Shown here in pieces: positions 1 to 64,000 of a DNA stretch of 64,000 bases. Numbering within the stretch: the first letter of the stretch is position 1; the number at the start of each line of letters is the position of its first letter. This DNA comes from an uncultured Bacteroidota bacterium (GTDB lineage Bacteria; Bacteroidota; Bacteroidia; UKL13-3), in NCBI GenBank assembly GCA_903910445.1, contig CAIVZR010000037.1, forward strand, positions 19,936-83,935, read 5' to 3'. Below the pieces are notes generated by a model. It was not told the origin of the DNA. It did not search any database and was given only the letters and a program-made list of their open reading frames with translations. The position numbers were made by a program, and so were the translations under genes.

Positions 1-704
1 AATTACTATCCAAAACAAAAGACCTTGAATTGCAAAATGCGGAGCTGCAACAATTCGCCTACTTTGCTTCTCACGATTTGCTCGAACCACTGCGAATGGT
101 GAATAGCTTCTTAACATTGCTTGAAAAGAAATACATTGACCAATTGGATGAAACGGCACATCAGTATATCAATTTTGCAACTGATGGGGCGGTAAGAATG
201 CGTAAAACCATTCTTGATCTTCTCGATTATTCACGGGTAGGTACGCAAGCCTGGGAAAAAGAATTGGTGGATATGAACTCGCTCATGAATGAGATAATGA
301 TTGCACTTAGCTCATCTATTGCCGAAACAAACGCAAAAATTACCTGGGGGAAACTACCGCAAATTAAGGGTGGAAGAACACATCTTCAACTCGTACTTCA
401 AAATTTAATTAGCAATTCACTAAAATATAAGTCGCCCGATTTAGCTCCATTCATCGAAATTTTAAGCACTGAAACCGAAACCCATTGGCAATTTTCTGTG
501 AGTGATAATGGACTTGGAATCGACCCCAAATTTTTTGATCGTATTTTCATCTTGTTTCAACGCTTACATAGTAAGGACGAATATGCAGGATCGGGAGTAG
601 GACTAGCTATTGCTAAAAAGATTGTGGAAAATCACGGGGGTAAAATTTGGGTAGGCCCGGGAAAAGGAAAAGGAAGCATCTTTTATTTTAACATCCATAA
701 ATAA
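1..704 (+). CDS. Sensor histidine kinase, C-terminal part (cut by window start)
   Basis: C-terminal half of a two-component sensor kinase. The frame is open back to base 3, so the sensor part lies before the window. Seen: a phosphoacceptor box FASHDLLEPLR (the His of SHD is the likely phosphorylation site), then an ATPase domain with N box (LISNSLKYK), G1 box (DNGLGID), F box (ILFQRL) and G2 box (GSGVGLAIAKK). All parts needed for autophosphorylation are present. This H-box form is common in PAS- or phytochrome-type kinases. Two receiver-domain genes follow on the same strand, so a shared pathway is likely, but a 122-base gap with its own promoter-like element means a shared transcript is not certain. 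Confidence 0.9.
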   Translation, partial: LLSKTKDLELQNAELQQFAYFASHDLLEPLRMVNSFLTLLEKKYIDQLDETAHQYINFATDGAVRMRKTILDLLDYSRVGTQAWEKELVDMNSLMNEIMIALSSSIAETNAKITWGKLPQIKGGRTHLQLVLQNLISNSLKYKSPDLAPFIEILSTETETHWQFSVSDNGLGIDPKFFDRIFILFQRLHSKDEYAGSGVGLAIAKKIVENHGGKIWVGPGKGKGSIFYFNIHK

Positions 705-816
705 TTAGCTACTTTTGTCTGCCACACAACGAAGTATTCAAAAATATTAAGTTGTTCCTTGGCGTAAAAAACATAGAACTTTGTTAAAAGCATTTTAGAA
801 CATATATCTGCAATCT

Positions 817-824
817 TAATTTTG
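817..824 (+). promoter_or_regulatory. Bacteroidota -7 element TAATTTTG
   Basis: Exact match to TAnnTTTG, ending 2 bases before the ATG at 827. A start site about 5-7 bases downstream would give a leaderless mRNA. No clear -33 element was seen. Confidence 0.5.
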
Positions 825-826
825 AA

Positions 827-2983
827 ATGCCTTTTTCTGTAAAAGAGTTACATCTGCTTGTTGTCGAGGATAATATCGGTGACTTTGTGTTGATTGAAAG
901 TCATCTCAAGGAGGAGATAGAGATTCCTGTTATCCATCATGCGAAATCATTTGCGAAAGCCAAAGAAATTTTATTACAAGGTATTAGAATCGATGTTATT
1001 CTACTCGACCTCACACTGCCCGATGGAACAGGGGATGGTTTAGTTAATGAAATCTCAAAATTAAAGGGTTTAATTCCGGTGGTAGTGCTTACCGGATTTG
1101 TTGATCGTGATTATGGTATAAAAACTTTATCGCTAGGCATCTCCGACTATCTACTTAAGGACGATTTAAATGCCTCACAACTTTATCGAAGTATTACTTA
1201 CAGTATTGAGCGGAAACGAATTGAAATGAAACTTCGGGAATCGGAGTTGAATTATCAAAATTTATTTCACCTCAGTCCAATGCCCATGTGGGTATACGAT
1301 ATCGACACGCTGAAATTCCTGAGTGTGAATGATGCCATGGTGAAAATATATGGCTATTCAAGACTTGAACTGCTAACAAAGACCATACGAGAAATCAGGC
1401 CTGAAAATGAAGTTCCCGAGATGGAGGACAGGGTAAGAACTAATTTCGATACGAATGTTTTATACGAAGAAGCCATTACACATCAACGTAAAAATGGGGA
1501 GCTAATGTATGTTGAATTGCAAAGCAATATCATACAATTTGAAGGCCGTAAAGCAAAGCTTGTAATTGCTTCCGATATCACCGAAAAAATCAAATTTGAT
1601 CTTTCCTTAAAAGCAAGTGAGGAAAGATTTAAGCTCTTAGTACAGGAGGGTGCCGACCTCATAGCTATTGTTGATGCTAGCGGAAATCAGAAATACCTTA
1701 GCCCAAATTCGCTCTCTATAATTGGTATTGCTTCAGAAGATTTTGTTGAAACAAACTTTTTCAATTTAGTTCATGAACAAGATCGTGAGGAAGTAATTGC
1801 CGAGTTTAAAGCCTTACCTTCCCAAGGACGACTCATGATGCAGCCCTATAGAGTAGTTATAGGCAGTAAGGTGAGGTGGCTCGAAACCATTCTCTCCGAT
1901 ATGACTGCCGACGCTTCAATTGGTGGAATCGTTGCTAATTCTCGTGATATTACCGCTTCAGTTGAAAATGAAAATAAATTAAAAGAGAGCGTTGACCGCT
2001 ATAATATCGTGGCAAAAGCAACCAGCGATATCATCTGGGATCGCGATTTAATTAATGATAAAATTATCTGGAATAAAGGATTGCAGGGTATTTTTGGATA
2101 TCGCGATCGTGATGCGATGACTACCGTCGATTGGTGGTATAGCAAGATTCATCCAGAAGACAAAGGAAGAGTGACAGGAGTTGTCAATCATAACCTAAAT
2201 AAAAAAAATACCCGGTGGCAAGATGAATACCGATTTCAAAGTGTTGATGGAACCTACAAGGATGTTTTCGATCGGGTATTTCTAGTAATTGATGATGCGG
2301 GGAAGCCCATTCGAATGATTGGTGCCATGCAGGATATCACTCGAAAAAAAGAGGAAGAAAGAAGATTAAAACTTTTAGAATCGGTAATCACAAATACTAA
2401 TGATGCCATCGTAATTACCGAAGCGGAATCATTTGATCCTTCGGGGCCTAAAATTGTGTTTGTGAATGATGCCTTCACCAAAATGACAGGCTACTCAAAA
2501 GAGGAGATTGTCGGAAAAACCTCAAATATTTTGCACGGTCCTGAAACTGACCCTGATCAGCTTCGGCTGCTCGCCACAGAGATGGAGAAATGGAAATCGG
2601 CAGAAACTGAACTCATTTACTACAAGAAAAACAGAGAAAAATTTTGGGTAAATATGGAAATTGCCCCCGTATCAGATGGTAAAGGATGGTTCTCGCATTG
2701 GATTACAATTCAGCGAGATGTGAGCGAAAGAGTCAATTATATGAAGGCCATCGAACAGCAAAATATTAAGTTTAGAGACATTGCCTGGATGCAATCGCAT
2801 ATGGTTAGAGCTCCTTTAGCTCGTATCATGGGTGTTTTGGAGTTATTAAGATTTAATTCAAAAGAAGAATCAGAAAACACCGATTTAATAACTTATCTTT
2901 TATCTTCGGCCACCGAACTTGATGAAATTATTCGTACTATTGTTAAGAAAACAGAACAAGTTGAAAATCGAAATAACAAATGA
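827..2983 (+). CDS. Receiver domain / four PAS / orphan DHp signalling protein
   Basis: Cytoplasmic signalling protein of 718 residues without membrane segments. Receiver domain at about 7-125 (phosphoacceptor D61, T89, K111), then four PAS domains at about 138-257, 262-380, 385-505 and 515-640. The tail (about 645-710) resembles the dimerisation/phosphoacceptor helix of a kinase, with H658 in QSHMVRAPLARI, but the protein ends there: no ATPase domain follows. It therefore probably cannot autophosphorylate and may act as a phosphotransfer or docking partner. PAS4 has LOV-like text (GKTSNILHGPETD), but Ser566 stands where LOV proteins have the photoactive Cys. Stop and next start overlap by 4 bases (ATGA), so it is coupled to the next regulator. 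The kinase just upstream is the likely phosphodonor (inference). Confidence 0.85.
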   Translation: MPFSVKELHLLVVEDNIGDFVLIESHLKEEIEIPVIHHAKSFAKAKEILLQGIRIDVILLDLTLPDGTGDGLVNEISKLKGLIPVVVLTGFVDRDYGIKTLSLGISDYLLKDDLNASQLYRSITYSIERKRIEMKLRESELNYQNLFHLSPMPMWVYDIDTLKFLSVNDAMVKIYGYSRLELLTKTIREIRPENEVPEMEDRVRTNFDTNVLYEEAITHQRKNGELMYVELQSNIIQFEGRKAKLVIASDITEKIKFDLSLKASEERFKLLVQEGADLIAIVDASGNQKYLSPNSLSIIGIASEDFVETNFFNLVHEQDREEVIAEFKALPSQGRLMMQPYRVVIGSKVRWLETILSDMTADASIGGIVANSRDITASVENENKLKESVDRYNIVAKATSDIIWDRDLINDKIIWNKGLQGIFGYRDRDAMTTVDWWYSKIHPEDKGRVTGVVNHNLNKKNTRWQDEYRFQSVDGTYKDVFDRVFLVIDDAGKPIRMIGAMQDITRKKEEERRLKLLESVITNTNDAIVITEAESFDPSGPKIVFVNDAFTKMTGYSKEEIVGKTSNILHGPETDPDQLRLLATEMEKWKSAETELIYYKKNREKFWVNMEIAPVSDGKGWFSHWITIQRDVSERVNYMKAIEQQNIKFRDIAWMQSHMVRAPLARIMGVLELLRFNSKEESENTDLITYLLSSATELDEIIRTIVKKTEQVENRNNK

Positions 2984-3390
2984 GTTTAGAAATAGCCATC
3001 GTTGACGATGATAAAATTATCATTTTCCTTCATAAAATTATGATGGAAAAAAGCGGCTTGTCATCCAATCCACTATGTTACTTAAGTGCTAGAGATTTAT
3101 TGAATGAGCTGAAAACTATATCCAATAACAAACAAAAGTATCTGATTTTTTTAGATATTAATATGCCGGAAATGAATGGTTGGGAGTTCTTAGATGCAGT
3201 GAGCACCGCTGCATTTGCCAATCAGGTTTATGTAGTTATTGTTACCTCGTCAATCGACTCTGCCGACCGTGAAATGGCGATGAAATATAAATGTGTAATT
3301 GACTATTACGAGAAACCGATAGATACAAGTAGTTGCAATCGGATTAAATACATTCCCGATATTGCTCCATTTTTTCAAAGTTTAAATTAA
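2980..3390 (+). CDS. Single-domain CheY-like response regulator
   Basis: 136-residue stand-alone receiver domain. Acidic pocket D10-D11, phosphoacceptor D59 in FLDINMPEMNG, conserved T89 and K112 (YYEKP). No output domain, so it must act by protein-protein contact or phosphorelay. The start codon overlaps the stop of the multi-PAS gene by 4 bases, which implies translational coupling and a shared phosphorelay. Receivers of this type, following PAS proteins, are very common in Bacteroidota; their targets are mostly unknown. Confidence 0.88.
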   Translation: MSLEIAIVDDDKIIIFLHKIMMEKSGLSSNPLCYLSARDLLNELKTISNNKQKYLIFLDINMPEMNGWEFLDAVSTAAFANQVYVVIVTSSIDSADREMAMKYKCVIDYYEKPIDTSSCNRIKYIPDIAPFFQSLN

Positions 3391-3433
3391 TTCCATACTT
3401 ACTTCTTAGTAAGTTTAATACCGTTTAAAAGGA

Positions 3434-4192
3434 ATGCATACCCAGCCTTCTTCAGATGTTTCAATTAGATTAAACAAAGCAATTAGTGATACTGGTTTTT
3501 GTTCCCGACGTGAAGCAGATAAACTCATTGAACTTGGAAAGGTTATGGTTAACGATGTAAAAGGAAAACTGGGTGATCGCGTATTTGCTAACGATCAACT
3601 AAAAGTTAATGGGCAGTTATTAACTCGCCCCGAAGAAACCATCTATATCGCATTCAATAAACCAGTAGGAATTACTTGTACCACAGAGCTGAAAATTGAA
3701 GGCAATATCATCGATTATATTCGACATCCCCAACGCATTTTTCCAATCGGCCGACTCGACAAAGCCTCGGAAGGTCTTATTTTTCTCACAAGCGACGGGA
3801 ATATTGTAAATAAGATTTTAAGAGCAGGTAACAATCACGAAAAGGAATATTTAGTTACCGTAAATAAACCCATTAGCCCCGATTTTATTGAACAAATGGC
3901 AAGTGGAATTCCTATTCTCGATACGGTAACCAATAGGTGTTTCGTGAAGATGGAAAGTAAATATGTGTTTCGTATCATACTTACCCAAGGACTCAATCGT
4001 CAAATTAGGCGGATGTGCGAATACCTCGATTATGATGTAACAAAACTGAAGAGAATTAGAATCATGAATATTCATTTGAAAGATATTCCAGTAGGAGGTT
4101 GGCGCAATTTAACTTCTAGCGAACTCGATGAAATAAACCGCCTCATTGCCGACTCAAGCAAAACGGAAGAAGCATCCTTTATTAAAAAATAA
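3434..4192 (+). CDS. rluF: 23S rRNA pseudouridine synthase, RluF type
   Basis: 252 residues. N-terminal S4 RNA-binding domain (about 10-55) followed by an RsuA/RluF-type catalytic domain. The catalytic Asp is D109 in [17 protein letters not shown], and the stretches [16 protein letters not shown] and [12 protein letters not shown] follow, which closely resemble E. coli RluF as I remember it rather than RluB or RluE. RluF converts U2604 of 23S rRNA to pseudouridine. The beta carbonic anhydrase gene starts 9 bases after its stop, so the two may share a transcript. Confidence 0.88.
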
Positions 4193-4201
4193 AAAGAACT
4201 C

Positions 4202-4831
4202 ATGGCGAACATCACAAAAATATTTGAGAATAATAAAAAATGGATTCAAGAGAAATTGGAAATCGATGCCGATTATTTCACAAAACTCTCTCAAGGGCAA
4301 GCTCCTGAATTCCTTTATATTGGTTGTTCGGATAGCAGGGTAACTGCCGAAGACCTAATGGGCGTAAAACCTGGAGAGGTTTTTATTCATAGGAATATTG
4401 CCAACCTAGTAAATAATGTCGACTTAAATGTAATGTCGGTACTCAACTATGCCGTGCGACACCTAAAAGTAAAGCATGTTGTGGTATGTGGTCACTATAA
4501 CTGCGGTGGTATTAAAGCAGCAATGAAACCGGAAGATATGGGATTGCTAAACCCATGGCTCCGTAATATTCGAGATGTTTATCGCCTTCATCGCGATGAG
4601 CTCAATGCTATAGCCAATGAAGAGGATAGATATAATCGCTTGGTTGAATTAAATGTGCAAGAACAATGTGTGAATTTAATTAAGACGGCAGCGGTTCAAA
4701 AAGCTTATAAAGAATGGGGATTAACCGTTCATGGATGGGTTTTCGATATCCATACAGGGAACCTTATTGACTTAAAAATCGATTTCCCTAAAATACTAGA
4801 AGGAATCATGGAAATTTATAAGATCAATTAG
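4202..4831 (+). CDS. Beta-class carbonic anhydrase
   Basis: 209 residues, cytoplasmic, interconverts CO2 and bicarbonate. The zinc site is complete: C42 and D44 (CSDSR), then H98 and C101 in GHYNCGG. The Asp-Arg pair of CSDSR, needed for catalysis in this class, is present. The length fits the family. It starts 9 bases after rluF with no promoter of its own visible. Bicarbonate supply for carboxylases is the usual role; nothing nearby points to a more specific one. Confidence 0.93.
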   Translation: MANITKIFENNKKWIQEKLEIDADYFTKLSQGQAPEFLYIGCSDSRVTAEDLMGVKPGEVFIHRNIANLVNNVDLNVMSVLNYAVRHLKVKHVVVCGHYNCGGIKAAMKPEDMGLLNPWLRNIRDVYRLHRDELNAIANEEDRYNRLVELNVQEQCVNLIKTAAVQKAYKEWGLTVHGWVFDIHTGNLIDLKIDFPKILEGIMEIYKIN

Positions 4832-4987
4832 TCAACTTCAATCCCACTATCAACAATATTCGTTGCTAGCAATCTGTTTTTATGATTTTCAGCAGTTTTG
4901 TAAGCTGCAACTCAATCTTCATGTATCTTCGTGTGGTAATATCGGTATACTAAAGCCGATTCCTCGCTAACAACAAAAGAAATTGAC

Positions 4988-4995
4988 TATTTTTG
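4988..4995 (+). promoter_or_regulatory. Bacteroidota -7 element TATTTTTG
   Basis: Exact TAnnTTTG match, ending 4 bases before the ATG at 5000 of the Nfu gene; probable leaderless or near-leaderless start. Confidence 0.55.
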
Positions 4996-4999
4996 CGAT

Positions 5000-5233
5000 A
5001 TGAACCAAGAGATAACAAAACGCGTACAATTGGCCCTGGATTCTGTACGTCCTTTTCTGAAGGCCGATGGAGGCGATGCCCAGATTTTGGATGTAACCAG
5101 CGATATGTATGTGCATATAAAACTATTGGGTACATGCAGCACATGCGAATTAAGCAATATGACCATGAAAGCTGGCATTGAACAGGCAATCATAAAAGCT
5201 GTTCCAGAAATAAAAGCCGTGGTGGCAGTTTAA
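5000..5233 (+). CDS. NifU C-terminal domain (Nfu-type) iron-sulphur scaffold
   Basis: 77 residues, a stand-alone Nfu domain. It shows the family core FLKADGGDAQIL and the cluster-binding pair C46-x-x-C49 (GTCSTC). Such short proteins carry a 4Fe-4S cluster between two subunits and pass it to target enzymes. The ATG at 5000 is favoured over longer frames because the domain starts there and a -7 element sits just before it. The following gene lies 43 bases downstream on the same strand. Confidence 0.9.
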   Translation: MNQEITKRVQLALDSVRPFLKADGGDAQILDVTSDMYVHIKLLGTCSTCELSNMTMKAGIEQAIIKAVPEIKAVVAV

Positions 5234-5276
5234 TCAATATCGCACCACACATTACCAACTTTCTTATTTATATTTC

Positions 5277-6299
5277 ATGAAATTAGTAACGTTCGTTCAA
5301 AATCAATCCAATCACTTAGGTATTATTATTAATGATCTCGTTTATCCATTAAACGTTCTCGATTCAAGAATACCCAATTCATTACTAGAATTATTACAAG
5401 GAGGTGATGAATTGTTAGCCATGGTTCGCGAAGTGGAACAATCATTAATTGCCGGTAAATCACAAGTTTCGGGAACATCATATCAAGAATTATATAATTC
5501 ACTTCTTGCTCCAATAACAAATCCTACAAGTTGCCGCGATGGATACGCATTTCGCCAGCACGTTGCTTCAGCCCGCAGAAATAGAGGAGTTCCAATGATT
5601 CCCGAATTTGATTCATACCCTATTTTCTATTTTACCAATCATAACGCCATTCAAGGGCCTGGCGAAATTAGTTGTATGCCTGATCATTTTCAAAAGCTGG
5701 ATTTTGAACTCGAAGTTGCGATTGTTGTTGGAAAAAAAGGGCGCAATATTAAAGCGGCAGAAGCCGATAATTATATCGCAGGTTATATGATCATGAACGA
5801 TATGAGCGCACGTACCCTTCAAATGGAAGAGATGCTGCTCAACCTAGGTCCTGCAAAAGGAAAAGATTTCAGTACCGTGATAGGTCCTGTGTTTGTTACA
5901 CCCGATGAATTGTCTTCATACCTTGTGAATGCTAAAGAAAATCATATTGGCAATGCTTATAATCTCTCTATGAAATGTTGGGTGAACGATGTATTGGTAT
6001 CCGAAGGAAATATGGCCGACATGGATTGGACTTTTGCAGAAATTCTAGAACGTTGTGCTTATGGAGTTGATATTTTTCCAGGAGATGTAATTGGAAGCGG
6101 TACAGTTGGTACAGGTTGCTTCTTAGAATTAAATGGCACCGGCTTGCTCAACGATAAAGGATATAAAACCCAATGGTTACAACCAAATGATGTGGTGAAA
6201 ATGGAAATCACGGGGTTGGGTACCTTAATCAATACAATAAAAAAAGAAACAACTGATTTTAGTATTCTTGCATTGAAGAAAAAATCTTTGAGTAATTAA
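5277..6299 (+). CDS. Fumarylacetoacetate hydrolase family protein
   Basis: 340 residues. C-terminal FAH-fold domain with the full divalent-metal site of the family: D112, E144 and E146 in DFELEVA, and D175 in NDMSAR. The N-terminal 80 residues match the small N-terminal domain of the family. Members hydrolyse or decarboxylate beta-diketo acids; fumarylacetoacetase in tyrosine breakdown is one option. No other tyrosine pathway gene is in the window, so the substrate is left open. Confidence 0.85.
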   Translation: MKLVTFVQNQSNHLGIIINDLVYPLNVLDSRIPNSLLELLQGGDELLAMVREVEQSLIAGKSQVSGTSYQELYNSLLAPITNPTSCRDGYAFRQHVASARRNRGVPMIPEFDSYPIFYFTNHNAIQGPGEISCMPDHFQKLDFELEVAIVVGKKGRNIKAAEADNYIAGYMIMNDMSARTLQMEEMLLNLGPAKGKDFSTVIGPVFVTPDELSSYLVNAKENHIGNAYNLSMKCWVNDVLVSEGNMADMDWTFAEILERCAYGVDIFPGDVIGSGTVGTGCFLELNGTGLLNDKGYKTQWLQPNDVVKMEITGLGTLINTIKKETTDFSILALKKKSLSN

Positions 6300-6355
6300 A
6301 TTTCTTTTTCAAAATCTATCTTAGTTAGTTCAATTTTCTTGTTCAACTATCCCTT

Positions 6356-7036
6356 ATGCTTCGTTTCGATATACTAACGCTACATCCACAACTGCTCGAA
6401 GGACCATTTGCGGTGAGTATCATCAATCGCGCTATTGAGAGAGGCTTAGTTGAAATTCATATACATAATCTGCGCGACTATTCTACCTCTCGTCAAAAGC
6501 AAGCTGATGATTATCCGTTTGGAGGTGCTGCAGGAATGGTGATGATGATACAACCCATCGATGATTGCATTACGAAACTTAAAAGCGAACGCAAATACGA
6601 TGAAATAATTTATCTGTGTCCGGATGCACCAGTATTAAAACAAGCTGAAGTAAATAAACTTTCAATGGGTGAGAATTATATTTTATTATGCGGACATTAT
6701 AAAGGGATTGATCAACGGGTGCGAGATCATTTTATTACGAAAGAAATATCTATTGGCGATTATGTATTGAGTGGAGGCGAATTGCCTGCAGCGATATTGG
6801 TAGACGCCATGGTGCGACTCATTCCCGGAGCAATATCCGACGCCACCTCTGCACTCACCGATTCATTCCAGGACGAGCTATTAAGTCCGCCAGTATATAC
6901 TCGCCCAGCCGAATACAAAGGCTGGAAAGTACCCGAAGTATTGATGAATGGCAACCATAAATTAATTGAAGAATGGTTACATGATCAAGCAATCGAAAAA
7001 ACTAAAAATATCCGCCCCGATTTATTGAATTCGTAA
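6356..7036 (+). CDS. trmD: tRNA (guanine-N1)-methyltransferase
   Basis: 226 residues, the normal TrmD length. N-terminus [17 protein letters not shown] and the SPOUT trefoil-knot region [14 protein letters not shown] ... [11 protein letters not shown] are diagnostic. The enzyme methylates G37 of tRNAs using S-adenosylmethionine and prevents +1 frameshifting. The usual rpsP-rimM-trmD-rplS neighbourhood is absent here. It converges with the minus-strand gene ending at 7040, with only 3 bases between the stops. Confidence 0.95.
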
Positions 7037-7039
7037 TTT

Positions 7040-10000
7040 TTATTTCATTAGTAAATCTACTACGTGTTTATTTGAATGTGAATTTCCTTGGCCATCAATA
7101 ATTGAAATCAGGAATATATAATGTCCTGTATTGGCAAGTTCTCCTTCCATCATTCTACCATCCCATCGGTAATAATTCTTCGTTCCTCCAATATCATTTT
7201 TCGCCAAAGTATTAACTAATCTTCCCGCTAAATCATAGATACTGATATTGATTGCTTGAGAACCTGTTGGCAAGGCAATAGTAAAATTTATTTCATCGTC
7301 AACGCCATCATTGTCGGGTGTGAAATAGTCCTTATTGAAATGCACCCAGTTATTGGGAGCAATACTGCTATTGTATTTTGAATTCACTAAACCCGGCGTT
7401 CCATAACCAATATTAGAAGAAGCTGAACTCCAATTTAGTGGCGAAGTTCCAATTCGATCCATGCTAATTCTCTCTAAGCTGATACCTTCTGTATTATTAA
7501 TAAATGGATGATGCCATTTTGCTGAATAGATAGCTGAGTCAATAGCAATAGTTGAATTGATAAATTGCAAAATCAATATGCCTGAATCATCATCTAGTGA
7601 TTTCCAATTTGAAGCTTGAATAATGTTCTCATCTTTGCGATGAGAATAATCTTTTTCAAGCGCACTTTTATTATTGCAAATCACCAAATATGTTTTTGGA
7701 AGAAATTGCCACTCAATATCCGATGCATCTATCGTTGCATGTAATAAACCTTCCTTATCAAAACAGGTGATTGACAATTCATGTAAGTCAAATATCTTAT
7801 CAGTATTATTATAAAACTCAATAAACTCACTGCCATTGGAATAAGCATCAAATACAATTTCATTAATCGAAATATCATTTTCAATGGGTATACTAGGCAA
7901 CCCAAAGTAAATTGTAGCAGGTTGAATTAGATGCCCACTGCAGTCGCTTAAGCCACGTATATTCATACTGTATATAAATCCATGACCCCATGTAGAGGAT
8001 TTTACTATTAGGTAAATTTCATTGAGATGCTGTTCATAATAGCCAATTTCGAAGCCACCTACACTAGCATTTGTAAATTGAAAAATGGCACTATCGAGCG
8101 AATTGATATCTATCGATTTATTGAATAGGAAAATAACAGAAGTATCAGCTAGGGTATAAGCCCGAATTAGCTTTAAAGGCAACGTATCGATAAGGTTTGC
8201 TTGCACCGAATTGATTGCGCTGGGAGTGCCTCCTTTACTATCGATACTGAATTGCCAATTATTTTGGGTGATGCAAGGCAGTTTTTCGTCAGCCATTTCA
8301 AGGCTCCAACCTCCTTTAACTTTTGGATTATTCGGGAATGCTTCCATTTCATAATGTGCCTGATGAACAATCGCGGAGTTAGAATCAAGTAGCCATAAAT
8401 TATCTGCTTCTTGATTTAAATAAGGGAAAGAATTAATGCCAATAGCGGGAATTTTTAATGCCATAAAAATGGGTAATTTTAATGCAGAAACAAGAACGAT
8501 ATGACTATCGTTTTTTAAAATATAATTAGGTAGGACTGCGGTACTATTTCCATCAGTTATTTTCATCCCTTTTAAATTTATTGTGTATCCAGAACGATTG
8601 CTTAATTCAATATATTGACATCCGGGCCAATAATTATTACCTGTTGCATTGATGAATAATTCAGTAATGATAACACCATTAAATCGACAGCTAAAAGCCT
8701 TGTCATATATGCCTTGAAAACTAACAGGAATCATTTTTTTACCACTGCAATTTTTCGAATCGGAAAAATTGAAACTATATAATACTTTATTTGTTAATGG
8801 CGAAAACTCAAGAAGGATACTATCCGCACTTTTATTCAAAATTGATACTTGTTTAATGAATTGAGAAGATGCTGTTGCTATAGTGGACACCATTGTACTA
8901 TCCATAGTACTATTGAAAATCAAAAGTGCGCTTGAATCATTGAATATTTGAAAACTTATTAACCTTGGAGAGATGGTATCCGCAACAGCATTATAGATAG
9001 AATTAGGCATTCCAGGTGTTCCTCCAAGCTTTAAATTTTCGGATGCACTCCAATTGTATTTTCCCTTGCAACGCAAGCGGGGGTTAATAAGCTCAAGTGC
9101 CCATCCACCTTCGCTTTTAAGGGGGTTATTGTACCAGCTTATCTGGTAGTTTACTTCGTCAATTACACTGCCATCTATCCTCAATAATTTTAATTGATCG
9201 GCGTCATTATTCAAACTTGGGAAATTGCTTACAACAACACTGTTTCCATAGGTAGCATATATATTAGATGACGATGTAGTACTAACAACTACAAAACTAT
9301 CAGGTTGTAAAATGTAGTTGGGTAAAATTGCGGTGCTACTTCCATCTGTAATTGAAAAATCTTGTAAGTTGATTTCATCTGAAGAAGTATTCCATAGTTC
9401 AATAAATTCATAATTAGGTAATCCAATCGATGGTGATGGGTCGGCAAAAATTTCATTGATTACAAGATCTCCATTTTGCACAACACGGAATTTGAAATTG
9501 GCGGTATCAAGCCATCTTTGATTGCCAATTAAATCTTTCTGATTTCTTACCTCAAGAAATTGCAAAGTATTGGGCTCGAAAGGGACGCTAAAAGAGAGTG
9601 TGATTTGAGTTCGATTATTAGAATTAAGAGTTGAAATAATGGGGTTAATTTTTTTATTCAACAAATAATTAGAACAATTTATAGCCATCATCGAATCAAG
9701 AGGCTCATTATATTGTAATCGACAATGAATACTATCTAATACCAAAATACTATCAAGAATAGGTGAAGTGGTATCAGGTGTAATGGTTTGTATTACAAAA
9801 TCATCAAAGAAAAATTTCTGTAAGTTGGAACTGGAGTAATGAATTGCCATTCCAAAATATGGCAAAAAGCTCCAAAATTTGGAAGGATAGTTGTTTTCAT
9901 GCACCGTACCTTCTAAGACAAAATTATTTCCTGTTCCAGAGGCATCATCATAAAGTTCATACAGGTTGTTTAAATCCCGACTAACTCGAATTTTAAAGCT

Positions 10001-10447
10001 ATTAGAGCTCGTGCTGGCCAATCTTCCATCAATTCCATCGATCAGCTTGGTAATAGCCCCTGTATCCTTTCTATACAGGCTTATCTCATCATTTGTATTT
10101 CCAATTCTTACAAAAATACCTGAATTCAGGCCCATTAAGTTGGCCGAATCACTTATTAAGAAGATATCCGTATAATTTACTGACGATGTGGCAAACTTGA
10201 GGTTGACATAAAATTCCCAAACCACATTTTGTGACAGGTTATTGCGGGTGCATAATTGCGCGCTGCTGCTCGTAGGAGGCGCATTGCTATTGAGTTGTTG
10301 CCCAACAATCTTCCAGTAGGAAGTATCGCCAATCCAAGTTGGGTTAGTCGTGAAATTGCCATCGCTAAACGATTCGTGAAGTTGGGCATTGGACGAAATT
10401 CTGACTAATCCGATGAATATCAGAACCAAGATACTGTTTTTAAGCAT
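7040..10447 (-). CDS. Large secreted multi-lamin-tail-domain protein
   Basis: 1135 residues with an N-terminal signal peptide ending near SSNA. After a lectin/glucanase-like N-terminal region come three lamin-tail domains at about 325-440, 590-700 and 850-970 (openings INEIFADPSP, ITELFINATG and INEIVFDAYS), separated by SbsA-type Ig-like segments (for example after DTTSPIL). The end (about 1045-1135) contains YFTPDNDGVDD and looks like the FlgD-like or gliding-associated C-terminal domains of Bacteroidota surface proteins, so T9SS export is likely. No catalytic motif was seen; an adhesive or structural role is inferred. Confidence 0.8.
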   Translation of the reverse strand: MLKNSILVLIFIGLVRISSNAQLHESFSDGNFTTNPTWIGDTSYWKIVGQQLNSNAPPTSSSAQLCTRNNLSQNVVWEFYVNLKFATSSVNYTDIFLISDSANLMGLNSGIFVRIGNTNDEISLYRKDTGAITKLIDGIDGRLASTSSNSFKIRVSRDLNNLYELYDDASGTGNNFVLEGTVHENNYPSKFWSFLPYFGMAIHYSSSNLQKFFFDDFVIQTITPDTTSPILDSILVLDSIHCRLQYNEPLDSMMAINCSNYLLNKKINPIISTLNSNNRTQITLSFSVPFEPNTLQFLEVRNQKDLIGNQRWLDTANFKFRVVQNGDLVINEIFADPSPSIGLPNYEFIELWNTSSDEINLQDFSITDGSSTAILPNYILQPDSFVVVSTTSSSNIYATYGNSVVVSNFPSLNNDADQLKLLRIDGSVIDEVNYQISWYNNPLKSEGGWALELINPRLRCKGKYNWSASENLKLGGTPGMPNSIYNAVADTISPRLISFQIFNDSSALLIFNSTMDSTMVSTIATASSQFIKQVSILNKSADSILLEFSPLTNKVLYSFNFSDSKNCSGKKMIPVSFQGIYDKAFSCRFNGVIITELFINATGNNYWPGCQYIELSNRSGYTINLKGMKITDGNSTAVLPNYILKNDSHIVLVSALKLPIFMALKIPAIGINSFPYLNQEADNLWLLDSNSAIVHQAHYEMEAFPNNPKVKGGWSLEMADEKLPCITQNNWQFSIDSKGGTPSAINSVQANLIDTLPLKLIRAYTLADTSVIFLFNKSIDINSLDSAIFQFTNASVGGFEIGYYEQHLNEIYLIVKSSTWGHGFIYSMNIRGLSDCSGHLIQPATIYFGLPSIPIENDISINEIVFDAYSNGSEFIEFYNNTDKIFDLHELSITCFDKEGLLHATIDASDIEWQFLPKTYLVICNNKSALEKDYSHRKDENIIQASNWKSLDDDSGILILQFINSTIAIDSAIYSAKWHHPFINNTEGISLERISMDRIGTSPLNWSSASSNIGYGTPGLVNSKYNSSIAPNNWVHFNKDYFTPDNDGVDDEINFTIALPTGSQAINISIYDLAGRLVNTLAKNDIGGTKNYYRWDGRMMEGELANTGHYIFLISIIDGQGNSHSNKHVVDLLMK

Positions 10448-10559
10448 TTATATTACGAAGATAAATAGCGGTAACTAAATCTGAAAACAGAAAATGCAAA
10501 AGCTAATTAAATTCAGAAAAAGCTATTGAAAGACAAGGGATAAAAATTTTGTAAATTAT

Positions 10560-10576
10560 TTGGCACGGAACTTGCA
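10560..10576 (+). promoter_or_regulatory. Sigma-54 (RpoN) promoter, perfect consensus
   Basis: TTGGCACGGAACTTGCA matches YTGGCACGRNNNTTGCW at every defined position, with correct spacing between the GG (-24) and GC (-12) elements. The expected start site is near 10587. No plus-strand protein gene follows; hairpins and T-runs do. Confidence 0.75.
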
Positions 10577-10587
10577 AAATCGACTTT

Positions 10588-10690
10588 GAATGTGAGGTCT
10601 CTGTTTGATTTTCATTAATCAAACGTCTCCATTCACTTTTTTTTCATTAGTTTTTGTTTCATTAAAGGGGAATTGACTTTCCCCTTTTTT
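10588..10690 (+). ncRNA. Candidate sigma-54-dependent small RNA
   Basis: Begins at the start site predicted from the sigma-54 promoter. First structure, 10588-10634: GAATG pairs with CATTC, GAGGT with GTCTC (with wobble pairs), and GTTTGATT with AATCAAAC around a TTCATT loop, followed by eight T at 10637-10644. Second structure, 10664-10687: AAAGGGGAA pairs with TTCCCCTTT, followed by more T. Both hairpin/T-run pairs face the plus strand, while the genes on both sides are on the minus strand, so no protein gene explains them. The RNA could be about 57 or about 103 nt long, depending on which hairpin terminates. No coding frame is evident. Confidence 0.5.
10664..10690 (+). terminator. Rho-independent terminator, plus-strand orientation
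   Basis: Nine-base-pair stem AAAGGGGAA/TTCCCCTTT with a 6-base loop, followed by a T-rich tail. The minus-strand side of the stem has no U-rich tail, so it does not look like the terminator of the gene ending at 10694. Confidence 0.65.
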
Positions 10691-10693
10691 GTT

Positions 10694-11533
10694 TTATAAC
10701 TTCATCAAAACTAAAGCCTCCTTATTATCTTTCAATAACTCTTTAAGCTCCATCATGGTTTGCTTGTTATTATTGTTATTCTTTAGTAAACGGTATGCCA
10801 TGGAATAAAATCTGTTTTCGATGCAGTATTCGATACTTATTGCCAAAATTGATGCTGATAATGGTTCTTTGGCCTGGCAAATTTTCCTTAGATTCTCTAA
10901 CGCATCGGTTTTGGTCATTCCTACTAAATACCATTGAAGCACCCGATCAGAACCCACTTTTACTGTAGTATATTCGTTCAGTATCAAAAGATTAGCTGGC
11001 AGAATTAACAGTGTATCTTGGTAAACAATTATTGAGTAGTTGCCAATGCTTATTTTGACTGGATATTGGGTTCTTGCCAAGTCGATATTGAACGCAAAGG
11101 TATCCTCAGTTATAATAGCACTATCCCAAGGAAAGACAGTACCCTCGCCCCGATAAACGGCCCCCTTGGCCTTTTGTGTATTTGTATTTGAATTCGCTGA
11201 AAATGTTTGTTCTACGAAAAACTTCACGGCCTTTTGCATTTCCTTAGTATTGTTCTGAGTCCCCGATTGAATAGAGTTTTTAATTAAAAATTCCCCATTT
11301 TGTTTTACTTCAAAAATCTGGTATTTTGAATCAAAAATAATGAGCGCTGAATTACTTACACATTTGATTTTTGTATTGGAATTGACGGAGTCTTTTGGTC
11401 GCAATGTTTCCCACTGCTTTGACTTCGAGGAGAAATACTGAATATTACCTACCGTTTTAAAAACAGTATAGTTGGCCTGAGTAAATGCATTCAAATACCC
11501 TAGAAGCAATAGAATCAATAAATTATTCTTCAT
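10694..11533 (-). CDS. Secreted FecR-like protein paired with CHASE2 protein
   Basis: 279 residues from the ATG at 11533 (a TTG one codon earlier is less likely). Signal peptide of about 19 residues. The stretch at about 20-80, with QWETLRPKDS and later short beta-rich segments, resembles a FecR domain; the match is weak. The C-terminal third is helical and Lys/Asn-rich, ending in NNNNNK and KELLKDNKEAL. Its start overlaps the end of the CHASE2 gene by 11 bases, so both are made from one transcript and probably act together in the periplasm. Function unknown. Confidence 0.6.
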   Translation of the reverse strand: MKNNLLILLLLGYLNAFTQANYTVFKTVGNIQYFSSKSKQWETLRPKDSVNSNTKIKCVSNSALIIFDSKYQIFEVKQNGEFLIKNSIQSGTQNNTKEMQKAVKFFVEQTFSANSNTNTQKAKGAVYRGEGTVFPWDSAIITEDTFAFNIDLARTQYPVKISIGNYSIIVYQDTLLILPANLLILNEYTTVKVGSDRVLQWYLVGMTKTDALENLRKICQAKEPLSASILAISIEYCIENRFYSMAYRLLKNNNNNKQTMMELKELLKDNKEALVLMKL

Positions 11534-12755
11534 CAATAAAAATGCTTTTAAAACTATATACTTTACTCAAATAATGAATGATGATTCGGTAAAACCCCAC
11601 CAGTGGTTCGGCCAAGGCAATGGCCGCAATCATTTCACCAATATTCCATTTGATGCCAAATGAAGAGAAAAAGTAAATAGCCAAGATTAAAATTATTAAC
11701 CCAAAGAAAAGTTGCAATAAGATTTCTACTACATTTTGCCACACATGTTCCTGGCTTTCCGAGTAGAGGTACAGGAGGAGAAATAGTGCGATGAATAGTA
11801 TACAGGCAATAATTTGTAAGATGCGGGAAGGGGCTTGTATTTTGAAATTATTCAGATACCCCGAAATAATATTCGCATGTATATAAATCCCATACATATC
11901 GGGCAGCGATTTGCCTGCATAATTTTCATTTAATGGTGTGAAATGCTTATCATCAATAACGGTCATTCCGTTTTCACTTCCACAAAAGCCAATAAGTACA
12001 ATTTTTCCTTTTAGTAGATTTAAATCCACACTTGCATTTAATATCTCTTGTGTTGACAGGGTAGTGTAATGCTCGGAATAAGCCTCGTAGGGTATGATAC
12101 TTTCAACACTTGTGTTTAATTCCTTGTAAACATTTGATTTTTCTGAATTTTTAAATTTGATAAAATTATTAAATGCGAAAGAAGAAATTTTTCTTTCTCT
12201 GAAATTTTGAATCTTATAATAGCTTCGAATGGTTTGATTTTCATCACCAATAAAATTTACATAACCGAGGTTATCATCATCACCAAGTTTAGGGATGGCA
12301 TGAGGTTGAATACTATAAATATTGTTTCCAAGTGTGGAATCGGCATAGCAGGCAACCACAATTTGCTTCCCAAAACATTGAATTGCACTATCGAGAAGTT
12401 TATCGGTGGCACTGTCCTTATCAGTATTGAAAATAATATCCAAGCCGAGTACTGCAGGGGCATATTCCTTAATTTTCAGAAGGGTATTCGCGATGGTTTC
12501 TCGGTCGGCATCCCCGATATTTACAACAACTATTTGCTGGTCTTGTATATTTTCACCTGCAACATTTTTAATTTGGGAATAATAAATATCACTCCAGTCA
12601 AAGTCTTTAAAAGCATTGCTGGCTGGCTGAAACCAATTGGAATTGAATGGCAGTAACTGAATACCTAATAGTACAAAGTATATGAATGAAGCACAGAGTA
12701 GGGCGTCTCTTAGCAGCACTTTTACGAAACTCCAATTTTTTTTCTTCACATCCAT
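11523..12755 (-). CDS. CHASE2 sensory-domain membrane protein without output domain
   Basis: 410 residues. A membrane segment at about 15-35, then an extracytoplasmic CHASE2 domain (about 60-300; the fragments VVNIGDADR, LGLDIIFN, LKGKIVLIGFCG and YGIYIHANIISGYL are typical), then three C-terminal membrane segments at about 310-400. CHASE2 proteins usually end in a cyclase, kinase or GGDEF domain; here only about 20 cytoplasmic residues follow. Signal output must go through the overlapping FecR-like protein or another partner (inference). Confidence 0.78.
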   Translation of the reverse strand: MDVKKKNWSFVKVLLRDALLCASFIYFVLLGIQLLPFNSNWFQPASNAFKDFDWSDIYYSQIKNVAGENIQDQQIVVVNIGDADRETIANTLLKIKEYAPAVLGLDIIFNTDKDSATDKLLDSAIQCFGKQIVVACYADSTLGNNIYSIQPHAIPKLGDDDNLGYVNFIGDENQTIRSYYKIQNFRERKISSFAFNNFIKFKNSEKSNVYKELNTSVESIIPYEAYSEHYTTLSTQEILNASVDLNLLKGKIVLIGFCGSENGMTVIDDKHFTPLNENYAGKSLPDMYGIYIHANIISGYLNNFKIQAPSRILQIIACILFIALFLLLYLYSESQEHVWQNVVEILLQLFFGLIILILAIYFFSSFGIKWNIGEMIAAIALAEPLVGFYRIIIHYLSKVYSFKSIFIDEE

Positions 12756-12816
12756 TACGAATAATAAAAGTATTCTATAAATTTATGTTTTGTTTTCAGA
12801 GTAAGTAAAGATAGTA

Positions 12817-13854
12817 TTATTTGATATTATGATCTTCTAAATAATGCTGATACTTTTTAGCATTTACCCGATGATCATTATAATTTTCTGCGAAGTCGCT
12901 GTAACCACTTCCATCATTGCGCGCGCAGAAATATATGAAATGATGCTGCTGGTAATTTAATACCGCATCAATCGATTGTATTGCCGGAATACAAATAGGT
13001 CCGGGTGGCAATCCTTTATACATATAAGTATTATATGGCGAATCATAATCAAGCATCTTACTATATACCCGTTTGGAGGTATTATCATGCATGGCAAAAA
13101 GAACAGTAGGGTCGGCTTGGAGTTTCATCCCTTTGGCCAATCTATTAATATATACACCAGCAATGATGGGCATATCCGAATCCTTATCAGTTTCCTTCTC
13201 AATTATACTCGATAATGTTATCACTTCTGTGCGAGTTAATCCTGCATCTTTACATTGTTGAACCCTTTTTTCGGTCCAAAACTTATCGTATGCATCGTGC
13301 ATCTTTAGCATGAAATTTTCCAATGAGATATTCCAATACAATTCATATGTATTAGGGATGATTAAGCAAGTAGCCGTTTCTGGTGTCAGGTTGTATTGCT
13401 TTAAATACTCGGCATCATTGAGTTTAGAGTTTAAAGCATCAAGAGTAATTTCCAAATTATCGGCTACATATTCTAAGAAGTTCTGCATGCTCTGTGAGCC
13501 TTTAATAATGAGCTTCACGGGTTCTTGCTTGCCAGATCTCAACAATCGAACGAGCTCAAAATTGTTCATATTGTTTTTTAAACGATAACGACCAGGAAGC
13601 ACCGCATTATTGTATCCAACACTCTTTGACAATAATGTAAAGGCGGTGATGTCTTTGATTATTTTTTTATTCTCTAGAATAGCGATAACATCTTCAAACT
13701 TTGCTCCTGTAGGAATGTATAAATATTCTTTCTCTTTGTTTTTTGGAAATACGATATTTTTTTTCAAGAAAAGATAATAGGCTACACCAAAAATCGCAAA
13801 GAATATTATTCCAACGATGATAAGAATTCGTTTCGACTTCTTTTTCAATTTCAT
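12817..13854 (-). CDS. mltG: Endolytic murein transglycosylase MltG
   Basis: 345 residues from the ATG at 13854; the frame extends six codons further to a GTG, but the ATG gives a normal N-terminus (basic residues, then one membrane anchor). YceG-like domain with IPNTYELYW, the catalytic Glu219 in SSIIEKET, and LQADPTV. The enzyme cuts nascent peptidoglycan strands at the membrane and sets glycan length. Divergent from the thioesterase gene, with about 120 bases between. Confidence 0.92.
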   Translation of the reverse strand: MKLKKKSKRILIIVGIIFFAIFGVAYYLFLKKNIVFPKNKEKEYLYIPTGAKFEDVIAILENKKIIKDITAFTLLSKSVGYNNAVLPGRYRLKNNMNNFELVRLLRSGKQEPVKLIIKGSQSMQNFLEYVADNLEITLDALNSKLNDAEYLKQYNLTPETATCLIIPNTYELYWNISLENFMLKMHDAYDKFWTEKRVQQCKDAGLTRTEVITLSSIIEKETDKDSDMPIIAGVYINRLAKGMKLQADPTVLFAMHDNTSKRVYSKMLDYDSPYNTYMYKGLPPGPICIPAIQSIDAVLNYQQHHFIYFCARNDGSGYSDFAENYNDHRVNAKKYQHYLEDHNIK

Positions 13855-13961
13855 AAGCTGTAAAAATAACACATCATTTTAGAATGCCGAAAAAATAATA
13901 AAGAAATAAGAGGTTCAAAATGATCCTTTGATTTGAATGCGGTTAATCACTATTTATTGAA

Positions 13962-13969
13962 TAAATTTG
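13962..13969 (+). promoter_or_regulatory. Bacteroidota -7 element TAAATTTG
   Basis: Exact TAnnTTTG match, ending 3 bases before the ATG at 13973. This placement supports that ATG over the TTG at 13967, which overlaps the promoter element. Confidence 0.55.
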
Positions 13970-13972
13970 CAC

Positions 13973-14380
13973 ATGTTTCAGGCAACGACTACAGTTAGGG
14001 TTCGATATAGTGAAACCGATCAAATGGGGGTAGTATATCATGGAAATTATGCTGCTTTTTTTGAAATCGGTCGCACCGACGCATTGCGGGAGATGAATTT
14101 AAGCTATAAACAATTTGAAGAGGAGGGTGTGATGATGCCAGTTCTTGATTTGAGCATGAATTTTCATAAATCGGCCTATTATGACGATTTACTCATAATA
14201 AAAACGTCCATTCATGCCATGCCATCAATACGCACTCGATTTGACTATGAAATCTATAATCAAAACAATGAATTGATTACCACAGGTCATGTTACCTTGG
14301 TATCGGTAAATACCATGACTCGTAAACCATGTAAAAGCCCGACTGTTTTACTCCAAAAGTTACAACCCTATTTTAAATAA
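13973..14380 (+). CDS. Acyl-CoA thioesterase, YbgC/FadM (4HBT) family
   Basis: 135 residues, single hotdog domain. The family motif RYSETDQMGVVYHGNY contains the catalytic Asp16 and is followed by the usual FFEIGRTDALRE helix. Such enzymes hydrolyse short or medium acyl-CoA thioesters in the cytoplasm. The start was chosen at the ATG because an upstream TTG lies inside the -7 element. The YihY gene follows after 14 bases, suggesting co-transcription. Confidence 0.88.
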   Translation: MFQATTTVRVRYSETDQMGVVYHGNYAAFFEIGRTDALREMNLSYKQFEEEGVMMPVLDLSMNFHKSAYYDDLLIIKTSIHAMPSIRTRFDYEIYNQNNELITTGHVTLVSVNTMTRKPCKSPTVLLQKLQPYFK

Positions 14381-14394
14381 GGCCCCGAAAAATT

Positions 14395-15423
14395 ATGAAA
14401 TGGCTTCACCAGTTTTTATTAAGGTTTGTGTTCTACCGTAAATTTATCGGATTTACACAACGTGTTTCGTTTCCTGGTTTTCAAGGTGAGTCCATTTATA
14501 ATGTGATGCATTTTTTCTTCAAGCAAATTTTAAATGAAGATTTGAATATGCGTTCATCGGCATTGGCATTTAGTTTTTTTATTGCCTTGTTTCCAGCCAT
14601 CATTTTTCTATTTACACTCATCCCCTTTATCCCTATTAATGATACTAAAGATGAAGTCTTGAAATTTTTTGAACAGATACTCGATAAGTCAACCTATGAA
14701 ACAATCAAGGTGACGATCAATGATATTCTCAGAAAGAAACATAGTGGAGTTTTATCATTTGGATTTTTATTAGCACTCTATTTTGCAAGCAATGGATTTT
14801 TTAGTTTAATGCAGTTGTTCAATAAATATGCTCATACCAAGGAAACAAGAACAGTGATCAAACAAAGGATTGTTTCTATTTTTCTTGCTTTATTTTTTAG
14901 TGTATTGCTAATTAGTGCAGTAGTGCTTATTACTGCGGGAGAATGGGGGACCAACTGGCTATTAGCGCATCATTGGATTAAAGGTAAATCGGTAGTTGTT
15001 ATACTCACCGTTGTGCGATGGATTGTTTCTGTTGCGTTGTTTTTTTCAACCATTTCATCCTTATTTTATTTTGCACCATCACGCAAGCATAAATGGAAAT
15101 TTATTACAACAGGTTCTACGCTTGCAGTAATTCTGTCTTTGAGTTCAACAGTTTTGTTTTCTTATTATGTAAATAATTTTGCTTCATACAATAAACTATA
15201 TGGATCTATCGGAACCCTTATTGTAGTGCTTCTTTTATTGCAATTCAATTGTTTAATACTTCAAATAGGATTTGAATTGAATGTAAGTATTGAAAATGCC
15301 GTAAGAAAAAGATTAAAGGAAGTAAATTTATATCAGGAGCTTAAAGCAGAACTGCAAGCCAATCACCCTAAAAATGAAATTAATTTCTTGAATAACGATG
15401 ATTCAAAAACGAGTCCTCATTAA
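14395..15423 (+). CDS. YihY/virulence factor BrkB family membrane protein
   Basis: 342 residues with about six hydrophobic helices (roughly 60-80, 120-145, 160-185, 200-220, 235-260 and 270-295). The MRSSALAFSFFIALFPAI opening of the domain and the FYFAPSRKHKW loop match the YihY family (once called RNase BN in error). Role unknown in most bacteria; transport is suspected. The last base of its stop codon abuts the last base of dnaB on the other strand, leaving no spacer. Confidence 0.87.
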   Translation: MKWLHQFLLRFVFYRKFIGFTQRVSFPGFQGESIYNVMHFFFKQILNEDLNMRSSALAFSFFIALFPAIIFLFTLIPFIPINDTKDEVLKFFEQILDKSTYETIKVTINDILRKKHSGVLSFGFLLALYFASNGFFSLMQLFNKYAHTKETRTVIKQRIVSIFLALFFSVLLISAVVLITAGEWGTNWLLAHHWIKGKSVVVILTVVRWIVSVALFFSTISSLFYFAPSRKHKWKFITTGSTLAVILSLSSTVLFSYYVNNFASYNKLYGSIGTLIVVLLLLQFNCLILQIGFELNVSIENAVRKRLKEVNLYQELKAELQANHPKNEINFLNNDDSKTSPH

Positions 15424-16956
15424 CTAAAATGGATCATCCTCCATTTCATTAATTTTCGAACTAAAAGTAATTGTACCCGAATTTCCGTCAGGAGGGCTAG
15501 TATAATTCCCACCACCCGAATAATTACTCTCCTCGTAGCCATGTAATCCACTATCGGTAAAGAGCGCGTATTCCTTAATGAATCTTGTACGAATTTCTCC
15601 TAATGCACCATTACGATGTTTTTGGATAATAATTTCGGCCATTCCCTCTGTTGGAGTACCATCATCAAAGGTGGCAAGCTGATAGTATTCGGGACGATAC
15701 AAGAACATTACCATATCCGCATCTTGCTCGATACTTCCCGACTCTCTTAAATCGCTCAGTACAGGTTTCTTGCTATTGGTTCGTTTCTCTACATCACGAC
15801 TCAATTGAGAGAGTGCAATCACGGGTATTTCCAATTCCTTGGCAAGTGCTTTTAGTGATCGTGAGATATAACTAATTTCTTGTTCACGGGTACCATTCTT
15901 GTTGTTCGATTGGTCGGCTCTCATGAGTTGAAGATAATCGATTACTATAAGAGATACATTAGATTGTTGCTTTAATCGGCGAGCCTTTGCACGCAATTCA
16001 AACACCGATAACTGTGGGGTATCATCAATAAAAATAGGGGCCTGATTTAATCGAGTAATTTTACTCATGAGCTGCTCCCATTGTGCTTTATCAAGTTTTC
16101 CATCACGAATTACCTGACCTGGAATTTGTGATTCGATACTTAGCATACGATTTACCAACTCAATACTACTCATCTCTAATGAAAAGATGGCCACCCCTCT
16201 TTTATAATCCACTCCCATATTGCGTGCTAGTGAGAGTACAAAGGCGGTTTTACCCATACCCGGACGAGCCGCGATGATGATTAAATTTGATTTTTGAAAC
16301 CCAGAAGTCATCTTGTCAAGCTCGGCAAACCCTGTAGGAACGCCAGTTAGGTCGTTGGGGTTCTCCTTTACTTTCTCAAGCTCTTTGATCGATTGAATTA
16401 ATAAATCGGCGATACTCCGGTTTTGTTTATTCATCAAGCCATTGGTAAGCTCAAACATACTCCGCTCGGTCTTATCGAGCAATTCAAATACATCGCTCGT
16501 ATCTTCATAAGCAAATCGTATGGTTTCGTTCGAAATGCGAATGAGCTGGCGTTGAATATACTTTTCTTGAATAATACGTGCATGAAACTCAACATTGGCA
16601 GCCGAGGTGAGTCGGGTAGTAAGTTGGGTTATATAGTAAGCGCCACCAACGATATCCAAGCTTCCTTGTTCGCGAAGCTCTTGCGTTACAGTAAGTAAAT
16701 CTATTGGCTCTGACTTCGTATACAAACTAATCATGGCCTTGAAAATAGTAAGATGTGCGTCTTTATAGAAGCTCTCGGGCTGTAAAATTTCAACGACAGT
16801 ATTGATCGCCTCCTTATCCAACATGATGGCGCCAAGTACACTCTCTTCTAATTCTAAAACTTGTGGTGGCAGCTTCCCCTCAGTATTTGGCCCTACCTGT
16901 ATCTGCTTATTCTTAAGGGTAGTACGAATATTCGTCGATTTTATTATATCATCCAT
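15424..16956 (-). CDS. dnaB: Replicative DNA helicase DnaB
   Basis: 510 residues from the ATG at 16956; a longer frame begins at a TTG 13 codons earlier. N-terminal DnaB domain (PPQVLELEESVLGAIMLD), a linker, then the RecA-like motor: Walker A at about 230-237 (ARPGMGKT), Walker B with VIDYLQLM, and the DnaB signature LSDLRESGSIEQDADMVMFL. This hexameric helicase opens the replication fork. No intein is seen. The C-terminus has a Gly/Ser/Tyr-rich tail. Confidence 0.95.
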   Translation of the reverse strand: MDDIIKSTNIRTTLKNKQIQVGPNTEGKLPPQVLELEESVLGAIMLDKEAINTVVEILQPESFYKDAHLTIFKAMISLYTKSEPIDLLTVTQELREQGSLDIVGGAYYITQLTTRLTSAANVEFHARIIQEKYIQRQLIRISNETIRFAYEDTSDVFELLDKTERSMFELTNGLMNKQNRSIADLLIQSIKELEKVKENPNDLTGVPTGFAELDKMTSGFQKSNLIIIAARPGMGKTAFVLSLARNMGVDYKRGVAIFSLEMSSIELVNRMLSIESQIPGQVIRDGKLDKAQWEQLMSKITRLNQAPIFIDDTPQLSVFELRAKARRLKQQSNVSLIVIDYLQLMRADQSNNKNGTREQEISYISRSLKALAKELEIPVIALSQLSRDVEKRTNSKKPVLSDLRESGSIEQDADMVMFLYRPEYYQLATFDDGTPTEGMAEIIIQKHRNGALGEIRTRFIKEYALFTDSGLHGYEESNYSGGGNYTSPPDGNSGTITFSSKINEMEDDPF

Positions 16957-17312
16957 TTTATTATGCTCTCCTGTATTGGTTCCTTTATACTTCAAATAAA
17001 CTTTTTTATATGCATCTATGCAACATAATTATAGATACCCACATTTTGCAAATTTTTGTGATAAACTTGTGCAGAAATTACAAAAAATATCTGGAATCTA
17101 CACTGCTATTATAATGCACTCTGTTCATAACTTACAGAAACAGACTCTTGTAAAATTTCAAACTCAATCAAACTGCACCTACACTAAACGATAGGATTTA
17201 ATTTCCTAACGAAAACATCTTCATAAGTTAATTTGCAATAAGTTGGATTGTTGTATTATAAAAAAATGTTAGGTTCATTATCCTCACCTTCGAATTCTTG
17301 ATTCAATGTGGC
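16957..17312. other. Long intergenic region upstream of dnaB
   Basis: About 350 AT-rich bases between the dnaB start and the terminator of the next minus-strand gene. No credible reading frame, tRNA or clear TAnnTTTG match was found near dnaB; the closest, TTTATTTG near 16998, has one mismatch. It presumably holds the dnaB promoter and leader. A small AGGATTTAATTTCCT palindrome lies near 17190. Confidence 0.5.
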
Positions 17313-17352
17313 AAAAAAAAGCCACCCTTATATGAATAAGGATGGCTTTTTT
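17313..17352 (-). terminator. Rho-independent terminator of the Ig-like protein gene
   Basis: GCCACCCTTAT (17321-17331) pairs with ATAAGGATGGC (17336-17346) around an ATGA loop; the one mismatch becomes a G-U pair on the minus-strand RNA. The A-run at 17313-17320 gives the U tail. It lies just after the stop at 17366. Confidence 0.85.
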
Positions 17353-17365
17353 ATTTATCAGTTAA

Positions 17366-18229
17366 TTACTGAGCTAGTTTGTATGAGAAGAAAGTGTAGT
17401 CTTCGTTAGAAGCAGCACCGTCATCAACTAATGATTTAATTTTAACTACTGCGTAAGTGTTAGAATTTTTGATATTAACAATGATGAAATCACCAGCAAC
17501 AAAAGTAATCAAGTCGCTAGCAGTTCCAGCTTTGTATGCATCAAGAATCAACTTCGGAGAAGCATTGGCAAAATCAAAGGTAGAAGGTGCCTTTACAAAT
17601 TTACAACCATCACGTGATCCCCAACGACCTGCAAAAGGATTTGCAGCTGAAGCGGAGTCACGAATGTCTTTTGTAGTGTTTGCATCAGCAGCCAATTTAG
17701 GTTGTCTGTTTTGTAAATCCCATGCTGAATTATTAGTAGCCCCAGATGAATAACGGCTATATACTCTAGGTGCTACTGCGTTTTCAACCAAGTATAATAA
17801 ATCATCAAGCTTAATAGTAGAAGCTCCAACAGTTAATGTTAAAGTTTTAGTTTCAGAAGCTGCATCTTTACAATCGCTAGTTGCTGTTACCGTGTAAGTA
17901 ATCACTGAACCAATGGCAGTATTTGCAGGAACTGAATCAGTTAATACAACTGTTTTTCCTTTTTCGCCAACGCTGGTCAATGAAAGGAACGCAGGATCAG
18001 TAACACCGTTAGATGATTTTGAAACAACGATTGATTTAATGTTGTCTGCATCACCAGTTACTACAACATTCATTGTGAATTTCTCACCAGGAGCTTTTGA
18101 TAATGTGCCACCTGATGGATCAAAAGTGATTGTTGGAGCAGTACATGTGCTACCACAGCTAGAAGAGGTTAATACAAAAGCTCCAATGATAAAGAGAGCA
18201 AGAATGGAAAGTGATTTTAAAGATCTCAT
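17366..18229 (-). CDS. Secreted Ig-like (probable lipo-) protein, function unknown
   Basis: 287 residues. N-terminal hydrophobic segment followed by SSSCGSTC; the Cys at about 25 could be a lipidation site, but the lipobox is weak. Residues about 30-135 are Thr/Val/Ser-rich beta segments like a bacterial Ig domain (CTAPTITFDPSGG ... TLTLTVG). The C-terminal half is not recognised. Ends in its own strong terminator, so it is probably monocistronic. A near-consensus sigma-54 element lies about 65 bases upstream, and a TAnnTTTG element lies between that and the start. Confidence 0.6.
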   Translation of the reverse strand: MRSLKSLSILALFIIGAFVLTSSSCGSTCTAPTITFDPSGGTLSKAPGEKFTMNVVVTGDADNIKSIVVSKSSNGVTDPAFLSLTSVGEKGKTVVLTDSVPANTAIGSVITYTVTATSDCKDAASETKTLTLTVGASTIKLDDLLYLVENAVAPRVYSRYSSGATNNSAWDLQNRQPKLAADANTTKDIRDSASAANPFAGRWGSRDGCKFVKAPSTFDFANASPKLILDAYKAGTASDLITFVAGDFIIVNIKNSNTYAVVKIKSLVDDGAASNEDYTFFSYKLAQ

Positions 18230-18260
18230 ATGTGAAAGGTAAATAAATTAGTTTAAACAG

Positions 18261-18268
18261 CAAAAATA
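18261..18268 (-). promoter_or_regulatory. Bacteroidota -7 element TATTTTTG
   Basis: Exact TAnnTTTG match on the minus strand, 31 bases before the ATG at 18229; would leave a leader of about 25 bases. Confidence 0.4.
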
Positions 18269-18292
18269 ATCTTTTTTGGCCAACCCCCAAAA

Positions 18293-18309
18293 AACAATTA
18301 TCGTGCCAA
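18293..18309 (-). promoter_or_regulatory. Sigma-54-like promoter, one mismatch
   Basis: On the minus strand TTGGCACGATAATTGTT fits YTGGCACGRNNNTTGCW except that the C of the -12 GC is T. Spacing is correct. The predicted start near 18281 would give a leader of about 50 bases before the ATG at 18229. It is one of two such elements seen in the window. Confidence 0.4.
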
Positions 18310-18376
18310 AGGAAAGTGATAAATTTTTTATTCTTGAATCGTTTTTTCAAGTTGTTTTGAAACTCTAACCGAATTT

Positions 18377-19612
18377 ATGCGCACCCTATTTATTAATATC
18401 AAAACCTTATATGCCAATAAGGAAAATCCACTTAAACCATTACGCGGCAAGGCACTACGCAATATAAATTCACTTCATAATGCTTGGGTGCTTTGTGAAA
18501 ATGGGATCATTTCAAGCTTCGGCTTGATGGAAAACCTGGAAAATATGAATGCAGAGGAATCGATAGATTGTAACGGAAAGCTAATGCTCCCTGCCTTCGT
18601 GGATAGTCATACCCATATTGTATTTGCCGCGACACGGGAATCGGAATTCGTTGACAAAATCAATGGTTTAACCTATGAAGAAATAGCACAAAGAGGGGGT
18701 GGAATTCTAAATTCGGCCAAACGATTACAAAATTCCTCAGAAGATCAATTGTATACCGATGCCTTTGCAAGAGCACTGCAACTGATGAAACAAGGTACTG
18801 GAGCCATTGAAATTAAGAGCGGTTACGGACTTACAATAAGCGATGAAATAAAAATGCTTCGAGTTATTGCTCGTTTAAAAGACTCCTTGCCAATTCCTGT
18901 AAAGGCCACTTTTTTGGGTGCACATGCCTTTCCTCAGGAATTCAAACAAAATCATGAAGGGTATATTCAACAAATTATTTCCGAAATGCTCCCGATAATT
19001 GGAGCAGAGCACCTGGCCGATTATGTAGATGTATTTTGTGATAAGGGCTTTTTTAGTGTAGAAGAAACCGCACGCATTTTAGATGCGGCTAAGAAATACC
19101 AATTGAAACCGCGAATTCATGGCAATGAGTTGGGTATTACCGGAGGGGTGCAGGTTGCCATCGCCCACAAGGCCTTAAGTGTAGATCACCTAGAAGAAAT
19201 AGGCCCGGAGGAAATTGAGTTATTGTCGAATTCTGAAACCATTGCCACAGTATTGCCAGGCACTTCTTTTTTCTTGGGTATTCCTTATGCTCCCGCTCGA
19301 AAATTGGTTGATGCTGGTGCTGCCCTCTGTATCGCTTCTGATTATAATCCAGGTACCTGCCCCAATGGCCGTATGAGTTTTTTACTCTCACTGGCATGTA
19401 TTAAAATGAAACTCTTGCCTGAAGAGGCACTCAATGCCTGCACTATCAATGCCGCATTCGCCTTAGAATTGCAAGAAGAGGTGGGCAGCATCAGTCCAGG
19501 AAAACGCGCCAATTTAATCTTAACCAACCCCATGGATTCATTAGCTCGTATACCCTATACATTCGGGGAAGACATGATTTCTCAGGTTTATATCAATGCC
19601 AAGCCCGTTTAA
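18377..19612 (+). CDS. hutI: Imidazolonepropionase
   Basis: 411 residues, amidohydrolase fold. Metal ligands H78 and H80 in VDSHTHIVF, then the family stretches GTGAIEIKSGYGLT, KATFLGAHAFP, IHGNELG and SVDHLEE. It converts 4-imidazolone-5-propanoate to N-formimidoyl-L-glutamate, the third step of histidine degradation. No other hut gene is in the window, so the pathway is split or encoded elsewhere. Confidence 0.95.
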   Translation: MRTLFINIKTLYANKENPLKPLRGKALRNINSLHNAWVLCENGIISSFGLMENLENMNAEESIDCNGKLMLPAFVDSHTHIVFAATRESEFVDKINGLTYEEIAQRGGGILNSAKRLQNSSEDQLYTDAFARALQLMKQGTGAIEIKSGYGLTISDEIKMLRVIARLKDSLPIPVKATFLGAHAFPQEFKQNHEGYIQQIISEMLPIIGAEHLADYVDVFCDKGFFSVEETARILDAAKKYQLKPRIHGNELGITGGVQVAIAHKALSVDHLEEIGPEEIELLSNSETIATVLPGTSFFLGIPYAPARKLVDAGAALCIASDYNPGTCPNGRMSFLLSLACIKMKLLPEEALNACTINAAFALELQEEVGSISPGKRANLILTNPMDSLARIPYTFGEDMISQVYINAKPV

Positions 19613-19704
19613 ATTGCACCATCCAACGATTTTTTATAGGCCTTAATGCCATGCAAGTCCACATCGGTGCTCTTAATTTTTTGTGTTAAATTCGCGCTTC
19701 CTTT

Positions 19705-21219
19705 ATGAATTTATTAAGAAGAGTTAGAGTGCGCTTTGCACCCAGCCCAACAGGGCCATTGCATATTGGCGGTGTTCGCACGGCGCTTTACAATTATTTG
19801 TTTGCAAAAAAACATCACGGAGATTTTATTCTCCGAATTGAAGATACCGACCAAAACCGTATGGTTGCTGGCGCAGAACAGTATATCATTGAATCACTAA
19901 AATGGGTTGGAATTAGCCCGAATGAAGGGGTAGGCTTTGGAGATGGAACGCATGCTCCTTATCGCCAATCAGAAAGAAAGGACTCTTATCGTCAGTATGC
20001 CGAAAAACTTATAGAATCGGGGTTTGCATACTATGCATTCGACTCAGAGGAAGACCTTGACAGGCTCCGCACGGATAATGCAAATGCCAAATACGATAGC
20101 ACAACCAGGCTTAACCTAAAAAATTCATTAACATGCTCACCAGAGGTGGTTGCCGAAAAACTAGCAGCACACGAGCCCTATGTTATACGATTGAAAATAC
20201 CTGCCGATGAGGAGGTGATTTTTAATGATGAAATTCGTGGAACGGTAACGGTGAATACCAACGAGATGGATGATAAGGTATTACTTAAAAGTGATGGAAT
20301 GCCAACCTATCATTTGGCCAATGTATGCGATGATTACGTAATGCAAATTTCACATGTTATACGTGGTGAAGAATGGTTGCCAAGCGCTCCTTTGCATGTA
20401 TTACTATACCGATATTTAGGATGGGAAGGAGTGATGCCTAAATTTGCACATCTACCATTATTATTGAAACCTGACGGTAATGGTAAGCTTAGTAAGCGGG
20501 ATGGCGACCGACTTGGATTTCCGGTTTTCCCATTGCAATGGACGGATCCTAAGACCAACGAGATGAGCAGTGGTTATAAGCAAAATGGGTATTTGCCTGA
20601 GGCTGTAATTAATATGCTGGCCTTTTTAGGATGGAATCCTGGTGGAACTCAAGAAATTTATTCTCTTGATCAGTTGATTGAAGCGTTTACAATTGAAAGA
20701 ATTAGTCATGGTGGCGCGAAATTCGATGCTGAGAAAGCCAAGTGGTTCAATCATGAATATATTAAAGCATGTAGCAATGAAACCATTGCAAATTTAGTTG
20801 CACCAATAGTACAAGAGAAATTTGGAAATATTGATTCATCATACCTAATTGCTGTGGTTGGATTGATAAAAGACCGTATGGTATTAATCAATGATATCAA
20901 TGCATTCGGGTATTTATTTGGAGCTACCGAAACGTATTTAGAAGCCAATTTGGCCAAGGTAAGCGGGGTGAGAGAAATTTTTAATGCAGACGTATTCGAA
21001 GCCACATTAAAGGCGCTAACAACATTTGATGGGGCGAATGTAGAAATTGCCTTCAAGGAATTTGCCGCTGCACAGAATATTAAAACAGGCGACCTAATGA
21101 AATTTCTTAGGGTGAGCTTAGTTGGTGAATTATCAGGTCCTGCCATACACGATTTGGTTGTACTATTTGGGATTGATCAAAGTTTGATACGTATTAGAAA
21201 TTGTTTCCAGCAACTCTAG
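19705..21219 (+). CDS. gltX: Glutamyl-tRNA synthetase
   Basis: 504 residues, class I synthetase. HIGH-type motif HIGG at 20-23 in FAPSPTGPLHIGGVRTAL, and the KMSKS-type motif KLSKR at 261-265 followed by DGDRLGFPVFPL, a form common in Bacteroidota. Attaches glutamate to tRNA-Glu. It lies directly before glnS on the same strand with a 78-base gap, so the two related enzymes may be co-transcribed. Confidence 0.95.
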   Translation: MNLLRRVRVRFAPSPTGPLHIGGVRTALYNYLFAKKHHGDFILRIEDTDQNRMVAGAEQYIIESLKWVGISPNEGVGFGDGTHAPYRQSERKDSYRQYAEKLIESGFAYYAFDSEEDLDRLRTDNANAKYDSTTRLNLKNSLTCSPEVVAEKLAAHEPYVIRLKIPADEEVIFNDEIRGTVTVNTNEMDDKVLLKSDGMPTYHLANVCDDYVMQISHVIRGEEWLPSAPLHVLLYRYLGWEGVMPKFAHLPLLLKPDGNGKLSKRDGDRLGFPVFPLQWTDPKTNEMSSGYKQNGYLPEAVINMLAFLGWNPGGTQEIYSLDQLIEAFTIERISHGGAKFDAEKAKWFNHEYIKACSNETIANLVAPIVQEKFGNIDSSYLIAVVGLIKDRMVLINDINAFGYLFGATETYLEANLAKVSGVREIFNADVFEATLKALTTFDGANVEIAFKEFAAAQNIKTGDLMKFLRVSLVGELSGPAIHDLVVLFGIDQSLIRIRNCFQQL

Positions 21220-21297
21220 TCGTTATAACCTCGTATCAATTATTATTTATCAATTACAAATTACTACCTTGATTAGGTATAAAATCATAAAACACAC

Positions 21298-22965
21298 ATG
21301 GAACCCATTAAAGAAGAAAAGTCATTAAACTTCATTGAAGAAATTATAGAGGCAGATTTAGCATCTGGCAATTATAAGTCGATCCTTACACGTTTCCCTC
21401 CCGAACCCAATGGTTATTTACATATAGGACACGCATCCTCTATCTGGTTGAATTTTGGCGTCGCGCAGAAGTTTGGTGGTAAAACGAATTTGCGATTTGA
21501 TGATACCAATCCGGTTACAGAAGATACCGAGTATGTAGAAAGTATCAAAGCGGATATTAAATGGCTTGGGTATAGCTGGGCGAACGAATTTTATGCCAGC
21601 GATTATTTCGAAAAATTATTTTCATTGGCAAATCAGCTCATTGAACAAGGCGATGCTTATGTTGATGATTTAACTCCCGAAGCAATTGCACAACAAAAAG
21701 GTACCCCAACAGAACCGGGTATCAATAGCCCTTTCAGAGATAGAAGCGTAGCAGAGAATCTCGAGTTGTTCCAACAAATGCGTGCTGGGAAATTTGCCGA
21801 AGGTGCAAAAATCCTGAGAGCGAAAATTGATATGGCTTCTCCTAATATGTTATTACGGGATCCAATCTTATATCGAATTAAATTTGCACATCATCATCGC
21901 ACGGGTGATGCTTGGTGTATTTACCCAATGTACGATTTTGCACATGGGCAAAGTGATGCTATGGAAAATATCACTCATTCGATATGTACACTGGAGTTTA
22001 TTCCACACCGCGCAATTTATGATTGGTGTATTGCCAAACTTGGATTGTATCCGTCGCATCAATATGAATTTGCACGACTGAATGTGAGTTATACCGTAAT
22101 GAGCAAGCGCAAATTACTTCAACTAGTGAACGAGAAACATGTATCAGGATGGGATGATCCACGCATGCCAACTATCTCGGGAATGCGACGCAGGGGATAT
22201 ACCGCCAATTCAATACGCGAATTTTGTGAGCGTGCAGGTATTGCTAAACGTGATAAATTGAATGATATTTCATTACTCGAGTTTTGTGTTCGTGAAGAGT
22301 TAAATAAAACATCTTATCGCCGAATGGTAGTATTTGATCCTGTAAAAGTAGTCATCACTAATTTTGAAGGAGCAGATATCATTTTGGAAGGAGAGAATAA
22401 TCCTGAAGAGGAAAATTCAGGAATTCGCATCATTCCATTTAGTAAGGAATTGTATATAGAACGTGAAGATTTTATGGAGAACCCTCCTAAGAAATTCTTC
22501 CGTATGGCAGTAGGACAGAGTGTACGCTTGAAGAGCGCATTTATTGTTACATGCACCAATGTGATAAAGGATGAAGCGGGAAATATTACTGAAATTCACT
22601 GCACATATATACCTGAAAGTAAAAGCGGATCCGATACCACTGGACTCAAGGTTCAAGGAACCCTTCACTGGGTGAGCATTAAGCATGCTATTCAAGTAGA
22701 ATTGCGTGAATATGATCGATTGTTCAAATCGGAGAACCCAGCTATGGAAGAAGGCGATTTCAAGGAATATATCAATACCGATAGCCTTCATGTTATATCA
22801 AATGCATTTGCTGAACCCGCGCTTAAAGAGGCTACTGAGTCGCAACGATTCCAATTTCTTCGCAAAGGATATTTTTGTAAGGACAAAGATTCTTCGGATG
22901 AGAAATGGGTCTTCAATCGTACGGTAACACTAAAGGAAAGCTTCTCTAAAGAAGTAAAGAAATAA
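21298..22965 (+). CDS. glnS: Glutaminyl-tRNA synthetase
   Basis: 555 residues. RFPPEPNGYLHIGHASSIW (HIGH at 42-45) and VMSKRKL (267-271) identify GlnRS rather than GluRS; the C-terminal beta-barrel anticodon domain is present (DRLFKSENP to the end). It charges tRNA-Gln directly. Its presence suggests that the indirect Glu-tRNA-Gln amidotransferase route is not needed for glutamine in this organism (inference). Confidence 0.95.
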   Translation: MEPIKEEKSLNFIEEIIEADLASGNYKSILTRFPPEPNGYLHIGHASSIWLNFGVAQKFGGKTNLRFDDTNPVTEDTEYVESIKADIKWLGYSWANEFYASDYFEKLFSLANQLIEQGDAYVDDLTPEAIAQQKGTPTEPGINSPFRDRSVAENLELFQQMRAGKFAEGAKILRAKIDMASPNMLLRDPILYRIKFAHHHRTGDAWCIYPMYDFAHGQSDAMENITHSICTLEFIPHRAIYDWCIAKLGLYPSHQYEFARLNVSYTVMSKRKLLQLVNEKHVSGWDDPRMPTISGMRRRGYTANSIREFCERAGIAKRDKLNDISLLEFCVREELNKTSYRRMVVFDPVKVVITNFEGADIILEGENNPEEENSGIRIIPFSKELYIEREDFMENPPKKFFRMAVGQSVRLKSAFIVTCTNVIKDEAGNITEIHCTYIPESKSGSDTTGLKVQGTLHWVSIKHAIQVELREYDRLFKSENPAMEEGDFKEYINTDSLHVISNAFAEPALKEATESQRFQFLRKGYFCKDKDSSDEKWVFNRTVTLKESFSKEVKK

Positions 22966-23020
22966 TAATTGGACCGGCAATTCAACCCTTTTAGGGGGTA
23001 TGGAAATTGTGTAACATCCT

Positions 23021-23028
23021 TATTTTTG
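23021..23028 (+). promoter_or_regulatory. Bacteroidota -7 element TATTTTTG
   Basis: Exact TAnnTTTG match, 17 bases before the ATG at 23046; would give a leader of about 10-12 bases. Confidence 0.45.
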
Positions 23029-23045
23029 TTTTGCAACAAAACCAC

Positions 23046-25232
23046 ATGACTAAATATTGTATTTTATTCTTTTGCTTATTTTATTCGGTAAATACCAATG
23101 CTCAAACAACGGGCAGGTCAATTCATATAAAAAAAATTCACGAAGAAATTAAGATAGATGGTATCGATGATGAAGCGGCTTGGAAAACAGCCGAAATAGC
23201 TACTCAATTTCGTGAAGTAACCCCCTATGATACCTCCGAAGCCAAAACAAAAACAGAGGTTCGACTATTGTTTGATGAGAATAATATCTATGTTTTTGCA
23301 GTGTGCTATGATGATATTAAAAAGGATTATGTTATTCAATCATTGAAGCGCGATTATAGCTACCCAGCAAGTGATGCATTTGCCATTGTATTTGATCCTT
23401 TCAATGATAAAACCAATGGCTTCAATTTTGGAGTAAATCCAATGGGAGCGCAACGTGAAGGTTTAGTTGCCAATGGTGGTAATTTTGGAGTGAGTACCGA
23501 TTGGGATAATCTTTGGTATAGCGATGTGAAACATTACGAGGATCGTTGGACTTGTGAATTTGCCATCCCATTTAAATCTATTCGTTTTAAAGAAGGGCTT
23601 ACCAATTGGGGTGTTAATTTCGTTCGTAATGATATGAAGCGTTTCGAGAGTACTTCATGGACGGCTATTCCAAGAACCTATAATATTTCTGTTCTGAATT
23701 TTTGTGGCAACCTTATTTGGGATGATGCACCGCCTAAAACTAAACATAGTATTTCGGTAATTCCGTACTTAAGTACCAACCTTAATAGTGATTATAAGAA
23801 ATCGGATAAAATAAATTTCAGGCCAGGAATTGGAACGGATATCAAATATGCTGTTTCTTCGTCACTCAATTTAGATATCACCATAAACCCCGATTTTAGT
23901 CAGGTGGAAGTCGATAGGCAGCAAGTAAATCTTACAAGTTATAGTTTGTTTTACCCTGAGCGAAGACAGTTCTTCATAGAGAATAGTGATTTGTTTTCAT
24001 CCATCGGATTTTCGCAAATTAGGCCATTTTTCTCAAGGCAGATAGGCCTTCGCAATGGTTCACCAATACCAATACTTGGAGGTGCCAGGCTCAGTGGCAA
24101 GCTCAATGAAAAATGGCGTATCGGGGCTATGAATGTAGTTACCGCTGAAGATGCAGCCCTTAAGATGAAATCGCAGAACTATAGTGTAGTGGCCTTGCAA
24201 CGCCAAATTTTCAAAACAAGTAGTGTTCAATTTACCATGGTGAATCGTGATGCGCTCCAACCCGATGCCAATGCGTATAATAGAGTAGTTTGCTTTGATT
24301 ACTTTTTACTTTCTCCAAATAACCGTTGGAGAGGTAAGGCATTTTATCATCAATCATTCTCTCCCGATTCAAAACGAGGGGCTTCTGCCAATGCTACTTT
24401 TCTACAATATAGCATCCCTACTTGGGATATAAACTGGAATCATGAATATGTGAGCAAAGATTATAATGCGGAAGTAGGCTTTGTTCCGCATCAATCGCAG
24501 TTTGATGCAGTTTCGAAAACCTTTATTAAACAAACATATTATCGACTTGAGCCTTCTATCACCCATCGTGTATACCCAAAATCACAGCGTATAAATTATC
24601 ATGCGTATACACTTTATTGGAATTATTATACTGATATGAATTTCAAAACGCAATCGTCATATTTGAATCCTTCATACAGTATCTTGTTTCAAAATAGTGC
24701 CATCTTTGTTGCAAATGTTAATATCAATTTTGTGAATCAACTTACTTCTTTGAAGTTAAGTAAGAACTTAATAGATATTATTATGCCGGGCCGTTATCAA
24801 TATAACAATGCGGATATAACCTATACAAGCAATAAACGTCGTAAGTTCAACTACTCTGTTTATAATAATTTTGGGAATTATTATAATAGCCTTCGTAACA
24901 GTACCACCCTTGATATAAATTACAGATATCAACCTTGGGGTATATTTAATTTGAATTATGCAGTAAATTATTTCAGCTGGGAATCGGGCAATCGGTCGGC
25001 ATTGCATTTAATGGGAGCAAAGGCCGAACTTTCATTCACAAAGGCACTCTACTTCACAGCATTTTTTCAATACAATACACAGGCAGAGAATGTTAATCTC
25101 AATTTAAGATTACAATGGCGTTTCAAGCCAATGAGTGATTTATTCATTGTATATACTGATAACTATGATCCTTACTTAGGAATAAAAAATAGGGCATTAG
25201 TAGCCAAACTTATTTGGTGGTTATTATTATAA
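23046..25232 (+). CDS. DUF5916 / CBM9-like outer-membrane protein
   Basis: 728 residues from the ATG at 23046, which gives a clean signal peptide (MTKYCILFFCLFYSVNTNA); the frame extends upstream but without one. N-terminal CBM9-like domain (about 25-210: IDGIDDEAAWKTA, DAFAIVFDPFNDKTNGF), then a long region with alternating aromatic/polar strands ending in WRFKPMSDLFIVYTDNYDP, typical of DUF5916 proteins that resemble outer-membrane barrels. Substrate and role are unknown; carbohydrate or hydroxamate links are only family guesses. Confidence 0.82.
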   Translation: MTKYCILFFCLFYSVNTNAQTTGRSIHIKKIHEEIKIDGIDDEAAWKTAEIATQFREVTPYDTSEAKTKTEVRLLFDENNIYVFAVCYDDIKKDYVIQSLKRDYSYPASDAFAIVFDPFNDKTNGFNFGVNPMGAQREGLVANGGNFGVSTDWDNLWYSDVKHYEDRWTCEFAIPFKSIRFKEGLTNWGVNFVRNDMKRFESTSWTAIPRTYNISVLNFCGNLIWDDAPPKTKHSISVIPYLSTNLNSDYKKSDKINFRPGIGTDIKYAVSSSLNLDITINPDFSQVEVDRQQVNLTSYSLFYPERRQFFIENSDLFSSIGFSQIRPFFSRQIGLRNGSPIPILGGARLSGKLNEKWRIGAMNVVTAEDAALKMKSQNYSVVALQRQIFKTSSVQFTMVNRDALQPDANAYNRVVCFDYFLLSPNNRWRGKAFYHQSFSPDSKRGASANATFLQYSIPTWDINWNHEYVSKDYNAEVGFVPHQSQFDAVSKTFIKQTYYRLEPSITHRVYPKSQRINYHAYTLYWNYYTDMNFKTQSSYLNPSYSILFQNSAIFVANVNINFVNQLTSLKLSKNLIDIIMPGRYQYNNADITYTSNKRRKFNYSVYNNFGNYYNSLRNSTTLDINYRYQPWGIFNLNYAVNYFSWESGNRSALHLMGAKAELSFTKALYFTAFFQYNTQAENVNLNLRLQWRFKPMSDLFIVYTDNYDPYLGIKNRALVAKLIWWLLL

Positions 25233-25250
25233 AGTTTTAGTGAAAAAATA

Positions 25251-25288
25251 AAAAAGCCATTGCAATATTTATGCAATGGCTTTTTTTT
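25251..25288. terminator. Bidirectional rho-independent terminator
   Basis: GCCATTGCA (25256-25264) pairs with TGCAATGGC (25272-25280) around a 7-base loop, flanked by five A on the left and eight T on the right. It serves both the plus-strand gene ending at 25232 and the minus-strand gene ending at 25309. Confidence 0.88.
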
Positions 25289-25308
25289 ATTGAAGTAATG
25301 AGTACCTG

Positions 25309-26991
25309 TTATTTAGGCTTTACTGTAGTTGTAGGCTTTGTTGTTGGTGCAGCTGGCTGTGGTTTCATTGCCTTGTCAATTTTTGCACGTAAATCAATTA
25401 ATGATTTATTGTTCGGGTCATCAATTAAAGCTTCATCAAGCTCGGCGATGGCTGCTTTCAAATTTTTCTTCTTAATATAATGAAAGCAAATTTGTTGGTG
25501 AGCTTCGGTTTTCTCACTTACCAAAACTTGTTTAGAGAAAGCAGTGTCGGTAGTTTTACCAAGATACACTTTGTACATATCTGCGGCGGCTTTACGATCA
25601 TTGATGGTATCGGTATAATACAATGAACGCGCTTTATACAGATAGCCTAAAGGGTTGCCATTGTTTCCTGAAATAAACGAATCAGATGCAATGCCTAGGT
25701 CTTTCCATTTTTTCGACAAATAGTAGGCATCCATCAATTTATACTGGGTATTAGGAGTTGGATATTTAACCATTAGCTTATTGAAAATCTCAATGGCCCT
25801 ATCAAACTTTTTAGCACTATAAAATCCATTGGCCATTTCTTTCAATATGGCTTGTTCTTTAGTTGAATCCAAACCAATGATTTGATTGTAATACCTGATG
25901 GTAGCCGAATCATTACCTACACCTCTATTGGCTTTTGCCAAATAGGTATAGTCTTCAATTCTCATTTTTTCGCCACTGCATTTTGTTTGGTAAGTAGTGA
26001 AATAACCCAATGCAGCTTCATTATTACCCAATTCAGTATTGGCATGAGCAAGCACACGGATATAGTCGCAATTATCAGGAAATTGGGCATTCATTTTTTG
26101 AGCCAACTCTAAAGTGCCTTTCCAATCTTTCAATTGATATAAAATATTGATCATACGATCGGCTGACTTCACCTTGTCTTCGCTTCCTGCCATATAAATT
26201 CCGAGTTCATTCTTCGACTTATCATATTGACCGCTAATTTCATAGATTGATGCATATACGCTGTGCATTGGCAGGTAATCAGCATCTGCAGCCTTTGCTT
26301 TTTCAAGTGCCTCAATACAGTTACGGTAGCTAAGATCAGTTCGTGTGGTACTCCAAATTTTACCGATACGAGTCATTGCGTATGGTGATTTTGTGTTTAA
26401 TTGATACGATTTCTCATAGTTAGAAACTGCCAAACCAATATCACGATCTTCACCGTTACCACTATAATGTTTCTCGAAATATACGTCACCTAATGCATTG
26501 AATGCATTGAAATCAGATTTGCCTCTAGGAGTTAGCAAACCCTTTTGAGCGTAATCAATAGCTTTATTCCAGTCTTTATTTTTTGTGCTTGTATACATTT
26601 CGGCAGAAAAGCTATAAATGTCGGGGTCTTTGCTTTTTGTGCCTTTTAATGCGGCCATTATTTTCTTTTCAGCACCGGCGGCATCACCAGCATCAAGCAT
26701 ACATTTTGCTTGTCCTACCATACACCAAAATTCAGTTGGTCGAGCAGCAGTGCCTTTGTCGAAGGCTGCTTTAGCACCATTTACATCACCAGTTTTAAAC
26801 AATGATTGACCGTAATAAAACAAGGCCATTGCATTGGTGGGTTCAGCATCGGTTACTTTTTTGAAAATATCACGAGCGGTGTTGAAATTCTCATTCCTCC
26901 ATGCTTTTAAACCATCTTCCATGGTTTGCGCGTGAAGATTCACGCTACTAAATAAAACAATTGCTAATACGATCCTCTTTAAACTTCTCAT
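25309..26991 (-). CDS. Periplasmic tetratricopeptide-repeat protein
   Basis: 560 residues. Signal peptide (cleaved near VNLHAQ), then about twelve TPR-like helical pairs through the whole chain (for example ALFYYGQSLFKTGDVNGAKAAFDKG), and a Pro/Thr/Lys-rich tail (PAAPTTKPTTTVKPK). Third gene of a minus-strand run TonB, PstS-like, TPR, an order often seen in Bacteroidota, usually behind exbB/exbD. It probably acts as a periplasmic scaffold for that system. The gaps to its neighbours (about 100 bases) allow read-through. Confidence 0.85.
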   Translation of the reverse strand: MRSLKRIVLAIVLFSSVNLHAQTMEDGLKAWRNENFNTARDIFKKVTDAEPTNAMALFYYGQSLFKTGDVNGAKAAFDKGTAARPTEFWCMVGQAKCMLDAGDAAGAEKKIMAALKGTKSKDPDIYSFSAEMYTSTKNKDWNKAIDYAQKGLLTPRGKSDFNAFNALGDVYFEKHYSGNGEDRDIGLAVSNYEKSYQLNTKSPYAMTRIGKIWSTTRTDLSYRNCIEALEKAKAADADYLPMHSVYASIYEISGQYDKSKNELGIYMAGSEDKVKSADRMINILYQLKDWKGTLELAQKMNAQFPDNCDYIRVLAHANTELGNNEAALGYFTTYQTKCSGEKMRIEDYTYLAKANRGVGNDSATIRYYNQIIGLDSTKEQAILKEMANGFYSAKKFDRAIEIFNKLMVKYPTPNTQYKLMDAYYLSKKWKDLGIASDSFISGNNGNPLGYLYKARSLYYTDTINDRKAAADMYKVYLGKTTDTAFSKQVLVSEKTEAHQQICFHYIKKKNLKAAIAELDEALIDDPNNKSLIDLRAKIDKAMKPQPAAPTTKPTTTVKPK

Positions 26992-27092
26992 TTTAATAAT
27001 TATGAAATAAATTAATTTTACTGACGTTTCTTTATAAGTATGCTATCAAATATTTTGCCTCGATTTCTATTTGGCTGTTAAGGAATGCGAAT

Positions 27093-27998
27093 TTATTGTG
27101 CGTTCCATTTTACACTTCTAACCGGAGGAGTATAGGGCATCATCCCAAATTTCAATACAATGGTTTGACCTTTCTCTTCATATAAGAAGTGCTGCAAGCC
27201 GGTTCCCAACCCCATTTTCCCATCTCTTTGTATGCAATAAATCGTTCTTCTAAAGGCATAAGTTCCCGTTTCTATTTCCGTTTGAAATGGTTCTAGAAAG
27301 TCATTGCTTTTTTCGGCAGCAATACGGGCTCTCTTAATTTTCCGAAGTCTTACAGTGACATTGCTATCATCTTTATCGCTAATCCAACTTGTACCAATTA
27401 TACCAATCGCATTTTCATGCAAACCGATATAATCGATAACCTCCTGATTGCTGTGCAAAGCAAAACAGTTTTTTGCTAATGGTTCTTTTTTTAATAAAGA
27501 ATCGCGAAGCAATCTTACCGTGCTTGAAGCTGAATTGTCGAATACCACTACAGTCTCGGTGGCTGATTTTCCTGAAAGAATCAGTTTCAAGTCGTTGGAA
27601 CGAAAACTATCTAATGCCGCATTCTTGTTGACGATAATTGATATCCCATCGAGTGCAAACGGAACGGCTTTCGGAATATATTGAATACTCTTAAAATACT
27701 CGAATTCATTGGTGGTTAATTCACGAGAGAGTATTATTGCTCTGGCACTATCGTTTTTAAAGTCGTTCATTACCTCCAATTCCGGTTTGTAACTCACAAT
27801 AAGGTGGGCCTCGGGATATTGGTATGCGAAAACATTAAATTCGGCTTCCATTAAAGGTTTGAGCGTTTCATCCACAGTTACGCGAATGGTTCCCGAGGTC
27901 ATGGTATCTTCTTCTTTCTTCACAGTATTATCATTCTGATTACAAGAAAAGATTTCGAATAAGAAGAAAAGAGAAACTAGAAACTTGAAGAGATTCAT
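27093..27998 (-). CDS. PstS-like substrate-binding lipoprotein
   Basis: 301 residues. Signal peptide ending in a plausible lipobox (FEIFSC, Cys19), then a periplasmic binding protein type 2 fold related to phosphate-binding PstS: IRVTVDETLKPLMEAE at the start, FALDGISIIVNKN, and a hinge with VVFDNSASSTVRLLRD. No phosphate ABC permease is nearby. In Bacteroidota this protein follows TonB and precedes a TPR gene, as here; the ligand is not known. Confidence 0.82.
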   Translation of the reverse strand: MNLFKFLVSLFFLFEIFSCNQNDNTVKKEEDTMTSGTIRVTVDETLKPLMEAEFNVFAYQYPEAHLIVSYKPELEVMNDFKNDSARAIILSRELTTNEFEYFKSIQYIPKAVPFALDGISIIVNKNAALDSFRSNDLKLILSGKSATETVVVFDNSASSTVRLLRDSLLKKEPLAKNCFALHSNQEVIDYIGLHENAIGIIGTSWISDKDDSNVTVRLRKIKRARIAAEKSNDFLEPFQTEIETGTYAFRRTIYCIQRDGKMGLGTGLQHFLYEEKGQTIVLKFGMMPYTPPVRSVKWNAQ

Positions 27999-28066
27999 AA
28001 AATCGGGGATGCGAAAATAGGGATTTTAGGTTTTATTTTAACAATGAATTCATGTTATCTTATTAT

Positions 28067-28098
28067 AAAATGAGCCCTTCTCCTGAAAGGCTCATTTT
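28067..28098 (-). terminator. Probable terminator of the tonB-like gene
   Basis: AAAATGAGCC pairs with GGCTCATTTT, with an inner TTC/GAA extension after one mismatch. It lies just after the stop at 28116; the U tail on the minus strand is short (four U), so partial read-through into the PstS-like gene is likely. Confidence 0.6.
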
Positions 28099-28115
28099 CA
28101 ATTCTGTAGCGGCTA

Positions 28116-28904
28116 TTAATGGAATTTTATATGAATTGGAATCTGGAACCTTACTTTCACCTTGTGTCCATTCATTTCTCCGGGTTTCCAGGCAGGCATG
28201 CCCGAAACCACCCGGATGGCCTCATTATCCAATTTTTGGCCAGCACTTCTAACGATATTTATTTTTGATATTCTTCCTTCTTCATCTACAGTAAAGCTTA
28301 AACTTAGCTTAACATTACCTTCCTCCATGTCCTGTGGGATTTTAAAATTAGTAGTAATATAATTCATTAAAGCAGCCTCTCCACCATAGAATTCGGGCAT
28401 TTTTGAAGCATAGGATAGTTCTTCTCCTTCAACTTCTTTTTCTTTTTTTGTTTCCCCACCAGGTATTCTACCTCCAATAATGAGCTTGCCTCCAATTCCT
28501 GTACCCTCAATTTTAGAAACAATGGAGCTTACATTTTCATTTTTACTAGGGGTAGTCTTTTCTGGTACTTCTACCTTGGTCACCGCTTTAAAATTATCAG
28601 GAATATCGGTATGGTTAGTTTTCGGAGCTGCTGCCTTTGGCTCGTCCGATTTTTCAGGAATGATTTCATAATCAATCATAATACATGTAGTGTCGTAGTC
28701 ATTCAATATCTTAGGATCTATAACAGGTTTAAAAGCGAAGTGTGAAACTAAAAATATTATAGTAACGAAGCTACCTAAAGCAATAGAAAATGCCTCTTTT
28801 ACTGAGGTATTATAAGTGTTTCGCATATAGTATGCGCCATAGGATTTGTTGCGATTTTCAAAAATCAAATCGTCCAAGGTTTCTTTGTTTGCAAGTGGTT
28901 TCAT
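28116..28904 (-). CDS. TonB-family energy transducer
   Basis: 262 residues: cytoplasmic N-terminus (LIFENRNKSYGAYYMRN, typical of this Bacteroidota subfamily), one membrane helix at about 38-58, a Lys/Glu/Pro-containing periplasmic linker, and a C-terminal TonB domain (about 170-262, with SFTVDEEGRISKINIVRS). It couples the inner-membrane proton gradient to outer-membrane receptors. ExbB and ExbD, needed for this, are not adjacent: the next gene upstream is on the other strand. Confidence 0.9.
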   Translation of the reverse strand: MKPLANKETLDDLIFENRNKSYGAYYMRNTYNTSVKEAFSIALGSFVTIIFLVSHFAFKPVIDPKILNDYDTTCIMIDYEIIPEKSDEPKAAAPKTNHTDIPDNFKAVTKVEVPEKTTPSKNENVSSIVSKIEGTGIGGKLIIGGRIPGGETKKEKEVEGEELSYASKMPEFYGGEAALMNYITTNFKIPQDMEEGNVKLSLSFTVDEEGRISKINIVRSAGQKLDNEAIRVVSGMPAWKPGEMNGHKVKVRFQIPIHIKFH

Positions 28905-29054
28905 ATTCTTAAGTATTAAAGGTTATTTCTCATTAATCGTTGATGCTTTCTAAATGGTAAATGAAATGACGTATATATGACAATTATTGAACTATCCTAA
29001 AAAAGCATTGAGATTAGATTAGAAAAATAGATTCAATCAAGTGAGGAATTACTT

Positions 29055-29062
29055 TATTTTTG
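29055..29062 (+). promoter_or_regulatory. Bacteroidota -7 element TATTTTTG
   Basis: Exact TAnnTTTG match, ending 6 bases before the ATG at 29069. It overlaps the alternative TTG start at 29060 and so argues against it. Confidence 0.55.
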
Positions 29063-29068
29063 CGATAC

Positions 29069-30661
29069 ATGAAACAGGTATTACAACCGCTGCGTTTTGC
29101 CTTGATATTGGCATTGGGAATCCTTATTGGTATATGGTTTGTACCATACCGAACCTCTGGAGGGAATAAGTTCTCACAGATTTTACAACTCATAAAAAAC
29201 AATTATGTAGATACAGTCAATACCGAAACAATAGAAAAGGAATCTATCAATGATTTATTGCATACACTCGATCCGCATAGCAACTATTTTACTGCCACCG
29301 AAGCGCAACAAGTAAATGAGCCGCTAGAAGGGAGTTTTGAAGGAATAGGAATCGAATTTCTTTTATGGAAAGACACGATAATAATTGCCAATATTATTCC
29401 AGGAGGTCCAAGTGAAAAGGCCGGAATGAAACTAGGAGATAAGATTGTGAAAGTAGATGGGAAGGTGCTTAATGGGATGAATTTGAAAAATGATGATGTT
29501 TTTAAATTATTGAAAGGCAAGGGAGGCACCGTGGTACATCTGGGAATTTATAGAATGTTTGATAAGCAGAATCTGGACTTCGATATAACTCGTGGAAGCG
29601 TTGCAATTAAAAGTGTCGATGCATTTTTTATGGCAGATGATAAAACAGGTTATATAAAAATTTCACGTTTTGCTGCAAATACCTTCGATGAATACCAGGA
29701 TGCCTTTAAGCAATTAAAGGAATTGGGGATGAAGAATTTAATTATTGATCTTAGGGATAATGGTGGAGGGTACTTAAATACAGCCCAAAAATTAGCTGAT
29801 GAATTTCTGGAAGCCAATCAGAAAATTTTGACTACCAAAGGTGTACATACTGCTGATGAAAGTTTTGAAGCTACTGGGAATGGAATTTTTGAAAACGGCA
29901 AACTGATAGTTTTGGTAAACGAAAACAGTGCAAGTGCTAGCGAAATATTGAGTGGTGCATTGCAGGATAATGATCGTGCTTTAATTATTGGAAGAAGGAC
30001 TTTTGGTAAAGGATTGGTTCAAAAATCATTTTCACTGAGCGACGGGTCCTCAGTTAGGCTTACCATTCAAAGGTATTATACACCAAGCGGACGCAGTATT
30101 CAAAAGCCATATAATTTAGGCTACAGCGAATACGAAGAGGATTACCAGAATAGATATACAACAGGTGAATTATTCTTCGAAGACAGTATTAAAAATAATA
30201 CCACCCAACGCTACTCAACCCTTGGCGGACGCACGGTTTATGGAGGCGGAGGAATCGTTCCAGATATCTTCGTTCCAATGGATACCTCAGCCCGATCAGC
30301 ACTTTATACAAGTATTCAAACCAAAAATATTCTTCGACAAGTTGCAAGCAGGTATGTAGAGATGAATCAGGAAGTGCTAAAGAAATTCAGCAATCCAGTG
30401 GCTTTCAGAAATGGCTTTGCAATCGACAGGTCGTTAATGGAACTAATGAAATCCATGACCCAAGAATCCCAAATTATTTGGTCGGATGCAGATTTTAATC
30501 GTTCTAAATTGGAAATAGAACATTTCTTGAAGGCGGATATTGCGAAACTCTTATTTAAGAATAATGGGTATTATTATATAGATAATTTAGATGATAAAAC
30601 TTTTCTAAAAGCCTTATCATGCATGGCTTCTGATTCATTTTTCGAAAAATTAAAGCATTAA
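29069..30661 (+). CDS. S41 family carboxy-terminal processing protease
   Basis: 530 residues from the ATG at 29069. N-terminal membrane anchor (about 10-26), PDZ domain (about 85-165, IVKVDGKVLNGM), then the S41 domain with the catalytic Ser287 in NENSASASEI and Lys314 in RRTFGKGLVQ. This Ser-Lys dyad protease cleaves periplasmic proteins near their C-termini. The extra C-terminal helical part (about 380-530) is usual in the Bacteroidota form. Divergent from the tonB gene. Confidence 0.92.
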   Translation: MKQVLQPLRFALILALGILIGIWFVPYRTSGGNKFSQILQLIKNNYVDTVNTETIEKESINDLLHTLDPHSNYFTATEAQQVNEPLEGSFEGIGIEFLLWKDTIIIANIIPGGPSEKAGMKLGDKIVKVDGKVLNGMNLKNDDVFKLLKGKGGTVVHLGIYRMFDKQNLDFDITRGSVAIKSVDAFFMADDKTGYIKISRFAANTFDEYQDAFKQLKELGMKNLIIDLRDNGGGYLNTAQKLADEFLEANQKILTTKGVHTADESFEATGNGIFENGKLIVLVNENSASASEILSGALQDNDRALIIGRRTFGKGLVQKSFSLSDGSSVRLTIQRYYTPSGRSIQKPYNLGYSEYEEDYQNRYTTGELFFEDSIKNNTTQRYSTLGGRTVYGGGGIVPDIFVPMDTSARSALYTSIQTKNILRQVASRYVEMNQEVLKKFSNPVAFRNGFAIDRSLMELMKSMTQESQIIWSDADFNRSKLEIEHFLKADIAKLLFKNNGYYYIDNLDDKTFLKALSCMASDSFFEKLKH

Positions 30662-30778
30662 TTTCCTTTTGATTCACTCTATAGTGCTCTGTAATCCACG
30701 CAGAATAGCTGGAAATAATTATATTTGATGCAACCTGACTAGGTTTCAACCGACAAAAGCATAAATCAGGCTCACCGC

Positions 30779-31333
30779 GTGGAAGAAATTATTCAAGAAT
30801 GTATACATGGCAATGCCAGTGCTCAAAGCAAACTCTATAAGATGTTTGCTAATAAGATGCTGGGTGTATGTATGCGTTATTGCAATAGTATCGATGATGC
30901 GAAAGATGTAATGCAGGAGGGATTCGTTAAAGTTTTCACCACATTACATAAATTCAAAGGCAATAGCAGCGTAACTACCTGGATTACCCGAATTATGATG
31001 AATACCGCTATTGATCATTTTCGTAAGAACCGCAAATTGCAATTCACCGAGTCATTTGAAAAGCATAGTAACGAAGTAATTGATTTCGAGGATACCCCTG
31101 AGGTTGTAAATGAACCACTAAGTGTTGATGAATTAATGTCGCTTGTGCAACAGCTCCCTACTGGATATCGGGTGGTATTTAATATGTATGCAATTGATGA
31201 GATGAGCCATCGTGATATTGCCAATTATTTAGGCATAAGTGAAGGAACAAGTAAATCGCAATTGGCACGCGCAAGAAAGCAATTGCAAGTTTGGGTAAAT
31301 GAAAAACAATTGAAACAGTCATTAAATCAGTAA
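30779..31333 (+). CDS. ECF-type RNA polymerase sigma factor
   Basis: 184 residues. Sigma region 2 (about 15-80; YCNSIDDAKDVMQEGFVKVF) and region 4 with a helix-turn-helix (about 118-170; EMSHRDIANYLGISEGTSKSQLARAR). The start is a GTG: the frame is closed by a TAG 13 codons upstream and no ATG lies between. The next gene follows after 3 bases and probably encodes its membrane-bound regulator. Confidence 0.92.
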   Translation: MEEIIQECIHGNASAQSKLYKMFANKMLGVCMRYCNSIDDAKDVMQEGFVKVFTTLHKFKGNSSVTTWITRIMMNTAIDHFRKNRKLQFTESFEKHSNEVIDFEDTPEVVNEPLSVDELMSLVQQLPTGYRVVFNMYAIDEMSHRDIANYLGISEGTSKSQLARARKQLQVWVNEKQLKQSLNQ

Positions 31334-31336
31334 GTA

Positions 31337-33025
31337 TTGGAACCGAATAAAATAAATATTGACAATTTCTTTAAATCCTTGCAAGATGCAGAAGGACAGG
31401 CTGAAGATGCCATGTTCGATGCTATTAAAAGCAAATTGGATAAAGGGAAAATCTCTGTTGATGATTATTTTAAACAAGCCATTGTAAATGCTGAAATAAA
31501 TGCAGAAGATATTTCATTCGATAATATCAAGCAAAAAATAGATGCCCCGAAAACGAATATCGATAGCTACTTCAGAGAAGCACTTGTAGATTATAACTCA
31601 AATGCTACTGGGGTTCCATTTACGTCAATCCAAGATAAATTAGATAAGGATAGGGTTGTAGATGCTCCTTTTAAAGACGCATTACAAAATTATGAAGGCA
31701 AAGCTTTGGATGAGGAATTTGCATTGATTCGCAGGAAAGTACTCCAATTGCAAAGAGTAGCCAACAGAAAACGTTATGCATGGATGTTACTTTTATTACT
31801 TCTTCCATTAAGTTATGTAGGGTATCATTTTTATAATAGCCCAGCAACGTCTAAAATTGTTTCTATATCCAAACCTTCAATAAACAATTCTGAAAAAGTT
31901 CAGAGTCAAGATCAAGAAAAGATCAATGCTAGAAATAATGAGCGCAGTAAGAAGTCGAAGTTGAATGAAAATGGTGCAGCAACCAATGAGAAAAAGGCAC
32001 AACCAAGAAGCATTAAAAATTATGCCACTCCTTTAATGCCTAATGCGAATGTAAGTGCTAGTGTTAACGATAATGCAAGTTCAAATGCATCGGTTAATTC
32101 GGGAAATACAATATCAGTAAACAACTCAGGCACTGTTGAAAATACAATTCGGGAAAATTCAACAGTTCCGGTAATTGAAAATTCAGAGCCTTCCGTAATA
32201 AACAATAAGGAAGAAAAACCTGAAGAAATATCAACTCCAAATACAAAGGCATCCAATAGTACTGCCAGCACCGCTAACGGCAATAACAATGCCCCAGGAA
32301 ATACCGAGAGTACTAATATACGTAAGCCTAAATCACCTTATACACTTGAGGTAATGGGCGGTTTGGCACTGAATGATCGTTACTTGCATACCGATACCCA
32401 TTCGGCGCAATATTTTGCTACAAGAAGTGCATCGGATAAGCAAACAACACGATTTAATTTCGGAATTGACCTAATCAAAAATATTAATAAATTTAATATT
32501 GGATTGGGCTTGCATGAAAGCCAATATGGTCAACAAGGTATTTATCAATTAACTCGTAACATCGCTGATTCAGTGATTTTATGGCATGACTCAACCCATA
32601 CTAAAATAGATGGAATATTTTATTTTAATCAACGCGATACTACATTCCATACGCCGTATAATAATATTTTCAATTCAGTTGAGTTGCCTGTGCTTTTGAG
32701 TTATCAGGTATGTACTACCGCCAAGTGGGATTTTCAGGCAGGTGCTGGAATTATGCTCACTTACTTATCAAGCGCAAAAGGCATAATGCCTAATAGTATT
32801 TCAAGTGAAGCCTTGCAAATTCAAAATAATCTTGCATCATTTAGACGATTTGGTTCGGCTGTTTCAGTGAATATGAAATTTCATTACTACCTTACGAAGC
32901 ATATTCAACTCGGATCTGATTTATTTATAAAAACAAATATTTCATCAATTTACAAACAAACTACTGGAATTACTGAGTTGCCATACGCCTTTGGGTGGAG
33001 GTTAGGACTCGGTTATAAATTTTAA
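31337..33025 (+). CDS. Repeat-bearing membrane protein with C-terminal beta-barrel-like domain; probable anti-sigma
   Basis: 562 residues from a TTG just after the sigma gene; chosen because the first repeat begins there, whereas the first ATG would cut it. Residues 5-140 hold four repeats of about 33 residues (pattern: Phe-Lys/Arg-x-Ala/Leu-Leu, acidic turn, then F-x-x-I-x-x-K-Leu/Ile-Asp). One membrane helix at about 147-165, an Asn/Ser/Glu-rich linker to about 325, then a C-terminal domain of alternating strands (LEVMGGLALNDRY ... GWRLGLGYKF) like outer-membrane barrels. The position behind an ECF sigma factor and the single helix suggest that the cytosolic repeats bind sigma (inference). 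Confidence 0.7.
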   Translation: MEPNKINIDNFFKSLQDAEGQAEDAMFDAIKSKLDKGKISVDDYFKQAIVNAEINAEDISFDNIKQKIDAPKTNIDSYFREALVDYNSNATGVPFTSIQDKLDKDRVVDAPFKDALQNYEGKALDEEFALIRRKVLQLQRVANRKRYAWMLLLLLLPLSYVGYHFYNSPATSKIVSISKPSINNSEKVQSQDQEKINARNNERSKKSKLNENGAATNEKKAQPRSIKNYATPLMPNANVSASVNDNASSNASVNSGNTISVNNSGTVENTIRENSTVPVIENSEPSVINNKEEKPEEISTPNTKASNSTASTANGNNNAPGNTESTNIRKPKSPYTLEVMGGLALNDRYLHTDTHSAQYFATRSASDKQTTRFNFGIDLIKNINKFNIGLGLHESQYGQQGIYQLTRNIADSVILWHDSTHTKIDGIFYFNQRDTTFHTPYNNIFNSVELPVLLSYQVCTTAKWDFQAGAGIMLTYLSSAKGIMPNSISSEALQIQNNLASFRRFGSAVSVNMKFHYYLTKHIQLGSDLFIKTNISSIYKQTTGITELPYAFGWRLGLGYKF

Positions 33026-33043
33026 TCTCAAAAAAACAACCCT

Positions 33044-35521
33044 ATGGTAAAAAGGCTGCTATTTATAATTACTCTTGTTATTGCAAGCTTTCAAATGGAT
33101 GCTCAGGTGCTGAAGCCATTAGGACAGGGCGTAGCGGATGAAGTAATTGCGTCAACAACAGACAATATTTTTTTATATGTTGCCACACGTCATAATAATG
33201 GAGGGCTTGGCAAAGGGTACACTATATTAGTGAATAAATGGAATGGCTTCTACTGGCAACAACTTCCAGGTATAGGATTTTCTGATAGCTCGCAGGTCAA
33301 GTGTATTGCTATATATAAAAATCAGGTGTATTTGGCAGGAAATTTTGTGGTTAAATCACCAGCGTCAATAATTACCAAAACATTAGTTCGTTTTAATCAA
33401 ACAAGTAATTCATGGGAATCTGTTTTGGTAAATGGAAGCTTAGGATTTAGCTTTTTAGGTGGCTCATTTGGTGCAATCAATTGTATGAGTGTATACAGGA
33501 ATCAATTGTTTATTGCAGGTGCATTTTATACGCTGGTAAATGGAGATACTACTCAAAACATAATAACATATAATGGTACAAATTTTAGTAAGTGTGGAGC
33601 TGGAACGCTTGGTAATACAGGAACCAACGGAGCAGTGAATAGCCTTTATGTTCTTAATGACTCTTTATTCATAGGTGGTTCATTTAATAGGGCAGGGCCA
33701 CTAACAACTCAAAATTTAGCAGCTATTGATAGTAACTTTAGTTGGAAGTCATTTACTATATCATCTACCGCTGGCATTTCAAAAATTACTTCTTTTCAAA
33801 ATAATTTAGTGATTCTAACACAAGATTTACAAAACAAAATTATTAGTAGAGTTGGAAATGCTTTCCTTTTATTAAGTGCTAATTTAGTAAATGCTCAAGT
33901 CACCGATATTGAAGAATTCAATGGAGAGCTCTGGGCAAGTGGAAGCTTTTTTTCAGGTTCCGCCTCTGTAGTAAAATATTCAAACGTATGGTCAACAGCC
34001 GGTTTGCCATTGGTTTCAGGGTACGACCTACTGAAATTTAGAGCAGGATTGTATATAGTAACTTCCAATGAATTTGTAGGCGCATTTAGAATTAATCGCT
34101 TGGCACAAATATTATTAGCCACCTCTCGAATTAGTGGGCATGTTTATCAAGACCTCAATCACAATTGCAAATTTGATAACACAGATCGCCCATTTGCTAA
34201 TAAGCAAATTCGCATAGGCGTTAGTGATTTTTTTAATGTACTTACTGATAGCGATGGATTTTATTCAGTGACTGTTCCTACAGGATCTTTAGCCTATAAC
34301 ATCTCGTTGGTGAAATTTAAAAACTGGGAAATTGATTCTCCATGTACTAAAAGTATTTATTCAGTTTTAAGCACTAATGCTGCCATCATTGATTCACTCG
34401 ATTTTGGTGTAAAGCCTGTAGGAAATGGTGCCGATCTTAAAGTTAGAATTACTCCCAATAGCGGATTTACTTCTCATCGCGATATGATGGAAGTATATAC
34501 CATAACTTATACCAATAATGGCACACAAGACTTAAGCAGCCCTGCAGGTATTAAAGTTGTATTTAATAATAAACTAGCTAATTTTTCATCTACTCAAAAT
34601 TTTGTACTTAATGGCAATGAGGCTTCATGGGCTATTTCGAATTTAAAGGTTGGTGAAGAAAAAAGAATCACCTTCACAGTAAAGGCAAAAGCAGATTCTT
34701 TTAGTTTATATGATAAAATTAATTTTGTTGCTTCATCAGCGCTTGCCGATTTAGACGCAAGTGATAATTCGGATACGTTGGTTCAACGCATCGCACAAGG
34801 CAGTAATTCGCCTGTCACAAAAGATGTTTATCCTCTGCCTGCCGTAAATGATACTATGAGTTTGGTAACTGCTGCTAAGAATGAAATCAGTTATGTGATA
34901 CATTTTGAGAATACATCAACGACTGATTCAATTCACAATATTATCGTAATTGATACTATAGATATTAATTCATCAATACAGTACTTAGAAGAAACAGGTG
35001 CATCTCACAGTTATACTGTGAAAGCCTACAGTTGCCCGCCAGCACTAGGCAAGGGGGTTATTGTATGGACTTTTTCTAATATTAATTTACCTCCAAACGA
35101 AGGCAATGACGATGTGAGTAACAGAGGCCATGTAGGATTTAAAATTAAGTTTAATAGTAATTTACCACTGGGTACTGTAATTAAAAACAAAGCAGATGTA
35201 GTATTCGATTATTACGAGCCAATAAAAACTAATAATACCTATTCAAAGGTTGCAAATGCATTAATCGGAATTGATAATAATCTTATTAAAACTCCATCTA
35301 AATTATTGCTTTGCTCGAACCCTGTGCATGGTACAATTCACTTATTTAATGAGGCCACTGCAGCATCTAACTATAAGATTTTCAGCGCAGCAGGAGTCTG
35401 TGTTCAAGAGGGCATTGTAAGTTCTAAATTTATTGATGTAAGCATGCTTGCAACAGGAATTTATTATTTTCAAATTACTTCAGAAAACCAATTAAATTCG
35501 CAAAAAATTATTGTTCAATAG
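33044..35521 (+). CDS. T9SS-exported surface protein with DUF11-like repeats
   Basis: 825 residues. Signal peptide (ends near FQMDAQ); N-terminal beta-propeller-like part with repeated ITxYNGTNFSK-type text (about 25-350); an SdrD B-like segment (about 365-440, VYQDLNHNCKFDNTDRPF, a possible calcium loop); DUF11-type domains (about 460-720, NADVVFDY region at the end); and a T9SS type A sorting domain (last 75 residues, LLLCSNPVHGTIHL ... LATGIYYFQI). Likely anchored at the cell surface. It lies 18 bases after the sigma/anti-sigma pair on the same strand. Confidence 0.85.
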   Translation: MVKRLLFIITLVIASFQMDAQVLKPLGQGVADEVIASTTDNIFLYVATRHNNGGLGKGYTILVNKWNGFYWQQLPGIGFSDSSQVKCIAIYKNQVYLAGNFVVKSPASIITKTLVRFNQTSNSWESVLVNGSLGFSFLGGSFGAINCMSVYRNQLFIAGAFYTLVNGDTTQNIITYNGTNFSKCGAGTLGNTGTNGAVNSLYVLNDSLFIGGSFNRAGPLTTQNLAAIDSNFSWKSFTISSTAGISKITSFQNNLVILTQDLQNKIISRVGNAFLLLSANLVNAQVTDIEEFNGELWASGSFFSGSASVVKYSNVWSTAGLPLVSGYDLLKFRAGLYIVTSNEFVGAFRINRLAQILLATSRISGHVYQDLNHNCKFDNTDRPFANKQIRIGVSDFFNVLTDSDGFYSVTVPTGSLAYNISLVKFKNWEIDSPCTKSIYSVLSTNAAIIDSLDFGVKPVGNGADLKVRITPNSGFTSHRDMMEVYTITYTNNGTQDLSSPAGIKVVFNNKLANFSSTQNFVLNGNEASWAISNLKVGEEKRITFTVKAKADSFSLYDKINFVASSALADLDASDNSDTLVQRIAQGSNSPVTKDVYPLPAVNDTMSLVTAAKNEISYVIHFENTSTTDSIHNIIVIDTIDINSSIQYLEETGASHSYTVKAYSCPPALGKGVIVWTFSNINLPPNEGNDDVSNRGHVGFKIKFNSNLPLGTVIKNKADVVFDYYEPIKTNNTYSKVANALIGIDNNLIKTPSKLLLCSNPVHGTIHLFNEATAASNYKIFSAAGVCVQEGIVSSKFIDVSMLATGIYYFQITSENQLNSQKIIVQ

Positions 35522-35575
35522 ACAACCTTTTTTATACATCGCGACTATTAATATAACATCAAACATTTTTCAATT

Positions 35576-38122
35576 ATGAAACGCATATACTCCCTAAACA
35601 AAAACATTGCGATAATTATTGCGGCATTTATGTTGCTCTTGCTCGCAGCTCCAGCCAAGGCAAATTGTGACTTTCACGCGAATTTCACTTTCTCTGCTAC
35701 TTCTGCAAATTGCAAAACATTCGTATTTACCAATACATCTTATGTCACAAATGGCACCGATTCAGGTGTTAGCTATATTTGGAGAAACGGATCTGCGGCT
35801 ATTGGTTCAACAAAAAATTTAACCTATACTTTCTCGGCAAATGGAACGTATAATATTTGTTTGATTATGTTCAAACAAACCAATGTCGGAATATGCAGCG
35901 ATACAATTTGCAAAACAGTTACAGTAAATTGTGGCACTTGCAATTTTGGAAATGTGGGTTGGAATTGGACTTACAATTGCTCAAACCGCACGGTAACATT
36001 TACTGGATCGAATTCGGATACTGCGGGAACCTATCGTTATACCTGGGGCTTTGGCGACCAACATTATGATACTTTGAATCACAAATCAACAACCCACCAA
36101 TATCCAAACAATGGAACATACACTGTATGTTTAAACATTAAAAAGTATGATGGTGGTAATGTTTGTAGAGATACTACCATTTGTAAAACAGTAACTGTTG
36201 GTGGTGTATTGGCTCCAAATTTTACGGCCACACAATCTACTGCAAATTGCAAGGAATTTGTTTTTACTATTCAAGATTCTAACTCTTGTGGTATTTATTT
36301 ATGGTCGTGGGGTGATGGTTCAACATCTACGCAAACCAACAAGAACAGTACTATTGGACATAATTACGCATCTAACGGAACGTATACTGTTTGCCTTAAA
36401 GTGGTATCATGTAATGATTCAAATTGTTTCCAGTATACATGTAAAACGATTACAGTAAATTGTGGAGGTTGTTCAACTTATGCGAATTGGGGCTTTAGTA
36501 TTTCTTGCCCAACACGAACTGTAACATTTACTTCAGGCGTGGGTGATAGTACCGGTACCTATAATTACGTTTGGACCTTTGGCGACAACACTACTGCAAC
36601 CACTAAGAATGCAACACATACTTACTCGGCCAACGGTACTTATACAGTTTGCTTAAATATAAAACGTTATACCAATAGCAATACACCTTGCTTTGATACT
36701 ACCATCTGTAAAACAGTGGCGGTAAATTGTACATCAACATCATGTTCTTTATATGCAGGTTGGAGCTACAATATTGCTTGTCCTTCAAGAGTTGGAACCT
36801 TTAGTTCATTTGTTGGCGACAGCACAGGTTCGTATGAATATCAGTGGACATTTGGTGATAATACAGGGCCATACAGCGGACACGCTCAAACCCATACATT
36901 CTTAAATAATGGCACTTACACAGTATGCTTAAGTGTGAAACGTTTTATTCCAGGAACAACAACAGTTTGTAAGGATACTACTATTTGCAAAACAGTTACT
37001 GTAAGCTGTTCAGGTTGTAACTTAACTTCAAACTTTGCTTTCGGTGTGAATTGTTCACTAAGAAAGGTGGAAGTGCAAAATTCAACTACTGGCGATAGCT
37101 GCTTCACTTCTAAATGGGCTTGGGGCGATGGCACCTATAGCAATGATAAGAACCCTGCACCACACGTATATGCGCAAGCAGGAACTTACTCAATTTGCTT
37201 GATCGTAAGAAAATGTACGGATACCACTTGCGTGAATTATATATGCAAGACTGTTGTAGTACCTAATTCATGCTGCAACTCTCATGCATATTTCGGGGCA
37301 ACCGTTAAATGCGCTGATAAGAAAGTAGAGGTAATGAATTATAGCTATGGCGATAGCTGTATGACCTACAAATGGACATGGGGAGATGGATCTTCTAGCA
37401 ATGATAAAACCCCGGTTAAACATATTTATAATGCTGCAGGTACTTATACAATTTGTTTGAAGGTTACTAAATGTAATGATTCAACTTGCTTCAATACTTT
37501 CTGTAAAACGATAGTAATTCCTAGTACCTGCTGCCCTACACCTAATTTCTACTGGTATAATTTCTGTAATACCTTCCGTTTCATTAATACAACTGTTGGT
37601 GGAACTTCATACTGGTGGTCGTTTGGCGACAGTAGCTTCTCATCGGCTAAAAGCCCTTACCATGCCTTCTTCCAAAAACGCACTTATAATGTTTGCTTGA
37701 CTGTATTTGATAGCGTGAAACATTGCTCAACTACCGTTTGTAAAACTGTAACAGTGAATTGCAGATGGTTTGGAAATCATTTCGAAGTACCTTTAGGTGA
37801 TGATAATATTGGTAATAATGATGCGCTTGAACAAGCTGATGGCAGCATGAATACCGATTTAACTCCATCAAAAGGATTGCAGGTAAATGAAAGCGCTGGA
37901 ATCACAGCTTATCCTAATCCTACGAACAGCTATTTGAATATTGTACTTCCTGCAAGCAATGCAACGGTGAAGATTACCGATATTACTGGTGCTGTTTTGA
38001 TGCAATTTGAAAATGTATCATCATTTATGAAAGCAGATGTTTCAAAATTAGCTGCCGGTGTGTACTTCGTAAATGTTGTGAATGAGAACGGATTGCAAAG
38101 TGTACGCTTCATGAAGAACTAA
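35576..38122 (+). CDS. T9SS-exported protein with eight Cys-rich PKD repeats
   Basis: 848 residues. Signal peptide (ends near PAKA), then eight PKD-like domains of 80-93 residues up to about 730. Each shows W-x-F/W-G-D, NGTYTVCL-like text and a Cys-rich end of the type CKTVTVNC; the Cys placement suggests repeated disulphides, unusual in PKD domains. An acidic linker and a T9SS type A sorting domain (AYPNPTNSYLNIVLP ... LAAGVYFVNVV) follow. Probably a surface adhesin or structural protein. It follows the DUF11 protein after 54 bases and ends at a strong terminator. Confidence 0.88.
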   Translation: MKRIYSLNKNIAIIIAAFMLLLLAAPAKANCDFHANFTFSATSANCKTFVFTNTSYVTNGTDSGVSYIWRNGSAAIGSTKNLTYTFSANGTYNICLIMFKQTNVGICSDTICKTVTVNCGTCNFGNVGWNWTYNCSNRTVTFTGSNSDTAGTYRYTWGFGDQHYDTLNHKSTTHQYPNNGTYTVCLNIKKYDGGNVCRDTTICKTVTVGGVLAPNFTATQSTANCKEFVFTIQDSNSCGIYLWSWGDGSTSTQTNKNSTIGHNYASNGTYTVCLKVVSCNDSNCFQYTCKTITVNCGGCSTYANWGFSISCPTRTVTFTSGVGDSTGTYNYVWTFGDNTTATTKNATHTYSANGTYTVCLNIKRYTNSNTPCFDTTICKTVAVNCTSTSCSLYAGWSYNIACPSRVGTFSSFVGDSTGSYEYQWTFGDNTGPYSGHAQTHTFLNNGTYTVCLSVKRFIPGTTTVCKDTTICKTVTVSCSGCNLTSNFAFGVNCSLRKVEVQNSTTGDSCFTSKWAWGDGTYSNDKNPAPHVYAQAGTYSICLIVRKCTDTTCVNYICKTVVVPNSCCNSHAYFGATVKCADKKVEVMNYSYGDSCMTYKWTWGDGSSSNDKTPVKHIYNAAGTYTICLKVTKCNDSTCFNTFCKTIVIPSTCCPTPNFYWYNFCNTFRFINTTVGGTSYWWSFGDSSFSSAKSPYHAFFQKRTYNVCLTVFDSVKHCSTTVCKTVTVNCRWFGNHFEVPLGDDNIGNNDALEQADGSMNTDLTPSKGLQVNESAGITAYPNPTNSYLNIVLPASNATVKITDITGAVLMQFENVSSFMKADVSKLAAGVYFVNVVNENGLQSVRFMKN
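35660..37770 (+). repeat. Eight tandem PKD-coding repeats (about 250-280 bp each)
   Basis: The end of each unit contains a similar run (TGYAARACNGTNRYNGTA followed by a Cys codon), near 35908, 36182, 36440, 36708, 36985, 37244, 37500 and 37738. The repeats are diverged at DNA level, so copy number is probably stable. Confidence 0.7.
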
Positions 38123-38147
38123 AAGAGGTTATAAAGTATTTTCGTAA

Positions 38148-38177
38148 ACCCGCAGGCTTTTGGCTTGCGGGTTTTTT
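38148..38177 (+). terminator. Rho-independent terminator after the PKD gene
   Basis: ACCCGCAGGC pairs with GCTTGCGGGT (one G-T pair) around a 5-base loop, followed by six T. It lies 26 bases after the stop at 38122. Confidence 0.9.
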
Positions 38178-38266
38178 ATTTTACAAGGTTTAATTGTCAT
38201 TGCAAAATGACAATGATTACGAGGCGATTAGCTGTTTTTTTAGGATGTATCAATTATTTTAGCAAC

Positions 38267-38620
38267 ATGAAATATCGTATTATTCCCGCGATCATCTTTG
38301 GTTTGTCTCTGTTTGTTTATTCATGTACAAAAGAGAATTATGAAACAAAATTTAAAGTTATTATTGGCCCCTGCGATTCAATTACTTTTTCTAAAAATAT
38401 AAAACCAATAATTAATTTGAAATGCGCATCAGCCAGTGGCTGCCATGATGGAAATTCACCTAATGGCGATTTCACTGCTTATGATTTAATGGCCCCAAAA
38501 ATTTCTAAATTTAATCAACGGGTTTTAATCACTAAAGATATGCCCAAAGGTGATATCTTAACGGTGGATCAATTAAGTATGATTACATGCTGGCTCAATA
38601 AAGGAGCTAAGAATGACTAA
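38267..38620 (+). CDS. Lipoprotein with cytochrome c-like CX5CH motif
   Basis: 117 residues from the ATG at 38267, the start that gives a proper lipoprotein signal (MKYRIIPAIIFGLSLFVYSC, lipidated Cys20). The fold resembles the small cytochrome c-like lipoproteins of Bacteroidota (SITFSKNIKPIINLKC), but the haem motif is C53-ASASG-C59-H60, with five residues between the Cys, where CXXCH is the rule and CX4CH is a known variant. Haem binding is therefore doubtful. Followed by the tiny basic gene and a DUF5777 barrel. Confidence 0.7.
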   Translation: MKYRIIPAIIFGLSLFVYSCTKENYETKFKVIIGPCDSITFSKNIKPIINLKCASASGCHDGNSPNGDFTAYDLMAPKISKFNQRVLITKDMPKGDILTVDQLSMITCWLNKGAKND

Positions 38621-38641
38621 TTACAATGCAATAACGAAGCA

Positions 38642-38800
38642 ATGAAAAGGAATAAGAAAATAAAAGTGAAGATTGATAATTTAAAACTATCCAAACAAAT
38701 CTCCCGACTTCTCTTTAAAGATGTTCCAATGATAGAAAAAGTAATGAAAGATAAAACCCAGTATACCCGTAAAAAGAAACATATAGACCCTTTGGATTAA
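38642..38800 (+). CDS. Small basic protein, 52 residues
   Basis: MKRNKKIKVKIDNLKLSKQI is the start; the protein is Lys/Arg-rich, without signal peptide or membrane segment, ending in KKKHIDPLD. Its TAA overlaps the ATG of the DUF5777 gene by one base (TAATG), and it begins 21 bases after the lipoprotein stop. This tight packing and the lack of stop codons support a real gene. I do not recognise a family; nucleic-acid binding is possible from charge alone. Confidence 0.5.
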   Translation: MKRNKKIKVKIDNLKLSKQISRLLFKDVPMIEKVMKDKTQYTRKKKHIDPLD

Positions 38801-39669
38801 TGAAAAAATATATACTAATAACCGTCCTGTTTTTTGCATTCGCCGCCGCAGCTCAAACAAAAACAAGCACGGAAGATTCTCTTTTGTTGGCTTCTGGTTC
38901 GGGGGTAAGTGAAGAGGTGGAAGCAACCTTTAAATCGACAAGAATAGTTAATGCACATTCGGTGCAAACTGTTGGAAGACATTCACTAGACTTTAGAATC
39001 ATGCACCGTTTTGGAGCACTCAATTCGGGTTTATACAATTTATTTGGGCTAGATATCGCCTCCATGCGTATGGGATTTGAATATGGACTTTCCCACCGAT
39101 TAATGGTAGGATTGGGGCGCAGCACCGAAGGAAAAACTTATGATGGTTTTCTGAAATACCGTATTTTTATTCAACACCGTGGAATAAAAAACGCAACACC
39201 ATTGAGTGTTACAATTCTTGGAAGTACTTCCTATAAAACCTTAAAATATGGCAATCCACGCGACACCTTCTGGCAAGGAAAGGTTGATTATAATTTACAA
39301 TTGCTTGCTGCACGCAAGTTCAATGAGAGATTCTCTTTGCAATTAATGCCCACCTGGGTACATCGAAATTTAGTAGAAACTATAGATCAAAAGAATGACA
39401 TCATAGCCATTGGAATAGGTGGACGTGTTAAGTTAAATAAACGAGTGGCAATTAATTTCGATTACTTTTATACCTCAACGAATCAGCTTGGCAAAGGGTA
39501 TACAAACCCTTTAAGTATTGGAATTGATATTGAAACCGGTGGGCATGTATTTCAGCTGCACTTCACCAATTCGAGAGGAATGATTGAAAAACAATTCATT
39601 GGTGAAACGAATGGTAAATGGTCTAAAGGCGATATCCTATTTGGATTTAATCTCTCTCGGGTATTCTAG
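38800..39669 (+). CDS. DUF5777-type outer-membrane beta-barrel protein
   Basis: 289 residues. Signal peptide (ends near AAAAQ), a Ser/Glu-rich stretch, then alternating strands with the family text HSLDFRIMHRFG, GFEYGLSHRLMVGLGRS and YDGFLKYR. In Bacteroidota, DUF5777 barrels sit beside cytochrome- or YceI-type periplasmic proteins; here the preceding lipoprotein with a haem-like motif fits. A role in an electron-transfer or haem-related complex at the outer membrane is only a suggestion. Confidence 0.82.
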   Translation: MKKYILITVLFFAFAAAAQTKTSTEDSLLLASGSGVSEEVEATFKSTRIVNAHSVQTVGRHSLDFRIMHRFGALNSGLYNLFGLDIASMRMGFEYGLSHRLMVGLGRSTEGKTYDGFLKYRIFIQHRGIKNATPLSVTILGSTSYKTLKYGNPRDTFWQGKVDYNLQLLAARKFNERFSLQLMPTWVHRNLVETIDQKNDIIAIGIGGRVKLNKRVAINFDYFYTSTNQLGKGYTNPLSIGIDIETGGHVFQLHFTNSRGMIEKQFIGETNGKWSKGDILFGFNLSRVF

Positions 39670-39675
39670 TGCAAA

Positions 39676-41985
39676 CTAATGATTAATTACTATTTTACGG
39701 GTAGTTAATCCATCGATACATAGAAAGTAAATACCACTTGGTAACGATGAAATATTAAGCTCGATTTCTGAATTTGATATAATTCCATGATAAATTTTTT
39801 GACCTAAATTATTTAGTAAGTGATACTGAAATTCTTTACAGTTATTTTGTAATTTAAATTGAATTGAATTGTTGGCAGGGTTCGGGAATATATCCAATGA
39901 TTTATAGTCATTGTCAATCCATAATCCATAGCTGTTCCCCTGATTGCTATAACCCGGAGTGCGATTTCCAAGCCAAATAAAGGATCCGAGTCCATCGGTA
40001 ATTCTACCATAAGAAATATTATCATTCGCATTTAAATAACTGACGCTATCAATAAGCAATCCTTTTGCATCGAATAATCCAACCCATTCGCCACCAGCGC
40101 TCAATTTGAAGTTTACATGATAAATACCTTGTGCTGTTTGATTATCGCACCAAAACAAGGAGAACTTATTTGCAGGTAAGGTAACAGCGGGTAATTTAAA
40201 TTTTGTGGGATTAGTTAGACTATTGCTCAAGTAAAGGGTGCTTAGATCAATTGCATTATTATCCAAATTGTATACCTCTAACCAATCGTCAAATTCGCCA
40301 AACTCATCGGCAATCACAGAAGTATTTTTAGGCATCAGTTCATTAATACGCAGTTTTAAATTACTCCGAATACCAAGGTAAAGAGAAAGATTTTCATAGG
40401 ATGGATAACGCGCTACCTGCCCCGAAGGGGAAGTAGCAGTATAAAAGAATATGCAGGTATCAATATTGCCATGGGCGGGTAATGAAAATCCATAATAACC
40501 GTCACCGGCAATTCCGTCCTGATGCAAGCCATCATCAAAAAGGAAGGCTTTGGTGAACCCGCCTGCCAAATCGAAAGAATAAAATAAACTCAATGCCAAT
40601 GGACTTTCATCATCGAATCCTGAAATAGTAAAATGCAATAAATCAGTAATTGATCCGAATTCTGGTTGATGTCTTTCATTCAATAAAACAGGAATAATAT
40701 TATTATGACTAATTTGTTGTTTGATGGAAGTATTACGTGCTGTGAAAAATGGTTTTAAACCATATTTTACGTGGGCTACACCAATAGTCTGACTGTATGA
40801 ATTATGAAATTGTCCAACAGTAAATCCATAATCTTTTGTTCGCAAGGTATCGGCAACAGCGGCGCCCCAAATAAGGTTATGCAGGGAATCGATGCGAGGA
40901 AATATAATGGAAGTATCATAAGTGGTGGAAACGAACTTGTACAAATAATAGTCATATTTGGTTTTAAACTCAGGTATTGCTAAAAGCTTAGTAAAGAGGG
41001 GGCGGGTCTTACCAGCATTAAACTGATACACGTTTTTAGTTCCCCAGTCGTCACTACTCCATCCGATGCCAAAGGTATTATCGGCATCATAGCTTATATA
41101 CTCCATTTGATTTGTATAGGTATTTTGATAAAGGAAGAAATTATTATTATTCCAAACATAGTTATCCCAATGACCCGACGCAACTTCTAATGCCATCATT
41201 TGTAAATAGGATTCAACATTAAAATACTTCTTTATTTTAGCTGCATAAGTAGTATCCGCTGGCAAATTATTTAAAGCGTTAATAAAGTCGGCCAAGGATT
41301 GGTAATTGTCGGCCACAATATTATTTTGCAATTCATATACACGCTGTATCTTATTACAAAAATTCCCAGTCATTTTGTAGGAATTCCCATTCACCCCTTT
41401 ATAGGTTAAATCGGCCCCATAATAGCATTTGTACAAATTGCCATCACTATTTCCAAAACGCGTTTGGGTGAAGATTTCATCCAAATCTTCTATGTTGATA
41501 TAGATGCCATAGTAAGCTCCATTGATAAACACTTTGACATAATTACAACGAAGTGCTGGCAAATTATTTTGATACATCGCATCCCAAAATAATTTTTCAC
41601 GAATTACAGAAGGGTCATTATGTTCACCATTGAAATTGAGTTTCTCTACATCATAAAAATTCCTCCCCGATTTAAAAGTATTAAATGAAAGTTTAAATGA
41701 TTTCTTTTTAGCAAATCGAGAGGTATTTCCTTTAAATCGGATGCCAACATTTAGCACCGTATCATTGGGTAATATTCCATCACTCCAAATAAATGTTACA
41801 GGATACTCGTGATCGCTGCATTCGTTTCCAGGTAAATAAAGTGCACTGAGCGAATCGACAGGTAGATTTATATTAACAGTGATTAAAACACTATCATTAT
41901 AAACTCTTCCTCGAGGTGGGTTTACATATTGAGAATAACCAAAAAATGGTATCAGCACAAATAGTAGTAAACCTATAAAACGCAT
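39676..41985 (-). CDS. Secreted CotH kinase-family protein with lamin-tail and T9SS domains
   Basis: 769 residues. Signal peptide (ends near FFGYSQ); CotH protein-kinase-like domain (about 60-400; IRFKGNTSRFAKKKSFKL, YGIYINIEDLDE, and ISYDADNTFGIGW with probable metal-binding Asp residues); a lamin-tail domain (about 550-660, INELMPKNTSVIAD); and a T9SS type A sorting domain (LDIFPNPANNSIQF ... LPSGIYFLCI). CotH kinases phosphorylate spore-coat proteins in Bacillus; targets in Bacteroidota are unknown. The start is supported by a -7 element 4 bases upstream. Confidence 0.87.
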   Translation of the reverse strand: MRFIGLLLFVLIPFFGYSQYVNPPRGRVYNDSVLITVNINLPVDSLSALYLPGNECSDHEYPVTFIWSDGILPNDTVLNVGIRFKGNTSRFAKKKSFKLSFNTFKSGRNFYDVEKLNFNGEHNDPSVIREKLFWDAMYQNNLPALRCNYVKVFINGAYYGIYINIEDLDEIFTQTRFGNSDGNLYKCYYGADLTYKGVNGNSYKMTGNFCNKIQRVYELQNNIVADNYQSLADFINALNNLPADTTYAAKIKKYFNVESYLQMMALEVASGHWDNYVWNNNNFFLYQNTYTNQMEYISYDADNTFGIGWSSDDWGTKNVYQFNAGKTRPLFTKLLAIPEFKTKYDYYLYKFVSTTYDTSIIFPRIDSLHNLIWGAAVADTLRTKDYGFTVGQFHNSYSQTIGVAHVKYGLKPFFTARNTSIKQQISHNNIIPVLLNERHQPEFGSITDLLHFTISGFDDESPLALSLFYSFDLAGGFTKAFLFDDGLHQDGIAGDGYYGFSLPAHGNIDTCIFFYTATSPSGQVARYPSYENLSLYLGIRSNLKLRINELMPKNTSVIADEFGEFDDWLEVYNLDNNAIDLSTLYLSNSLTNPTKFKLPAVTLPANKFSLFWCDNQTAQGIYHVNFKLSAGGEWVGLFDAKGLLIDSVSYLNANDNISYGRITDGLGSFIWLGNRTPGYSNQGNSYGLWIDNDYKSLDIFPNPANNSIQFKLQNNCKEFQYHLLNNLGQKIYHGIISNSEIELNISSLPSGIYFLCIDGLTTRKIVINH

Positions 41986-41989
41986 AATG

Positions 41990-41997
41990 CAAAGATA
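41990..41997 (-). promoter_or_regulatory. Bacteroidota -7 element TATCTTTG
   Basis: Exact TAnnTTTG match on the minus strand, ending 4 bases before the ATG at 41985; leaderless-type arrangement. Confidence 0.55.
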
Positions 41998-42030
41998 CGA
42001 ATAAGCAATGCTTGAATTCGGATTGAGAAA

Positions 42031-42657
42031 TTAATAATGAAGTATACTTTGTCCTATCCCATTTACAAATCGATTTACGGGTGTGCAATAATAAAAAAGC
42101 ATTGGAATACCAATACCTAAAACCATACCACCAATTACATCCGTAGGGTAATGCTTGCCCAAATACATCCTTGAATAGGCTACTGTGCAGGCCCAAGCAT
42201 AAGCTGGAATGGTTACATACCACTTGTGATAATATAAAGCCATGCTTGTAGCGCTGCAAAAAGCTGCAGTAGTATGTCCCGATGGAAATGAATAGGTTTT
42301 TGATGGTTTATCAATGATAAGCTCGTTGGGATAAGTTACATAAGGTCGATCGCGCTTGCCAATCAATTTAATTGAATAACTTAGAATGCAAGCAGTAGCT
42401 AAAGAGGAGGCCGAAAAAAAACTTTCCTGAACGAGGGGACTGGATTTCTTTATTTTACCAAATGTAAAGCTGAAAGCTGGATAGGCAAAAGGAACTACAT
42501 AAGCACTATTACTAGTGATTTTGAAAAACTTTGTTGCATTGGGAGTTTGCGGGCTGTTGATTTTCTTCAATAGATTGATATCCCAATTTTGTGCAAGGCT
42601 TCCAATTCCAGTGCAAAGCCATAGAATAGTGAAAATTGTTTTTTGGAAATAAAACAT
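42031..42657 (-). CDS. PAP2-family phosphatase
   Basis: 208 residues with an N-terminal signal/anchor and hydrophobic helices. The three phosphatase motifs are complete: KLIGKRDRP, FPSGHT and SRMYLGKHYPTDV, giving the catalytic His pair and Arg. Members remove phosphate from lipid phosphates such as phosphatidic acid or undecaprenyl pyrophosphate. The CotH gene follows on the same strand after about 45 bases but has its own promoter element. Confidence 0.9.
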   Translation of the reverse strand: MFYFQKTIFTILWLCTGIGSLAQNWDINLLKKINSPQTPNATKFFKITSNSAYVVPFAYPAFSFTFGKIKKSSPLVQESFFSASSLATACILSYSIKLIGKRDRPYVTYPNELIIDKPSKTYSFPSGHTTAAFCSATSMALYYHKWYVTIPAYAWACTVAYSRMYLGKHYPTDVIGGMVLGIGIPMLFYYCTPVNRFVNGIGQSILHY

Positions 42658-42739
42658 GATTAATTTATGGGAAAGAATGAAAGATTTAATCCCTCGAAAT
42701 ACCTTTGCAATTTAAAAAAATCAAAACGTAAAATAAAGT

Positions 42740-42747
42740 TATTTTTG
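42740..42747 (+). promoter_or_regulatory. Bacteroidota -7 element TATTTTTG
   Basis: Exact TAnnTTTG match, ending 2 bases before the ATG at 42750 and 8 before the alternative ATG at 42756. Confidence 0.5.
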
Positions 42748-42749
42748 CC

Positions 42750-43913
42750 ATGGACATGGATAAACCTGGAATCTTTTTCCCCTCACTCAATGGAATTCGC
42801 GCATTAGCAGCTAGTATGGTTATTGTGCATCATATTGAAATGGTGAAGAGTAATATGGGCATAAGTGTTTACAAGCTTCCTGGAGATATTGGTGGGCTTG
42901 GTGTTACCTTGTTTTTTGTGTTAAGTGGATTCCTTATTACTTACTTGCTTTTTGCCGAACAACAACAGACGGGTACAATCCAGATTAAGAATTTTTATAT
43001 ACGTCGTATACTCCGAATTTGGCCGCTTTATTATTTGATAGTAATCATCTCTTTTTTTGTTTTCTCTCAATTTATATATCACGAAGGATTGGCTGAATTA
43101 CAAAAACACTATTGGATTAAATTTGTTTTGAATATTTTCTTGATGGCCAATGTGTCACACGCGTGTATCGGTAAAGTGCCATTGGGTAGTAATTTATGGA
43201 GTGTAGGTACAGAGGAGCAATTCTATTTAATTTGGCCTTGGCTGGTAAAGAAACTCAAAAACAATGGTGTTACATTACTAATTGTTATTATGGTCGTTCT
43301 CGGCTTATCTCGCATCTTGCTTTCTCAATATGTATATTCTGGTGAGCTTGAAGGAACAAGAAGGTATTTGTTTTTCTTACTTCAGTTTTTAAACTTATTC
43401 CGTATCGACTGTATGGCGATGGGTGCTTTGGGAGCATGGATTTTATTTTTCAAGAAAGAGCAAATTTTAAATATTGTTTTTCATAAGGCAACGCAGGTAA
43501 TCGTTTGGATTGCTTGTATCACTTCTTTTGTATTGGGCATCACTTATTTTGATACGATGAATCATATTTTTTATTCGTTCTTTTTCATCCTTATACTAAT
43601 GAATCTTGCAGCGAATAAATCAACGATGGTGAGCCTAGAAAATAGGGTCCTAAATTTCCTTGGAAAGATTTCCTATGGACTTTATGTGTATCACTTTATC
43701 GCCGTCATCGTGATCTTGAAATTATTGAATAAGTATATTCAATTCGATAGTGCCGTAATCCAAAACGTAGTGATCTATGTATTCGTTTTTGGCTTATCAA
43801 TCGTCATTAGCAGCCTATCATACCGATTTATGGAAAAGCCGCTCTTAAAAATGAAAAGCAGATTTGCCAATATAATCAGCGGGGATGCTGTAAACGAAAA
43901 ACAGAATTCGTAA
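42750..43913 (+). CDS. Membrane acyltransferase (acyltransferase-3 family)
   Basis: 387 residues with about ten hydrophobic helices. Family hallmarks: NGIRALAASMVIVHHIE near the start (the His is the conserved active-site residue), FFVLSGFLITYLL, NFYIRRILRIWPLYY and WSVGTEEQFYLIWP. Such proteins O-acylate cell-surface sugars, peptidoglycan or lipid-linked intermediates. Start may be the ATG at 42750 or 42756. Convergent with pfkA with 3 bases between stops. Confidence 0.92.
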   Translation: MDMDKPGIFFPSLNGIRALAASMVIVHHIEMVKSNMGISVYKLPGDIGGLGVTLFFVLSGFLITYLLFAEQQQTGTIQIKNFYIRRILRIWPLYYLIVIISFFVFSQFIYHEGLAELQKHYWIKFVLNIFLMANVSHACIGKVPLGSNLWSVGTEEQFYLIWPWLVKKLKNNGVTLLIVIMVVLGLSRILLSQYVYSGELEGTRRYLFFLLQFLNLFRIDCMAMGALGAWILFFKKEQILNIVFHKATQVIVWIACITSFVLGITYFDTMNHIFYSFFFILILMNLAANKSTMVSLENRVLNFLGKISYGLYVYHFIAVIVILKLLNKYIQFDSAVIQNVVIYVFVFGLSIVISSLSYRFMEKPLLKMKSRFANIISGDAVNEKQNS

Positions 43914-43916
43914 GGT

Positions 43917-44903
43917 TTAGGTAGAAAGCACCTCCACCAATTTTAATAGCTCATCATTAATTGTTGGCTCTTGCTTATTGGCTTGGGAGAGTGGAGTGTA
44001 AGCAATCTTATCATTAATTACTCCTACCATATAATTGTGTTTGCCCTCCAGGAGTGCCACCACACTGGCATAACCCAATCTGCTAGCCAGTAAGCGGTCA
44101 TTACATGAAGGAGATCCACCGCGCTGCATATGACCCAATACTGAAACACGGGTTTCGATATGATCAAATTTTTCTTTCACGAGTTCGGCTACTTTCACTG
44201 CACCTCCAGCATCGTCGCCCTCGGCCACCACAATGATATGGCAAAGCTTTTTACGACGATATCCATTATCAATTTTCGAAATGAGCTGATCAATATAGGT
44301 ATGGGTTTCAGGAATAAGTACCGCTTCGGCACCCACACTGATTCCGCTTGAAAGTGCTATAAAACCTGCGTCACGACCCATTACTTCCACAAAGAACATA
44401 CGATCGTGTGCATCGGCTGTATCGCGAATTTTATCAATAGCTTCAATTACCGTATTGATGGCGGTATCGTATCCAATGGTGAAATCAGTTCCAGCCAAAT
44501 CCTTATCAATGGTTCCTGGGATTCCAACACTTGGTATTTTGTGTTCATCATAGAAAACTTGAGCTCCTCTAAAGGTACCATCACCCCCTATCAATACCAA
44601 TCCATCGATTCCAAATTTGGTAAGGTTATCATATGCTATCTTTCGTCCTTCAGCAGTCATGAATTGCTCACTTCTGCTTGTCTTTAATATGGTCCCCCCA
44701 CGTTGAATAATATTGGCAACATCATTTGATTCTAGCTTAAATATTTTGTTATCAATCATTCCTTGATAGCCATGAAGAATTCCATAACATTCGATATTAT
44801 AATAGGCTGCAGTACGTACTACGGCTCTAATACAGGCATTCATTCCCGGGGCATCCCCACCTGAGGTCATCACTGCGATTTTTTTTATTTTCGTTGCTGT
44901 CAT
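43917..44903 (-). CDS. pfkA: ATP-dependent 6-phosphofructokinase
   Basis: 328 residues, bacterial PfkA length. Nucleotide site TSGGDAPGMNACIR and GGDGTFRGA (the Gly of GGDGT marks ATP rather than pyrophosphate use); the fructose-6-phosphate/catalytic loop PGTIDKDLAGTD; VEVMGRDAGFIA; and GHMQRGGSPS. It phosphorylates fructose 6-phosphate, the committed step of glycolysis. The alpha-amylase gene is divergent from it, a sensible carbohydrate neighbour. Confidence 0.95.
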   Translation of the reverse strand: MTATKIKKIAVMTSGGDAPGMNACIRAVVRTAAYYNIECYGILHGYQGMIDNKIFKLESNDVANIIQRGGTILKTSRSEQFMTAEGRKIAYDNLTKFGIDGLVLIGGDGTFRGAQVFYDEHKIPSVGIPGTIDKDLAGTDFTIGYDTAINTVIEAIDKIRDTADAHDRMFFVEVMGRDAGFIALSSGISVGAEAVLIPETHTYIDQLISKIDNGYRRKKLCHIIVVAEGDDAGGAVKVAELVKEKFDHIETRVSVLGHMQRGGSPSCNDRLLASRLGYASVVALLEGKHNYMVGVINDKIAYTPLSQANKQEPTINDELLKLVEVLST

Positions 44904-44944
44904 ACTAAGTGCAAATTAAATCAATCGGTTCGTAATTAATCTAT

Positions 44945-44952
44945 TATTTTTG
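44945..44952 (+). promoter_or_regulatory. Bacteroidota -7 element TATTTTTG
   Basis: Exact TAnnTTTG match, 25 bases before the ATG at 44978; would give a leader of about 20 bases for the amylase-channel pair. Confidence 0.45.
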
Positions 44953-44977
44953 TTACTTTCTATTACAAATCCTACAC

Positions 44978-46843
44978 ATGACTCGTTTTCGATATATTTT
45001 ATTGTTACTAATATTAGGCTCTATGACTGCTACTCGGGCTGCTGAGATACGAATTGACCCTGCATTTTGGTGGACAGGCATGAAGAATACCCAGCTGCAA
45101 TGGTGCGTTTATGCTCCGAATATTGGAACTTGCAAACCCTCGTTTTCATACCCAGGGGTAACATTAGCAAAAGTTACAAAGACAGAAAACCCCAATTATC
45201 TTTTCGTTGATATAACGATATCTGCAATTACAGTTCCCGGGAAATTTAAAGTGAGTTTTACCACAACAACCAGTGGAACAATGTATACTTATTTCTATGA
45301 ATTAAAAGCTCGAAATAAGGAAGATGGGATTACGAGGGTGCAAGGGGTAAATAGTAGTGATTTGGTTTATTTATTAATGCCAGATCGATTTTCGAATGGA
45401 GATACTACCAACGATATCGTAGCCGGGACCAACGATCTAAAGGTTGACCGGAACAATTTAAAGGCTCGTCATGGAGGTGATATTCAAGGAGTGATAAATC
45501 ATCTCGACTATTTTAAGAGTATGGGAGTTACTGCACTTTGGATGACACCGGTTACTGCCAATGATCAACCCTTTGAAAGTTACCATGGGTATGCGATTAC
45601 CGATTATTATAAAATTGACCCTCGGCATGGAAATAATGAATTGTATGTAAATTATGTTCAACAAGCACACGCCAAAGGCCTAAAAGTAGTGCAAGATGTT
45701 GTATATAATCATATAGGAAACGAGCATTGGTTTTATAAGGATATGCCAACTGCCGATTGGGTGCATCAATTTGACAAATTTACACGCACCACTTACAAGG
45801 ATATGGCATTGTTCGACCCACATGCAAGCGATAGCGATAAAAATGTTTTAAGCAATGGATGGTTCGACAAACACATGCCCGACTTAAATCAAAAGAATGC
45901 ATTATTAGCAACCTATCTTATTCAAAATACCATCTGGTGGATTGAATATGCAGGTGTTGATGGCTTAAGAATTGATACCTATCTTTATCCCGATTTGGCC
46001 TTTGAAAATAAATTGATGGAAGTACTTCAAACGGAATATCCACAACTCGGAATTTTTGCTGAAACGTGGGTGCAAGGAATTGCCAATCAGAGTTTTTTCG
46101 TAAAAAATAATTATTCAAATTTGCCTTTCAAATCGAAATTGCCAGGTGTAACCGATTTTCAATTATACTACGCCACACAGGATGCTTTAAACACCGATTT
46201 TGGTTGGGAATCAGGAACCACTCGTTGGTATCGTATGTTGGCCAACGATTATGTGTATCAGAACCCAATGAACAATGTTTTGTTCCTTGATAACCATGAT
46301 TTGAGTCGGTTCTATAGTGTTATTAAAGAGGACGATGATAAATGGAAAATGGGAATTACATTTTTATTAACCTGCCGCGGAATTCCGAGTATATATACAG
46401 GCACCGAATACCTCTCACATAATTTTGCTTCTTTAAGTGCTATTGAAGTTCGAGAAGATTTCCCAGGCGGATTCCCCGGTGATTCTATCAATAAATTTAT
46501 GGCAAGTGGACGAACTGCAAAAGAGAATCAGGCATTTGGTTACTTAGCAAAGCTTGCACAATTCAGAAAAACATCCAGCGCAATTACTACTGGTAAACTA
46601 ATGCAATATGCACCAATGGAAGGGGAGTTTGTTTACTTTAGATATGATAATAAGCAAACTGTGATGATGACTTTTAATCCCACAAAGAAGGAAATAAAAC
46701 TCAATATGAAACGATATTATGAAAGGATAAATGCACGGAAATTTAGTTCAGCCTTAGATATAATTGCAGGAACAAAAGTTTCTTTTGAATCGGGCGAAAT
46801 GATACTTCCTCCAATGTCGGTTCAGGTATTGGTACTTCAATAA
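44978..46843 (+). CDS. GH13 alpha-amylase / cyclomaltodextrinase-like enzyme
   Basis: 621 residues. Signal peptide (ends near TRAAE), an N-terminal Ig-like cyclomaltodextrinase domain (about 24-110), a GH13 barrel (about 125-520) and a C-terminal all-beta domain. The catalytic residues are D333 (DGLRIDTY), E362 (IFAETWV) and D441 (FLDNHD). The domain order and signal peptide resemble SusA-like periplasmic enzymes that cut maltooligosaccharides or cyclodextrins. No SusC/SusD pair is nearby. A ligand-gated channel homologue follows after 18 bases, apparently in the same operon. Confidence 0.92.
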   Translation: MTRFRYILLLLILGSMTATRAAEIRIDPAFWWTGMKNTQLQWCVYAPNIGTCKPSFSYPGVTLAKVTKTENPNYLFVDITISAITVPGKFKVSFTTTTSGTMYTYFYELKARNKEDGITRVQGVNSSDLVYLLMPDRFSNGDTTNDIVAGTNDLKVDRNNLKARHGGDIQGVINHLDYFKSMGVTALWMTPVTANDQPFESYHGYAITDYYKIDPRHGNNELYVNYVQQAHAKGLKVVQDVVYNHIGNEHWFYKDMPTADWVHQFDKFTRTTYKDMALFDPHASDSDKNVLSNGWFDKHMPDLNQKNALLATYLIQNTIWWIEYAGVDGLRIDTYLYPDLAFENKLMEVLQTEYPQLGIFAETWVQGIANQSFFVKNNYSNLPFKSKLPGVTDFQLYYATQDALNTDFGWESGTTRWYRMLANDYVYQNPMNNVLFLDNHDLSRFYSVIKEDDDKWKMGITFLLTCRGIPSIYTGTEYLSHNFASLSAIEVREDFPGGFPGDSINKFMASGRTAKENQAFGYLAKLAQFRKTSSAITTGKLMQYAPMEGEFVYFRYDNKQTVMMTFNPTKKEIKLNMKRYYERINARKFSSALDIIAGTKVSFESGEMILPPMSVQVLVLQ

Positions 46844-46861
46844 TTTATATTTAAGATATTC

Positions 46862-47815
46862 ATGATTCGGAAAATATCGCTATTCCTATTTATCCTTTGG
46901 GCCGTATTACAGCCATTAAATGCCGCAGAAGTGGCCCCCGACACTGTGAAATCAGGGATTTATATTACAAGTATTCATGATATCGATTTTCGGCAAAAGG
47001 AATATTCAATTAATTTCTGGCTTTGGCTTAAATATAAAAACAAGGATTTTGATTTCATGCAAAATCTTGAAATTCCTCAAGCAAAATCGTTTACCAAATC
47101 ATACACCACTGCCGATTCCACTGGAGGTCAGATTAATTTATTGATGAAAGTGCAATGTGTGATGAAAGATTCGTGGAGGATTAATAATTTTCCTTTCGAT
47201 CGACAACGATTGCGCTTATCAATTGAGAATGCACAATTTGATGCAAGCCAGTTGGTGTTTGTTGCCGATACTAGCGGACAACACTTTGATAAGCGATTCA
47301 CTTTGAGTGGATGGTCTATTGATAGCTTCGATATCAGTACTGGGAAAAAGATATATGAAACCAATTTTGGAGATGAATCCATTGCTGTTCCTCAGTCGGA
47401 GTATAGTGCTATGAAAGTGAAGATTGGAATTAAGCGAGATGCTTGGGGGCTTTTTTGGAAGATGTTTACAGGGATGTATATCGCATTCTTAATATCCTAT
47501 GTTTGTTTCTATATACATGCCGATAGCATTGACTCACGTTTTGGACTTAGTGTAGGTTCACTCTTTGCAGCAATTGGAAATAAGTATGTTATTGATTCTT
47601 CTTTGCCTGAATCTACCTCTTTCACTTTGGTCGATACCTTACATGGATTAACACTACTTTTTATTTTTGCAGTGATAACGGCATCAGCTATATCGTTGAA
47701 TTTGATAAAGAAAAACAAATATGAAAAATCGGTGCGGTTTGATATGATAATTGGCCAATGCCTTTTGGTTTTGTATGTGGCATTGAATATTTATTTTATC
47801 AGCAAAGCCAACTAG
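46862..47815 (+). CDS. Bacterial pentameric ligand-gated ion channel homologue
   Basis: 317 residues. Signal peptide (ends near PLNAA), an extracellular beta-rich domain (about 28-190) containing the family core FPFDRQRLRLSIEN (PFDRQ at 111-115, the place of the Cys-loop in animal receptors, here without the two Cys), and four membrane helices: M1 about 196-218, M2 226-246, M3 258-281, M4 292-314. This is the layout of prokaryotic channels such as GLIC and ELIC. Some bacterial members lack proof of gating, so function may have drifted. It starts 18 bases after the amylase gene. Its stop codon overlaps that of the TolC-like gene on the other strand (shared CTAG). Confidence 0.8.
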   Translation: MIRKISLFLFILWAVLQPLNAAEVAPDTVKSGIYITSIHDIDFRQKEYSINFWLWLKYKNKDFDFMQNLEIPQAKSFTKSYTTADSTGGQINLLMKVQCVMKDSWRINNFPFDRQRLRLSIENAQFDASQLVFVADTSGQHFDKRFTLSGWSIDSFDISTGKKIYETNFGDESIAVPQSEYSAMKVKIGIKRDAWGLFWKMFTGMYIAFLISYVCFYIHADSIDSRFGLSVGSLFAAIGNKYVIDSSLPESTSFTLVDTLHGLTLLFIFAVITASAISLNLIKKNKYEKSVRFDMIIGQCLLVLYVALNIYFISKAN

Positions 47816-49110
47816 TTTTCTAATAAATAAATATTTCGCAAATCGTATTTCAATAAGCCTTTGCTTTCGAGCAGTGAAACATAGCTTTGCATTAAATTAC
47901 CTGCGCTATTAATCAAATAAATCTCCAACTTCTTTTGTGCAATTTTCAAATCGATAATTTCAAGGGCTGTGCTCTGTGACATCACTTGCTCATTATTCAA
48001 AAGTTTTGATACAATACCTTTCTCGTAAATGTCAAGTAGCGTATTGTATTGGCGAATGGTGTTTTCAAGTCGTGAGTATTGAATGATTGTGCTTTTCATT
48101 TGCATTACCTGAGCGCTTTGCCAGTTAAGTAATGCATTGTATTGTTGAATATTGGCATTATTTCTTCCGTAACTATTATTGGCAGTAAGCGGGAGCGCGA
48201 TACCAACCCTGAAGGTCAAGGTATTATCGGGCTTAAATTTCTTTAAAATTTCAGATGCGTAAGCTGGCTTGTTATAGCCTACTTGAAAGGAATTAATAAT
48301 ATTGGTGTTTTGAACTTTCTCAAGCTGATAATCGGCTTTTGCGAATCGATATTGTGCTTCTTTGTATTCGAGTGAAGGATGCGACTTGGTACTGTCTTGT
48401 TTTAGATTGACACTATTAATCATCACCTTTTTCAAACTGATCATATTTAAAAAATCCACATTCACGGGTGTTCTAAAATTCATGAATTGCCCAATGCGAG
48501 CAGAATAAGTAACAACAGAACTCTCATCTTCTTGTAGGAATCCATAGAGTTGAATTAAATCTTTTTCAACGTCGAGTGCATCACTAATTTTAATATTGAT
48601 ACCATCATTTAGCATTTGTTGAAGTAACTGATTTTTGGTATTCAATAAAGTTTGAAGCTCTTTTCTTTTTGTTAATGATTCCTGACTATAATATAAGTTT
48701 ATCAATACAAGGTAACGATCTTGCAGCGCCTGCATTAGGAGCATTTCTTTCTCTTTGCTATAAACTTGATACTGGGCGGGTTTGATTGCCTTTTGCAGTT
48801 TCATCTCGCGCCATTTATTGGTGGTTAAACTAATCGAATAATAATCTTCATTCCTCAAGTTACCATCTAAACTATCTCTGGTATTGTTGCCATTGAAACC
48901 AACCCTGGCTTCCAATTTTTTTACCATCGGCAAATGGTAATCAAGCCCTTGCACAAATGTTTCCATCTGCGAATCGCGCGTCACTTTCTCATCGTTAAAC
49001 GACGATTGTATAATTTGTTCGGGTGTTACGGTTTGGGCTCCTGCATTTATGCAGGATATTAGCAATATTAAAAGGAAAAAGGTGGGTAACTTAAACATGC
49101 CTAAATTCAT
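47812..49110 (-). CDS. TolC-like outer-membrane efflux protein
   Basis: 432 residues. Signal peptide (ends near NAGAQ), then long helical stretches rich in Gln/Lys/Glu with heptad patterns (about 110-330) separated by short strand regions, as in outer-membrane factors. Similarity to TolC is in pattern more than in identity. Last gene of the minus-strand operon DUF4956 / membrane-fusion / TolC-like; 1 base separates it from the membrane-fusion gene. A second possible start is the ATG four codons on. Confidence 0.8.
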   Translation of the reverse strand: MNLGMFKLPTFFLLILLISCINAGAQTVTPEQIIQSSFNDEKVTRDSQMETFVQGLDYHLPMVKKLEARVGFNGNNTRDSLDGNLRNEDYYSISLTTNKWREMKLQKAIKPAQYQVYSKEKEMLLMQALQDRYLVLINLYYSQESLTKRKELQTLLNTKNQLLQQMLNDGINIKISDALDVEKDLIQLYGFLQEDESSVVTYSARIGQFMNFRTPVNVDFLNMISLKKVMINSVNLKQDSTKSHPSLEYKEAQYRFAKADYQLEKVQNTNIINSFQVGYNKPAYASEILKKFKPDNTLTFRVGIALPLTANNSYGRNNANIQQYNALLNWQSAQVMQMKSTIIQYSRLENTIRQYNTLLDIYEKGIVSKLLNNEQVMSQSTALEIIDLKIAQKKLEIYLINSAGNLMQSYVSLLESKGLLKYDLRNIYLLEN

Positions 49111-49111
49111 T

Positions 49112-50107
49112 CTAGTTCATCTGAACCAATATTTTTTCCCCTATATAAAAACTGTTGGTAGGGTCCAACTTGATATAAACCTCTCGTCCCCAAGCTCTTA
49201 TTTCAACAAATTTTCGAAGTCGAAGCGGTAACTCAACCAGGTTAGTTCCATTGCCAATTATGATGCCTTTTGCACGTACATTCGGGCGTGCAGCCGACGC
49301 AAGCATTACCGTATCGCCTAGGTTAAAAGGGGTAGCAACACTTTCATGTATAAAGCCTGTAACTTTGTTTGGAGTAATGCTATTTACACGTACAAGCTCT
49401 TTGTATTGAGGAACAATATCATTGGGTAAAACTAAAATAGCTTCCACGATTCCATCGCACGGCGAAAGCACAAACATTTTATGCTGCTCCTGACTATAAT
49501 AGTTTAAGTCGTTTTTCAACTGGGCTACATGCGCAGTGCAACTATTATTATTTGCAACTCTTTGCGATTCGTATGCCTTCAGCTGTTGATTGGTTTTTAA
49601 TTGTAAGTGTTGTTCCGACTCTTTCAATGCATCAAGCTCCAGTTGTTTAATATTGTTCTCCATCTTCGACTTATTATCTCCAATAGATTGTAAAAGGTTC
49701 TTCTGAATTTGAAGTTCTTGGGTAACAATTTTAATCTGGGCAAGGATTTCGCTTTCCCTGCTATTTTGTAATGCAGTGAAAATGGCAATCTCTTTATTTA
49801 ATAATTCATTTTTAGAATCCCGCTCCACTTCAAGTAAATTAATTGAAGCCAATCTATCTTCTAAATCACGGTCCATTTCGCTTCTGTGAAGTATTAATAA
49901 AGTATCTCCTTTTTTTACTCGGTCGCCTGTTTGTACGCGGCGATCAGTTACGATCGTTGCATATTCCACATTGAGGGAATAGCTCTCAGAGAATGCAATC
50001 CCAAAAATCGTACGGCTCCCTTGCGTATTCAAATTGCGCATTATCATGAAGAATATTAGCAAAGCCAATACCCAGAACACATATAGCAGGTTAATCTTTT
50101 TCATCAA
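49112..50107 (-). CDS. HlyD/MFP-type periplasmic adaptor
   Basis: 331 residues. One N-terminal membrane helix (about 7-22), a lipoyl-like half (VQTGDRVKKGDTLLIL), a long coiled coil (about 85-200), the second lipoyl half (VLSPCDGIVEAILVLPNDIV) and a beta-barrel domain. It bridges an inner-membrane component with a TolC-like protein. It overlaps the DUF4956 gene by 4 bases. No ABC or RND pump is in the operon, so the inner-membrane partner is either DUF4956 or encoded elsewhere. Confidence 0.82.
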   Translation of the reverse strand: MMKKINLLYVFWVLALLIFFMIMRNLNTQGSRTIFGIAFSESYSLNVEYATIVTDRRVQTGDRVKKGDTLLILHRSEMDRDLEDRLASINLLEVERDSKNELLNKEIAIFTALQNSRESEILAQIKIVTQELQIQKNLLQSIGDNKSKMENNIKQLELDALKESEQHLQLKTNQQLKAYESQRVANNNSCTAHVAQLKNDLNYYSQEQHKMFVLSPCDGIVEAILVLPNDIVPQYKELVRVNSITPNKVTGFIHESVATPFNLGDTVMLASAARPNVRAKGIIIGNGTNLVELPLRLRKFVEIRAWGREVYIKLDPTNSFYIGEKILVQMN

Positions 50108-50814
50108 TCGTTAGACGTAAACTCTGTATTTTGTTTGCTGTATTTTCTCACGGTGATGCCACCTTGCTCGAGCGTTGAAATCATCATTCGGGCACTACCT
50201 TCTTCCTTTAATATAATTACATACTCACATTCTAAAAATGGGGTATTTTCTTTTGTTAACTCATTACGAATACTCTCGTTGGTATATTTTCTACAAAATT
50301 CAGCAAGGATATCTTCAACGAATTTTTCTTTCTCGGGCATTTTATCAAATCGAACACGTAGTTCCCAAATCAAATGATTGCCTAAATAGAAGGGGGTAAA
50401 ACTTAGTATGATGGCGATAGCACCGAAACCGAGTATGCCAATGATTGCAATTAGAAATACGTAAGATCCGCATGCAATTCCAGTGCTTATAGCAGCAAAC
50501 ATAAAAATGATATCTCTCGGGTCGCGGAAATTGGTTCGAAAATTAAGAATGGTGAGGGCCCCTAATAAACCAAGTCCGGAAGTAATACTGTTGTTAGTTG
50601 CTTGAATAACAGTACTTGCAATTATAGAACTAAGAATTAAGGCCTGAACAAAATTGGGCGTCTTTATAGTATTAGGAGTAGTCTTGGTATAGATTACCGC
50701 AATCATTACCGAAAGTAAAAACGATAATAAAAAGGTAAAGAAAACCATTTCAAGGGTCGGGTTTTCTATTTTAGAATACAATGATAAGAACTCTTCCATA
50801 TTTTGAAACGGCAA
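50104..50814 (-). CDS. DUF4956 membrane protein
   Basis: 236 residues, first gene of the operon. Four hydrophobic helices (about 22-42, 55-75, 80-100 and 105-140), the family motif FRTNFRDPRDIIFMFAAISTG, and a cytoplasmic C-terminal ferredoxin-like domain (about 150-225). DUF4956 proteins often sit beside VTC-type polyphosphate polymerases and CotH kinases; a CotH gene lies about 8 kb away, but no VTC gene is in the window. Transport or regulation at the inner membrane is inferred. Confidence 0.82.
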   Translation of the reverse strand: MPFQNMEEFLSLYSKIENPTLEMVFFTFLLSFLLSVMIAVIYTKTTPNTIKTPNFVQALILSSIIASTVIQATNNSITSGLGLLGALTILNFRTNFRDPRDIIFMFAAISTGIACGSYVFLIAIIGILGFGAIAIILSFTPFYLGNHLIWELRVRFDKMPEKEKFVEDILAEFCRKYTNESIRNELTKENTPFLECEYVIILKEEGSARMMISTLEQGGITVRKYSKQNTEFTSND

Positions 50815-50891
50815 TTAACATAACTTTGGCGTAATTTACAATTAACAAAAAAAGTTTATATGAACCTTTAAATAGTATCAATTGGCTGAAT

Positions 50892-51470
50892 TTAGATTGT
50901 TAGTTTTTTTTTAACATTCCATTGAAACCATTGTAGCGCAATTAATGTTTTGGCATCGTGAACAGATTCCATAAAATTATCAAGTTGTTCAAGTTTGATT
51001 TTTATGATTTGAATATCTTCTTGTTCCGACTCCAAACCCCCGCCATCCGATACTTTTAATGTGCTATTGGTAGTTGCAAAATAGATATTTATTCTTTCAG
51101 TTGTCCAGCCCGGTGAAACAAAAACTCGCTGAATGAATTCTAATGATTCTACTTGATATCCTATTTCTTCAAGAATTTCACGCTTCATGGTTTCCCTAGG
51201 ACCTTCATTTTCTTCCATTGTTCCAGCAATAAGTTCAGTAATCCAGCCATTACCATGAATTGCAGCAGGCAAGCGAAATTGCTCTATCAGTAATATGGAT
51301 TTTGAATCTGTTTCGTACACCAGCGCGGCGCATGCATCACCTTTTACAGCAACCTCTATATTTTTATTCGCATTCTCTTTGGTAGCATATCTTTCATGTT
51401 GAACTTGATATGCATCAATTTTTAAATATTGATTAAAGACGCGTTCTTTGTCTAATATTTCAAATTCCAT
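50892..51470 (-). CDS. NUDIX hydrolase, ADP-sugar pyrophosphatase type
   Basis: 192 residues. Complete NUDIX box (G-x5-E-x7-REILEE-x-G) starting at the Gly of GTMEENEGP, and the NudF-type strand IEQFRLPAAIHG just before it. Likely splits ADP-ribose or a related nucleotide sugar in the cytoplasm. A TAnnTTTG element on the minus strand lies 33 bases upstream. Confidence 0.88.
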   Translation of the reverse strand: MEFEILDKERVFNQYLKIDAYQVQHERYATKENANKNIEVAVKGDACAALVYETDSKSILLIEQFRLPAAIHGNGWITELIAGTMEENEGPRETMKREILEEIGYQVESLEFIQRVFVSPGWTTERINIYFATTNSTLKVSDGGGLESEQEDIQIIKIKLEQLDNFMESVHDAKTLIALQWFQWNVKKKLTI

Positions 51471-51503
51471 TTTAATAGGTTAATTTTCTAGGTTGTAATG
51501 AAA

Positions 51504-51511
51504 CAAATGTA
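51504..51511 (-). promoter_or_regulatory. Bacteroidota -7 element TACATTTG
   Basis: Exact TAnnTTTG match, 33 bases before the ATG of the NUDIX gene at 51470. Confidence 0.35.
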
Positions 51512-51550
51512 TGAAAAATTGAAGCGGTTAAATGCATCAACACTTTTTCC

Positions 51551-51558
51551 TAAATTTG
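51551..51558 (+). promoter_or_regulatory. Bacteroidota -7 element TAAATTTG
   Basis: Exact TAnnTTTG match, ending 3 bases before the ATG at 51562. It lies inside the longer frame that begins at 51532, and so argues for the shorter protein. Confidence 0.55.
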
Positions 51559-51561
51559 CGC

Positions 51562-52458
51562 ATGCTTTCTATTTCCCCTGAAACAATTCCAACCGCCGAA
51601 CTGCATGCCTTTATGCTGGCTAGTATTGCGCCACGTCCAATATGTTTTGCGAGCACCATCGACAATCAAGGCCATGCCAATTTAAGTCCTTTTAGTTTTT
51701 TTAATGCCTTCGGAAGCAATCCTCCAACCTTAATTTTTTCGCCTGCTCGTAGGGTGAGAGATAAAAGTATTAAGCATACTTTAGAGAATGTTTATGAGAC
51801 CATGGAAGTATGTATCAACGTTGTATCTTACGATATGGTGCAGCAAGTTAGCCTTGCAAGTTGCGAGTATGAGAAGGGGGTTGACGAGTTTGTAAAATCA
51901 GGATTTACCAAGGTGCCTTCTGTAAAAATAAAACCATTTCGTGTAAAGGAGAGCCCTGTACAAATGGAATGTATTGTAAAACAAGTAATAGAAAATGGAC
52001 AAGAAGGAGGAGCAGCGAACCTTGTTATATGCGAGATTGTGATGATGCATATCAATGAATCGGTACTCAATGCGAATGGAAAGATTGATCAGAACAAAAT
52101 TGATTTGGTAGGCCGCTTGGGAGCTGATAGCTATGTGCGTGCCAGTGGAACTGCCTTGTTTGATGTTGAGAAACCTAATAGAAACAAGGGAATTGGTATT
52201 GATGCCCTCCCCGAACGTATTCGAAATTCACATATTCTATCTGGAAATAATTTAGGACAACTTGGAAATATTGAGCGACTTCCATCTCCTGAAGAAGTTG
52301 AACAAATGAATAATAACAGTGAAATTAGAAATCTTATTTACCGTTTAGAAACCGACCCTGAGAACCTAGAGGTGCAATTACATACCAAGGCCAAACTAAT
52401 GCTCGATGCTGGCAATGTAGTCGATGCATGGAAAGTACTTATGATAAGAAACAACTAA
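51562..52458 (+). CDS. Flavin reductase-like (FMN-binding split barrel) protein
   Basis: 298 residues from the ATG at 51562 (see the -7 element). FMN-binding split barrel: IAPRPICFASTID, ANLSPFSFFNAFGSNPPTLIFSP and RDKSIKHTLEN are typical of the DIM6/NTAB family, and the C-terminal 90 residues form an acidic helical tail. Function may be an FMN-dependent reductase or a plain flavoprotein; the partner is unknown. The TatD gene starts about 30 bases after its stop. Confidence 0.85.
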   Translation: MLSISPETIPTAELHAFMLASIAPRPICFASTIDNQGHANLSPFSFFNAFGSNPPTLIFSPARRVRDKSIKHTLENVYETMEVCINVVSYDMVQQVSLASCEYEKGVDEFVKSGFTKVPSVKIKPFRVKESPVQMECIVKQVIENGQEGGAANLVICEIVMMHINESVLNANGKIDQNKIDLVGRLGADSYVRASGTALFDVEKPNRNKGIGIDALPERIRNSHILSGNNLGQLGNIERLPSPEEVEQMNNNSEIRNLIYRLETDPENLEVQLHTKAKLMLDAGNVVDAWKVLMIRNN

Positions 52459-52487
52459 TTATTTTACCCGACTTCGATTTTTTAATT

Positions 52488-53288
52488 ATGAATTTTACCG
52501 ACACACATACTCATTTATATTCAGAACAGTTTAATGAGGATAGATCATATATGGTGCAACGTGCCATTCAAAAAGGAATAGGCAATATGTTATTGCCAAA
52601 TGTTGATTTAACTACTGTTGATGAGATGCTTCAACTATGTAGTGCTTTCCCAAAAAATGTATTTCCAATGATGGGTTTGCACCCTTGTAATATTGGTGAC
52701 GATTGGCAAAACACCATGCAAATTATTGAACAACATCTCAGATACAATTCATTTATAGCTGTTGGCGAAATTGGAATCGATTTATTTTGGGATAAAACGA
52801 ATTTCAATGATCAGCGCGCTGCTTTTACCTATCAAATGATGTTAGCAAAGGAACTTCAATTGCCAGTAAGTATACACAGTCGGAATGCTACACTAGAATG
52901 CATTCATATCATAGAGCAGAACAAACTATTCACTGGAGGTGTGTTTCACTGCTGGGGAGGCACCCTGGAGCAAGCTCATAAAGTTATTGATATGGGATTC
53001 GCAATTGGAATAGGAGGAGTGGTTACATTTAAAAACTCAGGACTACCCGAATTGTTACGTGATATTGATATTAAAGATATGGTTTTGGAAACCGACGCTC
53101 CCTATTTAGCTCCCGTTCCTTATCGAGGTAAGCGCAATGAAAGTGCATATATTTTAGAGATTGCTCAGAAATTAGCTGAAATAAAAATGTTACCTTTAAA
53201 AATCGTAGGAGAAATTACTACTGCAAATGCTGAACGCATTTTTAAAATGCAAGAATATATTGAAAAGAAAAATCAGAATTATAAATAA
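52488..53288 (+). CDS. tatD: TatD-family metal-dependent hydrolase / DNase
   Basis: 266 residues from the ATG at 52488; earlier in-frame codons overlap the flavin reductase gene and add no domain. Metal ligands H7 and H9 (TDTHTH), E of VGEIGID, SIHSRNA, HCWGG and LETDAPYLAP are in the family order. TatD proteins are exonucleases or 3'-end-processing hydrolases. The stop overlaps the potassium channel start by one base. Confidence 0.92.
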   Translation: MNFTDTHTHLYSEQFNEDRSYMVQRAIQKGIGNMLLPNVDLTTVDEMLQLCSAFPKNVFPMMGLHPCNIGDDWQNTMQIIEQHLRYNSFIAVGEIGIDLFWDKTNFNDQRAAFTYQMMLAKELQLPVSIHSRNATLECIHIIEQNKLFTGGVFHCWGGTLEQAHKVIDMGFAIGIGGVVTFKNSGLPELLRDIDIKDMVLETDAPYLAPVPYRGKRNESAYILEIAQKLAEIKMLPLKIVGEITTANAERIFKMQEYIEKKNQNYK

Positions 53289-54280
53289 TGAATCGAAATA
53301 TACAACGAGAAGCTAAAGACTTTGGTTTTGGTAATGTGCAAAACCAAAGAGTACGTATGCTTAATAAGGACGGCACCTTCAATGTAATTCGTCGAGGAAT
53401 GCCATTTAAAGCATCATTCAATTTTTATCATTTTTTATTAAATCTATCTTGGGCAAGATTTGTATTGCTTATTATCGCCTGGTTTACGGCGGTGAATTTA
53501 GTTTTCGCTTTTATTTATATGGGCCTCGGTGCTGAGAATTTACAAGGAGTGGATTTGAGCAGCATGCATAACAAATTCCTTGATGCTTTTTTCTTTAGCA
53601 CACAAACCTTTACTACAGTTGGTTATGGTAGAATAAGTCCATTGGGACTCTCCGCAAATATTATATCTTCTTTAGAAGCACTTATTGGTCTCATGAGTTT
53701 TGCTTTAATAACAGGCTTGCTCTATGGGCGATTTTCTATGCCTGAATCTAGATTGTTATTCAGTGACAATGCCGTGGTAGCTCCTTATCGTGGCATTACC
53801 GCCTTGATGTTTAGAATTGCCAACTTACAAAAAAGTCAATTGCTCGATGTAGAATTAACCGTATCAATTTCATTGTATGAGGATAAAAATGGTGAGCGTG
53901 TAAGGTCATTTTATACATTAAATTTAGAAAGGAATACCCTCACATTTTTCCCTACAAGCTGGACAGTAGTACACCCCATTGATGAGAAGAGTCCCTTTTT
54001 AGAAATGAATGAACAAATATTCAAAAATTGTGAAGCCGAAATCATGGTTGTTTTCAAAGCCTTCGACGATCGCTATTTCCAAACCATTCATGCTACAAAT
54101 AGTTACACGATCGATGAAATGGAATGGGGGGCGAAGTTTACAAATATACTAAGTGTTGAAGATGGGTGGCCAGTGATCGATTTAGGAGGACTTCATAATT
54201 TTCAGAAAGTTGATTTGGGTACGAATCAGGAAATTCCAAGCAGAGCAAACAACACAAGTATCACTGAGTACAAAGGTTAA
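53288..54280 (+). CDS. Inward-rectifier (Kir-type) potassium channel
   Basis: 330 residues. Two membrane helices (about 58-80 and 122-148) around the selectivity filter TVGYG (110-114), then a C-terminal cytoplasmic Ig-like domain (about 155-300) with VAPYRGITALMFRIAN, as in KirBac channels; the SRLLFSDNAVV connection is typical. It should form a potassium-selective tetramer. The gene is coupled to tatD by the TAATG overlap, an odd pairing that may be only positional. Confidence 0.93.
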   Translation: MNRNIQREAKDFGFGNVQNQRVRMLNKDGTFNVIRRGMPFKASFNFYHFLLNLSWARFVLLIIAWFTAVNLVFAFIYMGLGAENLQGVDLSSMHNKFLDAFFFSTQTFTTVGYGRISPLGLSANIISSLEALIGLMSFALITGLLYGRFSMPESRLLFSDNAVVAPYRGITALMFRIANLQKSQLLDVELTVSISLYEDKNGERVRSFYTLNLERNTLTFFPTSWTVVHPIDEKSPFLEMNEQIFKNCEAEIMVVFKAFDDRYFQTIHATNSYTIDEMEWGAKFTNILSVEDGWPVIDLGGLHNFQKVDLGTNQEIPSRANNTSITEYKG

Positions 54281-54354
54281 TATTTGTCATCTTTTTATTT
54301 CAAATTAATTTTCACAATCTTCGTTAATTCCCTTTATTATTAAGCTTCGTATTG

Positions 54355-54362
54355 TATTTTTG
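54355..54362 (+). promoter_or_regulatory. Bacteroidota -7 element TATTTTTG
   Basis: Exact TAnnTTTG match, ending 5 bases before the ATG at 54368; leaderless-type arrangement. Confidence 0.55.
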
Positions 54363-54367
54363 TAAGT

Positions 54368-54841
54368 ATGAAATCTATCAAAATTTTTGCACTCATTGCC
54401 ATTTATTTTACAGCAACTTCTTTTAATATTATTGTTAAGCCTGCCGAAGACTTAAGGTGGATGGGTTGGAACGAAGGATATCCCATCGCTAAAAAGAAAA
54501 ACAAAATCGCGATGATTGATTGTTATACTGAGTGGTGCGGTTGGTGTAAAAAAATGGACCGCGACACCTATAGTAATCCAGATATTCAGAAAAAGATTTA
54601 TGCCAATTTTATTCCAATAAAAATTAATCCTGAACTAGATCAAAAATATACTTTGGATGGGAAAGAGTATACTGGCCAGCAACTCTTAGCGTTATTAACC
54701 AACAATACCCTTTCTGGTTACCCAACGATTATTTTCATTATCCCCAATGGTAAATCTAATATTATAGAAATGAGCGCAACCTATAGTAATGCTGCAGATT
54801 TCGGTAGAATATTGGATGAAAAACTGGCTAAAAAAAAGTAA
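54368..54841 (+). CDS. Periplasmic thioredoxin-like protein
   Basis: 157 residues. Signal peptide (to about 24), then a thioredoxin fold with the active site C57-G-W-C60 in DCYTEWCGWCKKMDR and a cis-Pro strand SGYPTIIFI. It resembles the DsbD-gamma / DUF255-type thioredoxins rather than classical cytoplasmic thioredoxin. Likely reduces disulphides in exported proteins; several Cys-rich secreted proteins are encoded in the window. Confidence 0.88.
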   Translation: MKSIKIFALIAIYFTATSFNIIVKPAEDLRWMGWNEGYPIAKKKNKIAMIDCYTEWCGWCKKMDRDTYSNPDIQKKIYANFIPIKINPELDQKYTLDGKEYTGQQLLALLTNNTLSGYPTIIFIIPNGKSNIIEMSATYSNAADFGRILDEKLAKKK

Positions 54842-54957
54842 TATAGTGTCAGTATTGAATTAAAATTGTCTTCAATGTATACTTGGAGGCTTGTATCACA
54901 GATTAGAAAAATTCTGAACTACGATTCAATAATTGATTTCAGATAGTTGTTGAGCAT

Positions 54958-55713
54958 CTATAGTCCCGAATAATAGTCGTACCCTCTTTCGAACCAATAA
55001 TCTTTTGGCTTTTCATTGCTGAAGAAAATGGTCCCAATTCTTTTCAAATGTTTAATCCCATACTTCACCGGTATGATGAGTCGCAATGGTGCTCCCTGGT
55101 TCATGGGAAGTGGTGCGCCATTCATTTCATAGCATAAAATTGTTTGTGGGTTTAGCATGCTTTTGCGATCGATGCCAACATAGTATTCCTTATCAGGAGT
55201 TACTAAACCAGTATAGTACAATTCGGATTCTTTCAGTAAACCATATTTCTGTATAAAATCAGAAAACCTTACGCCTCTCCATCGAGTTACCTGGTTCCAG
55301 CCTTCGATACATTTAAAGTCGAAAATAATTTCGGTAGGTGGTAGTAATCTAATTTCATCAATGCCTAAATACAAGGTATCGAGATTGCTTTTGATGATTT
55401 GCAGTTTCCATGTGCTAGTATCAAAATTATCTCCAAGGCCCGCATCTCCGTTAACACGTACTTGCGTAACAGCCTCCTTGGAAGTGTATACCGTGGCTTT
55501 TTTTTGTGACCCTTGCAGATTGCCGAATACGAATTCATTAAAGGAAAGCATTTTCCTAAGTGGGGATAATGTACCATCAACTAAAGGTTGAGATTTAAGC
55601 CATATCCAACTTCCAATACACCCCATAATGAAAATTCCAAATAGAATAAAGGATATCCAGGTACTTCGCCGAATTGATTTTGTGCTTATGAATTTTTCTT
55701 CGAGTGTCTTCAT
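54958..55713 (-). CDS. Molybdopterin-dependent oxidoreductase (sulphite oxidase fold)
   Basis: 251 residues. N-terminal membrane segment (about 18-36), then a sulphite-oxidase-type molybdopterin domain: DFKCIEGW holds the Cys that should bind molybdenum, and YYVGIDRKSML, MNGAPLPMNQGAPLRLIIPVKYG and HLKRIGTI follow as in the YedY/MsrP family. The substrate is not known. Its start overlaps the cytochrome b gene by 4 bases, so the two form an electron-transfer pair. Confidence 0.87.
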   Translation of the reverse strand: MKTLEEKFISTKSIRRSTWISFILFGIFIMGCIGSWIWLKSQPLVDGTLSPLRKMLSFNEFVFGNLQGSQKKATVYTSKEAVTQVRVNGDAGLGDNFDTSTWKLQIIKSNLDTLYLGIDEIRLLPPTEIIFDFKCIEGWNQVTRWRGVRFSDFIQKYGLLKESELYYTGLVTPDKEYYVGIDRKSMLNPQTILCYEMNGAPLPMNQGAPLRLIIPVKYGIKHLKRIGTIFFSNEKPKDYWFERGYDYYSGL

Positions 55714-56420
55714 AAATTTTCTTCAGGCGTTTCACTTAGTGTTTGATTGCTCGAAGTTTCTTCTATCGGTTTCACTTCAAAACCTCTTATCATAGCCGCG
55801 AAATTATTCCACCCAGCTAGAATTACTTGAATAATATGTACGAGAAAAAAAAGACAAAACAGTATGGTCAGTGTAAAATGAAGTATCCTGCAAAAGGCAT
55901 AGCCGCCCATGATATTGCATAGCCACGATAATTGCACAGGTTTATAAATTGCTAATCCAGTAAGGAATGAACCAATACCCATCACTATTACTAATGAATA
56001 GGCAATGCGCTGCGCTGCATTATATTTTTTCTGTGGAGGCAGCCCCCTTCGAATATGTAAATCGTGTAAAATAACGCGCCACGACTCACCGAACGAGGAT
56101 TTATTGGGGAGTAGATATTTCCATTCTTTAGAAAATATTAAATATAAAACATAGGCAATTCCATTGAGGATAAAGAGCCACATGAATGCAAAATGCAGGC
56201 TCATTCCTTCGGCAAGTCGGAATGGGATATCAAGTGCCTGATTGAATGAATCGGGAAAGAATTTTAGGAGTGTCGTATCATTCCAACCTAAACGATACAC
56301 ATCATTTGCCCAGTAAATTAACAACCCGCTCCAAATCATGATGGCGAGTAAAGGAAAATTTATCCAATGAAACCATCGAATGGCGCGGGTATGTTTGTAA
56401 AAGATTTTTTGGGAAGGCAT
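55710..56420 (-). CDS. Cytochrome b561-type membrane partner
   Basis: 236 residues with four or five membrane helices (about 15-35, 75-97, 125-150, 155-175 and 180-205). His residues in RAIRWFHWINFPLL, MSLHFAFMW and ILHFTLTILFCLFFLVHIIQ are suited to bind two haems b. It should pass quinol electrons to the molybdopterin enzyme encoded by the overlapping next gene, an arrangement like MsrPQ but with a longer, b561-like subunit. Confidence 0.87.
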   Translation of the reverse strand: MPSQKIFYKHTRAIRWFHWINFPLLAIMIWSGLLIYWANDVYRLGWNDTTLLKFFPDSFNQALDIPFRLAEGMSLHFAFMWLFILNGIAYVLYLIFSKEWKYLLPNKSSFGESWRVILHDLHIRRGLPPQKKYNAAQRIAYSLVIVMGIGSFLTGLAIYKPVQLSWLCNIMGGYAFCRILHFTLTILFCLFFLVHIIQVILAGWNNFAAMIRGFEVKPIEETSSNQTLSETPEENL

Positions 56421-56497
56421 CAGCTAAAAAAGGTAAAGGTAGAAAAATAATGGAATATCATTTTCCCTGCTTGATCTAATTCTTTGAAACGGCTGTT

Positions 56498-56713
56498 TTA
56501 CATCCCCTTCTTTTTGTCTTGCATCTTAGTATCATCCATCTTGCTTGTATCATTGATCGGAGTCGACATTTTATCGTTGCTCATTTTATCATCCATCATT
56601 TTGTTGTTACCCATTTTCTCAGTGGGAGTCTTGGTTGTGGAATTGTTGGAGCAGCTATAGAACATAACACTTAGCAATACGGATGCACATAGGGCGAGGC
56701 TTAATTTTCTCAT
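56498..56713 (-). CDS. Small Met/Lys/Asp-rich lipoprotein
   Basis: 71 residues. Lipoprotein signal with lipobox MFYSC (Cys21), then a low-complexity chain with repeated five-residue units (MMDDK, MSNDK, MSTPI) and the end QDKKKGM; ten Met in the last 40 residues. No known domain. Met-rich periplasmic stretches can bind copper, but no such evidence exists here. It stands alone, with about 80-90 bases on each side. Confidence 0.65.
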   Translation of the reverse strand: MRKLSLALCASVLLSVMFYSCSNNSTTKTPTEKMGNNKMMDDKMSNDKMSTPINDTSKMDDTKMQDKKKGM

Positions 56714-56804
56714 GATGGGATAATGTTTTAAATATTAAAATTTGACGATTATCCCGAGACTTACGGCAAACTGTGTTGCTTGGTTTTCGCAACTCAAAAA
56801 ATAT

Positions 56805-58178
56805 TTACTGATGAATAACTTTCAAGGTCTGGGTTGAAACACCATCATTAATTTGAAGTATATAAACTCCTGAAGATAATGATTGGGTATTGATATTATT
56901 AACACCATGCAAACAATCTTGAGAGATCATTGTTTTCCCATCAATTGAGTAAAGTGATATCACCGCTTTCTCAGAAACGATATCAACCTGCAAATTGTTA
57001 GTGAATGGATTTGGATAAATATAATTCACAGCTTTGGTAGTTTGCTTTATTCCTAATGCAAATTTGTTAAGCTGAATATTATCAATCCATAAAACACAGG
57101 CGCCAGTTGCATTTTGAGGGTCATTGGAAGTGAGGAATACGATGGTTGCACTATCTGGTATTCCTGTGAACGTTGCATCATAGGCAATCTTCGCTTCAAA
57201 TTGGGTATAGGTGGCAATAGTAGCAGCCTGAAAGAAATGACCTTCTCCAACCAATAAACCATTTTTAAACATATAAATAGAAGCTTCCCCTTCATCGGTT
57301 CCCTTCTTGGTGAATTTTAAATACCCACTCAATGAGGCATAGCGTGTATTCACAGCAATGGTTGGGATTGAAGAAGGATTTTGAGCTGCATCAATTTGAT
57401 GCACGCCACTTACAATTCCACCGGGTAGAAAAGTTCCGAAGATATCGACCGTATGTAATTTTACAGCATAGGTTCCATTTTGAGAAGCAGTAGTTTGTTC
57501 GCAATTAATACTATCCAATCCAAATTGTGCAAAGAGCTCATTGCTTGAAGTCCAATTGGCAACATCCTTTGTGGTATTGGAAGCCCATGTTTCAAAACTA
57601 AAATTAGGAAGGTTGGTTTGCAATGCTCCTTTATGGTAGCAACGAATATTATCTACCTCTAGGAAGCTTGCCAGCTGAGCATCGTAATCGAGTGTATTGT
57701 TTATGTATATTAAAATTGAAAGTGGAGCTACGGAGGTATCAACTACTTCTAAAGGAATTGAAATTTCTGTCCAGCTTGTAGCGGTTCCTGCAGTGATATA
57801 ATAATTTCCAGCTCTTATCAAAGTAGTATCGTTAAGCAACTCAATATGAAAAGTAGCTGTATCAGCATTGGCTATATTAAATTTCACGTATAATTTAACG
57901 GTATCTACCTTATTAAAATAAGGATATCCATCAGTAAAACCACTTGCGAGTACCAAACTAGCAGAAGTTGGGGTGAAGCTCTGAATGCTGGTTTCAAGTC
58001 GGGCCGCTGAATTTCCTGTCTGGGCATTTCCAACTTTGACTACTTTTCCTTGGGGAGTCCACGTATCAATAACGTCGATTGTTTGGGTTGACCAGGTCTC
58101 GAAATTTGCATTTAGCAATTGCGCTGGAAGCAGGTGATAAATGAAAAATAATATTGCACTAATGGATAATTTTCTCAT
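56805..58178 (-). CDS. T9SS-exported protein with carbohydrate-binding-like domains
   Basis: 457 residues. Signal peptide (ends near LPAQ), two similar jelly-roll-like halves (about 20-185 and 195-370) that each open with NF-E-TW(S/A) text (LNANFETWSTQTIDVIDTW and LPNFSFETWASNTTKDVANW), so an internal duplication, then a T9SS type A sorting domain (YIYPNPFTNNLQVDIV ... SSGVYILQI). It may bind glycans at the surface. No catalytic residues were recognised. Confidence 0.82.
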   Translation of the reverse strand: MRKLSISAILFFIYHLLPAQLLNANFETWSTQTIDVIDTWTPQGKVVKVGNAQTGNSAARLETSIQSFTPTSASLVLASGFTDGYPYFNKVDTVKLYVKFNIANADTATFHIELLNDTTLIRAGNYYITAGTATSWTEISIPLEVVDTSVAPLSILIYINNTLDYDAQLASFLEVDNIRCYHKGALQTNLPNFSFETWASNTTKDVANWTSSNELFAQFGLDSINCEQTTASQNGTYAVKLHTVDIFGTFLPGGIVSGVHQIDAAQNPSSIPTIAVNTRYASLSGYLKFTKKGTDEGEASIYMFKNGLLVGEGHFFQAATIATYTQFEAKIAYDATFTGIPDSATIVFLTSNDPQNATGACVLWIDNIQLNKFALGIKQTTKAVNYIYPNPFTNNLQVDIVSEKAVISLYSIDGKTMISQDCLHGVNNINTQSLSSGVYILQINDGVSTQTLKVIHQ

Positions 58179-58251
58179 GATTCGAAATATTGAATAAGGG
58201 CTATTTGTTTTTTAGACGAAGATAAAAGTAAAATGGTTGCTTAAAAAATGA

Positions 58252-59073
58252 TTAATTCAACATACTTGTAATTTTTACACACTCAATAGCAGCCTTAACG
58301 TCATGTACACGAAGTATTTTGGCCCCTTTGATTAGGGCAATGGTATTGGCTGAACTCGTTCCATTGAGGGCATTGGCGGCATCCGATTGGATGACCTGTT
58401 GAATCATTTTTTTTCTTGAAATGCCAACAAGTAAAGGCTTTTGTAAAATTGAAAAGAGATCCAATTCATTTAGTAAGGTGTAATTCTGTTCTAAATTTTT
58501 TGCAAATCCAAAGCCAGGATCGATGATGATATCATGAATATGTAAATCTTTGGCAAGGGCTATTCGTTGAATGAAATAATCGATGATTTCTAAGGTCACA
58601 TTCTCATACTGAGTGAGTTGCTGCATGGTTTGTGGGGTACCTCTTTTATGCATCATAATATATGGGACTTGCAAGGAGGCCATGGTACTCAGCATATCAA
58701 TATCTGCTTCTCCTGCCGAGATATCGTTGATGATTGCAGCACCCTCAGCAATCGAATGGCGGGCAATGGTACTTCTAAAAGTATCTATTGATAAAATAAT
58801 TTCAGGGAAATGTTTCGCAAGCAATGATACGGAAGGAATTACTCGATCCAATTCTTCCTTCTCACTTACAAATGGGGCTCCAGGTCGAGTGGAGTATCCA
58901 CCAATATCTATAATACTAGCGCCATCCAGTAGCATTTGTTCGCAGGTATGAAGTAATTGCTTTTCATGCTCAACCCTACTTTGCGCGTAGAATGAATCGG
59001 GGGTTAAATTAATAATCCCCATCACCACTGGCTTTTCTAAACTGAGTAAATGCCCTTTACAATTAATGTACAC
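58252..59073 (-). CDS. folP: Dihydropteroate synthase
   Basis: 273 residues. All family signatures: VVMGIINLTPDSFY, IIDIGGYSTRPGA, LSIDTFRS, AAIINDISAG, MMHKRGTPQTM, DPGFGFAKNLEQN and PLLVGISRKKMI. It joins para-aminobenzoate to the pterin in folate synthesis and is the sulphonamide target. The start is a GTG at 59073, supported by a -7 element 4 bases upstream. No other folate gene is nearby. Confidence 0.95.
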   Translation of the reverse strand: MYINCKGHLLSLEKPVVMGIINLTPDSFYAQSRVEHEKQLLHTCEQMLLDGASIIDIGGYSTRPGAPFVSEKEELDRVIPSVSLLAKHFPEIILSIDTFRSTIARHSIAEGAAIINDISAGEADIDMLSTMASLQVPYIMMHKRGTPQTMQQLTQYENVTLEIIDYFIQRIALAKDLHIHDIIIDPGFGFAKNLEQNYTLLNELDLFSILQKPLLVGISRKKMIQQVIQSDAANALNGTSSANTIALIKGAKILRVHDVKAAIECVKITSMLN

Positions 59074-59077
59074 GGCA

Positions 59078-59085
59078 CAAAGCTA
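59078..59085 (-). promoter_or_regulatory. Bacteroidota -7 element TAGCTTTG
   Basis: Exact TAnnTTTG match on the minus strand, ending 4 bases before the folP GTG at 59073. Confidence 0.5.
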
Positions 59086-59121
59086 TGGAATTTAATTTTT
59101 CTATTTGGGTGAGATTGAAAT

Positions 59122-59152
59122 AAAAAAAGCTGCCCTGATGGAGGCAGCTTTT
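59122..59152 (-). terminator. Rho-independent terminator of the caspase-like gene
   Basis: AAAAGCTGCC pairs with GGCAGCTTTT around an 8-base loop. The A-run at 59122-59128 gives the U tail for the minus strand; the stem lies 18 bases after the stop at 59170. Confidence 0.85.
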
Positions 59153-59169
59153 CTATTATTTAGTTTCTA

Positions 59170-61413
59170 TTATTTCGCGACGCTTCTTACACTTACTCTC
59201 ACTACGCTCCAGTTGGTAGGCGCAATATCGCCAGCACCACGGGCACCTGAGCCTGCATTTTGGAACATATCGGTCCATGTTTTTTTACCTCTCTTTTCCG
59301 ACCCTGGGCCACGTGAACGAACGCCAGAGCTTTCAAGCATCTCGGGATTGGTAATTGGTTCATCGGTGGTTAAAATTACATAGGTATCAACACCATAAGG
59401 AGCGGTAACTCTGAATAATGGCTGACGGCCTAAAGGGATATAATCAGGAATATTATTATTATCATCCAAACGAGGCATTTTATTTTCTACGCCTTTACCG
59501 CCATAATACAATTTTGTATTTCCGTCGGCATCTATTGAGAATACGTAAACATATCTCTTTGCTCCGTCCCAATTGGCTTTGTTATCTTTATCGACAGCCA
59601 ATACCAACCCATAAGTTTCTCCATCAATGACATTACCAGCAGTTACAATTTGATTGGTTTTTGAATTTTTCAAAGCCAAGTAGAAAGGGAAATTACTTGC
59701 ACCATCGGCAGGTCCACTGAGTGCTAACCAAATTTTAATTTTTGCCAATCGGAAAGTGTAATCGGCCAAGGTATCTATATACAATGAATCATTGCTACCA
59801 TTCATTTCAATAAAATCGGTTCTGATAGGCATGGTGCTTAAATAGGCACTATCGGTAGCGTTGATGCCTGGCATGATAAATGAATATTGCACTTGATTTT
59901 CATACACTCTACCAGTTAAGCAATAGTTAGCATTCGATGGAGAGGAAACAACTTTCACTGCAGTATTCGAAGTATAACGTTGTTCGAGCGCTGCTTTCAA
60001 GCCATTGTAAGCAGGTAGGCTCACGTATAATTTAATATTTGTACCACTGATGAATTTTTTAGCGTCATGCATTTTTGGATTGGCTCCAATAGCATGAATT
60101 TTATTGTCGGGTGTACCAACATACCACTGACCATCATTGAAAAAGATGCTATGTGTGGCACTCACTTTCGATGGGTCGATGATCCATTCGATTTTAGTAT
60201 CACTCTTGAATTTAGAGAATTCTTCAGCTGCTGCTTTTACTTGAGCATAGGTAAGTGAAGAAGCTGGAATATAAACGGTCAATGCATTTTCGGCAACTAC
60301 CCATTGAGTAACATTGTATAAATCGCCAGGCTTGATTAATTTAAAATCGCCTTTGGTTACTTTGGCAGTGCTCTTTGTAATGCTGTTTACTTCGGTGATG
60401 GTGATCTCAATTGTCTTATCAGCATTGGTAAGCACACAATTAGGAGCTAAGCCAATGGCGGTTCCACCTTGTAAGGTAATTTTATCAGCGCTTTCGGGAG
60501 TTGTTATAGCAATTAATGTTGTTTTGGGTAATGAACCACGATCAATACCAAAAAGGGTATTGGCTTTACGAGTATCATTACCGGCCAATACCGGCTCTTG
60601 AGTTTTTCCATTATATTTCATAATGGCCCTTACACTAGTGAAAATTTCAGTTGCACTGGCAGTGGCTGGCAATGTTTGCAGGGCTTTGCAAAAGGCTATA
60701 GTGAAGGCACCGTGTGGGGTTCCATTCTCATCTTGTTGTTCGCTTGCACATTCTACATCTTGAGCAGCGCTAAAAATAAGGGCACCTTGATCTTCGGGAG
60801 CAATATCAATATGGGTAGCATCTTTTGCATCTTCCATATCATCGTCAATCTTACGCACTTTTGAAGGATTCACTGTGGGGCCGCGGCCTACAGAGCCACT
60901 ATGGCAGCTATCGTAAACAATGGTAAGCACTACACCTTTGGCAACCAATTTATTAAAAAGCAAGGCCAGTTCTTTATCACGAATATCTTTCGCACCTTTC
61001 CAAATATCAGCAGGTACCATGGTTTCGTCCATTTTATCGGCTTCTTCACTCATACTATTATATACTTGCGATCCATGACCAGCATAATATATAAACACGA
61101 TATCGCCACGTTCTGATTGGTCGATGAGCTTATTTAATTCAGCAATAATTCGGGCACGTGTACATTCTTGGTTTTTAATGAAGGTAATATATTTATTATC
61201 CGTGAATCCGTATTTGGCTGCTACCAAAGCTTTCACCTGTTCGGCATCGTTTACGCAACCTTCTAAATTGCTCCAGCTTCTCGAGCCAGTATTTTCTACT
61301 CCATCGGGTTTGTAAATATCAATTGCCATAAATAAAGCACGTTTGGTAACGGCTTGGGCATTCATACTTAGTAATAAAAGGCAAAGGCTAAGAAATTTAG
61401 TTAAACGTTTCAT
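59170..61413 (-). CDS. Secreted caspase-like (C14) protease
   Basis: 747 residues. Signal peptide (ends near MNAQA), a caspase-fold domain (about 24-290) with the catalytic His113 in YYAGHGSQV and Cys170 in VYDSCHSGS, and a long C-terminal region (about 300-740) of beta segments, the last 150 residues resembling a DUF4384-type domain (YVYVFSIDADGNTKLYYGG). Metacaspases with this dyad cut after Arg or Lys. It is exported rather than cytoplasmic. The small secreted-protein gene lies 75 bases upstream on the same strand and is probably co-transcribed. Confidence 0.87.
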   Translation of the reverse strand: MKRLTKFLSLCLLLLSMNAQAVTKRALFMAIDIYKPDGVENTGSRSWSNLEGCVNDAEQVKALVAAKYGFTDNKYITFIKNQECTRARIIAELNKLIDQSERGDIVFIYYAGHGSQVYNSMSEEADKMDETMVPADIWKGAKDIRDKELALLFNKLVAKGVVLTIVYDSCHSGSVGRGPTVNPSKVRKIDDDMEDAKDATHIDIAPEDQGALIFSAAQDVECASEQQDENGTPHGAFTIAFCKALQTLPATASATEIFTSVRAIMKYNGKTQEPVLAGNDTRKANTLFGIDRGSLPKTTLIAITTPESADKITLQGGTAIGLAPNCVLTNADKTIEITITEVNSITKSTAKVTKGDFKLIKPGDLYNVTQWVVAENALTVYIPASSLTYAQVKAAAEEFSKFKSDTKIEWIIDPSKVSATHSIFFNDGQWYVGTPDNKIHAIGANPKMHDAKKFISGTNIKLYVSLPAYNGLKAALEQRYTSNTAVKVVSSPSNANYCLTGRVYENQVQYSFIMPGINATDSAYLSTMPIRTDFIEMNGSNDSLYIDTLADYTFRLAKIKIWLALSGPADGASNFPFYLALKNSKTNQIVTAGNVIDGETYGLVLAVDKDNKANWDGAKRYVYVFSIDADGNTKLYYGGKGVENKMPRLDDNNNIPDYIPLGRQPLFRVTAPYGVDTYVILTTDEPITNPEMLESSGVRSRGPGSEKRGKKTWTDMFQNAGSGARGAGDIAPTNWSVVRVSVRSVAK

Positions 61414-61488
61414 GGGATAAATATTTTAAAGTTAATGTTTATAAATGCCAAGGGGTAAACCAATACGGTTCAATATACCATAAAACAC

Positions 61489-61896
61489 TTAGCGAATGTC
61501 GAACACATAGGTTCCCGAGCAATCGCCTTGTGCACTCCAGTCGTAAGTGCCGCCGGTAGTTATACAATATACTGTGGTGTACCCCGAATATACTGTTACA
61601 TTGCCATTATCATAAGGGGCAACGGTTCCTTTATAATTGCCATCTACATATACTTTAACATAGTAACCGGTACTATTGGTAAAAGTAACGGTGCAACTTC
61701 CACGTGTTAAACTGGGCTTTGCCATTTCTGCATCAGCAGCAGGGGCTTCCGACTTAATATTCGGATTTTTCGTTTTGCGAGCTTCATCAACATGGCGTGC
61801 TACCATCACTTTTTGTTTTTTTGGAGGTTGTGCCATGGAGGTGAATGAACCGGCCAAAAGGCATAAAGTAGTAATAATAAATAAGATGCGTTTCAT
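61489..61896 (-). CDS. Small secreted beta-rich protein upstream of the caspase gene
   Basis: 135 residues. Signal peptide (ends near TSMAQ), a basic linker (KKQKVMVARHVDEARKTKN), then an 80-residue beta-rich domain with Gly/Tyr/Thr-rich strands and three Cys (CTVTFTNSTGYYVKVYVDG, YTTVYCIT, QGDCSGTYVF). The first strands resemble PEGA-type surface domains. Function is not recognised; the shared strand and 75-base gap suggest that it acts with the caspase-like protease, perhaps as target or inhibitor (guess). Confidence 0.65.
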   Translation of the reverse strand: MKRILFIITTLCLLAGSFTSMAQPPKKQKVMVARHVDEARKTKNPNIKSEAPAADAEMAKPSLTRGSCTVTFTNSTGYYVKVYVDGNYKGTVAPYDNGNVTVYSGYTTVYCITTGGTYDWSAQGDCSGTYVFDIR

Positions 61897-62080
61897 GGAT
61901 GTGAATTTAATATTTTTAAAAATGAAGTGAATAAATCTTGTTGCAAATTAAAGCACAAGGAGAAGATAAAAAAATACCCGAAAGCCGAAACCTTCATATT
62001 TCAAGTATATTCAATAATGTAATACAAAAGATGACTAAAAACAGCTAGAATTTAACTCCAAATATGAGCTGGTGCTATTT

Positions 62081-62088
62081 TAATTTTG
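62081..62088 (+). promoter_or_regulatory. Bacteroidota -7 element TAATTTTG
   Basis: Exact TAnnTTTG match, 21 bases before the ATG at 62110; would give a leader of about 15 bases. Confidence 0.45.
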
Positions 62089-62109
62089 TAAATTGCCCTT
62101 GGTTTTATC

Positions 62110-62499
62110 ATGAAAAAAGGAATTGCCCTATTACTAATATTCACCCACTTGTTCTCAAGTGTTGGTTTTAGTATGTCAATTCATCATTGTGGTAAAAATG
62201 TTTCATATAAAATTGGGAAGCTAGAACTCAACAAACATTGTAAATGTAAGGTTGAAGTCAAAGCAAAAACATCCAAGTGTTGCAAGAATGAACAAGTAAT
62301 TGTGAAAGCCGATAAGAAGGATAAGTCATCGAACCAATCACGCATTCAGCTTTCAATGAACTCGTTTTCTGTTCACCCCCAAGCGTTAACTTATTTTTGT
62401 ATTGAAGCACTTCCTTCCTCGAAAGTTTTTTCCTCTACCAAAGCACCACCTGGAAATACTTCCCCCCCCTTTATAAAAAACCATTCGTTGCGTATCTGA
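62110..62499 (+). CDS. HYC_CC_PP family small secreted protein
   Basis: 129 residues. Signal peptide (to about 20), then the three family marks in order: a His-His-Cys (SIHHCGKN), a Cys-Cys pair (SKCCKNEQ, with Cys-x-Cys HCKCKVE before it) and a C-terminal Pro-Pro motif (STKAPPGN, SPPFIKNHS). These Cys/His-rich proteins occur beside metal-related TonB receptors in Bacteroidota. Here the next gene is an HMA-TonB receptor, 134 bases on, so a joint role in metal handling is likely. Confidence 0.82.
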   Translation: MKKGIALLLIFTHLFSSVGFSMSIHHCGKNVSYKIGKLELNKHCKCKVEVKAKTSKCCKNEQVIVKADKKDKSSNQSRIQLSMNSFSVHPQALTYFCIEALPSSKVFSSTKAPPGNTSPPFIKNHSLRI

Positions 62500-62510
62500 T
62501 TTATTGAAGT

Positions 62511-62530
62511 TGTGATGCATGTTCATCACA
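62511..62530 (+). promoter_or_regulatory. Inverted repeat TGTGATG-N6-CATCACA
   Basis: A perfect 7-base inverted repeat between the HYC_CC_PP gene and the TonB receptor gene. There is no T-run after it, so it is more likely an operator than a terminator. The half sites recall CRP/Fnr sites, but the spacing is 4 bases too long for that class. Confidence 0.3.
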
Positions 62531-62633
62531 GCATTGGAAATGCTTTGGCATATTTTTTCTTTTTACAGACTAAATAAACAAGGCATTGCTACTATCATCA
62601 ATTTCAAAAAAACGATTAAAATATCCGCGCAAA

Positions 62634-64000
62634 ATGATACGATTTAAATTAGTGCCCCTCATTCTCCTATTGATTGTAGCTTATACAGCCACAGCTCAGA
62701 AGAAAAATGAAAAAACAGATTCCATATACGTATATGGAGAGTGTGGCCAATGTAAAGACCGTATAGAGAAAACGCTTAAACGAATGAATGTTTACGCTTC
62801 CAATTGGGATATCGACTCGAAGATATTGGTTGTGACTTATGACAGTAATGTAATTACCCGGGAGCAAATTGAAAGAAAAATGGCATTTGTAGGGCACGAC
62901 ACAAAGATTTTCAAAGCCGATGATCGCACCTATAGCAAGCTACCCGATTGCTGCCATTACGCTCGAGAGGGCAGTACAGTGATTCCTAAAACAAATACCG
63001 ACCATAAAGTTACTACACATCAACTGCTCAATCAAGAAGTGGGAGGGAAGGTATTAGAGATTGTGAATGAAGCACCAGTGCCATTGGTAGGAGCCATGGT
63101 GCGTATCATTGGAACTCAAAAAGCTATCTATACAGATAGCTTAGGAGCATTTAGTTTAAGAGCCGATTTACCTGCACAAATTGTAATCAGTTATCTTGGA
63201 TATCTTTCAGATACTATTGAGTATAAACACTCCGAACTGCTTACCATTACCTTGCAAACTCCATCTACAAATACATTGAAAGAGGTTCAAGTGTATGGAA
63301 GAATGCAAACGAGTTATGTGTCGGCAATAAGTACATTAAATACACTGAATATAAGTTCCAAGGAATTGACCAAAGCAGCCTGTTGTAATCTATCGGAGAG
63401 TTTTGAAACGAGTCCATCTATTGATGTGAGTTATTCGGATGCAGTAACAGGCATCAAGCAAATTCAACTACTGGGATTATCGGGTAATTATACCATGCTC
63501 ACCACAGAAAATATTCCTGAAATTAAAGGCTTGCCAGGAAGTTATGGATTAACATTTATACCAGGACCATGGCTCGAAGGAATTCAAGTTACGAAAGGAA
63601 CAGGTTCGGTGGCAAATGGATATGAGAGTATCGCTGGGCAAATAAATATTGAAGAGAAAAAGCCCGACAAGATGGAAAAGTTCTACCTCAATATCTACAA
63701 TAGTAGTATGGGAAGGATGGAAGCGAGTATGAATTTTTCGAAACGGCTGAATAATCGATGGAGCACGGCTTTGCTTACCCATGCCAACGGAGTATTTATT
63801 AAGACCGACGGAAATAATGATGGGTTTTTAGATATTCCTATTGGAAGGCAATTCAATATAGTCAATCGATGGAAATATTTGGATTCAAATGGACTCATCG
63901 CACAATTCTCACTCAAGGCATTGAACGATTATCGACAAGCAGGTGAATTTAATTTTAATCCAGTGAATGATAAATTAAAATCAACCAATTATGGAGTTGG
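62634..64000 (+). CDS. HMA-domain TonB-dependent receptor (cut by window end)
   Basis: First 455 residues; the frame runs off the window. Signal peptide (ends near TATAQ), an HMA-like domain (about 30-95) with the metal pair C37-G-Q-C40 in YGECGQCKDR, a Cys-Cys-His at 106-108 (PDCCHYA), a carboxypeptidase-regulatory-like domain (about 135-210), a TonB receptor plug (about 215-340, GLSGNYTMLTTENIPEIKG) and the start of the outer-membrane barrel. The N-terminal HMA points to copper or another soft metal as cargo or signal. Preceded by a HYC_CC_PP gene. Confidence 0.88.
   Translation, partial: MIRFKLVPLILLLIVAYTATAQKKNEKTDSIYVYGECGQCKDRIEKTLKRMNVYASNWDIDSKILVVTYDSNVITREQIERKMAFVGHDTKIFKADDRTYSKLPDCCHYAREGSTVIPKTNTDHKVTTHQLLNQEVGGKVLEIVNEAPVPLVGAMVRIIGTQKAIYTDSLGAFSLRADLPAQIVISYLGYLSDTIEYKHSELLTITLQTPSTNTLKEVQVYGRMQTSYVSAISTLNTLNISSKELTKAACCNLSESFETSPSIDVSYSDAVTGIKQIQLLGLSGNYTMLTTENIPEIKGLPGSYGLTFIPGPWLEGIQVTKGTGSVANGYESIAGQINIEEKKPDKMEKFYLNIYNSSMGRMEASMNFSKRLNNRWSTALLTHANGVFIKTDGNNDGFLDIPIGRQFNIVNRWKYLDSNGLIAQFSLKALNDYRQAGEFNFNPVNDKLKSTNYGV

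Follow-up and report, generated by a model that had tools for sequence, protein, structure and literature searches.

The window, by which we mean the whole analysed stretch of 64,000 nucleotides from an uncultured Bacteroidota bacterium, contains a plus-strand sigma-54-type promoter sequence between two minus-strand genes, followed by two hairpins separated by a U-rich stretch, hereafter the linker (Table 1). A preliminary description made from the sequence alone had proposed this arrangement, including the orientation of both flanking genes, and it was borne out in each part: (i) the claimed -24/-12 element is a full match, TTGGCACGGAACTTGCA; (ii) the start predicted near 10587, i.e., 12 nt past the C (10575) of the -12 GC, meets the 18-pair hairpin; (iii) this hairpin is followed by AC and then eight T (10637-10644); and (iv) the second hairpin (10664-10687) is trailed by T as far as 10690. 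The latter, being GC-rich and followed by a U run, has the makeup of an intrinsic terminator, with which the folds of the sister copies described below agree.

Table 1. Coordinates and strands of the features in the window.
Feature	Position	Strand	Conservation or support
1135-aa protein, lamin-tail domains, type IX secretion signal, divergent neighbour	7040..10447	-	
Predicted sigma-54 promoter, -24 TTGGCA, -12 TTGC	10560..10576	+	Invariant in 4 genomes, spacer variable
Predicted small RNA, ~104 nt	10587..10690	+	Conserved block from +1/+2; fold z -5.5
5' hairpin, 18 pairs in this genome	10588..10634	+	36/49 columns invariant
U-rich linker, mostly unpaired, two CAU-ended modules	10636..10663	+	28/28 columns invariant, 4 genomes
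Intrinsic terminator hairpin and U tail	10664..10690	+	25/28 columns invariant
280-aa protein, no Pfam match, convergent neighbour	10694..11536	-	
Possible sigma-54-type site TTGGCACGATAATTGTT, separate from the RNA gene	18293..18309	-	Kept in relatives

The predicted fold is far more stable than expected for its composition (-31.9 kcal/mol over 114 nt, against -15.7 with an sd of 2.9 for shuffled sequences, none of 200 being as good). A coding reading was rejected: the sole plus-strand ORF of at least 20 aa inside the RNA has 23 aa and a TTG start, for which G002, one of the relatives introduced below, has CTG. Sigma-54 promoters follow the consensus TGGCAYR-N4-TTGCW, in which GG and GC are invariant, and the window promoter conforms to it throughout, the invariant bases included. 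With up to two mismatches, this pattern occurs five times in the window, one match being exact, against 6.9 expected; a promoter match alone is weak evidence in so AT-rich a sequence, and the case therefore rests on relatives.

Five genomes of the genus are compared below, namely that of the window (G000) and four others (G001 to G004). The strict pattern TTGGCAYRN4TTGCW is matched eight times among them, against one match for the reversed-pattern control, and five of the eight stand before an RNA with a linker of this kind. The second strict match in G000 (L090, contig C60, 4959-4975, minus strand) lies in a gap about 230 bases upstream of a gene that by eye is histidine-kinase-like. The minus-strand site listed last in Table 1 lies some 65-80 bases upstream of a gene for a 287-aa lipoprotein-like protein, with a TAnnTTTG box in between; upstream of this protein's orthologues, TGGCAYR-N4-TTG is kept in G001, G002 and G003.

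Conservation and a second locus

When positions 10500-10720 were searched in 58 related genomes, matches at E <= 0.001 were found in nine. The element itself is present in G000 to G003 and G004 has sister copies only; by eye, the matches in the other four genomes are short (27-69 bases) and lack the RNA's parts. Identity to the query is 93% over nearly all of its length in G003, and 91% and 87% over the RNA part in G002 and G001, respectively. The preliminary description had made conservation of the -24/-12 bases and the hairpins a test: G001, G002 and G003 all keep the -24/-12 boxes, the linker and the terminator, and to a somewhat lesser degree the first hairpin. In the four-way comparison, the -24 (6/6) and -12 (4/4) positions are invariant against none of six in the spacer; only 2/11 columns are invariant from -11 to -1, and of the flanking columns 22/134 are unchanged on the upstream side and 23/60 on the downstream side. 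Because G000 and G003 are closely related, these counts represent fewer than four independent lines; leaving out G003 hardly alters them. On these alignments, the conservation of promoter and RNA among the relatives is not due to chance.

The preliminary description had allowed an RNA of about 57 or 103 nt, and here conservation distinguishes between the two, favouring a product of about 104 nt over the shorter one. Were the eight T to end transcription, so that the linker and second hairpin merely formed a backup terminator, the first hairpin with its AC and T run would account for a complete RNA of about 57 nt; however, the proportion of invariant columns is higher in the linker and terminator than in that hairpin (Table 1), and a second sigma-54-type locus consists of linker and terminator only, making this reading improbable. 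Partial termination at the eight T may nonetheless occur.

This second locus emerged from a looser pattern applied to 62 genomes, which yielded one further copy each in G000, G001, G002 and G003; the reversed-pattern control gave eight matches, and three matches outside the genus were discarded, having by eye neither promoter nor terminator. The predicted RNA, of about 55 nt, follows the promoter TTGGCAYAATRTTTGY and has no 5' hairpin, beginning with the linker itself 12 nt past the -12 position. Across the four genomes, the invariant positions number 6/6 in the -24 box, 4/6 in the spacer and 3/4 in the -12 box (TTGT in three genomes, TTGC in one), falling to 3/11 from -11 to -1 and 35/103 upstream, and rise to 33/33 in the linker, exactly from the predicted +1. 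In G000, G001 and G002, for which gene lists were read, the RNA adjoins a gene that we take to be mnmH, a name given from its sequence rather than by family search; the linker is invariant despite an identity of merely ~61-71% among the neighbouring MnmH proteins of these three genomes. G004 (99% complete) keeps the mnmH neighbourhood, the RNA site there is empty, and no sigma-54-type copy was found in that genome. All four genomes carry TATTCTNNNCAT ahead of the mnmH-side RNA (L131, L134, L136, L137), some 20-35 bases before its -24 box; by eye, this could be an activator site.

The second locus also bears on whether the window RNA is a cis-antisense RNA, or a 3'-end element, of the convergent gene. 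The RNA and the stop codon of that gene are 4 nt apart, as such a role would suggest; yet the RNA's sigma-54-type sister faces another gene, mnmH, and no orthologue of the 280-aa protein was detected (tblastn, 1e-6) on the G002 contig, where the RNA is present. We regard such a role as very improbable.

A sister family behind two promoter types

The core pattern TTTTTCATNAGTTTTTNTTN{0,1}CATT occurs at 17 places in five of 64 family genomes, all of them of this genus, and the reversed control gave none. Four of these places are the orthologues at the window locus and 13 are sisters, all with TAnnTTTG immediately before the RNA; in 12 of the 13, the box is followed by four bases and then the GTTAA of the hairpin, while in the remaining one (L016) a different hairpin starts right after the box. 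TAnnTTTG is the -7 box of the Bacteroidota sigma-A promoter (PMC7366714, PMC9723704). The linker is identical in all 13 sigma-A-type sisters.

Together with the second locus, this gives 21 copies in five genomes, each with a mostly unpaired U-rich linker followed by a terminator (12 of the 21 were folded). The linker is invariant within each class, and that of the window can be aligned with those of the other 20 copies. Intact copies, given as sigma-A-type plus sigma-54-type, number 3+2 in G000 and in G003, 2+2 in G001 and in G002, and 3+0 in G004; the window RNA is thus one of five intact sisters in its genome, two with sigma-54-type and three with sigma-A-type promoter sequences. A further sigma-A-type copy in G000 (L047, contig C34, 405-479) is degenerate: its core is altered, the U tail is missing, and it is probably an RNA pseudogene.

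Searches of 64 family genomes with the core pattern and with covariance model R1 each found the family in this genus alone. Model R2, run over 395 genomes of the class, added two matches that by eye resemble ordinary terminators; because the R1 and R2 searches were strictly filtered, distant relatives may be missed. Scans of genome contigs returned 30 stretches, of which 13 were of the genus type and 17 unrelated by eye, and all four stretches from viral contigs were likewise unrelated.

In eight of the folded copies two hairpins flank the linker (z -3.1 to -6.1), and in the four second-locus copies the linker is followed by the terminator hairpin. Apart from two weakly paired bases near its 3' end, the linker is unpaired in the minimum-energy folds. 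At the window locus, the hairpin displays no two-sided changes across the four sequences, and 5 of 108 cells of the whole structure are unpaired. The sigma-A-type class has three pairs with a two-sided change, each in one sequence. Shifting the structure by -1 column gives as high a score (four pairs), although in the unshifted register 95.3% of the cells are paired against 33-68% in slid versions. The hairpins are supported more by energy than by covariation, which is weak and does not settle the structure.

A chance -24/-12 match beside a repeat element or fortuitous hairpins, with no RNA gene, would fit the number of promoter-like matches that the window gives once mismatches are tolerated. 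Against this stand the orthologous positions, conservation setting in at the predicted start at two separate loci, and two different promoter types each placed at the RNA start; such coincidence is extremely improbable. By the same comparative evidence, a sigma-54-type RNA gene family very probably exists, the window element most likely being a small regulatory RNA gene with predicted transcription by sigma-54. Its shared linker and terminator place it in a family of paralogues with promoters of two types, a relationship that the preliminary description had missed.

Control and proposed working of the linker

The control machinery on which a sigma-54 promoter would depend, and for which the preliminary description had called, is encoded in the genome. 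G000 has one rpoN, which is present in 61 of 62 family genomes (the one with no match is 70% complete), and eight matches to the activator domain PF00158, three of them strong. Two of these three activators have receivers and one does not, and one of the receiver-bearing proteins adjoins a FIST sensor protein. Among eight upstream regions, no specific shared enhancer word or dyad was found. The sigma-54-type promoters of Flavobacterium psychrophilum serve chaperones, envelope stress, gliding, exported proteins and at least one putative RNA (PMC9723704), and it is on account of these roles that we guess at an envelope- or folding-stress signal here.

The linker is presumed to be the active part of the RNA. 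In every class it contains a pair of CAU-ended modules at a spacing of 13-15 nt. We lean, with moderate confidence, toward a family of sibling sRNAs fed by both sigma factors, the linker of which would act as a seed that pairs with mRNA start regions and represses them. The sigma-A-type sisters would supply a basal pool of linker RNA, which the two sigma-54-type sisters would enlarge once an activator ATPase fires. Pairing with translation-start regions would then block translation: the CAU of each module complements AUG, and the preceding U run could pair with A-rich first codons. The genome's RRM-domain protein would probably assist. One such protein is found in four of the five genus genomes, including G000 (the genome with no match is 89% complete).

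Pairing energies were computed for 308 start regions, called with a simple rule for ORFs within 434 kb, about one-eighth of one genome, with shuffled, reversed and internal-AUG controls. At the 308 starts, the window linker had only a small advantage over 60 shuffled linkers (-8.02 versus -7.19, sd 0.39), and the sigma-A (-7.27 versus -6.90, sd 0.44) and second sigma-54 linkers (-8.97 versus -8.49, sd 0.45) hardly any over theirs. Internal AUG windows paired better than starts with all three (-9.46, -8.45 and -10.37, respectively). Across the five whole genomes, AAAACTN{0,1}ATGAAAA has 28 matches, of which 21 are the RNAs themselves and the other seven include no gene start; the reversed pattern likewise has seven. 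At the 308 starts, words complementary to the linker were confined to the generic ATGAAAAAAA (three) and one partial match. The candidate anti-start-codon targets were accordingly set aside, their energies being unspecific and exact complements no more frequent than reversed ones; FopS-like complementarity to start regions did not exceed chance. One gene start (L067, about 2315-2338), judged by eye to be that of a lipoprotein-like gene in an unrelated Cytophagales record, fits the linker complement; it was the sole fitting start seen, and the linker differs from it at one free place of the pattern.

As the target tests gave no support, confidence in a pairing sRNA stays moderate and a protein-binding alternative is retained. 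Here, the RNA would still be driven by sigma-54, and its linker would be a decoy soaking up an RNA-binding protein, e.g., the RRM protein. The model is CrcZ of Pseudomonas, a decoy that sequesters Crc/Hfq. A linker that is invariant in every class and built of two repeated modules would suit this role, as would the want of an exact mRNA partner and the RRM protein in most of the genus genomes compared; however, two modules per RNA are few for a decoy, and the hairpins and copy number resemble those of pairing RNAs. We consider a decoy possible, though unlikely.

Within the pairing model, a counterpart of the enterobacterial envelope-stress sRNAs can be imagined by analogy: protein-folding or envelope stress would trigger a sigma-54-driven flood of RNA, the tandem anti-start modules of which would silence the AUG-AAA-rich mRNAs of exported proteins, atop a constitutive sigma-A pool with the same seed. 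Both this role and its trigger are speculative and rather doubtful.

Comparison with known systems

Sister sRNAs and sigma-54-driven sRNAs are each already known. The Qrr sRNAs of Vibrio are several sisters that depend on sigma-54 and on Hfq; the present family resembles them in having several sisters under predicted sigma-54 control and differs in being split between two promoter types. GlmY and GlmZ are likewise homologous RNAs with sigma-54 control, which act on glmS through RapZ in a phylum other than Bacteroidota (PMC3162934); a title in the reference list of that source indicates a sigma-70 promoter for GlmY as well.

Neither the whole window (4227 families) nor the three loci gave an Rfam match at gathering score, weak matches lying outside the RNA only, and no description of such a family was found in the open-access literature. 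The RNA's claimed novelty thus stands for the family but not for the kind of promoter: in the same phylum, F. psychrophilum Rfp36 is a putative regulatory RNA with a sigma-54-type (SM4) promoter (PMC9723704). The cited passages on Rfp36 describe no two-promoter sister family such as that seen here.

A close likeness is to FopS and GibS of Bacteroides, which act at start codons (PMC7366714, PMC11697453). FopS of Bacteroides has 14 sisters with an unpaired seed followed by a terminator, blocks SusC start regions and is bound by an RRM-domain protein (PMC11697453). In common with the present family are multiple sister copies in Bacteroidota, an unpaired conserved stretch with a terminator, and the TAnnTTTG promoter type, as in our ordinary-promoter sisters (PMC11697453, PMC7366714). 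Our family has no Rfam match, although Rfam release 15 may not include FopS. FopS promoters are described as sigma-ABfr and motif PM2 (PMC11697453), in contrast to the two sigma-54-type sisters here.

What is new, as far as searched, is one linker behind both sigma-54-type and housekeeping-type promoters in Bacteroidota. If true, a single sRNA linker would be under both housekeeping and signal-gated sigma factors in a phylum where sRNAs are still sparsely mapped, and one could then test why bacteria retain sister sRNAs. That paralogues might be served by different sigma factors was raised as a possibility by the FopS authors (PMC11697453). G004 provides a natural comparison, with ordinary-promoter sisters and no sigma-54-type sister found.
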